This document shows, piece after piece, positions 1 through 42,559 of a DNA stretch of 42,559 bases. Position numbers and translations under genes: made by a program. The notes beneath the pieces are model-generated. The model did no database searches and was not told the DNA's origin. It saw only the letters and a list, made by a program, of their open reading frames with translations. Origin of the DNA: Bacteroidia bacterium (GTDB lineage: Bacteria > Bacteroidota > Bacteroidia > UBA4408); assembly GCA_023262495.1 (NCBI GenBank), contig JALRAS010000012.1, forward strand, positions 1 through 42,559, read 5' to 3'. Numbering within the stretch: position 1 is the first letter of the stretch; every line of letters begins with the position of its first letter.

Positions 1-635
1 ACACTACATCAGCACTCGAACAAATGACCGTGAAGGCGTTCGAGATTATACAAGTGGGCAGCTATGCTCATAGTGGAAAAAATTTGCTCTTCATTCAAAC
101 TGCGGTGCGTATCATTTCAAAGTATTTAAACGATGAAATTGAGCAACTGAATCGAGCTGCCAAAATCAGTATTATGCACATCGAAGAAAAATTCAAGACC
201 CACATGAAAGTAAGAGATGTAATGGTATTGTTACAAGGCAAAACAGATCGTATTGACAAATACAATGGAGCAATACGCATCATTGATTATAAAACAGGCA
301 GCGTTGATAAAAAGAAATTGAAAATTGAAACGGCAGATCAATTGTTTATGTCACACGAATATGACAAGGCCTTTCAATTGATGTTCTATCGATTGTTGTT
401 TGACGATCTAAAAAAATCGGATGATAATTTGATTACGGGGATATTGAGTTTACGCAAAATAAGTGATGGGTTGAATGTGGTGGAAACCGAAGATGTAAAT
501 GAGTTGATGAAAGATTTTAGAATCAAATTAAACTCACTGCTTGAAAAGCTGCTAGACGAGCATGGCATTTTTGAGCAAACAGACGATATCGATGTTTGTG
601 CCTATTGTGAATATAAAAACATCTGCATGAAATAA
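1..635 (+). CDS. PD-(D/E)XK nuclease family protein, AddB/RecB-like C-terminus (5' truncated)
   Basis: The reading frame is open from the left edge of the window; the track's ATG at 24 is only the first internal Met, so this is the 3' end of a longer gene. The fragment carries the RecB/AddB-type nuclease core: an acidic helix (HIEEKF), then GKTDRID, then IRIIDYKTG giving the D...D-x-K catalytic set, and a later QLMFYRLL helix matching the family's Q-x3-Y motif. The last residues, CAYCEYKNIC, look like the three C-terminal ligands of the [4Fe-4S] cluster that staples AddB/Cas4-type nuclease domains; the fourth Cys would lie upstream of the window. By family, such proteins process double-strand DNA ends for recombination with a partner helicase. 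The partner is not visible here. A Cas4-type or other RecB-like nuclease is possible, but no CRISPR genes are nearby. Confidence 0.8.
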   Translation, partial: TTSALEQMTVKAFEIIQVGSYAHSGKNLLFIQTAVRIISKYLNDEIEQLNRAAKISIMHIEEKFKTHMKVRDVMVLLQGKTDRIDKYNGAIRIIDYKTGSVDKKKLKIETADQLFMSHEYDKAFQLMFYRLLFDDLKKSDDNLITGILSLRKISDGLNVVETEDVNELMKDFRIKLNSLLEKLLDEHGIFEQTDDIDVCAYCEYKNICMK

Positions 636-751
636 GCACAAAACCAACAATAGCAAATGATTTAATGCAATGTTGATTAAAACAATGCTTGCCACACATG
701 AGTGAGAGATGAATGAGTAGCTCGTACATTTTTAAGGCCTTCATATTTTTA

Positions 752-760
752 TATTTTTGC
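752..760 (+). promoter_or_regulatory. Bacteroidota -7 promoter element (TATTTTTGC)
   Basis: A full match to TAnnTTTGY, 49 bases upstream of the TTG start at 809. No clear TTG/TTTG -33 box is present at the usual spacing, so this is a moderate call. It lies in the 173-base gap after the nuclease gene, which otherwise shows nothing recognisable. Confidence 0.45.
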
Positions 761-808
761 AGTGAATAAAAATTAATTTAAAGCGTTATCACAAAAAACA
801 CTTTCATT

Positions 809-2272
809 TTGAGATTACTTGTTGTCATCCTTTTTTCATTGTCTCTGCCATTTATCGCTTGTCGTAAAGAGGTTGGTTTTATTTCAGAAAAAAATACCAA
901 ACTCAATTTTTCTACCGACACTGTAATATTTGATACGGTATTCACGGAAGTGGGGTCAGCTACCCGACAGTTGAAAATATACAACCCATACAAAAAGAAA
1001 TTGCTGGTTAAAAAAATTTGGTTGGCAGGAGGTAGTAGCTCACAATTCCGTTTAAACATTGATGGCATACCGGGCAATACAGCTACCGATATTGAGATTA
1101 TGCCCGAAGACAGTTTATTCATTTTTGCAGAGGTAACTGTAAACCCGCTGAATGTAAACTCTCCTATGATAGTATCAGATAGTATTTTATTTGAAACCAA
1201 TGACAACATACAACATATCGACTTGGTGGCTTGGGGGCAGGATGCGCACTACATTAGGCCTAATTTTTACATAAAGGGTTTTCCACCGCTCAACATTGTA
1301 GCCAAAGAAAATAAAAGTGTGATTTGGACCAATGATAAACCCTACGTGATTTATGGTTACGCAGTAGTTGACAGCTCAGCCTGTCTAATAATTAAAGAAG
1401 GAACAAGGGTACACTTTGCAAAGAACTCTGGTCTTTGGATATACCGCTACGGCTGCTTGCAAGTTGAAGGCACAAAAGCTTCACCAGTTGTGTTTCAGGG
1501 TGCCAGATTAGATTATGACTACCGAGAAATACCAGGACAATGGGACAGGATTTGGATCAATGAGGGAGCCACTTCCAACATCAACTATGCTGAAATTAAA
1601 AATGGTTTCATTGGTTTGCAATTAGAAACAATCATTAGCAGAGAGGCCCCCGACAATACCTTACTAAATTTAAGAAATACAAAGATTTCGAATATGACTG
1701 CAGCAGGCATTCTCACCCGGTATTTCAATTTGCGCGCCTCCAATGTACTCGCTACCAATTGCGGAGAAAGCATATTAGCTATCACCCTTGGCGGCAAATA
1801 TGACTTTAGGCACTGCACCTTTGCTAACTTTTATTCGGGGGGCACGCAGCGACAGAGTCCTTCACTGGTAATTAACAATTACAATGATGTGCAAACCATT
1901 CCGCTCGACAGCTGCTATTTTGGCAATTGTATTGTGTATGGCAATATTGATAATGAAATTAGTATCGACAGCAAACCAGGGGCTGCCTTCAATTATTTAT
2001 TTGATCATACTTTAATTAAAATTGACCCTGAGATTAGCACCACAAGCACAGCAAATTATAACAACATCATCAAAAACCCTCCCAACATTTTAATCAACGG
2101 AGCTTCTTCACAACCGCTTTTTGCCAATCCGGGACTGCTCGATTATCGTTTGCGAACCAATGCACCTGCTATTGGTGCAGGATTACCTTCTATTGGGCAA
2201 CAAGTACCTTTAGATTTGGACGAGTATTCGCGAGATACTGAGCCCGATTTGGGTTGCTATGAGTTTCACTGA
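809..2272 (+). CDS. right-handed beta-helix lipoprotein (choice-of-anchor-Q-like C-terminus)
   Basis: A 487-residue protein starting with TTG; the frame closes at a TAA at 779 and no ATG lies upstream. The first 18 residues are a lipoprotein signal peptide ending in LPFIAC, so Cys18 should be lipidated and the protein anchored in an envelope membrane, probably the outer membrane. Residues ~25-150 resemble the beta-sandwich that precedes such helices. From ~165 the chain is rich in short Asn/Ile/Leu turns typical of a parallel beta-helix (for example GLQLETIISRE, HCTFANFYSGG). The end has PAIGAG followed by PDLGCYEF, the usual close of choice-of-anchor-Q-type beta-helix proteins. Substrate and role are unknown; carbohydrate binding or cleavage is only a family-level guess. 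Its last 7 bases overlap the convergent DUF1801 gene. Confidence 0.75.
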   Translation: MRLLVVILFSLSLPFIACRKEVGFISEKNTKLNFSTDTVIFDTVFTEVGSATRQLKIYNPYKKKLLVKKIWLAGGSSSQFRLNIDGIPGNTATDIEIMPEDSLFIFAEVTVNPLNVNSPMIVSDSILFETNDNIQHIDLVAWGQDAHYIRPNFYIKGFPPLNIVAKENKSVIWTNDKPYVIYGYAVVDSSACLIIKEGTRVHFAKNSGLWIYRYGCLQVEGTKASPVVFQGARLDYDYREIPGQWDRIWINEGATSNINYAEIKNGFIGLQLETIISREAPDNTLLNLRNTKISNMTAAGILTRYFNLRASNVLATNCGESILAITLGGKYDFRHCTFANFYSGGTQRQSPSLVINNYNDVQTIPLDSCYFGNCIVYGNIDNEISIDSKPGAAFNYLFDHTLIKIDPEISTTSTANYNNIIKNPPNILINGASSQPLFANPGLLDYRLRTNAPAIGAGLPSIGQQVPLDLDEYSRDTEPDLGCYEFH

Positions 2273-2622
2273 TGCTTGTTTGCTTGATCTATTAATAGCG
2301 CTTCGGCAAACACTTCCGCTATCATCTCAAGATTGATATCAGTAATCTCATTAATGGTAATGCCCTTAACTATTTTCCTATTTGCGGCCTTCAAATAACT
2401 ACGTTCGGTGAGTTTAAACCCATTAAGAAAACAAACCTCAATCCCTTTATTCTTCATTGGTTTTAAATAACAAATCCATTTGATACCATCATAAAACAAA
2501 AGGCGATATCTTATTTTAGTTTTTACTCCGTGAAAGGTCATCAATAACCTATGTAACTCCCAGAGCATGAATCGCTGATGAGGATGCTCAATACTTTCAA
2601 TGTATGTATCTACTGTTGTCAA
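2266..2622 (-). CDS. DUF1801 domain protein (start revised to TTG)
   Basis: The track ORF begins at 2679, but a perfect minus-strand -7 element (TAAATTTGT, 2639-2647) lies inside its first codons, so those cannot be translated from that transcript. The TTG at 2622 gives TTVDTYIESIEHPHQ, the usual beginning of DUF1801 proteins (short lead, then an E-Y-I-type helix), and a 118-residue product. The core YRLLFYDGIKWICYL and VCFLNGFKL fits the fold. Family members are small soluble proteins with no established reaction. A second, more divergent DUF1801 protein lies at 10177. The 3' end overlaps the convergent beta-helix gene by 7 bases. Confidence 0.65.
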   Translation of the reverse strand: MTTVDTYIESIEHPHQRFMLWELHRLLMTFHGVKTKIRYRLLFYDGIKWICYLKPMKNKGIEVCFLNGFKLTERSYLKAANRKIVKGITINEITDINLEMIAEVFAEALLIDQANKHQ

Positions 2623-2638
2623 ATTGTTGCGATCAATT

Positions 2639-2647
2639 ACAAATTTA
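2639..2647 (-). promoter_or_regulatory. -7 promoter element (TAAATTTGT) for the DUF1801 gene
   Basis: A perfect TAnnTTTGY match on the minus strand, 16 bases before the proposed TTG start at 2622. It decides the start of that gene. No -33 box is obvious. Confidence 0.5.
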
Positions 2648-2877
2648 AACCAAATTCCGCATTTTAAATAGGAAATCATAAAACCTACTATTATTCAATA
2701 CAATGCACCATGTATTATCATTAGTTGCTAGATGGGAAACCCATAATAAAATCACCAATGCGATAATTTTTTACCTGCTTCCGATGAACTCGGGTTAATT
2801 CCTTCACGATATGTGGGGATGAAATACGTGATACCAATGTAATTAGCGTTACAAGTTTCTTATTCTAAACGATTGAT

Positions 2878-2886
2878 TAACTTTGC
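2878..2886 (+). promoter_or_regulatory. -7 promoter element (TAACTTTGC) abutting the rimO start
   Basis: A perfect TAnnTTTGY match ending only 3 bases before the rimO ATG at 2890. A TTTC at 2856-2859, 18 bases upstream, is a near-match to the TTTG -33 box. If functional, transcription would start at or next to the ATG, giving a leaderless message. The rest of the 2680-2877 gap shows no gene. Confidence 0.45.
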
Positions 2887-2889
2887 CAC

Positions 2890-4209
2890 ATGAAAACCAA
2901 AACGCTCAAAAAAAATAAAGTGAATGTAATCACACTTGGCTGCTCAAAGAATATTGTTGACAGCGAGGTGCTTATGGGGCAGTTGCGCGCCAATCATTTT
3001 GAAGTAGAACACGAGAGCAGCAATGACGATGCAGCTGTTGTTATCATCAATACCTGCGGATTTATTGACAATGCCAAACAAGAAAGTATTGATACCATCC
3101 TAAAATTTTCGGCTGCCAAACAAAACGGAAAAATTGACAAGTTGTATGTTACAGGATGTTTGAGCGAAAGATACAAACCTGAGTTGGAAAAGGAAATTCC
3201 TCATGTAGATGCTTATTTTGGCACAAGAGATTTACCAAGAATATTAAAAACACTGAAAGCCGACTACAAGCAAGAGCTGTTGGGAGAGCGCTTACTGACT
3301 ACACCTAATCATTCGGCCTATTTTAAAATTTCTGAAGGATGCGACCGGCCGTGCTCCTTTTGCGCCATTCCATTAATGCGTGGCAAGCATGTTTCTGTGC
3401 CTGTGGAAGACCTGGTTAAACAAGCTGGGCAATTGGCAAAAAATGGTACTAAGGAATTAATGATTATTGCGCAAGACAGCACCTATTATGGTTTAGATTT
3501 ATATAAAGAAAGAAAGTTAGCGTATTTACTTGAGCGATTATCAGAGGTGGAGGGAATAGATTGGTTGCGCTTGCATTATGCCTTCCCGAGTGGCTTTCCT
3601 GCCGATGTGCTTGATGTGATAAAGCATAACCAAAAGGTTTGCAATTATCTAGACATGCCTTTACAGCATATCTCCGACAATATGTTAAAGAGTATGCGAA
3701 GAGGCACCACCAAACAAAAAACCATCGATTTGGTGAATATGATACGTGATAAGGTTCCCAACATTGCTATCAGAACAACATTGATTGCCGGTTATCCCGG
3801 AGAAACAGAAAAAGATCACGAAGAAATGGCTGAATGGGTAAGCAACAGCCGATTTGACCGCCTAGGTATTTTCACTTATTCACATGAAGACAACACACAT
3901 GCCTTTTCACTCATTGACAATGTTCCTGCAAAGGTAAAACAGAAAAGGGCTGACCACATTATGAGCATACAACAACAAATTTCAAAGGAGTTGAACGAGG
4001 AAAAAATTGGAAAGACATTTAAAGTTTTGTTTGACAAAAAAGAAGGAGATTACTTTGTTGGTCGCACTGAACAAGACTCTGCAGAGGTTGACAATGAGGT
4101 TTTAGTAGATGCCAAAACTAATTATGTGCGCGTTGGAGACTTTGCCGATATTGAGATTACCGGTGCCGAAGACTATGACTTGTTTGGTGTACGAGCAGAT
4201 AAACAATGA
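2890..4209 (+). CDS. rimO: ribosomal protein uS12 methylthiotransferase RimO
   Basis: A 439-residue radical-SAM methylthiotransferase of standard family length. It adds a methylthio group to a conserved Asp of ribosomal protein S12 using two [4Fe-4S] clusters. The N-terminal UPF0004 domain carries the three auxiliary-cluster cysteines in VITLGCSKN, INTCGF and VTGCLSERY. The radical-SAM domain has the CxxxCxxC motif in EGCDRPCSFCAIP. The C-terminal ~65 residues (TFKVLFDKKEGDYFVGRTEQD...) form the TRAM domain. LGCSKNIVDSE together with the S12-type DRPCSFCAIPLMRG motif favours RimO over MiaB or MtaB. The ATG at 2890 sits directly before the first conserved strand, so no later start is possible. 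It converges on the SpoIIE gene. Confidence 0.95.
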   Translation: MKTKTLKKNKVNVITLGCSKNIVDSEVLMGQLRANHFEVEHESSNDDAAVVIINTCGFIDNAKQESIDTILKFSAAKQNGKIDKLYVTGCLSERYKPELEKEIPHVDAYFGTRDLPRILKTLKADYKQELLGERLLTTPNHSAYFKISEGCDRPCSFCAIPLMRGKHVSVPVEDLVKQAGQLAKNGTKELMIIAQDSTYYGLDLYKERKLAYLLERLSEVEGIDWLRLHYAFPSGFPADVLDVIKHNQKVCNYLDMPLQHISDNMLKSMRRGTTKQKTIDLVNMIRDKVPNIAIRTTLIAGYPGETEKDHEEMAEWVSNSRFDRLGIFTYSHEDNTHAFSLIDNVPAKVKQKRADHIMSIQQQISKELNEEKIGKTFKVLFDKKEGDYFVGRTEQDSAEVDNEVLVDAKTNYVRVGDFADIEITGAEDYDLFGVRADKQ

Positions 4210-4261
4210 TTGCTTTGAGGAGCATCAAACTATCTGATGATTTTCTTTATTAAACAATGGA

Positions 4262-6529
4262 TTAAACTGCAACGCCAATGATACACACATCATCAATTTG
4301 ATCGTAGTCACCTTTCCACATGGTAAAGAATCTCTCCATCATTTCAAGTTGAGTGACCATGCTGTTGCTTTGATGCGCAAGAATGAGCTCGCGTAAATGT
4401 TTTACCTTTAATTTTTTTCCTTTATCACCGCCAAATTGATCAGCAAGTCCATCGGTGAAAATATAAAACTTATCTCCCTTCTTTAATTGAATTTGGTGTG
4501 TATCAAAATTTGTGGGCTTGTCATATTTTCCTACGGGCTGCCTATTGGGCTTGTATTCAATCATCTCTTGATTTCTTACAATCCAAAGTGGATTATTGGC
4601 ACCTGCCCAATATAGGTTGTACGTTTTAAAATCAAATACGCAAAGTGAGATATCCATACCATCGCTTACTTCAATTTCGCTTTTAGCGAATGTCTCAATC
4701 ACCAAATTTCTAACCTTATCAAGAATTTTACCCGGATCGATAAGATAAAACTCGTTCACAGCTCTGTTGAGTGCATTGCTACAAAAAATACTGATCATGG
4801 CCCCCGGAACACCATGACCTGTGCAATCGGCTACAGCAAAATATACGCATTGCGAAGGATCGATATGCGTATCTGCAGGTTTTAAAAAATTGCCCGCCTC
4901 ATCTTTTGGAAACGTGTCGAGCCAATAAAAATCGCCTGCCACTATATCCTTTGGTTGGTAGTACACATAGTAGTTGGGGAAGTAACTGTTGATTAATTTT
5001 TTTGAGGGGAGAATGGCTTCTTGCAGGCGTTTGGCATAAACAATAGAGTCGTATATTTCTTTATTTTTTTCTTCGAGAATACTTTTCTGTAAAGCAATAC
5101 TGTCTTTTTGTTTTTCGAGATAATCTTTTTGTTTTTCGATTAGGGCTTTTTGCCTGCGCATGATTCTGAGTCGGCTATTTATAAATAATGACAGAATAAC
5201 CAACATTACCAAACCGGCAATCAAAACGTTTCTCCGTGTTCTTTCATTGTTTAGTTTTGCCTGTTGTGCTTCAATTTGAGCTTTCTGAAGTTGCTTTTCC
5301 GATGCATTTCTTATGCTATCTTGGGCAGTTTTTTTCTCAAACTCAAACATCAATTCTTTTCTCAAAACATCTTTTTTATTCTCTTGTCCATTGATGCTAT
5401 CGCGCAAAACCACATAATTTTCATAAGCAGATAAAGCTTTAGCATAGTTACCTTTGATTTTTTCTATTTCATAGAATTGAAGTCTGCAATCTTTTTCAAC
5501 ATCAATATGATTTAGATCTTTGGCAATAGTAAGTGCCATTTGTGCATTTTCTTCAGCTAACTTTAACAAATTATCATTCTTGGAAACAATTTTACTACGG
5601 TATTTTGATTTGTACATTTCGATGTATACCGTGCATAAGTTCTTCAAATTAATAGCAACTTCTTTTTTTGAGTTCAAGGCTTGATATTTTTGATTAGATT
5701 GGTTGATGAAGCTGAGTGCTGTATCAAAATCTTTATTCTCGATATAGATGCCTGCAATATTGGCGAGTGTATTGGCAATACTACGATCGTCCTTAGCTTG
5801 CTCAAACATCTTCAATGCTTCATTGGAATAATGTAAGGCTTTATCACGCGCTTTCTTTTTCATATACAATACCCCAATACTTTGAATATGTTTTGCTTGA
5901 CCATTTATGTTACCCATCAGCTTATCAATATCGTTGGCTTTAAAGGCAAACTCCAGCGCTTTGTCTATTTGACCGAGATCGGTATAAACCAATACGATAT
6001 TTCCATAGCATGTTGACAACCCTTTTTGAAAATCAATTTCTTCGAACAAATGAATGGACTTGAAATAATATTCAAGCGCTTTTGAAAAATTAGCTTGATT
6101 ATAGTATATCAACCCAATATTCATAAGATTGCTTCCCATGCCTTTTTTGTTCCCATTTCTGCTTTCAGCCTCCAACGCTTTTTGATAATATTTAAGTGCA
6201 TTGGCGTAATCAGACAAACCATAGTAATTTACACCAATAAAACGATTAGCTTTTGCCTGACCATTAATAAAATTGAGTTTTTCGGCAAGTTGCAATGCTT
6301 GCTGACCTGCGGCAATTCCCTTTTCGGGATTGATATTGAAGTAGGCAAACGCAATTTCACATAAAGAATTTACCTTGTTGGTATCTTGCAAATCATTTTT
6401 TACAATGTGATATTCTATTGAGTCGATTCTCTCTTGCCCTTGCTTTTGGGCGAATACAGTTGTTTTAGCAATTAAAATCAGAGAAACAATTGCAAAAAAC
6501 ACACTTCGATGCGAAACAAGTTTAATCAT
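4262..6529 (-). CDS. TPR-repeat, membrane-anchored SpoIIE-type PP2C phosphatase
   Basis: A 755-residue sensor-type Ser/Thr phosphatase. Residues 1-28 form a signal peptide ending at VFAQ. Residues ~50-380 carry about seven TPR helix pairs (for example NIGLIYYNQANFSKALEYY), which should face the periplasm. A coiled coil follows (~385-432), a single transmembrane helix at ~434-452, a second coiled coil (~455-500), then the cytoplasmic SpoIIE/PP2C domain (~515-755). The metal-binding acidic motifs are all present: VAGDFYWLD, VADCTGHGVPGA, FTDGLADQFGG and QIDDVCIIGV, so an active phosphatase is likely. By family these act on anti-sigma-factor antagonists or similar phosphoproteins; no such partner lies in this window. 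It follows icmF with a 45-base gap on the same strand and may be cotranscribed. Confidence 0.9.
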   Translation of the reverse strand: MIKLVSHRSVFFAIVSLILIAKTTVFAQKQGQERIDSIEYHIVKNDLQDTNKVNSLCEIAFAYFNINPEKGIAAGQQALQLAEKLNFINGQAKANRFIGVNYYGLSDYANALKYYQKALEAESRNGNKKGMGSNLMNIGLIYYNQANFSKALEYYFKSIHLFEEIDFQKGLSTCYGNIVLVYTDLGQIDKALEFAFKANDIDKLMGNINGQAKHIQSIGVLYMKKKARDKALHYSNEALKMFEQAKDDRSIANTLANIAGIYIENKDFDTALSFINQSNQKYQALNSKKEVAINLKNLCTVYIEMYKSKYRSKIVSKNDNLLKLAEENAQMALTIAKDLNHIDVEKDCRLQFYEIEKIKGNYAKALSAYENYVVLRDSINGQENKKDVLRKELMFEFEKKTAQDSIRNASEKQLQKAQIEAQQAKLNNERTRRNVLIAGLVMLVILSLFINSRLRIMRRQKALIEKQKDYLEKQKDSIALQKSILEEKNKEIYDSIVYAKRLQEAILPSKKLINSYFPNYYVYYQPKDIVAGDFYWLDTFPKDEAGNFLKPADTHIDPSQCVYFAVADCTGHGVPGAMISIFCSNALNRAVNEFYLIDPGKILDKVRNLVIETFAKSEIEVSDGMDISLCVFDFKTYNLYWAGANNPLWIVRNQEMIEYKPNRQPVGKYDKPTNFDTHQIQLKKGDKFYIFTDGLADQFGGDKGKKLKVKHLRELILAHQSNSMVTQLEMMERFFTMWKGDYDQIDDVCIIGVAV

Positions 6530-6574
6530 CCACGATTATTGATTAGTAATGTTCATATAAAAAGCTTTCATCAT

Positions 6575-9500
6575 TTACATATTCCTTCTATACTGACCGC
6601 CAACCTCAAACAAAGTGTTGGTAATTTGACCGAGAGAGCAATACTTTACGGCTTCCATCAATTCAACAAATAGATTTTGATTATTGATTGCTGCATGTTT
6701 CAGGTTTTCGAAGAGCTGAGGACTTTTATCCTCACAAGTTTTATGCAGCTGCTCCAACATATTGATTTGATATTCTTTCTCTTCTTTGGTTGCTCTTATA
6801 ACCTCGGCCGGAATCACCGTTGGTGAGCCCTTAGAAGAAAGAAATGTGTTGACACCAATGATCGGAAATTCACCTGTATGCTTGAGCGTTTCGTAGTACA
6901 AGCTTTCTTCTTGTATTTTGCCGCGCTGATACATTGTTTCCATGGCACCAAGCACACCGCCCCGCTCATTAATTTTGTCAAACTCAGCCAAAACAGCCTC
7001 TTCAACCAAATCGGTCAGCTCTTCAATGATAAAAGAACCCTGCATAGGATTTTCGTTTTTAGCAAGCCCTAATTCACGATTAATGATCAACTGAATGGCC
7101 ATTGCCCTTCTCACACTTTCCTCGGTTGGTGTTGTAATTGCCTCATCGTAGGCATTGGTATGCAAACTATTGCAATTATCATATATTGCATACAGCGCTT
7201 GAAGTGTTGTTCTTATATCGTTAAAATCAATTTCCTGTGCGTGCAGTGAACGACCACTTGTTTGAATATGGTACTTCAACATTTGAGAACGTTCATTGGC
7301 ATTGTATTTCAACTTCATTGCTTTGGCCCAAATTCTTCTTGCTACTCTTCCAATTACCGCGTATTCAGGATCAATTCCATTACTAAAAAAGAACGACAAG
7401 TTAGGTGCAAAAGAATCGATGTGCATGCCTCTGCTTAAATAATACTCAACAAAGGTAAATCCATTACTTAAGGTGAGGGCGAGCTGTGTGATTGGATTGG
7501 CTCCCGCTTCAGCAATATGATAACCGCTAATAGAAACCGAATAAAAATTTCTGACATTGTTATCAATAAAATACTGTTGCACATCCCCCATCAAACGGAG
7601 AGAGAACTCAGTACTGAATATACAGGTATTTTGCGCCTGATCTTCTTTTAAAATATCGGCCTGCACAGTACCGCGCACAGCAGAAAGTGTTTCGGCTTTA
7701 ATTTTCTTATACACATCAGGAGGAAGCACCTGATCTCCGGTTACACCAAGTAGCATCAATCCTAAACAATCATTACCTGCCGGAATCTCTCCCTGGTATG
7801 AGGGGCGCTTGGTGCCTTTGGCTCGATAAATGGCCTCAATTTTTTCATTGACTTCTTTTTCAAGACCATTTTTCTTGATATAAATTTCGCATTGTTGATC
7901 GATGGCGGCATTCATATAAAATGCAGCAATAATGGCAGCTGGCCCATTGATGGTCATACTTACCGAGGTATTGGGTGAAGCCAAATTAAAACCACTGTAA
8001 AGTTTTTTTGCATCATCAAGACAGCATACCGATACACCGCTGTTCCCAATCTTTCCATAAATATCAGGGCGATGATCTGGGTCGTTGCCATATAGTGTAA
8101 CACTATCAAATGCGGTGCTCAAACGCTTAGCAGGCAAACCCATACTTACATAGTGGAAACGTTTATTGGTGCGCTCTGGTCCGCCTTCTCCGGCAAACAT
8201 ACGTGTTGGGTCCTCTCCCTCTCTTTTGAAAGGATAAATTCCGGAAGTATATGGAAACTCACCCGGCACATTCTCCTGTAATGTCCACCTCAACAAATCA
8301 CCCCACGCCTTATATCTGGGTGTGCTTACCTTTGGCACCAGTGTATGCGACAATGACTCGTAATGGGTAGCCACTTTGATTTCCTTATCGCGCACCTTAA
8401 AAATATAATGCTCATTTTTGTACAACTGAAACTTGGCCTGCATACTTTCAATAATCTTTTTATTTTTAGGATCAAGTTCTAGCAACAATTTATCGAATGC
8501 GGCTTTTATCACCTTCATAAAGTCGAGGGTATCTTTTTTAGATGCCTTCAATAGATAATCCCAAAGCAGTTCAAAGCTATCAAAAGATTGCTCCTTTGCA
8601 TCAGACAAAGTAAAGCCTGTTTGCACAATACCATATAGTTTTTGCGCAATTTCGGCTTGCTTATTTGCCCAAGTATCGTAGTTTCTATTATTCTCTGTAA
8701 TCTCGCTCAAATAACGAGTTCTGTGTGGAGGAATGATGTAAATTTTCTCACTCATCTCCTTTGTAATCGCAATATTTGATTTGAGCGGGGCACCGGTTTT
8801 TTCAACCAATTTATCCATCACTGCTTTGTACAGTCGATTCATGCCGGGGTCGTTAAACTGAGAGGCAATGGTACCAAAAACAGGAATATCCTCATCGTCA
8901 ATATCCCATAGCTGGTGATTACGTTTGTATTGTTTTTTCACATCACGAAGCGCATCGAGTGCTCCTCTTTTATCGAATTTATTGAGCGCAATGATGTCGG
9001 CAAAGTCAAGCATATCAATCTTTTCGAGTTGTGTAGCTGCTCCATATTCAGGCGTCATTACATACAAACTCATATTACTGTGTTCAATAATTTCGGTATC
9101 CGATTGACCAATTCCGGAGGTTTCTAAAATGATCAAATCAAAATGAGCGGCCTTTAATACATCAACGGCCTCTTTTACATGCTTGCTGAGCGCAAGATTA
9201 CTTTGGCGCGTTGCCAAAGAACGCATGTAAACACGTTCGTTGCGTATGCTGTTCATCCTGATACGGTCGCCAAGCAGCGCACCACCTGTTTTTCTTTTGC
9301 TTGGATCCACCGAAACAATGGCAATCTTTTTATCTTCAAAATCATACAAAAATCTTCTCACCAATTCATCAACCAATGATGACTTTCCGGCACCACCTGT
9401 ACCCGTAATTCCGAGGATAGGTGTAACCGTGTTGCTGCTGTCTTTTTTGGGAGCGCCTGCATCCAATATTTCGGGATAAAATTTTGCGAACTCCTCAGGA

Positions 9501-10027
9501 AAATTTTCTGCCGATGAAATCAACCTTGCAATGCTCTTGAAATCTCGCTCCTTAAGATGCTTCACCTCGCCATTCAATTGTTTTCCTGTTGCAAAATCAC
9601 ACTGCTCCAACATATGATTAATCATTCCCTGCAGGCCCATTGCACGTCCGTCATCAGGGCTATAAATTCGTGTGATACCGTACTCATGTAGTTCCGCTAT
9701 TTCTTCGGGGAGAATTACACCACCGCCACCACCAAAAATCTTTATATGTCCGCAACCTCTTTCTTTTAACAAATCAAACATGTACTTAAAGTACTCCATG
9801 TGTCCTCCTTGATAAGAAGTGAGCGCAATGGCATTGGCATCTTCTTGAATGGCACAATTAACAACCTCGAGCGCACTCCTATCGTGCCCCAAGTGAATTA
9901 CCTCCGCCCCACTGCTTTGTATAATTCTTCTCATGATGTTGATAGAGGCATCGTGACCATCAAACAAAGAAGCGGCAGTAACAATTCTTATTTTATGCTT
10001 CGGTTTATAAGGAGCAGTTGTAATCAT
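6575..10027 (-). CDS. icmF: fused isobutyryl-CoA mutase IcmF (B12 domain + G-protein chaperone + mutase)
   Basis: An 1150-residue fusion. Residues ~12-150 are the cobalamin-binding domain with LFDGHDAS (His25 is the expected lower axial ligand). Residues ~200-420 are the MeaB-like GTPase chaperone with P-loop GTGGAGKSS and a LNKFDKRG base-recognition motif. Residues ~550-1150 are the mutase barrel. Two substrate-reading positions point to isobutyryl-CoA rather than methylmalonyl-CoA: Phe611 in RMFAGEGG, where methylmalonyl-CoA mutase has Tyr, and Gln799 in DQAQNTCIF, where it has Arg. It should interconvert isobutyryl- and butyryl-CoA with adenosylcobalamin in the cytoplasm. Automatic annotation often calls this family 'methylmalonyl-CoA mutase'. 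No B12 riboswitch is recognisable upstream. Only one-mismatch -7 boxes are present (10046-10054 and 10077-10085). Confidence 0.92.
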
Positions 10028-10127
10028 AAAGCTTTATTTTAATGCACAAATTTGGTAATTTTTTCGGTATAGCAGGGCAAAAATTAGCTTTTTAAATTTT
10101 AGGGCTCAATATCAACAAATTAGCAGG

Positions 10128-10158
10128 TTGCAAAGCAAAATAAATTAAGTAGTTTTGT
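10128..10158 (+). promoter_or_regulatory. promoter: TTG -33 box, 19-base spacer, TAGTTTTGT -7 box
   Basis: TTG at 10128-10130 and a perfect TAnnTTTGY at 10150-10158 with a 19-base spacer, 18 bases before the ATG at 10177. This is one of the best-formed promoters in the window and supports the annotated start of the DUF1801 gene. Confidence 0.65.
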
Positions 10159-10176
10159 ATGCCTTATTAGCTTAAT

Positions 10177-10635
10177 ATGACAATCACCGCCAACACACCA
10201 GATGAGTATATTGCTCAAGTGAGCGAAGATAAAAGAGAAGCATTTGAAAAACTGCGTAGGACAATCAAAAGCAATATGCCATTGGGCTTTGAAGAATGTA
10301 TCAATTACAAAATGATTGGCTATGTAATACCTCATGCGCTCTATCCCAAAGGATATCATTGCGATCCCAAACAGCCGCTGCCGTTTGTGAACATTGCCGC
10401 GCAGCAAAAGTTCATTGCATTATATCACATGGGAATTTATGCCAATCCATCTTTATTGAAATGGTTTACCGATGAATACACCAAACGCGTGAAATCAAAA
10501 CTTGATATGGGAAAAAGTTGTATTAGATTTAAGAAATTGGATGATATCCCTTTCGATTTGATAGGTGAACTGATGCAAAAAATAACGGTCAAAGATTGGA
10601 TTAATTTGTATGAAAGTGCTTTCCTTAAAAAATAA
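10177..10635 (+). CDS. DUF1801 domain protein
   Basis: A 152-residue soluble protein. It begins TPDEYIAQVSEDKREAFEKLR, the typical DUF1801 lead helix pair, then has INYKMIGYVIPH (where family members have a K-Y-x-x-P-x-Y-type strand) and NIAAQQKFIALYHMGIYANP. The C-terminal KLDMGKSCIRFKKLDDIPFDLIGELM is also family-like. No signal peptide or membrane segment is present. The biochemical role of the family is not established. The start is fixed by the promoter 18 bases upstream. The gap to recQ (10636-10717) holds only a short AGCT-tetraloop hairpin that I would not call a terminator, so recQ may be cotranscribed. Confidence 0.8.
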   Translation: MTITANTPDEYIAQVSEDKREAFEKLRRTIKSNMPLGFEECINYKMIGYVIPHALYPKGYHCDPKQPLPFVNIAAQQKFIALYHMGIYANPSLLKWFTDEYTKRVKSKLDMGKSCIRFKKLDDIPFDLIGELMQKITVKDWINLYESAFLKK

Positions 10636-10717
10636 TTACCGCCAGCTTCGGAGCTTAGGTTAAACCAACAATGAATTGCTCAAACAAGCAAATTAAACAA
10701 TAAATAAAGCATGGTAT

Positions 10718-12652
10718 ATGGCGGCACCCGATGAGCAGTATTCGCAGTGTATAGCATTGTTGCAAAAATATTGGGGACACCAACAATTTAGGCCCCTTCA
10801 AATTGAGATCATACAATCGGTATTAAACAAGCAAGACACATTGGCGCTGCTGCCAACAGGTGGAGGAAAATCACTGTGCTTTCAGTTGCCAGCGCTAGCA
10901 ATGGAGGGCATGTGTATAGTAGTTACGCCACTTATTGCCTTGATGAAAGACCAAGTGATGCAGCTCAATAAAAGAGGTATTAGTGCTACCGCCATTCATA
11001 GCGGAATGACGCGGAGAGAAATTGATATTGCCATTGGTAACAGCATCAATAAACAGCAAAAGTTTTTGTATGTTTCTCCAGAAAGACTGCAATCAGAAAT
11101 GCTATTGTCCAAATTGCACTTAATGCATATCAATTTAATTGCAATTGATGAGGCACATTGTATTTCGCAGTGGGGATATGACTTTCGACCATCTTACCTT
11201 AAAATTACTTCGCTCACAGAATTACTTCCTGAAGTACCCATCATTGCGTTAACAGCCACTGCAACAAGAAAGGTGGTTGAAGATATAGCCGACAAGTTAC
11301 TCCTGAATAAGCCCGCATTTTTTCAAAAGAGTTTCGAGAGAAAAAATATTGCATACATGGTTTTGTACGAGGAAAATAAACTTGCGCGCATACTTAAAAT
11401 TGCCAACACTGTGAGAGGCAGCGGTATTATTTATGTGCGCAGTCGCAGACTCACACAAGAAATTAGTCAGTTTTTAAATCATAGCGGCATTTCCTCTGGA
11501 TTCTATCATGCCGGTTTAACCGCTGAACAAAGAGACGAAATACAAGACAAGTGGATTAAAAATAAAATTCAAATAATGGTGTGTACCAATGCCTTTGGAA
11601 TGGGTATTGATAAGCCCGATGTGCGCTTTGTTATTCACTATGCCATGCCTGATTGTATTGAAAATTATTTCCAAGAAGCAGGCCGAGCAGGACGCGATGA
11701 ACAAAAGGCATATGCCGTTTTATTGTACGAAAAAAATGATCGCAACGAACTTGAAAGACAAGTTGAGGCAGGATTTCCTCCTGTGCATGAAATAAAAAGG
11801 GTGTATCAAGGATTATCGAATTATTTTCAAGTGGCTATGGGAGTTTCACCAGAAAGAAGCTTTGATTTTGATTTAAATGAATTTTGCAACACCTATAAAT
11901 TACAAACCGGACTTGTATACAACGCTATGAAATTACTCGAGCGCGAAGGTTTAATTGCCCTTACGGAAGAAATCAATATGCCCTCGCGAGTGAAGTTCAT
12001 CGTCAACAAAAATGTGTTGTATGACTTTCAAGTGTATCATTTTCGCTATGATGAATTTATTAAATTGCTATTGCGCTCTTACGGTGGAATTTTCGACAAT
12101 TATATCCCTGTAGATGAATTCAATTTGGCTAGGCGCGGGCAGATGAAGAAAGAAGAGGTCATCAACAACCTCCACAAACTTGACGGTCATAAAATACTGA
12201 ATTATCTGCCGCAAAAAAGTATTCCTCAATTGCATTTTACGGCTGCGAGGATTGATGCCAAAACCTTACAATTGAGTAAGGAAATATATACAGACAGAAA
12301 GGTGTTGGCACTAAAAAAAATGAATGCGATGCTCAACTATGCCGAGAGCAAGGAGCTATGCAGAAATATACTCTTGCTAAAGTATTTTGAAGAAAAAAAA
12401 CCAAACACATGCGGTCATTGTGATGTGTGCATCATGAAAAAGAAAGCAGCGCTATCTGACGCTGTAGTACAAAAGTTGAGTGTTAAAATATTAGCCCTGC
12501 TGAAACAACAACCTATGAGCGTGAAGCAGCTCATTGAGCAATTCAAACAACACAAAGAAGACGATGCCTTAGAGGTGCTACATTGGCTGCAGGAAATCAA
12601 TCAAATTATTGAAAAAGATGGCTTGCTGCAAATCAATAATCAAACCCAGTAA
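10718..12652 (+). CDS. recQ: RecQ-family ATP-dependent DNA helicase (variant domain order)
   Basis: A 644-residue 3'-5' helicase. Core motifs are clear: QFRPLQ, motif I LLPTGGGKSLCFQ (~45-56), DEAHCISQWGYDFRP (~144-158), and motif VI QEAGRAGRD (~319-327). The zinc-binding cysteines of RecQ are present (C548, C565, C568, C571; CGHCDVC) but sit about 168 residues later than in E. coli RecQ. The segment ~365-530, which contains a winged-helix-like stretch (LVYNAMKLLEREGLIAL), lies between the helicase core and the zinc site. No HRDC domain is evident; residues ~575-640 look like a short winged helix. It should unwind DNA during recombination and repair. More than one RecQ paralogue per genome is common, and this may be the secondary one. 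The stop is 1 base from the convergent DinB gene's stop. Confidence 0.9.
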   Translation: MAAPDEQYSQCIALLQKYWGHQQFRPLQIEIIQSVLNKQDTLALLPTGGGKSLCFQLPALAMEGMCIVVTPLIALMKDQVMQLNKRGISATAIHSGMTRREIDIAIGNSINKQQKFLYVSPERLQSEMLLSKLHLMHINLIAIDEAHCISQWGYDFRPSYLKITSLTELLPEVPIIALTATATRKVVEDIADKLLLNKPAFFQKSFERKNIAYMVLYEENKLARILKIANTVRGSGIIYVRSRRLTQEISQFLNHSGISSGFYHAGLTAEQRDEIQDKWIKNKIQIMVCTNAFGMGIDKPDVRFVIHYAMPDCIENYFQEAGRAGRDEQKAYAVLLYEKNDRNELERQVEAGFPPVHEIKRVYQGLSNYFQVAMGVSPERSFDFDLNEFCNTYKLQTGLVYNAMKLLEREGLIALTEEINMPSRVKFIVNKNVLYDFQVYHFRYDEFIKLLLRSYGGIFDNYIPVDEFNLARRGQMKKEEVINNLHKLDGHKILNYLPQKSIPQLHFTAARIDAKTLQLSKEIYTDRKVLALKKMNAMLNYAESKELCRNILLLKYFEEKKPNTCGHCDVCIMKKKAALSDAVVQKLSVKILALLKQQPMSVKQLIEQFKQHKEDDALEVLHWLQEINQIIEKDGLLQINNQTQ

Positions 12653-12653
12653 A

Positions 12654-13142
12654 TTATCTTGTACGATCAAATGTAATCAAGTCGGTTGAAGGAATTTCTT
12701 TAAGCCCCAACTGCCTAAACATGGTTATCAATTGACCACGATGGTAGGTGCTGTGATTCATACAATGCATTACGATGGTGCCAAAAGGTGTAGAAAATTT
12801 TTCTCCTTTGAGATTGGTATAGTCACACAATTGATCAAAAAATGATTGATCGGCATTTTCCACAAAGTCATTAAAGCTGGCACTAGTTGACAAGAATGCA
12901 TTGGTTGAAAAACCTTCTTTATCCATCATTTTACTGGGCCAATCATTGATGCTGCTTCCTTGCATGCGTTGCAACCAAATATACTCTGCATCCCAAATAT
13001 GCAATATTGTTTTGAACACACTATTAAAACTGCTTTCAATGGTTTGATGCAATTGTTCAACTGTGATTTGCTCTACGCACTTGATCATTTCATTATTAGC
13101 CCACAAATTGTATGCGGTATAGTGTTCCAAATTTTTTTTCAT
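12654..13142 (-). CDS. DinB/YfiT-fold putative metal-dependent protein (start revised)
   Basis: A 162-residue four-helix-bundle protein. The ORF track starts at 13190, but a perfect minus-strand -7 box (13162-13170) lies inside that extension, so the ATG at 13142 (MKKNLEHYTAYNLWANN) is chosen. That also matches the usual DinB lead helix. The His positions of the DinB metal site are visible: one in ILHIWDAEYIW and two in HSTYHRGQL near the C-terminus. Family members are metal-binding proteins, some being thiol (bacillithiol or mycothiol) transferases; the substrate here cannot be read from sequence. The gene is convergent with recQ with a 1-base gap. Confidence 0.82.
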   Translation of the reverse strand: MKKNLEHYTAYNLWANNEMIKCVEQITVEQLHQTIESSFNSVFKTILHIWDAEYIWLQRMQGSSINDWPSKMMDKEGFSTNAFLSTSASFNDFVENADQSFFDQLCDYTNLKGEKFSTPFGTIVMHCMNHSTYHRGQLITMFRQLGLKEIPSTDLITFDRTR

Positions 13143-13161
13143 GATGAATATTTTGCTTGGC

Positions 13162-13170
13162 GCAAAGCTA
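13162..13170 (-). promoter_or_regulatory. -7 promoter element (TAGCTTTGC) for the DinB gene
   Basis: A perfect TAnnTTTGY match on the minus strand, 19 bases before the ATG at 13142. It rules out translation from the track start at 13190. No -33 TTG is seen at the right spacing. Confidence 0.5.
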
Positions 13171-13219
13171 ATAATATTCATGAAGCACATGTTGCATCGG
13201 CCAATAAATAGCGATCACA

Positions 13220-14440
13220 CTACATATCCATTGCTCTTAACTTTGGAGCTACTTTTGCAGTTGCGGCAACAATGCCTATCGTAGCAAGTCCGCCATAAAT
13301 TACGGAAGGCACAAGCCCAAAAATCTTGGCTGCAAGTCCGCTTTCAAAAGATCCAATCTCGTTACTTAGTCCAATAAATACGCTATTGACAGACGCTACC
13401 CTCCCTCTCATTTCATCGGGTGTATTGCTTTGCACCAACGTTTGCCTAATGACTACCGACACATTATCAACTGCACCACTCAAGGCTAAAATAGCAAACG
13501 ATACATACAAGTTTTTACTGAGTGCAAAGGCAATCATACACAATCCAAATGCAGCCACCGAAACCAGTAATATTTTTCCGGCACCTTTGCCCGGAGGTTT
13601 AATCATGATTAATACAGCCATTAATACCGCACCTACAGCGGGTGCTGCCCTCAAAAGGCCTAATCCCTCGGCTCCGCAGTGATATACCTCAACGGCAAAT
13701 ACAGGTAGCAGGGCTGTTGCTCCTCCAAAAAGAACAGCAAATAAATCGAGCGATAATGAAGCAATAATAACCTGATTGTTGAACACAAATTTAATTCCCT
13801 CCTTTAATCGCTTGATTACTGACTCATCCTTTCTTTGGGTATAAACCTGATGATCGCTTAATGTGATGTAAAGTAGCAATGACAGTAGCTGCATAGACAA
13901 TATTACCGACATACTGATTGATGCCTGCCCAAAACCAAAAATAAGTCCGCCAAACGCAGGACCTATGATTGCTGCAATGTGAAAGGCAGTTGTATTCCAG
14001 GTAGTGGCATTGGCAAAAACTGAGGAAGGAACTAAATTAGGCACCATTGCTTGGGAGGCCGGACCAAAAAATCCTCGTGCTAAACCAATCACAATGACCA
14101 CCGAAAAATACCCACTTAGTAAAATAGAGGGCTTTAACGAAGACTGATTAATGGCAAGAAACAACAAAATCAAACTAGCGCAAACGATTAGCAAAGTAGC
14201 ATATATCACCATTTTTTTGCGACTATACTGATCGGCCATGTTTCCTGCAAACAATACTACTACCAAAAATGGAATTACCTCGGCAATACCTATCAAACCT
14301 AATGAAAGCGGATCTTTTGTAATATCATAAACCAACCAACTCAAAATTAAGTTTTGCATTTGAACCGAAAAAATTAGAGAGAAACGGGCAAACAAAAAAT
14401 GTCGAAAAGGAATGACTTTTAGCGCATCAAAAGCTGTCAT
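13220..14440 (-). CDS. MFS transporter, EntS/MFS_3-like exporter
   Basis: A 406-residue polytopic inner-membrane protein with about 12 hydrophobic segments. Loop 2-3 carries the MFS motif-A region GNMADQYSRKKMV, and the repeat in the second half is weaker. The N-terminus (PFRHFLFARFSLIFSVQMQ) and a late conserved patch (SNTPDEMRGRVASVNSVFIG) are characteristic of the MFS_3/enterobactin-exporter-like group, proton-driven exporters of small molecules. The substrate cannot be predicted. The ATG overlaps the stop of the upstream ABM gene as ATGA (14437-14440), so the two are very likely cotranscribed and translationally coupled. Confidence 0.88.
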   Translation of the reverse strand: MTAFDALKVIPFRHFLFARFSLIFSVQMQNLILSWLVYDITKDPLSLGLIGIAEVIPFLVVVLFAGNMADQYSRKKMVIYATLLIVCASLILLFLAINQSSLKPSILLSGYFSVVIVIGLARGFFGPASQAMVPNLVPSSVFANATTWNTTAFHIAAIIGPAFGGLIFGFGQASISMSVILSMQLLSLLLYITLSDHQVYTQRKDESVIKRLKEGIKFVFNNQVIIASLSLDLFAVLFGGATALLPVFAVEVYHCGAEGLGLLRAAPAVGAVLMAVLIMIKPPGKGAGKILLVSVAAFGLCMIAFALSKNLYVSFAILALSGAVDNVSVVIRQTLVQSNTPDEMRGRVASVNSVFIGLSNEIGSFESGLAAKIFGLVPSVIYGGLATIGIVAATAKVAPKLRAMDM

Positions 14441-14739
14441 ATTACAACTTCATGTTTAAAGAGTTGTTCATTGGTCCAGGCCTCGGGGCGATCATTGAAT
14501 AGGATTTTTGTCTTACTCCATACTAGGGCAAATAAATCTGATGCTCGATACTGCTCTAAATAGCTCTCTGCTATCCACTCGCTGTAAGTAAAGAATACAC
14601 TAGTGTTTTTTTGTTGTAGCAAGCGCAGTGAGAGACATCCTTCCGATGAAGCAATGTCTGATTTGTACTCATCAAAAAGTTTTTTAAATTCCTCAACGTG
14701 TTCTGGAAAAAAGCTCATCTTAACTATTCGGGTTATCAT
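14437..14739 (-). CDS. antibiotic biosynthesis monooxygenase (ABM) domain protein (start revised)
   Basis: A 100-residue protein with the dimeric alpha/beta-barrel ABM fold: MITRIVKMSFFPEHVEEFKKLF, then GCLSLRLLQQ, VFFTYSEWIAESYLEQYRAS. The track start at 14856 is rejected because a perfect -7 box (TAAATTTGC, 14771-14779) lies inside that extension; the ATG at 14739 is 31 bases downstream of it. ABM-fold proteins include quinol monooxygenases, haem-degrading enzymes and proteins with no known reaction; no specific catalytic residue settles the choice here. The 4-base overlap with the MFS exporter suggests a shared small-molecule context. Confidence 0.75.
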   Translation of the reverse strand: MITRIVKMSFFPEHVEEFKKLFDEYKSDIASSEGCLSLRLLQQKNTSVFFTYSEWIAESYLEQYRASDLFALVWSKTKILFNDRPEAWTNEQLFKHEVVI

Positions 14740-14770
14740 ATTGAGAAGTTTGACAAAATACAAATAAGGT

Positions 14771-14779
14771 GCAAATTTA
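14771..14779 (-). promoter_or_regulatory. -7 promoter element (TAAATTTGC) for the ABM-MFS operon
   Basis: A perfect TAnnTTTGY on the minus strand, 31 bases before the ATG at 14739. It sets the start of the operon's first gene. A CCCC/GGGG mini-hairpin (14802-14814) lies just upstream. Confidence 0.5.
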
Positions 14780-15187
14780 GTATTTGTTTTTAACCCACAT
14801 TCCCCGTTAAGGGGCAATATTAGGTGACTTGCTGATTGTACTGAGCACTTATGCATATAAAATTAATCAATACCGACTTAAAAATTTTTATCATGAAACC
14901 CAACTTTGACCCATTAACAATTACACAACGGCATTAAAAGACTGAAGGCAAATACAAGAAATATGTGAAACAGCGAAGCCCTAAAATAGCAGCATCACAC
15001 CTACAAAATCACTTATCTGTGCAACATTCTGAAGGCTCATCAAGCAACAACTAATCATTCGACTAAAAAAATTAAAGCCAATTTTATTGCCATCATTTTT
15101 TCATAATAGAGATTGACAATTTTAAAATGGAATTTGTATTTAATATAGTTTGAAACAAAAGTTACCGTACATACAGAAATATAATAT
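14780..15187. other. intergenic region with no recognisable gene
   Basis: About 410 bases between the divergent ABM and TSUP genes. Both strands were read; only short, unsupported ORFs are present (the longest with an ATG is about 14 codons). No repeat, tRNA or strong terminator was found. Its edges hold the divergent promoter elements. Confidence 0.5.
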
Positions 15188-15196
15188 CATATTTGC
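15188..15196 (+). promoter_or_regulatory. candidate -7 element (CATATTTGC) for the TSUP gene
   Basis: One mismatch (C for the first T) to TAnnTTTGY, 22 bases before the ATG at 15219. A second candidate, TACATTTGA, directly abuts that ATG at 15211-15219. Either is compatible with the ATG at 15219 and not with the track's TTG at 15150. Confidence 0.35.
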
Positions 15197-15218
15197 AATA
15201 AATTACCACTTACATTTG

Positions 15219-16016
15219 ATGGAATTAATTGGCTACATACTTTCTGTTTTTATTGGCATTTCCTTAGGATTGATTGGTGGAGGTGGTAGTATTTTGACCG
15301 TTCCGTTGTTGGTTTATATTTTTCAAATAGAGGCAAGTATAGCCACTGCCTATTCCTTATTTATCGTTGGCATCAGCAGTGCAGTGGGCTCGCTTGTATA
15401 TTTCAAAGAAAAATTAGTGAACATGAAAGCGGCAGTTATTTTTGGCATTCCTTCAATTATTGCTGTGTTTGTTACGCGCATGTATATATTACCGATAGTG
15501 CCTAATGAGCTTTTCAGCATAGCTGATTATGTTGTAACTAAAAACCGTTTGCTGATGTTGATGTTTGCCCTGCTGATGTTGGCGGCCTCAAGAAGCATGA
15601 TTAAAAAATCAAGCAATAATAGCGAGCAAAGTAATGATGCCATACAATTGAACTATCTGCTCATTTTTATGCAAGGCGCTATTGAAGGCACACTTACCGG
15701 ATTTGTTGGTGCAGGCGGAGGATTTATCATTATTCCTGCATTGGTTATTTTATCTAAGCTTCCAATGAAAGAGGCCATTGGTACTTCTTTGGTAATTATT
15801 GCCATTAAATCACTAATTGGCTTTTGGGGTGCAAGCTTCCACACTGCAACAGATTGGCCCTTCATTGTCCGTATAGCCATGTTTGCGCTTATTGGCATTG
15901 TGATTGGAACAAGTATTTCAAAAAAAATTGATGGAACAAAACTAAAACCTGCCTTTGGTTGGTTTGTATTGGTGATGGGCATTTACATCATCATTAAAGA
16001 AACAGTTTTAAATTAA
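15219..16016 (+). CDS. TSUP family (TauE/SafE) sulfur-anion exporter (start revised)
   Basis: A 265-residue inner-membrane protein with about eight hydrophobic helices arranged as two repeats. Each repeat opens with the family's glycine-rich signature: LGLIGGGGSILTVPLLV near the start and GFVGAGGGFIIIPALVI in the second half. The track begins at a TTG (15150) that adds 23 polar residues; the ATG at 15219 (MELIGYILSVFIG) starts directly at the first membrane helix and follows promoter-like elements. TSUP proteins move sulfite, thiosulfate or organosulfonates. Its same-strand neighbour is a persulfide dioxygenase-rhodanese, so export of sulfite or thiosulfate made from sulfide is the likely job (inference from context). 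Confidence 0.88.
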   Translation: MELIGYILSVFIGISLGLIGGGGSILTVPLLVYIFQIEASIATAYSLFIVGISSAVGSLVYFKEKLVNMKAAVIFGIPSIIAVFVTRMYILPIVPNELFSIADYVVTKNRLLMLMFALLMLAASRSMIKKSSNNSEQSNDAIQLNYLLIFMQGAIEGTLTGFVGAGGGFIIIPALVILSKLPMKEAIGTSLVIIAIKSLIGFWGASFHTATDWPFIVRIAMFALIGIVIGTSISKKIDGTKLKPAFGWFVLVMGIYIIIKETVLN

Positions 16017-16042
16017 AAGGTAAATTGTAAACAATGTAACTA

Positions 16043-16071
16043 TTGATTCAAAAAAAATGCTATACTTTTGT
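16043..16071 (+). promoter_or_regulatory. promoter: TTG box and TACTTTTGT -7 box
   Basis: A perfect TAnnTTTGY at 16063-16071 with a TTG at 16043-16045 (17-base spacer, slightly short). It lies between the TSUP gene and the persulfide dioxygenase gene, giving the latter its own promoter with a ~100-base AT-rich leader. Confidence 0.5.
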
Positions 16072-16092
16072 GAAGATAATTAGATGATGAGC

Positions 16093-16174
16093 GAATTAGC
16101 TGATTAGCTAATGTGCCAATTAAAAATTAAGAATTAAAAATTAACAATTTAGAATTTAAAAATTAGAATTTATA
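16093..16174. repeat. AT-rich low-complexity leader repeat
   Basis: TTAGCTGATTAGCTAATGTG followed by repeated AATTAAAAATTA-type units that also fold back on themselves. The stretch sits wholly between the -7 box at 16063 and the ATG at 16178. Similar 'attagctaatgtg / aaaattaaaaatta' intergenic tracts are, from memory, common in Bacteroidota genomes. I see no other copy in this window. Confidence 0.45.
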
Positions 16175-16177
16175 GAT

Positions 16178-17593
16178 ATGAAATTAGAACAAATATATAC
16201 CGGATGCTTGGCTCAAGGAGCTTATTATATAACCTCTAACGGTGAGGCAGCAATTATCGACCCATTGCGCGAAACCCAACCCTACATGGATAGATTGGCC
16301 AAAGACAATGTAAAATTAAAATACATTTTTGAAACACATTTTCATGCCGACTTTGTAAGTGGTCATTTAGATTTAAGCAAAAAAACAAACGCTAAAATTG
16401 TATTTGGTCCTAATGCGGTTTGTGAGTTTGATGCCATTATTGCCAAAGACAATGAAATATTCAAGGTAGGCAACATTACCATAAAAGCTTTACACACACC
16501 CGGTCATACCATGGAAAGCACCACTTACTTGTTGATTGATGAAAACGGGAAAGATTATTGTATTTTTAGTGGTGACACTTTGTTTTTAGGTGATGTAGGT
16601 CGTCCTGACTTAGCCCAGAAAGCAGCGAACATGACTATGGAAGGCTTGGCGGGCATGTTGTACGACAGCTTAAATACCAAAATTATGCCTTTGGCAGATG
16701 ATGTCATTGTGTATCCTGCGCATGGTGCCGGCAGTGCCTGTGGCAAAAACATGATGAAAGAAACAGTTGATAGTTTAGGCAATCAAAAGAAAATGAATTA
16801 TGCCTTGAACCAACCCAACAAAGAAGCATTTATCACTGCGGTGTTAGAAGGTTTAACTCCTCCTCCATCCTATTTTGGCATGAATGTGGCTATGAATAAA
16901 AAGGGCTACGATAGCTTTGAAGATGTGCTTAACAATGGCATGCGCGCTCTTGATGTAAATGCTTTTGAAGCAGCAGCTGAAGAAACAAATGCACTTATTT
17001 TAGACACACGGCCTGCCGGAGAATTTGCTAAAGCATACGTGCCGCAGTCTATTAATATTGGTATCAATGGTGACTTTGCCCCTTGGGTTGGAGCAATGAT
17101 TGCTGATGTAAAAACACCCATTTTATTGATTACTGCAATTGGGAAAGAAGAGGAATCTGTAACGCGTTTAGCACGTGTGGGATTCGATCATCAAATTGGG
17201 CATTTAAAAGGTGGTATCGAAACATGGATACACGCAGGCAAAGAAACCGACCAAGTTCATCGAATAGCTGCCACACAATTTGCCGGGGAAGTAAAAATTG
17301 GGGAAAGCAAAGTGATTGATGTGCGCAAAGAAAGTGAATACGCTGCTGAGCATGTAGATGAAGCTTACAGCAAACCCTTGGCCTACATCAACGATTGGAT
17401 AAAAGACATTAATCCCGCTGAACATTTTTACATGCATTGCCAAGGTGGTTACAGAAGCATGATTGCTGCTAGTATTTTACAAGCCAGGGGTTACAGAAAC
17501 TTTACCGAGGTAGAAGGTGGTTTTGCAGCTATTGCAAAAACTGATTTGCCCAAAACTGATTTTGTATGCCAAAGCAAGACATTGAATAAGTGA
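16178..17593 (+). CDS. CstB-like persulfide dioxygenase with pseudo-rhodanese and rhodanese domains
   Basis: A 471-residue cytoplasmic enzyme in three parts. Residues 1-240 are a metallo-beta-lactamase fold of the ETHE1/persulfide-dioxygenase type. The iron ligands are visible: THFHADF (His54, His56, Asp58), TPGH (His110), SGDTLF (Asp133) and YPAHG (His182); a conserved Cys188 follows in GSACGK. Residues ~255-355 are a rhodanese fold with no Cys at the active-site loop (LLITAIGKEEES), so a pseudo-domain. Residues ~370-465 are a rhodanese with loop CQGGYRS (Cys421). This is the architecture of staphylococcal CstB, which oxidises persulfide to sulfite and makes thiosulfate. A TauE-type exporter is next door, as in cst operons; no sulfide:quinone reductase or CstR-type regulator is in the window. 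Confidence 0.9.
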   Translation: MKLEQIYTGCLAQGAYYITSNGEAAIIDPLRETQPYMDRLAKDNVKLKYIFETHFHADFVSGHLDLSKKTNAKIVFGPNAVCEFDAIIAKDNEIFKVGNITIKALHTPGHTMESTTYLLIDENGKDYCIFSGDTLFLGDVGRPDLAQKAANMTMEGLAGMLYDSLNTKIMPLADDVIVYPAHGAGSACGKNMMKETVDSLGNQKKMNYALNQPNKEAFITAVLEGLTPPPSYFGMNVAMNKKGYDSFEDVLNNGMRALDVNAFEAAAEETNALILDTRPAGEFAKAYVPQSINIGINGDFAPWVGAMIADVKTPILLITAIGKEEESVTRLARVGFDHQIGHLKGGIETWIHAGKETDQVHRIAATQFAGEVKIGESKVIDVRKESEYAAEHVDEAYSKPLAYINDWIKDINPAEHFYMHCQGGYRSMIAASILQARGYRNFTEVEGGFAAIAKTDLPKTDFVCQSKTLNK

Positions 17594-17619
17594 AAATATT
17601 TCCAAATTAGTTCCTCTGT

Positions 17620-17647
17620 AAAAAGTAGTGGGTAAGCACTACTTTTT
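17620..17647. terminator. bidirectional intrinsic terminator
   Basis: AAAAAGTAGTG, a 6-base GGTAAG loop, then CACTACTTTTT: an 11-base perfect stem with T-runs on both strands, between two convergent genes. It overlaps the stop codon of the outer-membrane protein gene. Confidence 0.85.
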
Positions 17648-18481
17648 ATCGTCTAAATGCTTACTCGCCTTTTGCATTCTTTGCCACTTACTAGGTATAT
17701 AAATATCTTTACTAATGGTGAAATATAGTCCAGAACCTTTAGAGAAAGTATATGTTTCATAGTTACTGCCATCTTTATAATCGTAAAAATTTATTTTTTG
17801 ATAAGATAATTGGTTGTATCTTCTTGCTTGTGAGAAATGAACAGAAAAATTGACAATATTTTTTCCTTTTTTATTATACCCCTTAAGCATAAAACCTAAG
17901 GTACCCATAATACCATATCTAATACCTGAACTAAAGTAACTTGAATACAACATAGAATCTAAATTAGCATTGGTATAATAAACAAATCCTAATCCAGTTT
18001 CTGCAGGTATTGGAGGTCTAATCATCAATTCAACACCACCAAATAAAAAGCCCTGCCATCTATATTTTTTATGCAGTGCCACCGAATCACTCCCAAATAA
18101 TTTGATACCAAATTTGATGCCGTACCTGCTGTAACTTTGGCCTCCGGCATCAGACATACGTGATGAATAGTATGTATTGTTATATTTGCGATAATCTGTT
18201 TGAATCAAATCTATTCCTGAGTTTGCATCATCTTGCGCCCACCCAATTTCTGCAAACCAATTTTTAGTTCTATAGCCTGCATAGAGTCCTAAATTAAAAC
18301 CTTGCATGGTATAAAACCTTTTTGGTTTTACAATTAATGTATAATTATTTTGGGTAGTAATGGGTATTGTCAACCCTTTGTTGGCATGGAACTTACGCTC
18401 AATAGCAGGTCTTACATAAAAACCTTTCTGTGCAAATACTTGCACAGAAAGGAATAAAAGAAAAACAGTTATTCTCATCAT
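17639..18481 (-). CDS. predicted outer-membrane beta-barrel protein of unknown function
   Basis: A 280-residue protein with a signal peptide (MMRITVFLLFLSVQVFAQ, cleavage after Gln18). The mature part is rich in aromatic-ended, alternating strands (NFGLYAGYR-like stretches such as FNLGLYAGYRTKNWFAEIGW and KYRWQGFLFGGVEL), which fits a small beta-barrel. No family motif is recognised, and the C-terminus is a charged tail (KASKHLDDKK) rather than the terminal aromatic residue common in outer-membrane proteins. No T9SS sorting domain is present. Either ATG at 18481 or 18478 could start it. No TAnnTTTG box is seen upstream, so it may be read with the FKBP genes 64 bases upstream on the same strand. 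Confidence 0.65.
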   Translation of the reverse strand: MMRITVFLLFLSVQVFAQKGFYVRPAIERKFHANKGLTIPITTQNNYTLIVKPKRFYTMQGFNLGLYAGYRTKNWFAEIGWAQDDANSGIDLIQTDYRKYNNTYYSSRMSDAGGQSYSRYGIKFGIKLFGSDSVALHKKYRWQGFLFGGVELMIRPPIPAETGLGFVYYTNANLDSMLYSSYFSSGIRYGIMGTLGFMLKGYNKKGKNIVNFSVHFSQARRYNQLSYQKINFYDYKDGSNYETYTFSKGSGLYFTISKDIYIPSKWQRMQKASKHLDDKK

Positions 18482-18544
18482 TTACATAATTACTATTATA
18501 TTAATAAAGAGCGTTAAAACAACCGCTTCAATAAAACATATCAC

Positions 18545-19408
18545 TCAAAATGTTTTTACCTCCACCACCTCAATATCATATATTAAGGTAGTATAAGGCT
18601 GCACCATGGCAATTTTTCTTCTTCCGAAAGCCAATTCACTGGGTATAATTAACGTTGCTTTTGTACCTGCAACCATTTTTAAGAGTCCCTCTTGCATGCC
18701 TTTGGTTATTTTTCCTTGCGACATATCAATCTCAATGGGCTTGTCTTGCTTATCAATCAAGGCACCATCCAAGGTTGTACAAGTGTATGTAATTTTCACT
18801 TTAGATGCTTGGGTAATTGGATTTCCCGTGCCTGCTTCTCTTTCAATGTAATAAAGCCCCGAAGTATCTGGCAATACCTGAATTTGATTGAGCGAAATAA
18901 ACTCCTTTATCCTTTGTGGTTCGGCTACTCTTCGTGCCTCGTTGTCGCGTTCAATCTCCTCGGGTGTGCGCGTCTCTATTGACTCTTTGGGTTTAATGCC
19001 TAGCAGCTTAATCCTAAAATTCATCTTTGTGCCTTTCTTGATGTAACGAGGCATAGCAGTTTTGAAAGTTTTGGCATAGATAGAATCGGCACTTACTCTG
19101 AAAATAGCTGAATCTCCCACTGCCATCATCAACATCCCTTCTTCAAGACTGCCTTTGAAAGTAGGCGCCAATAGTTCAAAAACATTATCGGGTCGGCTCA
19201 CCCTCGAGTCGAAAATAACTGAATCCTTGTGATTGGTGTAAACAAGAATGGTTTTAATTAAATCTCCGGCAGCAGGTTTTATCTTCCCTCCATTGCTGAA
19301 AATTTTATACTCAAGTCCTGTAGCAGTTTTCTCGAAGGCAACCTTTTTTTGACCAAAAGCTGCACTGCTTAAAAATAGGGTTAAGAGGAGCAGACTTTTA
19401 GCTGTCAT
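18545..19408 (-). CDS. tandem FKBP-fold protein, degenerate active site
   Basis: A 287-residue exported protein with signal peptide MTAKSLLLLTLFLSSAAFGQ. It has two FKBP-like domains: residues ~25-140 (LEEGMLMMAVGDSAIFRVSAD) and ~180-287 (KVKITYTCTTLDGALID ... ELAFGRRK ... TLIYDIEVVEV). In the second domain, key prolyl-isomerase positions are altered: the F-D after the first strand is I-D, the pocket Trp is Met (ITKGMQEGL), and the Tyr of AYG is Phe (AFG). A chaperone role without strong isomerase activity is therefore plausible. It lies 1 base downstream of its paralogue and is surely cotranscribed. An ordinary periplasmic isomerase cannot be excluded. Confidence 0.85.
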   Translation of the reverse strand: MTAKSLLLLTLFLSSAAFGQKKVAFEKTATGLEYKIFSNGGKIKPAAGDLIKTILVYTNHKDSVIFDSRVSRPDNVFELLAPTFKGSLEEGMLMMAVGDSAIFRVSADSIYAKTFKTAMPRYIKKGTKMNFRIKLLGIKPKESIETRTPEEIERDNEARRVAEPQRIKEFISLNQIQVLPDTSGLYYIEREAGTGNPITQASKVKITYTCTTLDGALIDKQDKPIEIDMSQGKITKGMQEGLLKMVAGTKATLIIPSELAFGRRKIAMVQPYTTLIYDIEVVEVKTF

Positions 19409-19409
19409 G

Positions 19410-20345
19410 TTACTTTACATCAAGTAGTTCAACTTCGAATATAAGTGTGCTAAATGGCTTAATTGGCCCTTGATTCATTTCGCCATAGGCAAGATTAGAG
19501 GGGATAATAAATGTTGCCTTACCGCCTGAATTCATCAGTAGCAATGCCTCATCCCAACCCGGAATAACTTCTCCATTACCAACTGTAAATTCAAAAGCAC
19601 TGTACGTTCTTCCCTCTTGATACATGTTATTTTCCTTTGCTATTTTTTCATTGTTAGTATCAAATAAAGTACCATCAATCAATCTACCCACATAATTCAT
19701 TTTAACCTTCTTACCTTTTTCAGCTTTAGGTCCTTTACCTTTCATTTTTTCAATATAAATTAAGCCACTTGCTGTTGGAGCAGTTGTAATTTTGTTATCG
19801 GCAAGATATTTATCGAGATTTACTTTTTCTTCTGCCTTAAACTTTTGTGCCTCAGCTTCTGCCACCGCCATTTTTTCGGCACGCATTTTCTCTATTTCGG
19901 CTTTTGTTTTGATGTCTTCTACCTTCACAAAAAAGGTGAGCATACTTCCTTTTGCTATTCCCTTGGGCAACTCTTGCATTCCAAAAGTTTTGGCGAATAG
20001 AGAGTCAGCGCTTACCATAAAACTAGCGCTATCACCCGGTGAAAGCATCGCAAATCCTTCTTCTAAACCACCTTTAAAGGTTGGCTTGGTAAGCGGTACA
20101 GGAACTTTTCTGCCTTGAGCAATTGAATTAAATATCACACTATCTTTTTCATTTTTGTATACCATGTCCATCATGATTACATCGCCTTCTGCTGCTTTCT
20201 TACCTTTTTCATCATGTTTGAAAAACTTGTAATACAATCCGTCTTTGGTTTGCTCATAACCCGGATACTTAGAATTGTTGCATGCTAAAAAAGTGAAACA
20301 AGAGATACTGAATAAACTTGTTAGTGTGATAAAGTTGAATTTCAT
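19410..20345 (-). CDS. tandem FKBP-type peptidyl-prolyl isomerase lipoprotein (start revised)
   Basis: A 311-residue lipoprotein. The ATG at 20345 is chosen because it opens a lipoprotein signal (MKFNFITLTSL...FTFLAC, then NNSK); the track's 37-residue extension to 20456 lacks any such signal. The N-terminal FKBP-like domain (~30-145) resembles that of the downstream paralogue (LEEGFAMLSPGDSASFMVSAD). A Lys/Glu/Ala-rich linker follows, then a C-terminal FKBP domain that keeps the canonical pocket: YVGRLIDGTLFDT, GEVIPGWDEALL and LAYGE. It should assist folding at the envelope; related FKBP lipoproteins (GldI-type) are linked to gliding in some Bacteroidota, but this is not shown here. A near-match -7 box (TACTTTCGT) lies about 25 bases upstream. 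First gene of the FKBP pair. Confidence 0.88.
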   Translation of the reverse strand: MKFNFITLTSLFSISCFTFLACNNSKYPGYEQTKDGLYYKFFKHDEKGKKAAEGDVIMMDMVYKNEKDSVIFNSIAQGRKVPVPLTKPTFKGGLEEGFAMLSPGDSASFMVSADSLFAKTFGMQELPKGIAKGSMLTFFVKVEDIKTKAEIEKMRAEKMAVAEAEAQKFKAEEKVNLDKYLADNKITTAPTASGLIYIEKMKGKGPKAEKGKKVKMNYVGRLIDGTLFDTNNEKIAKENNMYQEGRTYSAFEFTVGNGEVIPGWDEALLLMNSGGKATFIIPSNLAYGEMNQGPIKPFSTLIFEVELLDVK

Positions 20346-20489
20346 TGATTGACGTTTTTTTAAATTGAGGTACGAAAGTAATGATAAATTTAATTGACAC
20401 TTAATTTTAAATTGAGCCAACATTAAATTAACAAATATTGGGCACTTAAAAAGCATACTACTGTCCTATGATTTTTAATAACACGCTCA

Positions 20490-21212
20490 TTAAAATACCA
20501 TGGGCAACTCCATCAACAGGAGGTGTGCCTCTTCGGTTGCTTGAACATGCAGTTCGTTGATATCCCAAATGCCAAGTGCATCACGTTTGCCCAATTGATG
20601 TTGATTATTAATGGTAACTGCCCCCTCAATTAAAAAGGCATACAACCCATTCCCATTTATTTGAATAGTGTAAGAAAGTGCTGTGCCCGGCTGCATATCG
20701 GCTAGTTGAAAAAATGCGCGTTGATTGATATTCATGCCAACAGGATTGCCATCAGGTGAGATAACTTGTTGAAATTTATTTTTCCGGTCTTCTGGATTAA
20801 GTCTTACCTGATTGTAGCGAGGGGTGATATTTCTGACTAATGGAAAAATCCATATCTGCAATAAATTTACTTCTCGATCAGCATTAGGATTGTATTCTGA
20901 ATGCGTAATGCCACTACCTGCACTCATCATTTGAATTTCGTTTTCACTAATTCTGCCGATGTTACCCATGCTATCCTTATGCTCAAGTTCTCCCTTCAGC
21001 GGAATGGTAATAATTTCCATGTTATCGTGCGGGTGCGTGCCAAATCCCATACCGGGTGCCACAATATCATCATTTAACACGCGCAAGGCACCAAAGTGTA
21101 CTTTTTGAGGATTTTGCCACGAGGCAAAACTGAATGAGTGACGTGCGTTTAACCAACCATGATTCACATGTCCACGCTCATGAGCAGGGTGAAAAACAAA
21201 CTTTTCTGTCAT
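20490..21212 (-). CDS. pirin family protein (YhhW-like bicupin)
   Basis: A 240-residue bicupin protein. The N-terminal cupin keeps the four metal ligands of pirin/YhhW: GTHPHDN (His60, His62) and GITHSEYN (His104, Glu106). The opening RGHVNHGWLNARHSFSFASW is the pirin signature. The C-terminal cupin has lost such ligands, as is usual. Some relatives show quercetin 2,3-dioxygenase activity in vitro, but the physiological substrate is unknown. It has its own strong promoter 129 bases upstream, leaving a long leader. Confidence 0.93.
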   Translation of the reverse strand: MTEKFVFHPAHERGHVNHGWLNARHSFSFASWQNPQKVHFGALRVLNDDIVAPGMGFGTHPHDNMEIITIPLKGELEHKDSMGNIGRISENEIQMMSAGSGITHSEYNPNADREVNLLQIWIFPLVRNITPRYNQVRLNPEDRKNKFQQVISPDGNPVGMNINQRAFFQLADMQPGTALSYTIQINGNGLYAFLIEGAVTINNQHQLGKRDALGIWDINELHVQATEEAHLLLMELPMVF

Positions 21213-21340
21213 ACTAAAAATTTAAAAGTGTATATATTATAGTAACATTATTGAAAGATAAAAGTTAAATTTGTTGATGCATGTGAAGCTAAATTCTATA
21301 CATTCAAATTATTAACATGTCACATTTAAGCGAGTATGTC

Positions 21341-21373
21341 GCAAATCTATATTTAATAGGGCATTCAAACAAA
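21341..21373 (-). promoter_or_regulatory. promoter: TTTG -33 box, 20-base spacer, TAGATTTGC -7 box
   Basis: On the minus strand, TTTG (21370-21373) and a perfect TAnnTTTGY (21341-21349) with a 20-base spacer. This is the best complete Bacteroidota promoter in the window. It points at the pirin gene, giving an untranslated leader of about 120 bases with no recognised riboswitch. Confidence 0.65.
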
Positions 21374-21452
21374 TTTTACTTATCAGCAACCATTGTTAGA
21401 AAAATTTAAACCACAGCGCTTTATTTATGTTTAAGGTATGATGAAATAGATT

Positions 21453-21461
21453 TAGATTTGT
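21453..21461 (+). promoter_or_regulatory. -7 promoter element (TAGATTTGT) for the 40-residue-repeat gene
   Basis: A perfect TAnnTTTGY match. The track's GTG start at 21460 overlaps it, so that start is impossible from this promoter; the ATG at 21484 is 22 bases downstream. Confidence 0.55.
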
Positions 21462-21483
21462 GTATCTTAAATTTAAACTTTCA

Positions 21484-21960
21484 ATGAAAACAATCATTTT
21501 TTCTATCTCCGTATTATTATCAACTTCTATTTTCAGTACCTCTCAGGTAACAGCCAACAATCCTCAGTTGGGCAACTACACCGTGGAGCAAAGCAAAACC
21601 GATGTGAACCTTAATTTAGTGCTTGTAGAATTAACGGAAGGCATCATTCCTAAGGGATTTGACAAAGCATGGAAAACCATAGGGCCACAATGGGCAGACA
21701 AGGTAAAATCTGCTGCTGAAGTTTCTTTGTTGAGTGCTTCACTGCTAGAATTGGCTGATAATATCAAAGACAAATACTACAAACCAACTTGGGAAAAATC
21801 GAAAGAGAAATGGGTAAAACAAGTGAAGGATGCACGCAGTAGCTTAGCATTGGCAGGCCTCTTGAAATCGTTATATAACAACCTCAATCCCGAAGTTTTT
21901 ACCGCAGATTGGACAGGCAAAAGTTCAATTTGGCTTGAAACGCTCAGCAAAATTGAATAA
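21484..21960 (+). CDS. secreted protein of three 40-residue Trp-pair repeats, unknown function
   Basis: A 158-residue exported protein; signal peptide MKTIIFSISVLLSTSIFSTS, cleaved around residues 20-24. The mature part is three repeats of exactly 40 residues. Each has a helix (LVLVELTEGI / ASLLELADNI / AGLLKSLYNN), then a pair of tryptophans seven apart: W63/W70, W103/W110, W143/W150 (for example PTWEKSKEKW). It is strongly helical and Lys-rich, with no cysteine, lipobox or T9SS domain, so probably periplasmic. I do not recognise the family. It lies 40 bases upstream of a secreted subtilase on the same strand, so cotranscription is likely; a chaperone or inhibitor role is conceivable but unsupported. 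The start was moved from the GTG at 21460 because a promoter lies there. Confidence 0.8.
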   Translation: MKTIIFSISVLLSTSIFSTSQVTANNPQLGNYTVEQSKTDVNLNLVLVELTEGIIPKGFDKAWKTIGPQWADKVKSAAEVSLLSASLLELADNIKDKYYKPTWEKSKEKWVKQVKDARSSLALAGLLKSLYNNLNPEVFTADWTGKSSIWLETLSKIE

Positions 21961-22000
21961 TAAAAAATAATATACCAGAATTAGTTTTTTAATTGTAAAG

Positions 22001-24820
22001 ATGATGACATCAAGAATTTCAACCCCATTTTTTTCGCTAATATTTTTAGTGCTTGCAAACCTGAGCACCGCTTCGTTTGCATCAACAAAGTTCAAGGTTG
22101 ATTTAAATGCACCCCATGAGCAAGGGGTTGTAATTTTAAAGGTTAAAAAGCAGTATGCCAATCAATGCGAGGCAACCCGCATCAACTCAACAAAAATTAT
22201 TAATTGCTTGATGTCGATTGATGTGGTTGGTTTATCCAAAAAGTTTCCCCTACACCAGTCACCTGCCACAGAGCGCGACAAGTATGGTCGTGAGCTGATA
22301 GACCTGTCTCTAATATACGAGTTAAAGGTTAATCCATCAAATAAACTGGATAAAGTGATTCAGCTACTTCTTGCAACAGGTGAGCTCGACTATGCCGAAC
22401 CGCATTATACGCAACAATTATTATATTCACCCAACGACCCTTCTACCTTACTGCAATATTATCTCAATAAAATATCGGCTTATCAAGCATGGGACATCAG
22501 CCAAAGCGATACTAACATTGTTATTGGTGTAACAGATACCGGAACAGACCTCTTTCACGAAGACCTTGTGGGTAACGTAAAGTATAACTACCTCGACCCT
22601 ATTGATGGGATTGATAATGACACCGATGGATACATTGACAATTACTATGGTTGGGATTTAGGTGAGAACGATAATACACCACAATGTAATGCCAATTTCC
22701 ATGGCTTGCACAGTACAGGTATTTCAAGTGCTATGGTTGATAACAATACCGGTATTGCAGGGGTGGGCTTTAAGGCCAAATACTTACCAATCAAAATTTC
22801 TGATGCAGCAGGTACATTAAATACATCTTATGAAGGAATTGTATATGCCGTTGATCATGGCTGTCAAATCGTGAATTGTTCTTGGGGAGGAATTGGTGCC
22901 AGCCAATTTGGACAAGATATAGTTAACTATGCCGCCATCAATATGAATGCCCTAGTAATTGCCTCTGCCGGAAACAATGGCGATGATGTACTTTTTTACC
23001 CTGCCTCCTACAACAATGTGCTCAACGTGGCTGCTACCGATCAAGCTGATCACAAAAAACTGAATTCAACCTATGGAATAACCATTGATGTGTGCGCCCC
23101 CGGTGAAGATATTTTGTCAACTTGGACCAACAACACCTATGTGGCTTCAGGAGGTACCTCCACCGCTGCTCCTGTAGTTGCCGGTGCTGCAGCCATTGTA
23201 AAATCACACTTTCCCAACTATTCGGGCATACAAATTGGAGAGCAGTTGCGGGCCACAGCCGATAACATTGATACTGTTGCATTCAACGCTCCTTGGGCCG
23301 GTAAGCTGGGCGCAGGCAGAATAAATTTATTTAAAGCACTCACCGACAGTAACGCAGTATCAGTTGTACTAACCAATAGCAGCGTTACCGATAACAACGA
23401 CAATGCATTTGTTGTAGGCGATACACTCAACATCATAGGCGAATTTACCAACTATCTTGCTCAAACAAATGCTGTATCGGTGAAAGCATCATGTGCCTCT
23501 GCTTTTATCCAAATGATCGACAGCACTATCACGTTGGGTAACATGAATACTCTGCAAACGGTAAACAATAACGCATCACCTTTTAAAGCAACTATATTAA
23601 GCGGTGCACCTATCAATGCTCCTGTTGAATTTAAATTAAAAGTAACAGACAGTGCCGGACATCAATTTACCTACTATGTTGCCATAGTGATTAATGTAGA
23701 CTTTATCAATATCAACATTAATGAGGTAGCTACCACGGTAACCAGCAAAGGAAATATTGGTTACAATAACAGTTCAACACAAGGATTAGGTTTTGTATAC
23801 AACAATAGCAACTTGCTTTATGAATCCGGCTTGCTCATTGGTGCAGGCCCAACACGTGTATCCGACAGGGTGAGAGGGAATCCGGGCACCCAAGATACCG
23901 ACTTCTTGTCCGTTTCAAATGTTTCGCGAATTATTCCGGGCGTAGTTTCTGAATTTGATGTCACAGGAAGTTTTAATGACAACGGTGCAGCTGCCAATGC
24001 TATTCCCGTAAAGGTGCTTCAAAACTCCTATGCATGGAGTACACCCGGCAACACGAAATATGTCATCTTCAAATACAAAGTAATCAATACCGGTGCAGTA
24101 CTGCTCGACAATCTGTTTATTGGAGTATTTGCCGATTGGGATATTATGAATAGCAACTTAAATAAAGCAGCATTTGATGCACCCAACAAGATGGGTTTCT
24201 GCTACAGCACGCAGTCGAACGGACTTTATGCAGGCATCAAACTGCTCAGCAATACAGCCCCTGTGGTTCACTATGCCATGGATAACATTGGTGGTGGTGG
24301 TGGTGGAATTGATCCGGTGGGTGGCATTAACACTGCTGAGAAATTTACCGGGATTTCAACCAATAGAACAAATGCAGGAGGAGCCGGTAGCGGCAACGAT
24401 GTTACTCATTTTGTAAGCAGTGGGCCATTTGTAGTGAACCCCAACGATACGGTTGAGGTAGCTTTTGCTTACATTGCAGGTGATAGTTTAGCCGACCTAC
24501 AGAGCAGTGCTGCAGCAGCACAAGTAAAATATGACAATAGCTTAGTAGTTGTTAAAAATAATCACACCCAATATCCGGCTTTCATTGTTTATCCTAATCC
24601 GGTTAAAGATATGCTCTACATCAGCTCCCCAAATACTGCAGCAAGCAATTGTGTGGTCAATGTGCTGAATATCGAAGGCAAAATAATCATGCAGCACAAT
24701 ATCATTAATCAGCAAGCAACTTTCGGCATTCCGATGTCAGGTATAGAAAACGGTATTTACTTTGCACAAATCATTACTGAGTCAGATGTAAAAACAGTAA
24801 AATTTATAGTGAACAGATAA
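22001..24820 (+). CDS. subtilisin-like (S8) secreted serine protease with T9SS type A sorting domain
   Basis: A 939-residue secreted protease. Signal peptide ~1-28 (ends ASFAST region), propeptide-like region to ~155, then the S8 domain with the full catalytic set: Asp179 (VTDTGTDLFHEDL), His234 (NFHGLHSTG), oxyanion Asn325 (SAGNNGD) and Ser387 (GGTSTAAPVVAG). Beta-sandwich domains follow (~450-850), including a GGGGGG stretch encoded by a GGT run. The end is a T9SS type A sorting domain: YPNPVKDMLYISS ... GIYFAQIITES ... KFIVNR. It should be exported through Sec and T9SS and processed at the cell surface, acting as an extracellular peptidase. Likely cotranscribed with the repeat protein 40 bases upstream. 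Confidence 0.95.
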   Translation: MMTSRISTPFFSLIFLVLANLSTASFASTKFKVDLNAPHEQGVVILKVKKQYANQCEATRINSTKIINCLMSIDVVGLSKKFPLHQSPATERDKYGRELIDLSLIYELKVNPSNKLDKVIQLLLATGELDYAEPHYTQQLLYSPNDPSTLLQYYLNKISAYQAWDISQSDTNIVIGVTDTGTDLFHEDLVGNVKYNYLDPIDGIDNDTDGYIDNYYGWDLGENDNTPQCNANFHGLHSTGISSAMVDNNTGIAGVGFKAKYLPIKISDAAGTLNTSYEGIVYAVDHGCQIVNCSWGGIGASQFGQDIVNYAAINMNALVIASAGNNGDDVLFYPASYNNVLNVAATDQADHKKLNSTYGITIDVCAPGEDILSTWTNNTYVASGGTSTAAPVVAGAAAIVKSHFPNYSGIQIGEQLRATADNIDTVAFNAPWAGKLGAGRINLFKALTDSNAVSVVLTNSSVTDNNDNAFVVGDTLNIIGEFTNYLAQTNAVSVKASCASAFIQMIDSTITLGNMNTLQTVNNNASPFKATILSGAPINAPVEFKLKVTDSAGHQFTYYVAIVINVDFINININEVATTVTSKGNIGYNNSSTQGLGFVYNNSNLLYESGLLIGAGPTRVSDRVRGNPGTQDTDFLSVSNVSRIIPGVVSEFDVTGSFNDNGAAANAIPVKVLQNSYAWSTPGNTKYVIFKYKVINTGAVLLDNLFIGVFADWDIMNSNLNKAAFDAPNKMGFCYSTQSNGLYAGIKLLSNTAPVVHYAMDNIGGGGGGIDPVGGINTAEKFTGISTNRTNAGGAGSGNDVTHFVSSGPFVVNPNDTVEVAFAYIAGDSLADLQSSAAAAQVKYDNSLVVVKNNHTQYPAFIVYPNPVKDMLYISSPNTAASNCVVNVLNIEGKIIMQHNIINQQATFGIPMSGIENGIYFAQIITESDVKTVKFIVNR

Positions 24821-24871
24821 TTATTTAAGCCACCTATCGTCATTCCACCATCTTTTGCAACCTAATGTAAG

Positions 24872-26155
24872 TTGAAAAAATATACAACAGCCGAAGAAGC
24901 CGTAAAGGTTATCAAAAGCTATGATAAAGTTTTTGTTCACGGAAGTGCAGCAACACCCGAAGTACTGCTTGCTGCCTTGGAAAAAAGAGCCGATGAACTG
25001 AATCAGGTAAACATCATTTCTTTGAGCACCTACGGCAACATGCCAATTGCACAGCTCAAGTATAAAAACTCCTTTTATTTTAATACGCTTTTTGTTTCGC
25101 AGCACACACGCGAACTTATAACGCAGGGCATGGGAAGTTATATTCCCGTTTTCTTGAGTGAGATCCCTGCCCTATTTCATCGTAAAATTATTGTTCCTGA
25201 TGTTGCGCTTATTCATGTATCTCCCCCCGACAAGCATGGTTATTGCTCCTTAGGCGTGTCGGTAGACATATGTTTATCGGCACTTAAAAATGCGAAGTAT
25301 GTAATTGCACAGGTGAATTCAAAAATGCCCCGTACTCATGGTGACGGCATGATTCATGTAAATGAAATCAACGCATTGGTTGAAGTTGAACAATCCTTAC
25401 CTGAAATCGATTATACCAAGGAAATTACAGAAGTTGAACAAACAATTGGAAAATACTGCGCATCGCTGATTGAAGATGGTGCAACCTTACAAATGGGAAT
25501 TGGATCGATACCCGATGCTGTGCTAAGCATGCTCGAAAATCATAAAGATTTAGGTGTGCATACCGAGATGTTTTCCGTTGGGACCATCAATTTATTGAAA
25601 AAGGGTGTCATTACCAATAAATACAAAAAGAAACATCGAAGAAAAATTGCCACCTCATTTGCAATTGGCAATCGTGATATGTATGATTTTATACATGATA
25701 ATCCTGTTTGTTCATTTCTTGAATCGGATTATATCAACGATGCCTATGTGATTGGTAAAAACCCTAAGGTAACAGCTATCAACAGCGCCATAGAAATTGA
25801 CCTAACCGGACAGGTGTGTGCTGATTCTATAGGGACTAAACAATTCTCGGGTGTTGGCGGACAGATGGATTTTATGCGCGGGGCATCGATATCGGAAGGT
25901 GGCAAACCAATTATTGCGATGTCATCGGTTACCACTAAAGGTGCCTCTAAAATTGTTCCTGTGCTGAAAGAAGGTGCGGGAGTGGTGAGCACAAGGGCCA
26001 ATGTTCACTACGTGATTACCGAGTATGGCATTGCCTCTTTGCATGGCAAAAATTTAATTGAACGTGCCAAAGCGCTGATTGAAATTGCACATCCTGCGCA
26101 TCGCGAAGCATTGGATCAAGCAGCTCGAATTAGGTTTAACAATCACTCCTTCTAA
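24872..26155 (+). CDS. acetyl-CoA hydrolase/transferase family (4-hydroxybutyrate CoA-transferase-like)
   Basis: A 427-residue cytoplasmic CoA-transferase of normal family length. It starts with TTG; a TAA in frame at 24863 leaves no upstream alternative. Family signatures: SPPDKHGYCSLG, LQMGIGSIPDAVLSML (CoA-binding), TEMFSVG (position of the catalytic Glu region), then FSGVGGQMDFMRGA and YVITEYGIASLHGK in the second Rossmann-like half. It should move CoA between acetyl-CoA and another carboxylate, or hydrolyse acetyl-CoA; the acceptor cannot be fixed from sequence. IcmF-derived butyryl-CoA is a possible metabolic neighbour but is encoded 15 kb away. It converges with the polysaccharide genes. 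Confidence 0.9.
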   Translation: MKKYTTAEEAVKVIKSYDKVFVHGSAATPEVLLAALEKRADELNQVNIISLSTYGNMPIAQLKYKNSFYFNTLFVSQHTRELITQGMGSYIPVFLSEIPALFHRKIIVPDVALIHVSPPDKHGYCSLGVSVDICLSALKNAKYVIAQVNSKMPRTHGDGMIHVNEINALVEVEQSLPEIDYTKEITEVEQTIGKYCASLIEDGATLQMGIGSIPDAVLSMLENHKDLGVHTEMFSVGTINLLKKGVITNKYKKKHRRKIATSFAIGNRDMYDFIHDNPVCSFLESDYINDAYVIGKNPKVTAINSAIEIDLTGQVCADSIGTKQFSGVGGQMDFMRGASISEGGKPIIAMSSVTTKGASKIVPVLKEGAGVVSTRANVHYVITEYGIASLHGKNLIERAKALIEIAHPAHREALDQAARIRFNNHSF

Positions 26156-26171
26156 GGGTTATAGTTCTTTT

Positions 26172-26918
26172 TTACTGAAAATACTGTTTGATTTTACTTA
26201 GTGGCTTCCTTATTAGGGTGAGCAATCCCGGCTTCAAACCATTTATGGCCCACGCTTTTTTATCCTCTTGATTGGCCTTATATCTGTTTTTAAAACTAAC
26301 ATTGCTCTGCCCACCTGCACGCATATTCACAATAAGCATAGGTAGGTATGCAACCATTACTTCATGTTTATGAATAAATCTTAACATCAACTCATAATCG
26401 GCCGATGAGCGAAGCGAAAGATTAAAACTGCCGTATTTTTCGTAACAAGTTTTGCGTGCAAAAAAAGTAGGATGTGGCGGCATCCACCCCTTTAGGAAAA
26501 GTCCTTTTTTATATTCTCCCGATCGCCATTTTCTGATAATCTTGCTTGTATCGTGCCGATCAACATAATTCAAATCACCATAAACCACATCGGTATGAGT
26601 TTGCTTGAAAAGCGCTACAACCTTGCTAATGACATTATTAGAAGCATACATATCATCAGAGTTTAAAGCTACCACAACATCACCGCTTGCCATACTTATA
26701 CCTTTTGAAATGGCATCGTAAATACCATTATCTTTTTCCGATATAATTTTTGCAATTTTGTTTTTGTAGCGATTCACAATTGCCAATGTACTATCAGTTG
26801 ACAATCCATCAATGATGATGTATTCAATGTCCTGATAATCTTGATTAACAACAGATTTAATAGTGTCTTCAACAGTTGACTCGCTGTTATAGGTAACAGT
26901 AACAATGCTTACTTTCAT
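26172..26918 (-). CDS. glycosyltransferase family 2
   Basis: A 248-residue GT-A-fold glycosyltransferase (WcaA-like). The N-terminus has VSIVTVTYNSESTVEDTI, then YIIIDGLSTDSTLA for the nucleotide site and ALNSDDMYAS with the DxD-type metal motif. GWMPPHPTFFARK and SSADYELMLRF in the middle are typical of family 2 enzymes in surface-polysaccharide loci. A short basic C-terminus may associate with the membrane. It follows the WcaF-like gene by 7 bases on the same strand and forms the leftward half of the polysaccharide locus. Sugar specificity cannot be assigned. Confidence 0.92.
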   Translation of the reverse strand: MKVSIVTVTYNSESTVEDTIKSVVNQDYQDIEYIIIDGLSTDSTLAIVNRYKNKIAKIISEKDNGIYDAISKGISMASGDVVVALNSDDMYASNNVISKVVALFKQTHTDVVYGDLNYVDRHDTSKIIRKWRSGEYKKGLFLKGWMPPHPTFFARKTCYEKYGSFNLSLRSSADYELMLRFIHKHEVMVAYLPMLIVNMRAGGQSNVSFKNRYKANQEDKKAWAINGLKPGLLTLIRKPLSKIKQYFQ

Positions 26919-26925
26919 ACATCAA

Positions 26926-27489
26926 TTATAAATAGCTCAATTGTCTCATTCTTACCGGCTTTGCAGGATTTCCTTGGTATATGGTGTAAGCATCTAAATT
27001 ACGTGTAGCAACACTACCTACTGTAAGTATGGAATGACTCTTACAAACTACACCGGAGCATACAACTGACTTTGCTCCTATCCAAACACCATCTTCCAAC
27101 GTGATTTCCCCTACAATCAAATCAAAGGTTGTTTTTTTATAATTGTGGTTGCCACATAAAAGTAGTGCACCTTGAGAAATACAAACGTTATTGCCAATCA
27201 CCACCTTAGCTAAATTATCAATCCAAACATCTTCACCAATCCAAACATTATCACCAACCTCAAGTCTCCATGGATATTTGATATTTACCGAAGGTTTGAT
27301 TACAACACCACTGCCAACCTTTGCGCCAAATAAGCGAAGTAGAAATACCTTAACTCCCATATCAGGGAACCATCGAGAAGTAAAAAAGAACATGTTGGTA
27401 TAATACCAAATCACCATTTTAAGCCGAGAAGCACCGGGCTTATACCAATCATTTTTAAATTTTCCTAAATTGGTTTGGGCAGTATACAT
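26926..27489 (-). CDS. WcaF-like left-handed beta-helix (hexapeptide) acetyltransferase (start revised)
   Basis: A 187-residue acetyltransferase with hexapeptide repeats (VGDNVWIGEDVWIDN, VVIGNNVCISQGA, LEDGVWIGAKSVVCSGV). The N-terminal LGKFKNDWYKPGASRLK and YYTNMFFFTSRW match the colanic-acid acetyltransferase WcaF group, as does the CGNHNYKKTTFDL loop. It should O-acetylate a sugar residue or lipid-linked intermediate during polysaccharide synthesis. The ATG at 27489 is chosen because a perfect -7 box (27505-27513) lies inside the track's longer version. First gene of the WcaF-GT2 unit. Confidence 0.9.
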   Translation of the reverse strand: MYTAQTNLGKFKNDWYKPGASRLKMVIWYYTNMFFFTSRWFPDMGVKVFLLRLFGAKVGSGVVIKPSVNIKYPWRLEVGDNVWIGEDVWIDNLAKVVIGNNVCISQGALLLCGNHNYKKTTFDLIVGEITLEDGVWIGAKSVVCSGVVCKSHSILTVGSVATRNLDAYTIYQGNPAKPVRMRQLSYL

Positions 27490-27504
27490 AGTGGTAATGA
27501 TCTT

Positions 27505-27513
27505 GCAAATATA
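27505..27513 (-). promoter_or_regulatory. -7 promoter element (TATATTTGC) for the WcaF-GT2 operon
   Basis: A perfect minus-strand TAnnTTTGY, 15 bases before the ATG at 27489. It faces away from the rightward promoter at 27552-27584, giving a compact divergent control region between the two halves of the polysaccharide locus. Confidence 0.55.
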
Positions 27514-27551
27514 ATACAGATGCACAATATAACGATAATGGCTCATTTTTA

Positions 27552-27584
27552 TTGCTGCGGATTAGGCAAGAGCCTTATATTTGT
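27552..27584 (+). promoter_or_regulatory. promoter: TTG box, 21-base spacer, TATATTTGT -7 box
   Basis: TTG at 27552-27554 and a perfect TAnnTTTGY at 27576-27584, 21 bases before the ATG at 27606. It should drive the four-gene rightward polysaccharide operon. Confidence 0.65.
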
Positions 27585-27605
27585 GGTTTATAAAGTTGAC
27601 TCAAT

Positions 27606-28781
27606 ATGATGCGAGTAGCGTTAGTAACAGATGGCATATTTCCTTACGTGATGGGTGGCATGCAAAAGCACTCCTATTATCTGTGCAAGTACCTTGTGCG
27701 TATGGGCGTGAAGGTTGATCTGTACCATACCAATTTGAGTAGTTATGATATTCATGAACTTGAGCTTTTTTCTGAAGAGGAGAAGCAACATATCAACTCC
27801 ATCGTGATTAAATTTCCCGAATCAGATAAAATGCCCGGGCATTATTTAAGGTCTTCGTTTAAGTATGCATTAAAAATTTACGATGAATTGAAACAGAGAC
27901 CGAAACCTGATTTCATTTATTGCAAAGGATTTGCAGGTTGGAAACTTGCCATAGAAAAAAAGTTGGGTAGGCTTAACATACCAATGGCGGTTAATTTCCA
28001 TGGCTACGAAATGTTTCAACCTGCACCTTCATTTAAATCAAAAATTGAACAATTACTCCTATTCCGTGGCCCCGTTAAATATATTTGCAAGCATGCAGAT
28101 TTCGTGATGTCGTATGGTTCAAAAATCAATGATGTTATAGCTTCCATACCTATTCCCACTTCAAAAATTGTTGCCATACCAACAGGAATTGAGGAGCAAT
28201 GGCTCAATACGCAAATAAAACCTACCGAATCGAAAAAGAAATTTTTATTCATAGGTAGATTTGAACGAAGAAAAGGTATTGAAGAGTTGCATACTGCACT
28301 TTCAAAAATAAATGACAATGTATCTTTCGAATGCCATTTTATTGGCCCTATTCCAGAGAGTTCACGTCTTGTTAGAAGCAACTTAATTTATCATGGTGCA
28401 ATCAGCGATCAAGAAGTGATTAAAAAAATTACGCGCAATTGTGACATCTTTTTGTGCCCTAGCTACAGTGAAGGAATGCCCAACGTAATTATGGAGGCAA
28501 TGGCGAGCGGACTTGCCGTTATTGCAACCAACGTGGGAGCTGTTAACTTACTTGTAAGTGACAAAAACGGATATTTATTGGAATTGAAGGAGCTCAATGA
28601 TTTGACTAATGTCATCAATCATTTTATTGTTAAAAATCCAAGCGAAATTGATTTGATGAAGAAACACTCTAGCGAGCTCATCAAAAACAACTTTCTTTGG
28701 ACATCGATTGCCCGCATTCACCTCGATTTTTTCAATCGTGCTGTATCAGCCAACCCCACAAACCCAAAGCAACAAAGCTGA
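27606..28781 (+). CDS. glycosyltransferase family 4 (GT-B)
   Basis: A 391-residue GT-B glycosyltransferase. The N-terminal domain opens MRVALVTDGIFPYVMGGMQKHSYYL, with the glycine loop that contacts the acceptor side. The C-terminal domain has FLFIGRFERRKGIEELH and the nucleotide-sugar E-x7-E motif in SYSEGMPNVIMEAMASGLAVIATNVG. No membrane helix is present, so it works on the cytoplasmic face on a lipid-linked oligosaccharide. First gene of a tightly packed operon: its TGA overlaps the next gene's ATG as TGATG (28779-28783). The donor sugar is not predictable. Confidence 0.93.
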   Translation: MMRVALVTDGIFPYVMGGMQKHSYYLCKYLVRMGVKVDLYHTNLSSYDIHELELFSEEEKQHINSIVIKFPESDKMPGHYLRSSFKYALKIYDELKQRPKPDFIYCKGFAGWKLAIEKKLGRLNIPMAVNFHGYEMFQPAPSFKSKIEQLLLFRGPVKYICKHADFVMSYGSKINDVIASIPIPTSKIVAIPTGIEEQWLNTQIKPTESKKKFLFIGRFERRKGIEELHTALSKINDNVSFECHFIGPIPESSRLVRSNLIYHGAISDQEVIKKITRNCDIFLCPSYSEGMPNVIMEAMASGLAVIATNVGAVNLLVSDKNGYLLELKELNDLTNVINHFIVKNPSEIDLMKKHSSELIKNNFLWTSIARIHLDFFNRAVSANPTNPKQQS

Positions 28782-30067
28782 TGCTAAATAACTCAAGAAC
28801 AACACTGTTAATTTTCATTTCGGTTTTTGTCAGCTCCATTACCTTCTGGAAGACACCGTTTGAGGGTTACTTGCATTATGTTATTTTTGTCTTGTTGCTT
28901 CCCGGTTTTATTAAAAGATTCGGAATACCTAAAACACCTTTCATTCTACTTTTCATTCCTGCGGTTTTCGGTATTTTACAAATTTATGCGGGTAATAATA
29001 CCTGGGCTGGTTTCATAAAAATATTTGTTGGTGTATTGCTTTCTACAAGTTTTTATGAATACGTTATGCTGCACTATAATTTTGATATAGAAAAAATATT
29101 TACCTATTACATCAAAGGTGCATATTTTGTTTCTATTATTGGATTTGTGCAGGTGGCTAGTTATTATGCCGGATTTGAGCCGGGTTACAATTACGGATGG
29201 CTTCTGAATAAATGGGGCTGTGTACCAAACTCGAGTGGTGGTATTCGAATGAACTCTATCTTTTCTGAAGCATCGCAGTGCGCTATTATGCTCGCCCCAG
29301 CGGCATTTGTAGTGATATATAATATCATTTACCGAAAAACATATTACATACATCCTCAAAAGGGCTTGGTAATTTTATTGGCCACTGTGCTCACCACCTC
29401 ATCAACAGGATTTATCGGATTTTTCGTAACAGGAATTTTAATTATTCTCAATCACGCTAAGATTTCAAACTTTATAGGTGCGGGATTTTTATTCTTTGCA
29501 CTAGGTACTGTATTGCATAACAACAGTCCCGAATTCAAAGGCCGTATCGACAGTGCATTAGGTATATGGGTAGATCAAGATTTTTCTCTTGAAAATATGA
29601 ACAGCTCCAGTTTTGTACTGTACAACAATTATCACATTGCCATGGAGAATTTCAAAGCCAATCCTGTAGCAGGCAGTGGCATTGGGTCTCACTCTGTAGC
29701 TTTCGACAAATACTCACTTACCCTCAGAAGCGGAATTCTTGATATTGAATTTAACAAATCTGATGCAAACAGTTTATTTTTGCGCCTGTTATCAGAAACG
29801 GGAATGGTTGGCATATTATTCATTTTGATTTTTATCGTGAAATTTTATGTTAACAGAAGTCGCAACAACCCAGAATCACGTCACTGGATTATTGGCAATG
29901 CAGTGTTGGTAATTATCATACTTTATTTATTACGACAAGGTAACTATTTCATTAATGGATTTCCTTTGTTCATGTGGATATATTACTACAACTACAAAAA
30001 TTTTCAAGCTAAATATGTGAAACAACCTGAAACTGAAACCACATCAAATGCAACCGCCTATGCATAA
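28781..30067 (+). CDS. O-antigen polymerase/ligase-like membrane protein (start revised)
   Basis: A 428-residue inner-membrane protein with about 10-12 hydrophobic helices and one large polar loop near ~250-330 (including SGIGSHSVAFDKY), the layout of Wzy polymerases and WaaL ligases (O-antigen ligase family). RMNSIFSEASQCA before a helix is another family-like patch. The track start at 28697 runs 28 codons into the upstream gene and gives a polar lead; the ATG at 28781 overlaps the upstream stop (TGATG) and enters the first helix at once. It should polymerise or ligate the glycan units made by the flanking glycosyltransferases; polymerase versus ligase cannot be decided. Confidence 0.85.
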   Translation: MLNNSRTTLLIFISVFVSSITFWKTPFEGYLHYVIFVLLLPGFIKRFGIPKTPFILLFIPAVFGILQIYAGNNTWAGFIKIFVGVLLSTSFYEYVMLHYNFDIEKIFTYYIKGAYFVSIIGFVQVASYYAGFEPGYNYGWLLNKWGCVPNSSGGIRMNSIFSEASQCAIMLAPAAFVVIYNIIYRKTYYIHPQKGLVILLATVLTTSSTGFIGFFVTGILIILNHAKISNFIGAGFLFFALGTVLHNNSPEFKGRIDSALGIWVDQDFSLENMNSSSFVLYNNYHIAMENFKANPVAGSGIGSHSVAFDKYSLTLRSGILDIEFNKSDANSLFLRLLSETGMVGILFILIFIVKFYVNRSRNNPESRHWIIGNAVLVIIILYLLRQGNYFINGFPLFMWIYYYNYKNFQAKYVKQPETETTSNATAYA

Positions 30068-31109
30068 GATTATATTTCTTTATACTGAATTAGCCGGCTA
30101 CTTTTTGTCCTGTGTAAACGAACTAACCAAACAAAAAAATGTAGAGGTGCATATCGTTCGTTGGCCTGTAAATAAGGAAGCCCCTTTTAATTTCTCTTTC
30201 AATAGTGCCGTTAAGGTATATAATCGAAATGATTTTTCAGAAAGGTCGTTACTTGATTTGGTAAGTGCTATCAATCCCGATGTGATTTACTGCAGTGGTT
30301 GGATTGACAAAGGTTATCTGCACGTTTGCAAGCAATTTAAAAAACAAATTCCTGTAGTTGTTGGTTTCGACAATCAATGGAAAGGTACCCTAAAGCAACA
30401 CCTTGCCTCTTTACTCAGCTTCACAAAAATACATCCATACTTTAATCATTGTTGGGTGCCAGGTAAACCTCAATATGAGTATGCATTACGTCTTGGATTT
30501 AAACCCAATACCATCCTTACAGGATTTTACTCCGCAGATTATAATTTGTTCCATAGCTTTTATGAAAAGTATACAGCCCTTAAAACGGAAGCGTTTCCTA
30601 AAAGATTTATATACGTGGGCAGATATTATGATTTCAAGGGTATTGAAGAAATGTGGCAGGCCTTTGTCAATCTGGACAAAAGACTCAATACAAATTGGGA
30701 GCTTTGGTGTCTCGGTACAGGTAGTATTACCCCAATTAATCATCCTAAAATTAAACACTTCGGATTTATTCAGCCCGACAAATTGGAAGAATTCGTGAGT
30801 CAAACAGGTGTGTTCATTCTTCCCAGCAGGTTTGAACCTTGGGGCGTTGTGGTGCATGAATTTGCTGCGGCAGGTTTTCCATTACTTTGTAGTTCCGCTG
30901 TTGGCGCCATTGCTGCGTTCCTTGAAGAAGGTGTAAATGGCTATGTGTTTGAAGTAAAAAATAGCTCATCTATTGAAGCAACAATGGAAAAAATAATTCA
31001 AAAATCAGACAAGGAGTTAATCAATATGAGTAAAGTAAGTGCCAACAAAGCAGCTACAATAACCTGCGAGAATTGGGTAGAAAGTTTAATGAGTTTACTG
31101 AAAAAATAA
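30060..31109 (+). CDS. glycosyltransferase family 4/1 (GT-B)
   Basis: A 349-residue GT-B enzyme if started at the ATG at 30060 (MHKIIFLYTELAGYF); the ATG at 30048 would add MQPP and lengthen the overlap with the polymerase gene from 8 to 20 bases. The C-terminal domain has KRFIYVGRYYDFKGIEEMW and the family E-x7-E region PSRFEPWGVVVHEFAAAGFPLLCS. PDVIYCSGW in the first half is common in cytoplasmic family 4 enzymes. It lies inside the polysaccharide operon, 9 bases before asnB. Donor and acceptor are unknown. Confidence 0.9.
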   Translation: MHKIIFLYTELAGYFLSCVNELTKQKNVEVHIVRWPVNKEAPFNFSFNSAVKVYNRNDFSERSLLDLVSAINPDVIYCSGWIDKGYLHVCKQFKKQIPVVVGFDNQWKGTLKQHLASLLSFTKIHPYFNHCWVPGKPQYEYALRLGFKPNTILTGFYSADYNLFHSFYEKYTALKTEAFPKRFIYVGRYYDFKGIEEMWQAFVNLDKRLNTNWELWCLGTGSITPINHPKIKHFGFIQPDKLEEFVSQTGVFILPSRFEPWGVVVHEFAAAGFPLLCSSAVGAIAAFLEEGVNGYVFEVKNSSSIEATMEKIIQKSDKELINMSKVSANKAATITCENWVESLMSLLKK

Positions 31110-31118
31110 ATTGAGGAC

Positions 31119-33005
31119 ATGTGCGGAATAAATGGAATACTTGGAATTGAGAATCCCGAAACAGGTAGCAACTGTATTGGCAGCATGAATAAAAAAATGG
31201 CTCATCGCGGACCTGATGATGAAGGTGTTTTTGCTGATGTAAACATTGCTGTGGGCCAAAGAAGACTCTCAATTATTGATCTCTCGAGTGCAGGGCATCA
31301 ACCCATGTGGAGCAACGATAAGCGCTATTGCATTGTATACAATGGAGAGCTTTATAACTTCCAAGAATTACGATTTGATTTAGAAAGAAGCAGTAGAGGT
31401 AGTTCAGAAATGCCCTACCATTTTGTTACCAAAAGTGATACAGAAGTTATATTAGCAGCATATAGCAGATGGGGAAAAGATTGTCTGAGCAAATTCAATG
31501 GAATGTTTGGCTTTGCAATTTGGGACACTGAAAAAAAAGAGTTGTTTATAGCGCGCGATAGGTTAGGTGTAAAGCCAATTTACTATAGTTTAAAAAATAA
31601 CATCCTGGTCTTTTCTTCCGAATTAAGATCTCTGCTCGAATCCAACATCATTCCTCGTAAACTCAACAAGGATGGCCTTGTTGATTACCTACGCTATCAA
31701 ACTGTGCACGCCCCTCAAACCATTGTGAAGGATGTTTTTATGCTGATGCCGGGGCACTTCATCAAGGCGAGTATCAACGCTTTCAACATCGAAAAATATT
31801 GGGACATTAATCAATTTACACCTGCTGCCGGCATTGATGATTCATACCATGAGGTTTGTGAAAAAGTACGCACACTTTTCGAAAAATCGGTACAACGCAG
31901 ACTTGTTGCCGATGTGCCGTTCGGAGCATTTCTTTCGGGCGGTATCGACAGCAGTGCGGTGGTGGGTATGATGAGTAAAGTTTCAACCAATAAGGTAAAA
32001 ACATTTTCAGTAATTTTTGATGATGAGCAATTTAGCGAAGCTTCCTATGCCCGTATGATTGCAAATAAATTCGATACAGAGCATCACGAAATAAAACTCA
32101 CGCCCGATGCTTTTAAAAATGAAATCGAAGATGCACTCAAGGCAATTGATCACCCTAGTGGCGATGGTCCAAATACATACGTAGTAAGTAAGGCCACTAA
32201 AAATGCAGGAATTACAATGGCACTATCGGGTTTGGGAGGCGATGAACTTTTTGCAGGTTATGATATTTTTAGTCGTTCTTTAAAATTAGAAAAAATGAAA
32301 TGGCTGAGTGGAATCCCGGGAATTTCGATCGCTGCAGCCATCAATAAAAAGCTGAAGCCGGGAATAGCAAGTGCCAAGTTGGAACATTTGTTCAAACAAA
32401 ATTCATTGGACTTCAAACACACTTATCCATTATCGCGAATGGTATTACTCGATGATGAAATCAAAAAGCTTATTGGTGAGCAGCATCAATTGAAAAATGT
32501 TGTAGCTGAAATGGCGAAAAAAATTGCCGTAAAAAAACATGGAATGATAACAGCAGTTAGCATTGCCGAAATAAGCACTTATATGCAAAATGTGTTATTG
32601 CGTGATACTGATCAAATGAGCATGTCGCATGCACTAGAAATAAGAGTTCCTTTTCTTGATTACGAGTTGGTTCAATTTGTAATTGGCCTACCCGATTCAT
32701 ATAAAATGCCAGTTACTCCAAAAAAACTTTTGGTAGATGCTATGGGCGATTTGCTGCCCAATGAAATTGTAAACAGGCCCAAAATGGGATTTACCCTTCC
32801 ATGGAAAAATTGGCTCAAAACAGACTTAAAGAATCTATGCGAACACAACCTCCGGTTGCTTGGTAAAAATCCATTTTTTGAAGCTGCAGCTGTTGACTCA
32901 CTTTGGCAAAGATTCTTGAATGATGACCCATTTGTATCATGGAGCAGAGTGTGGCATTTAGTGGTATTGCAGCATTGGATTTCAGAAAATAAAATAGTTG
33001 AATAA
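31119..33005 (+). CDS. asnB: asparagine synthase (glutamine-hydrolysing), polysaccharide-cluster type
   Basis: A 628-residue class-II glutamine amidotransferase. Cys2 (MCGINGILG) is the glutaminase nucleophile; AHRGPDDEG, VYNGELYN and KSDTEVIL complete the N-terminal domain. The synthetase half has the pyrophosphate loop FLSGGIDSSAVVG (~270-282) and LSGLGGDELFAGYD. It makes an amide from a carboxylate using ATP and glutamine. As last gene of a polysaccharide operon (9 bases after a glycosyltransferase), it may amidate a uronic-acid-type sugar rather than supply asparagine; that is inference from context, and asnB-like genes are common in such loci. The 116 bases downstream hold no clear terminator. 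Confidence 0.9.
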   Translation: MCGINGILGIENPETGSNCIGSMNKKMAHRGPDDEGVFADVNIAVGQRRLSIIDLSSAGHQPMWSNDKRYCIVYNGELYNFQELRFDLERSSRGSSEMPYHFVTKSDTEVILAAYSRWGKDCLSKFNGMFGFAIWDTEKKELFIARDRLGVKPIYYSLKNNILVFSSELRSLLESNIIPRKLNKDGLVDYLRYQTVHAPQTIVKDVFMLMPGHFIKASINAFNIEKYWDINQFTPAAGIDDSYHEVCEKVRTLFEKSVQRRLVADVPFGAFLSGGIDSSAVVGMMSKVSTNKVKTFSVIFDDEQFSEASYARMIANKFDTEHHEIKLTPDAFKNEIEDALKAIDHPSGDGPNTYVVSKATKNAGITMALSGLGGDELFAGYDIFSRSLKLEKMKWLSGIPGISIAAAINKKLKPGIASAKLEHLFKQNSLDFKHTYPLSRMVLLDDEIKKLIGEQHQLKNVVAEMAKKIAVKKHGMITAVSIAEISTYMQNVLLRDTDQMSMSHALEIRVPFLDYELVQFVIGLPDSYKMPVTPKKLLVDAMGDLLPNEIVNRPKMGFTLPWKNWLKTDLKNLCEHNLRLLGKNPFFEAAAVDSLWQRFLNDDPFVSWSRVWHLVVLQHWISENKIVE

Positions 33006-33121
33006 TAGAAGGCGAATTCTACCATTGCACTTAAAATCCTCGCTAGATTTAGTTTACCACTTATTGTGAGTATCGCTGTATTGATAATCAACTTCAAACA
33101 TGTTGATGAAGCCCATCACCT

Positions 33122-35782
33122 TTATCGAACAAGTACCACCCTACCATTATAGGTTCTACTAATTCCTTTTATATCGATTACTTTCAGCAAATATACATAA
33201 GCGCCTTGAGGAGACTCTACTCCTTCAAACCTTCCATCCCAGACAGCTTCAGGGCCTGTACTAGAAAAAACAATTTCACCCCAACGGTTAAAAATCTGCA
33301 TTACATACTCCTTAATGCCTATGCTTGATGGCTTGAATTTATCATTTAATCCATCGCCATTAGGTGTGAATGCATCAGGAATAAATAGTCTGAACTCGGG
33401 AGAAATGTATACGGTTATGCTGATACTATCTGTACAATCAAATTCATTTTTCACTATTTGAGTCACTCGAAAAAAGCCCGTGTCACTGAAAGTATGTGTA
33501 TAACTGCAATCTTCAACATAGGTACCATCACTAATTCTTAAGGCACAAAAGATACTTTGCTTGGACGTATCGGTAAAAGTAATTATAGGTTCAAAAATAC
33601 TGGCCTCATTGGGAGATGCGATGAACCCTGCCTGAGGATTAGGATATACAGTCACTGCATTGGGATACACAAAAGTTGAAGTATCCACACAACCGGTTGT
33701 GGTAACGATGGTTAGTGTAAGGGTGTAACTACCCGGGATGTTGTATTCATGTGCAGGTTTTTGCACATCTGTGCTGCTATTATCACCTAAATTCCATTGG
33801 TATAGATATGGGGTTGCAGCCACGCTGCTGTCAATCAATTCAACAAATACAGGACTACAACCGGTACCACCAATGATTCCAAAATTTGCCATGGGACTCG
33901 GATACAATCCCACTGAGTCGGTAATAGTTTTTAAGCACCCATATTGACTGACTGATAAGGAAACAGGAAAAACTCCTAATTGATTATAAACTACATCTTG
34001 TGGCGCTTGCAAATTACTTTGATTGAGGGAGGCATTAGGCCCAAAGTTCCAATCAAAAACAGCATCTGTGGTGTAAGCCCCGGTGGCGTTAAAATCAAAA
34101 CTATTCCCCGCAAAACATTGGTCACCTGCTCCTGAAATACTTGGATTGAGTAGCGGGAATACCCAAAATAAAATGGATGCTGTATCACTGCATATACCCT
34201 GATTAGTGGCCACAAGGGTAATATTATAAACCCCGGAATCAGGATAAATGTAAGTTGGCTGAAACAAATTACTGGTATCTGAACTGATACCCGGAACACC
34301 AAAGTCCCAATGCCAATTGGAAGCATTAATAGAGTTATTTCCGAAATCAATTTGATAACCCACGCAGTATTGATTTACCGAGGAAATATCTGCAACCGGT
34401 CGGAGAACAGTAAGTACATTTCCATTGCCGCTGTATGTTTCAGTGCAACCATATTGAGAAATAGTTAAACTAACCGAGTTGCTTCCTAAATTTGAGAAGC
34501 TTATATCCGTGGGGTTTTGCTGAGTGCTTGTTTGAGGGGTTGCATTACTTCCAAAATCCCATAAAAAGGTGGCATCTGATGAAAAGCTGCCCCCCGCAAT
34601 AAAATCAAAACTGTTGTTGTCAAAACATTGCGGAGCAGGTGAAACAATATTTGGATCTAACAACGGATAAACCTCAAAAACAGAATATGCCGTATCGTAG
34701 CAATTGCCGCTTGGGTCATAAGCAACCAACATTACCGTATAAGTTCCTGTGTCGGCATAGGTGTAACTGGTTGAGATTGAGTTTGAGGTATCGGCAAGGG
34801 TAGCTGGGTCACCAAAATTCCAGAAGTAAGTATTCGAATTGACACTGGCTGCCCCACTGAAATTGACCGTGTTTCCATTACAAAAAGTAGTTTGCGCAGG
34901 AATAGAGGCAATAGCAGCATCACAAAATAAAATGTTGAACTGAAAATCTCTTTTATTGGTGCTTAACAACACCCCGTTTCTATATTCGCTCACGCAAACA
35001 CCAACTACATATTGTCCAATATTTGTCGGGGTTCCGTTTAAGTAACCTGTATTGGCATTGATGGCAAAGGCTGGTGAAGCATCAATGGGATAGGCTCCTG
35101 AATATCCACCCAAAAAAGTAACCAACGGAAAAGGAGGTGGATCTGGAGGATTGGGCGCAGGGCTGGCGGTGGAACCACCTGTGTATGGGTCACATAAACT
35201 ATATACAAGCAAATCACCATCAGGATCGGTAGCTACGTGATCAAAATTAAAATTGACATTACTGCATAAAAACAGTGGGGGAAAATTGGTAAACCTTGGG
35301 CTGCTGTTGCAGTTTGCAAGTCCAGGGTCAGGAATATGTGCCAAATAACTTGCACCGGTTGATCCCGGGTCAAATAAATTGGTGATTGTTCCATTACGAC
35401 AACAACGTTGGTAAACAATATTATATCCACCCGCTAAAGGCGGTAAATTAACAACTTCTTCATAAATCGCCTCTTCTACACAAACATTGGTTGGTGGCAC
35501 AAGGCAGGGACTAATTACTACCGGAGGTATAGGATTAGGGCCAGTGTAAAACATCTCGATAGTGTTCACAAGCGTTCCCGATGCATTGTAAATACCAACA
35601 GCTGCAGGGGAATCAAATGGCGCTTGCCCATTAAAACAATCGCGATAGAGCTTTAGCGTAATGCGATAGTTGTTGTTGCCTAAACAAGTATAATAAATTT
35701 CTCCCCCAACTATATGAGTTGCCGAGACCTGCATCCCTATCAGGAGAGAAATCAATAATATAAAGTACTTGCTTACACTCAA
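33122..35782 (-). CDS. PKD-repeat surface protein with T9SS type B sorting domain
   Basis: An 886-residue secreted protein starting with TTG; the next Met lies inside the signal peptide (MSVSKYFILLISLLIGMQVSA). Residues ~22-290 begin ATHIVGGEIYYTCLG and NYRITLKLYRDC, a Cys-rich module common at the N-terminus of Bacteroidota T9SS proteins. Then come about six PKD-type domains (FWNFGDP, FLWDFGS, WHWDFGV, FDWNFGP, YQWNLGD...), four of which form a duplicated A-B-A-B block. The end is a type B sorting domain: FIPDAFTPNGDGLNDKFKP ... MQIFNRWGEIVF ... GAYVYLLKVID. It should be exported by T9SS and held at or released from the cell surface; adhesion is a family-level guess. Last gene of a three-gene leftward operon. 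Confidence 0.9.
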   Translation of the reverse strand: MSVSKYFILLISLLIGMQVSATHIVGGEIYYTCLGNNNYRITLKLYRDCFNGQAPFDSPAAVGIYNASGTLVNTIEMFYTGPNPIPPVVISPCLVPPTNVCVEEAIYEEVVNLPPLAGGYNIVYQRCCRNGTITNLFDPGSTGASYLAHIPDPGLANCNSSPRFTNFPPLFLCSNVNFNFDHVATDPDGDLLVYSLCDPYTGGSTASPAPNPPDPPPFPLVTFLGGYSGAYPIDASPAFAINANTGYLNGTPTNIGQYVVGVCVSEYRNGVLLSTNKRDFQFNILFCDAAIASIPAQTTFCNGNTVNFSGAASVNSNTYFWNFGDPATLADTSNSISTSYTYADTGTYTVMLVAYDPSGNCYDTAYSVFEVYPLLDPNIVSPAPQCFDNNSFDFIAGGSFSSDATFLWDFGSNATPQTSTQQNPTDISFSNLGSNSVSLTISQYGCTETYSGNGNVLTVLRPVADISSVNQYCVGYQIDFGNNSINASNWHWDFGVPGISSDTSNLFQPTYIYPDSGVYNITLVATNQGICSDTASILFWVFPLLNPSISGAGDQCFAGNSFDFNATGAYTTDAVFDWNFGPNASLNQSNLQAPQDVVYNQLGVFPVSLSVSQYGCLKTITDSVGLYPSPMANFGIIGGTGCSPVFVELIDSSVAATPYLYQWNLGDNSSTDVQKPAHEYNIPGSYTLTLTIVTTTGCVDTSTFVYPNAVTVYPNPQAGFIASPNEASIFEPIITFTDTSKQSIFCALRISDGTYVEDCSYTHTFSDTGFFRVTQIVKNEFDCTDSISITVYISPEFRLFIPDAFTPNGDGLNDKFKPSSIGIKEYVMQIFNRWGEIVFSSTGPEAVWDGRFEGVESPQGAYVYLLKVIDIKGISRTYNGRVVLVR

Positions 35783-35830
35783 TTATCTTTTTATTTGCTA
35801 AACAAGTTTTAATAAAAAAGGTTCCGTTTT

Positions 35831-38800
35831 TTATTTCATCAATTGGAAAAACCCTTTCTTAGGATCGATGGTTCCCAATTCCAAAGTGAAATAATAAACA
35901 CCCGGATTTAAATCAGCCGGAGACCAATTATTTTGATAATTATCGGATTGATAAACTCTATTACCCCAGCGATTAAAAACCTCTAACTTAGGCTGAGGGA
36001 AAAGCTCTAAATTTTCGAATACTAAAAACTGATTTTCGCCATCTCCGTTTGGTGTAATGATGTTTGGCACTACCACATCACAATCGGTTCTGAGTGGCAC
36101 GCTAACTTCATCAATGGCAGTATTGCCGCATAAATCTGTAACAGTAACGTTATAAGTTACCGTGTAATCTATAATTGGACTAATAGACACTGCATTATTA
36201 CCTGGAAAGCCAGCAAGGGTAACCAAATCTTGCCATAAATAGCTGTAAGTTCCTGCGCCACCATCAGCAATAACGCTCAAGGTAATTGGATTTCCCGGGC
36301 AAACAGTGGTATCAGGACTTGCAACAGCTGTAAGCTGACTATAAGTTTGCACATTCAAAGTGATGCTATCGGTTACAGGTGATTGCTGACAAGCATCAGC
36401 CATAGTAAGATAGTAAGTAGTAGTTACAGAGGGCTGAGCAATTGCTGCTGAATCTCCTCCCAATGGCACTGCTCCTGCACTCCATGTAAACGTGTATGGT
36501 CTGCGACCATTGCTGAATATTGGCTCAAGCTCGGTTCCAACATTTGGACAAGGCACGGTAATATCTTGCCCCAGGTCGAGTGTGATTGGCAAATAAGGCA
36601 CCACAGTAGCCGTTACGTTAAACTGAACAGGCGCAGTACCGCAAGCATCAGTTACAACAAGCACATAGGTGGTTGATTGGGTAAGGTTATTGGGCGTTGT
36701 ATAGGTACTACCTGTTCCCACCGGTGCACCGTTTAAAGTCCAAGCATAGGTGTAACCCGGGAAACCGCCCGATGCTTGTGCAGTAAGCGTACTCGCCTGA
36801 TTTGGACACAAAATTTGTGTAGCATTTGTAGTTGCTGTAATCGGTGAGGCCGTTGGCACGTTTACCGTGATGGTTTGAGAAACAGGCTGAGAACTGCAAG
36901 AATCTGTTACAGTGTAAGTGTAAGTTGTTGTAGAACCCGGATTTACTGTTATGGTTGCGGCAGTATCACCTGTATTCCACACAACAGTATAGGGAGGATA
37001 ACCACCAATAAATGAAGAATTAATGGTAACTGCATCACCCGGACAAGTAATATTATAGGTGGATTGCGCATTTGTGATAATTGGAGCAAGCGGGAAAATC
37101 ATAATACTATCGGTTACGATTGAACTCAAACCGCAACCCACTTGAAAGTATGATATCACAATTGACTCATCAGGTTCCGCCACGCCATCATTAACTGCAC
37201 TTACAGTAAACTGAATTTGATTTTGACCGGGAAGGAAAACGATGGTGTCATTGAGTGCGTTGTAGTCGGTGCCAGCAATTGCTGTACCGGTTATAGTTAT
37301 TGGAAGAATTAGGGTATCTGCAGCAGCACCCGGACGGGTAAAATCAATAATTGCTGTACCGCAACCTTCAACAATAGAATTGTTGATGCCTGCAGTGATA
37401 ATATCCAGATTGATAGGTGTTCCGATACTTACAAAAACAGAGTCAATTGCTATAAGGCTTCCGCATCCATCATTGATCTGTACGATATAGGTTGTGTCTT
37501 GTACCCCAATTACGTTAATATTCGGGCTAAATCCAACAAACGTACCTCCAAGTATCCAAGCAAAATTGTAGGGGGGGAATCCACCTGAACCTACAGCACT
37601 TAATGTTGCGCTAGATCCTACAGGGATGCATATATCAGCTGCTGAAACCTCTAATGGAAGACCAGGGGGAACATTCACAGTAATGGAGTCAGTTACAGGT
37701 ATTCCGTAACATGTATCAGTTACTGTGTAATAGTATGTTGTTGTGGTGGTTCCTGGGTTAACTTGAATGGCTGTTGCAGTATCTCCAGTATTCCATACTA
37801 CCGTATAGGGTGGGTAACCACCACTGAACTGTGCGGTAAGTATAATTGGGGAGTTTGGACAAATAATTGCTGTATCGGGAGCATTGGCTGTTACAGGCGC
37901 AACGGGTACAATCCAAATACTTGAGGTAATTAAAAAAGACCCACAAATATCTTGTGTAAAAGAGATAATGATCGACTCAGGACCTTCACTGATACCGTCA
38001 TTGTTTGGGATGATAGGCATCACAACAGTATTCTCTCCCGGCAAGAAAGTAATAGTATCGGGCAATGCATTGTAATCTGTTCCCTCAATAGCTGTACCTG
38101 AAACTGTAATTGGGAGCGATAGCGTGTCGGCCACAGAACCTGGTCTGTAAAATGTAAAAGCCGCTTGTGAACATCCCTCAACAATAGTAGTATCTCCGTT
38201 TAGTGTATTGGATACAACTGAAACAGCATTGGAAGTAAAACTCAAGGCCTCTAAAAATACCCCTGAATCGAGTGTGCCATCTGAACCATCTGCAATTGCT
38301 AATCTAATGTGATAGGTTTCACCACAAATAACCGGTGATACCGCTGTAAATACTGTGGTAAATCCATTCAAAGAAACAGAGGCCTGACCTGTATTTGAGA
38401 TGTAATATTGACCATTTAGGTTTGGTTGAACAGAACTAATCGTAATAGGTAAAGGCGGATTGGTTCCGGGAACCACTGCAATATTTTGAGAATTTCCGGA
38501 ATAAGGACCGTTTATCCCGGGACCACTAATAAAGAATCCAAAAACATCGTTAAAGGTACTGTTGATCCATTGAGTATATTCATCTGACCCAAAAACATAA
38601 CGGAATTTTACTGTGTCGGCAGCCGGCACAAAATCGAATTCCAAAATGGCAACATCATTGGTTGAAGAAACACTAAATGTTTGGCCGATTAGCGGAGGGA
38701 CTGAGTTGGCCAAAGTAAGCAAATCAGGATCAGAACCACCTAAAGGGGCTCCCGTGGGAATTCCTACAGGTGAAAGCGCCTGCACATTTCCAGTTGACAT

Positions 38801-39058
38801 CACGATACCACTATCGAGGCCTAAGTTGGAATTTACCCCATTGAAAAAACCAAGTTGAATCGATTCGCCACCTGCGGGAGTAAAAGTAATGTTACTTGCT
38901 GTAACACCCGCGCCCAATAGGATGTTATTTACCAAACTTTGAGCAGCACTTGGGGTATTATAAGCCGTGGTGCTCACTGTAAGTTGTGCCTTAGTAACCG
39001 AAACTGTGGCGAGACACAGTGCTAAAACAAAATTGAAAAGTGATTTATTTATTTTCAT
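35831..39058 (-). CDS. choice-of-anchor-L protein with Calx-beta and Ig-like repeats, T9SS type B
   Basis: A 1075-residue secreted protein. Signal peptide ~1-24 (VSVTKAQ). Residues ~25-280 are the choice-of-anchor-L domain (SLVNNILLGAGVTASNI, NSNLGLDSGIVMSTGNV, KFRYVFGSDEYTQW, FNDVFGFFISGPG). A Calx-beta module (~293-385) and Ig/PKD-like modules follow; the pair is repeated at ~561-735 (ITFLPGENTV vs IVFLPGQNQI; GGYPPYTVVWNTGDTA in both). More Ig-like modules run to ~990, and the end is a type B sorting domain (PNIITPNGDGENQFL ... LEVFNRWGNRVYQS ... PGVYYFTLELG). Likely a cell-surface adhesin or matrix protein. It follows its paralogue by 13 bases. Confidence 0.92.
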   Translation of the reverse strand: MKINKSLFNFVLALCLATVSVTKAQLTVSTTAYNTPSAAQSLVNNILLGAGVTASNITFTPAGGESIQLGFFNGVNSNLGLDSGIVMSTGNVQALSPVGIPTGAPLGGSDPDLLTLANSVPPLIGQTFSVSSTNDVAILEFDFVPAADTVKFRYVFGSDEYTQWINSTFNDVFGFFISGPGINGPYSGNSQNIAVVPGTNPPLPITISSVQPNLNGQYYISNTGQASVSLNGFTTVFTAVSPVICGETYHIRLAIADGSDGTLDSGVFLEALSFTSNAVSVVSNTLNGDTTIVEGCSQAAFTFYRPGSVADTLSLPITVSGTAIEGTDYNALPDTITFLPGENTVVMPIIPNNDGISEGPESIIISFTQDICGSFLITSSIWIVPVAPVTANAPDTAIICPNSPIILTAQFSGGYPPYTVVWNTGDTATAIQVNPGTTTTTYYYTVTDTCYGIPVTDSITVNVPPGLPLEVSAADICIPVGSSATLSAVGSGGFPPYNFAWILGGTFVGFSPNINVIGVQDTTYIVQINDGCGSLIAIDSVFVSIGTPINLDIITAGINNSIVEGCGTAIIDFTRPGAAADTLILPITITGTAIAGTDYNALNDTIVFLPGQNQIQFTVSAVNDGVAEPDESIVISYFQVGCGLSSIVTDSIMIFPLAPIITNAQSTYNITCPGDAVTINSSFIGGYPPYTVVWNTGDTAATITVNPGSTTTYTYTVTDSCSSQPVSQTITVNVPTASPITATTNATQILCPNQASTLTAQASGGFPGYTYAWTLNGAPVGTGSTYTTPNNLTQSTTYVLVVTDACGTAPVQFNVTATVVPYLPITLDLGQDITVPCPNVGTELEPIFSNGRRPYTFTWSAGAVPLGGDSAAIAQPSVTTTYYLTMADACQQSPVTDSITLNVQTYSQLTAVASPDTTVCPGNPITLSVIADGGAGTYSYLWQDLVTLAGFPGNNAVSISPIIDYTVTYNVTVTDLCGNTAIDEVSVPLRTDCDVVVPNIITPNGDGENQFLVFENLELFPQPKLEVFNRWGNRVYQSDNYQNNWSPADLNPGVYYFTLELGTIDPKKGFFQLMK

Positions 39059-39071
39059 ATGTATGTGATGT

Positions 39072-41459
39072 TTATCTTATTAATGTTACTGATCCTATTT
39101 TATCATACAATCTTCCTGACAAACTTTTTGCCGAGATTCTGTATGAATATACACCTTCAGGAACGTTTTTGCCTTCCCAAAAATAATTATTTAAGTTATT
39201 CCCATTGTTGTAAATAATTCCTCCCCAGCGGTCGAAGATAGTAAAATTTAATTCTTTCACCCCTTGCCCTCTTATTTCCCAAATATCATTTAATCCATCA
39301 TTGTTTGGTGTAAAGGCATTTGGAATCAATACGCGTAAATCAGGATTTACCCATACCACATTCACCACTGTGTCTATACAACCACTTGTATCCTTCATCA
39401 CCAATTGCACTTGATAACTTCCACTGTCTTGAAAAATATGTTCAGTGTGCAAATTTAATGAAGTTGTGCCATCTGCAAAATCCCACCAATTATTCATAGG
39501 ATTGATAGAATTATTGGTAAAGATAATATGATAATCGTCCTCCGGATCGGCATGGTAGCTGTAATCAGCAACCGGATAATTAAGTGATACCTGCACATTT
39601 GCAGTAGCCAAGCTGCCGCAACTATCGCTAACAGTAACTATATAAACAGAATTGTTAGTAGGGGAAACCGTAATTTCAGGAGCAGTTGATGTCACATTTG
39701 TCCAGCTGTACTCATAATTAGCAACACCTCCAAATACCTGAACACTTGCTGTAGCTGATTCTCCCAAGCATATTTTTATTTCCTCCGGTAAAAATGCAGT
39801 GAGCGGATTAACCTCTATCAAATTAATTCGTACTGTATCATAACCATGTAAAATGTTACAAGCATCGGTAACCTCAATCACATACCACTGATCTTCAGGA
39901 GTAATAAAAGTTGCTGTGCTACCCGGTGTGAAAGGATTTTGCCATGTAAAATTATAGGGAGGCGTTCCTCCTGTGGCTGAGGATGTAAAAGTTACAGGTT
40001 GATTGGGACAAACAATATCTTGATCTGAGGAGGCAGTTACAATAATTGGGGCTACAACCGGAACGTTTACGACAACCGTATCATAATCAAAAACTTGCTG
40101 ACAGGTATCTTGCACCATTACCACATAAGAAGTGGTTACTAAAGGATTTACTGTAATGCTTCGTGTACTTCCTAAACCATTTTGCCAGGTGTAAAAGTAA
40201 CCGGGAATTCCACCAATGGCGGAAGCATGTAACACTGCAGGATCACCGGCACAATTCAGGGTAGTATCATTACCGGCATTGGCTGTAATGGCAGGAACAT
40301 CAGCAATATACATATTGATGCTAGAAATTAATGTAGAGCAGGCACCGCCAATAGTAGTGATGGTAATAGTATCTAAACCTTCTGCGAGGTTGTCTTGATA
40401 GGCATTAATATTAATAAATGCCGACTGTTGCCCGGGCATGTATACCAAGCTATCGGCAAAATTAGTGTAGTCACCATTATTGGGAGTACCACTAATAATA
40501 AAGTGAACGGTATCACCCAGCGTAACATCGCCTGGTCTCATCATTTCAATACTTGCAACCCCACATCCTTCATAAAGTATCGAATCTGTTCCTCCGATAC
40601 TAACAGAGCCGGTTAGTTGCACCCCTTGGCTGCTGAAGCTGTTCGCCTCCAAAAACACCTTTGAATCAAGAGCGCTATCAGATCCATCGGCAATCGCAAT
40701 TCTAATATGATAAGTAAGTCCGCAAGTTACGGGTGACATTGCTGTTAGCACCGTGGTAAATCCATTTAATCCCACTGTAGTATTGCCCGGATTATCGATA
40801 TAATATTGTCCGTTTAAGGCAGGTTGAACCGAACTGATGGTAATTGGCAGTGGGGGATTGGAATTGGGCACCACGGCAATGTTTTGAGAATTTCCCGCGT
40901 ATGGTCCGTTGATGCCTGGACCACTGATGAAGAATCCAAAAACATCGTTAAAGCTTGTGTTGATGAATAATTGATACTCATTAGAACCAAACACATAACG
41001 AAATTTAACGGTGTCCGATGAAGGAACAAAATCGAACTCTAATACTGACACATCATAAACACCATTTACGCTAAAAACTTGATTAATCAGCGGAGGAACA
41101 GAGTTGGCTACGTTAAGAAGGTCGGGATAAATGATTGCGTTAAAGTTACCAACCCCTCCTATAAAACTATTGGGCATGGCATCAAGTACATTGCCGCTGC
41201 TCAATACAATTCCGCTATCTAAACCTAGATTAGAATTACTTCCATTAAAATATCCTAATTGAAGAGAAGAATTTGCTGCCGGAGTAAAAACAATGTTGCT
41301 TGCGGTAACACCTGTTCCTAGTAATACATTGTTTACTAAACTTGTGGCCGGATCAGGGGTGACATAATTGGTTGTGTTTACAACCAATTGAGCTTTCAAA
41401 TTAAATTGAAAAAGCAGCGATAGCGCAACCGAAGCAATAAATTTGAAACGATTTTTCAT
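39072..41459 (-). CDS. choice-of-anchor-L protein, T9SS type B (paralogue of the downstream gene)
   Basis: A 795-residue secreted protein. Signal peptide ~1-23 (LFQFNLKAQ). Its first ~280 residues are a close paralogue of the next gene's anchor-L domain, with whole stretches identical (for example NDVFGFFISGPGINGPY and YHIRIAIADGSDS vs YHIRLAIADGSDG). Then a degenerate Calx-beta-like module (LVYMPGQQSAFININAYQDNLAEG), four Ig/PKD-like modules (GGIPGYFYTWQNG, GGTPPYNFTWQN, GGVANYEYSWTN, then a PKD WWDFADGTTSLNLHTEHIFQDSG) and a type B sorting domain (LIPNAFTPNNDGLNDIWEI ... FTIFDRWGGIIYN). First gene of the operon. A weak -7 box lies ~66 bases upstream. Confidence 0.92.
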   Translation of the reverse strand: MKNRFKFIASVALSLLFQFNLKAQLVVNTTNYVTPDPATSLVNNVLLGTGVTASNIVFTPAANSSLQLGYFNGSNSNLGLDSGIVLSSGNVLDAMPNSFIGGVGNFNAIIYPDLLNVANSVPPLINQVFSVNGVYDVSVLEFDFVPSSDTVKFRYVFGSNEYQLFINTSFNDVFGFFISGPGINGPYAGNSQNIAVVPNSNPPLPITISSVQPALNGQYYIDNPGNTTVGLNGFTTVLTAMSPVTCGLTYHIRIAIADGSDSALDSKVFLEANSFSSQGVQLTGSVSIGGTDSILYEGCGVASIEMMRPGDVTLGDTVHFIISGTPNNGDYTNFADSLVYMPGQQSAFININAYQDNLAEGLDTITITTIGGACSTLISSINMYIADVPAITANAGNDTTLNCAGDPAVLHASAIGGIPGYFYTWQNGLGSTRSITVNPLVTTSYVVMVQDTCQQVFDYDTVVVNVPVVAPIIVTASSDQDIVCPNQPVTFTSSATGGTPPYNFTWQNPFTPGSTATFITPEDQWYVIEVTDACNILHGYDTVRINLIEVNPLTAFLPEEIKICLGESATASVQVFGGVANYEYSWTNVTSTAPEITVSPTNNSVYIVTVSDSCGSLATANVQVSLNYPVADYSYHADPEDDYHIIFTNNSINPMNNWWDFADGTTSLNLHTEHIFQDSGSYQVQLVMKDTSGCIDTVVNVVWVNPDLRVLIPNAFTPNNDGLNDIWEIRGQGVKELNFTIFDRWGGIIYNNGNNLNNYFWEGKNVPEGVYSYRISAKSLSGRLYDKIGSVTLIR

Positions 41460-41524
41460 GGTGTTCCTTTTGATCCTACTAATAATTAACGTTTTTTAAT
41501 TAATGTTCGTTAGTATAATCTTTG

Positions 41525-41533
41525 GTAAAGATA
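41525..41533 (-). promoter_or_regulatory. weak candidate -7 element (TATCTTTAC) for the T9SS operon
   Basis: One mismatch (A for G) to TAnnTTTGY on the minus strand, with a TTG about 22 bases further upstream. It would give a leader of about 60 bases before the ATG at 41459. Confidence 0.3.
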
Positions 41534-41858
41534 TAAAAAAATTAATTCATCCCCTCAATTGATAATTTATACCCCCACCAATTACTGTTCAGTCCCAAGA
41601 TTTCTGTTCACACCGATGTGAAATAAATAATGACCATAATTTACTTTTACCGATATAATTCTTCAATCATTATTTATCGCTTGATGATTTTAAATTATTG
41701 GTCATATTTAACAAGCACATTGCCGTAAAATATAGCTTGAGTAGCTCCTAATAGTTTTTTGGGACTGATATTAATAGCGTGCTGGAATTATAGGAAACTC
41801 AATTCATTTTCAGTTATAAACGATGGTTTGTAAAAACAAAGAATATTAAGGGAAGTGC
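41534..41858. other. intergenic region with no recognisable gene
   Basis: About 325 AT-rich bases between the T9SS operon and the GAPDH terminator, both on the minus strand. I see only short open frames without family resemblance, no tandem repeats, and no clear RNA fold. Confidence 0.5.
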
Positions 41859-41889
41859 AAAAAAAAGCCTGACGAATTCAGGCTTTTTT
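41859..41889. terminator. intrinsic terminator of the GAPDH gene
   Basis: A GCCTGA stem (41867-41872), a CGAAT loop and TCAGGC (41878-41883), flanked by A8 on the left and T6 on the right, so the stem extends through A-T pairs. Read on the minus strand it is a GC hairpin followed by eight Ts, 18 bases past the GAPDH stop. It can work in both directions. Confidence 0.9.
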
Positions 41890-41906
41890 GAAAATTTACA
41901 AACCGA

Positions 41907-42559
41907 TTAATAATACCTCATTCTAATTACACCGGCCAATTCTTTCGACAAGCGAATTACTTGACGTGTATATCCATACTCATTATCGTACCATACGTAC
42001 AATACCAAACTTTTTCCATCCTTTGAAACAATTGTTGCAGGGCTGTCAAAAATTGATGCACATGGATTACCAACTAAATCAGTTGACACAAGCTCGTTGG
42101 AATTTGAATATTGAATTTGCTCTACCAAATCACCATTTAATGCTGCATCTCTCATAATTTCGTTTACCTCATCTTTACTGCTTACCTTACTAATATTGAG
42201 ATTGAGGATTGCAAGCGACACATCAGGGGTTGGCACGCGCACAGCATTGCCGGTTAGCTTACCTGCCAAATGTGGCAATACTTTGGCAACAGCTTTATCG
42301 GCACCTGTCTCGGTAATCACCATATTTAAAGCAGCCGAACGACCTCTTCTATACTTTGCATGGTAATTGTCCAATAAATTTTGATCGTTGGTATATGAGT
42401 GTATGGTTTCAATGTGTCCTCTTTCAATACCCATTTTCTCATCAATAACTTTTAAGACAGGCACAATTGCATTGGTGGTGCAGGAAGCAGCCGAATAAAT
42501 TGTTTCGTTTTCATCCCATGAACCATTATTTACCCCATGTACAATATTTGGAATATCAC
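41907..42559 (-). CDS. gap: glyceraldehyde-3-phosphate dehydrogenase (5' truncated by the window)
   Basis: The frame is open to the right edge; the ORF track starts at an internal GTG and misses the catalytic site. The extra sequence reads DIPNIVHGVNN ... SAASCTTNAIVPV, containing the catalytic Cys of GAPDH. About 217 residues are present: the catalytic domain with HSYTNDQNLLD, YRRGRSAALNMVITETGADKAV, LTGNAVRVPTPDVSL and the C-terminal YDNEYGYTRQVI. The NAD-binding N-terminal domain lies outside. HGVNN in place of the usual YGVNH, and VITETGADKAV, resemble the longer GAPDH type I remember from Bacteroidota; whether it works in glycolysis or gluconeogenesis cannot be told. A strong terminator follows it. 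Confidence 0.93.
   Translation of the reverse strand, partial: DIPNIVHGVNNGSWDENETIYSAASCTTNAIVPVLKVIDEKMGIERGHIETIHSYTNDQNLLDNYHAKYRRGRSAALNMVITETGADKAVAKVLPHLAGKLTGNAVRVPTPDVSLAILNLNISKVSSKDEVNEIMRDAALNGDLVEQIQYSNSNELVSTDLVGNPCASIFDSPATIVSKDGKSLVLYVWYDNEYGYTRQVIRLSKELAGVIRMRYY

Follow-up and report, generated by a model that had tools for sequence, protein, structure and literature searches.

A small secreted protein encoded immediately ahead of an exported protease raises the question of what kind of protein it is, and of whether the two genes belong together for a functional reason. The case considered here lies in what we call the window, the whole 42,559-nucleotide stretch of a Bacteroidia contig (JALRAS010000012.1) that was analysed. 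An earlier note had placed the small gene 40 bases upstream of a T9SS subtilase on the same strand, and this is borne out: the subtilase begins 40 bases after the small gene ends, and both the S8 and the Por_Secre_tail domains were found in it. The features are as follows.

21453..21460, plus strand: Bacteroidetes-type promoter-like box TAnnTTTG, TAGATTTG, from a motif scan; a consensus match only, 31 bp before the ATG
21484..21960, plus strand: gene for the three-repeat secreted protein, ATG start, 158 aa, stop included; orthologues and distant members found
21484..21558, plus strand: predicted signal peptide, residues 1-25, read from the sequence
21610..21729, plus strand: repeat unit 1, residues 43-82, W63/W70; unit profile E = 9.8e-13; helices 43-52 and 63-75
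21730..21849, plus strand: repeat unit 2, residues 83-122, W103/W110; unit profile E = 3.3e-13; helices 80-93 and 102-116
21850..21957, plus strand: repeat unit 3, residues 123-158, W143/W150; unit profile E = 2.7e-13; helices 120-132 and 143-155
22001..24820, plus strand: S8 subtilase with a T9SS type A C-terminal signal, likely operon partner; Pfam S8 E = 6.7e-37, Por_Secre_tail E = 1.1e-13

The small gene reads as an open frame of 477 bp (158 codons), whose product comprises a signal peptide, a short linker and three units occupying residues 43-158. The mature chain probably begins near residue 26, judging by a site between VTA and NN read by eye, and so contains little beyond the three repeats, as had been supposed. 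It has no cysteine at all, and hence no lipobox Cys. In the mature part the units (LNLVLVELTEGIIPKGFDKAWKTIGPQWADKVKSAAEVSL, LSASLLELADNIKDKYYKPTWEKSKEKWVKQVKDARSSLA and LAGLLKSLYNNLNPEVFTADWTGKSSIWLETLSKIE) carry tryptophans at exactly 63 and 70, 103 and 110, and 143 and 150, the pairs and 40-residue period described originally. Comparing the protein with itself at an offset of 40 gives a score of +67; the best offsets of shuffled sequences average -30 (sd 11), and none of 2000 shuffles reached +67; the exact threefold periodicity of paired tryptophans was likewise absent from 200,000 random placements of six Trp. The earlier description of three exact 40-residue repeats holds for the period alone, however, because only 11/40, 7/36 and 6/36 residues are identical between units (17-28%). 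A basic, conserved stretch starts in unit 2 and runs from residue 100 to 128, with 21 of its 29 residues invariant within the genus; it is far more conserved than the remaining residues in the genus only, as would be expected of a lineage-specific interface.

The earlier note knew of no family with this signature, and no significant match to one emerged from Pfam, NCBIfam, PHROGs, or the sequences and folds of the PDB. When all 15 members eventually collected were scanned against Pfam, the best match was to BsoBI (E = 0.0074, far below the curated cut-off), and known repeat or domain families were rejected, this weak match reaching 2 of 15 members only. A search with the single sequence matched the genus alone (4/4 genomes, and 0/96 other relatives), but a profile of the four genus sequences retrieved clear members from four other families of the class, with E values of 1e-13 to 2e-18, and further profile searches brought the distant members, all from other families of the class, to 11. 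Weak profile matches in G373, G231, G232, G266, G247, G194 and L040/G896 were left out as chance, a broken frame or a single stretch. The family is sporadic, with no match in 381 of 395 genomes by a profile search in which the limited number of candidates scored in each genome restricts sensitivity. A phage origin was rejected, in that 101 viral-contig pattern matches included none encoding a relative, as was a plasmid origin, with no plasmid match.

All 15 aligned members fit a signal peptide followed by three copies of a consensus unit, L..LL..L...IKP..F...W......W...L, at a spacing of about 40 residues. Trp63 is nearly invariant; the remaining tryptophans may be Phe or lost, and one lineage has lost the pair from its second unit. 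By an ungapped offset test the periodicity is significant in the genus and in L023, L024 and L046 (0/2000 shuffles), modest in L042, L043, L045 and L047, and undetectable in L022, L025, L041 and L044, where unit lengths vary. A unit-only profile applied to 295 genomes matched seven, each with exactly three units, all in one protein. An extensible solenoid array is thus unsupported among the limited number of candidates scored, with three units in every matched genome, though longer arrays may exist. We conclude that this is a coherent family with no model in the searched databases and no recognisable PDB fold.

An AlphaFold model of the small protein, built from the 15-sequence alignment, has six helices, with a core pLDDT of 91-98; residues 43-158 exceed 90 and those before 43 are of poor confidence. 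The Leu-rich helix envisaged ahead of each Trp helix is present three times in the model (43-52 then 63-75, 80-93 then 102-116, 120-132 then 143-155), with three short bridge-turn-bridge elements at the IxPxxF motifs. The model of a distant member (L042) repeats the same pattern, bridge elements included. Searching the PDB for the folds of the window protein and L042 produced no match (best E of 2.3 and 1.6 respectively), and a viral library yielded noise only. The fixed number of three units points to a single closed domain more than to a rod that could be lengthened. These models bear directly on the idea that the small protein is a substrate, or activated product, of the neighbouring subtilase. 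Co-localisation of the genes is all that speaks for it; the predicted fold is compact and of high confidence, it leaves no exposed prodomain-like linker beyond residues 26-42, and distant members without a protease keep the same predicted fold, so we regard this as very improbable.

In the subtilase the catalytic motifs are intact (D179, H234, N325, S387), thermitase is a PDB homologue (E = 1e-45), and about 140 residues ahead of the S8 domain form an N-terminal extension that could be a propeptide. The small gene and an orthologous S8-T9SS subtilase are paired in all four genus genomes searched, at gaps of 40, 39, 27 and 32 bp. In one of these (G002) no gene in 16.5 kb other than the pair matches the window, so that the two genes have stayed together while their surroundings changed. 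In 4/4 genus genomes a TAnnTTTG box precedes the small gene by 28-42 bp, and in 3/4 a motif scan found no such box in the gap between the small gene and the protease; this placement fits a single transcript, on which we infer that both genes would be carried.

The subtilase family is common in the class, occurring in 65 of 100 genomes at E <= 1e-60, yet among the 16 best copies outside the genus none has such a small gene upstream. Comparison of the four partnered subtilases with 24 unpartnered ones, same-genome paralogues included, identified nine otherwise conserved positions that differ. The changes include V238S and C259A (against 24/24 unpartnered copies), M388T (against 23/24) and S384G (against 88%), and those at 238, 384 and 388 lie within 4 residues of His234 or Ser387, with a post hoc P of 0.017 drawn from one clade. 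These active-site changes in partnered copies hint at a link with the small protein. Across residues 238, 259, 384 and 388, partnered copies read GGTSTAAP at the catalytic Ser and HGLHS at the catalytic His, where all or nearly all of the 24 unpartnered relatives read SGTSMA.P and HG.HV respectively.

Beyond the genus the association with subtilases disappears. No S8 protease adjoins any of the 11 distant members, and S8 homologues at E <= 1e-20 are absent from four near-complete genomes that carry the small gene. Together with the 16 unpartnered subtilases, this leads us to reject the idea that an S8 subtilase is the obligatory partner throughout the family: the link proposed in the earlier note stands in the four genus genomes searched, is specific to the genus, and fails elsewhere. 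That note had also held that homologues showing neither periodicity nor a link to subtilases would count against it; the distant homologues do lack the S8 link, but periodicity is clear in the genus, L023, L024 and L046.

What the distant members adjoin instead is varied. In G169 the small gene is flanked directly, in divergent orientation, by a gene for an M12B reprolysin-like metalloprotease (motif HEMGHLMGSRH) that ends in a T9SS tail, and in G798 the gene immediately upstream on the same strand encodes a secreted Met-zincin (HEIGHTLGLYH) in which Pfam finds no T9SS tail; both have the HExxHxxGxxH motif intact. Orientation also varies, the small gene being divergent from the protease in G169 and downstream of it in G798. 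Upstream in G225 the neighbouring gene encodes an Ig-like secreted protein of 1227 aa, whose match to Por_Secre_tail is below threshold and in which no protease domain was detected. Counting the genus subtilase, the small gene adjoins three unrelated secreted proteases. Over 15 loci and 193 ORFs, six ORFs bear one or other of two protease signatures, and each is an immediate neighbour; when every lineage contributes a single locus (11 loci), all three such ORFs fall among the 22 adjacent of 115, for a P of 0.006 that is post hoc, the signatures having been picked after the neighbours were seen. A wider link to secreted proteases, beyond subtilases, survives, and the earlier reading was right in spirit and too narrow in naming subtilases as the partner.

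The protein might be a general helical binder of the periplasm or outer envelope, taking a ligand, lipid or envelope factor and having nothing to do with proteases, with subtilase adjacency a genus-level accident of gene order. The sporadic family would suit this, occurring mostly as single genes among varied neighbours (LolA-like and ABC permease, OMP barrel, AraC, EamA, OmpA, META/DUF937), as would the four genomes that lack a subtilase homologue and a basic pI that is found family-wide with no tie to protease neighbours. An accident would not readily explain why G002 keeps the pair despite changed flanks, why three unrelated secreted proteases are immediate neighbours, or why conservation of residues 100-128 is genus-specific, and we consider it somewhat unlikely.

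We tentatively favour a different reading, which we rate a little short of probable: that the small protein acts in the periplasm, most likely as the inhibitor or guardian of exported proteases encoded beside it, comparable to a potempin in its action but different in kind. On this view three helical hairpins would make up a soluble protein that binds its partner in the periplasm. Within the genus it would be co-transcribed with the T9SS-exported subtilase, made just before it, and bind it, most likely either holding it inactive in the periplasm until export or protecting the cell against molecules that escape; in other lineages of the class this scaffold would serve other exported proteins, metalloproteases included. 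Sec-type signals can be read on both members of the pair, and T9SS cargo crosses the periplasm, so this is where the two would meet. Against this reading, eight or nine of the 11 distant members have no adjacent protease, four genomes have the small gene and no S8 homologue, the possible propeptide of about 140 residues means that the subtilase needs no separate inhibitor, and related subtilases are exported without the small gene. A more specific version, in which a hitherto undescribed periplasmic inhibitor family with a new, closed three-hairpin fold can be re-aimed by lineage at serine or metalloproteases, the active site of the genus subtilase having co-evolved with it, we think distinctly doubtful.

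The small protein could also be a dedicated export or folding chaperone, binding T9SS cargo in the periplasm, keeping it export-ready and staying behind, with the active site uninhibited. T9SS-tailed neighbours in three lineages (the S8 subtilase, the M12B-type protease and, with its sub-threshold tail, the 1227-aa Ig-like protein) speak for this, as do the two secreted FKBP-type foldases encoded next to the pair in 3/4 genus genomes. Against it stand the Met-zincin of G798, for which Pfam gives no T9SS tail, and closely related T9SS subtilases that manage without the small protein; we consider a chaperone improbable.

An inhibitor or guardian has precedents. In Bacteroidetes, T9SS protease genes are known that have an ORF of 360-550 bp for a small secreted protein directly ahead of them (PMC4404884), and such small proteins, the potempins, are reported to be specific inhibitors of the co-expressed protease (PMC7296668). 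The potempins of Tannerella forsythia and their KLIKK proteases are alike in having the gene for an exported protein, comparable in length to the 477 bp found here, directly before a T9SS protease, serine or metallo (PMC4404884, PMC7296668), and it is this likeness that leads us to prefer an inhibitor or guardian to an envelope role, a cargo chaperone or a substrate. Position directly upstream of a T9SS-tailed protease on the same strand, as in potempins, is true here in the genus only. Potempins are described as lipoproteins and specific inhibitors, whereas our protein is a Cys-free, lipobox-less helical chain of three repeats. Potempins are beta-barrel proteins. Among PDB sequences and folds nothing matched the small protein. 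We do not file it as a potempin, the lipobox being absent and its inhibitor role being one that we infer.

C10 proteases with Bti/Spi-type inhibitors in Bacteroides and Streptococcus are similar in that a small inhibitor-like gene is co-transcribed with a secreted protease, and BtiZ, which is inhibitor-like, is predicted to be periplasmic with a signal peptidase I site; in the sections describing them, the target is papain-like, the inhibitor gene lies downstream of btpA, and helical Trp repeats are not mentioned (PMC3462683). In SpBcA of Bergeyella cardium an N-terminal propeptide keeps an exported T9SS S8 peptidase latent and helps its folding (PMC11982257). Such a propeptide is part of the protease chain, whereas the small protein here is separate; the subtilase has its own pre-S8 region of about 140 residues, and the small protein would therefore act in addition.

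To our knowledge, the means by which Bacteroidetes guard against damage by T9SS-exported proteases in the periplasm are known in few cases only. A helical scaffold beside S8, M12B-type and Met-zincin proteases would, if our reading is right, be a new type of inhibitor or guardian; even with no protease role the proteins are a coherent family lacking a database model and a recognisable PDB fold. Being small, Cys-free and confidently predicted, the protein should be easy to express and test.

Some gene contexts recur between lineages. In two different families, a secreted LolA-like protein without a Pfam match (33% identical) and an ABC permease (47%) are encoded near the small gene, in L022 (5653-8926) and L024 (1148-3539); G379 and G169 have this context in common. 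MacA/MacB-like ABC modules, with permeases 38% identical, are found near it in L008 (10547-13564) and L044 (2859-5867), and are common to G003 and G798, which belong to two different families. Contexts common to distant lineages are compatible with vertical inheritance accompanied by numerous losses. In one family a gene for a META-domain lipoprotein and a DUF937-like gene flank the small gene in a conserved arrangement (L046 5649-7237, L047 5197-6716). Within the window, two tandem secreted FKBP-type peptidyl-prolyl isomerases are encoded beside the pair on the minus strand (18545-20456); FKBP-type isomerases are also near the pair in G001, and in G003 they are transcribed divergently right next to the small gene. 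Elsewhere on the minus strand of the window (33122-41459), consecutive genes encode three large T9SS adhesin-like proteins of the CHU_C type, in which PKD, Ig, Calx-beta and SprB-like repeats occur.
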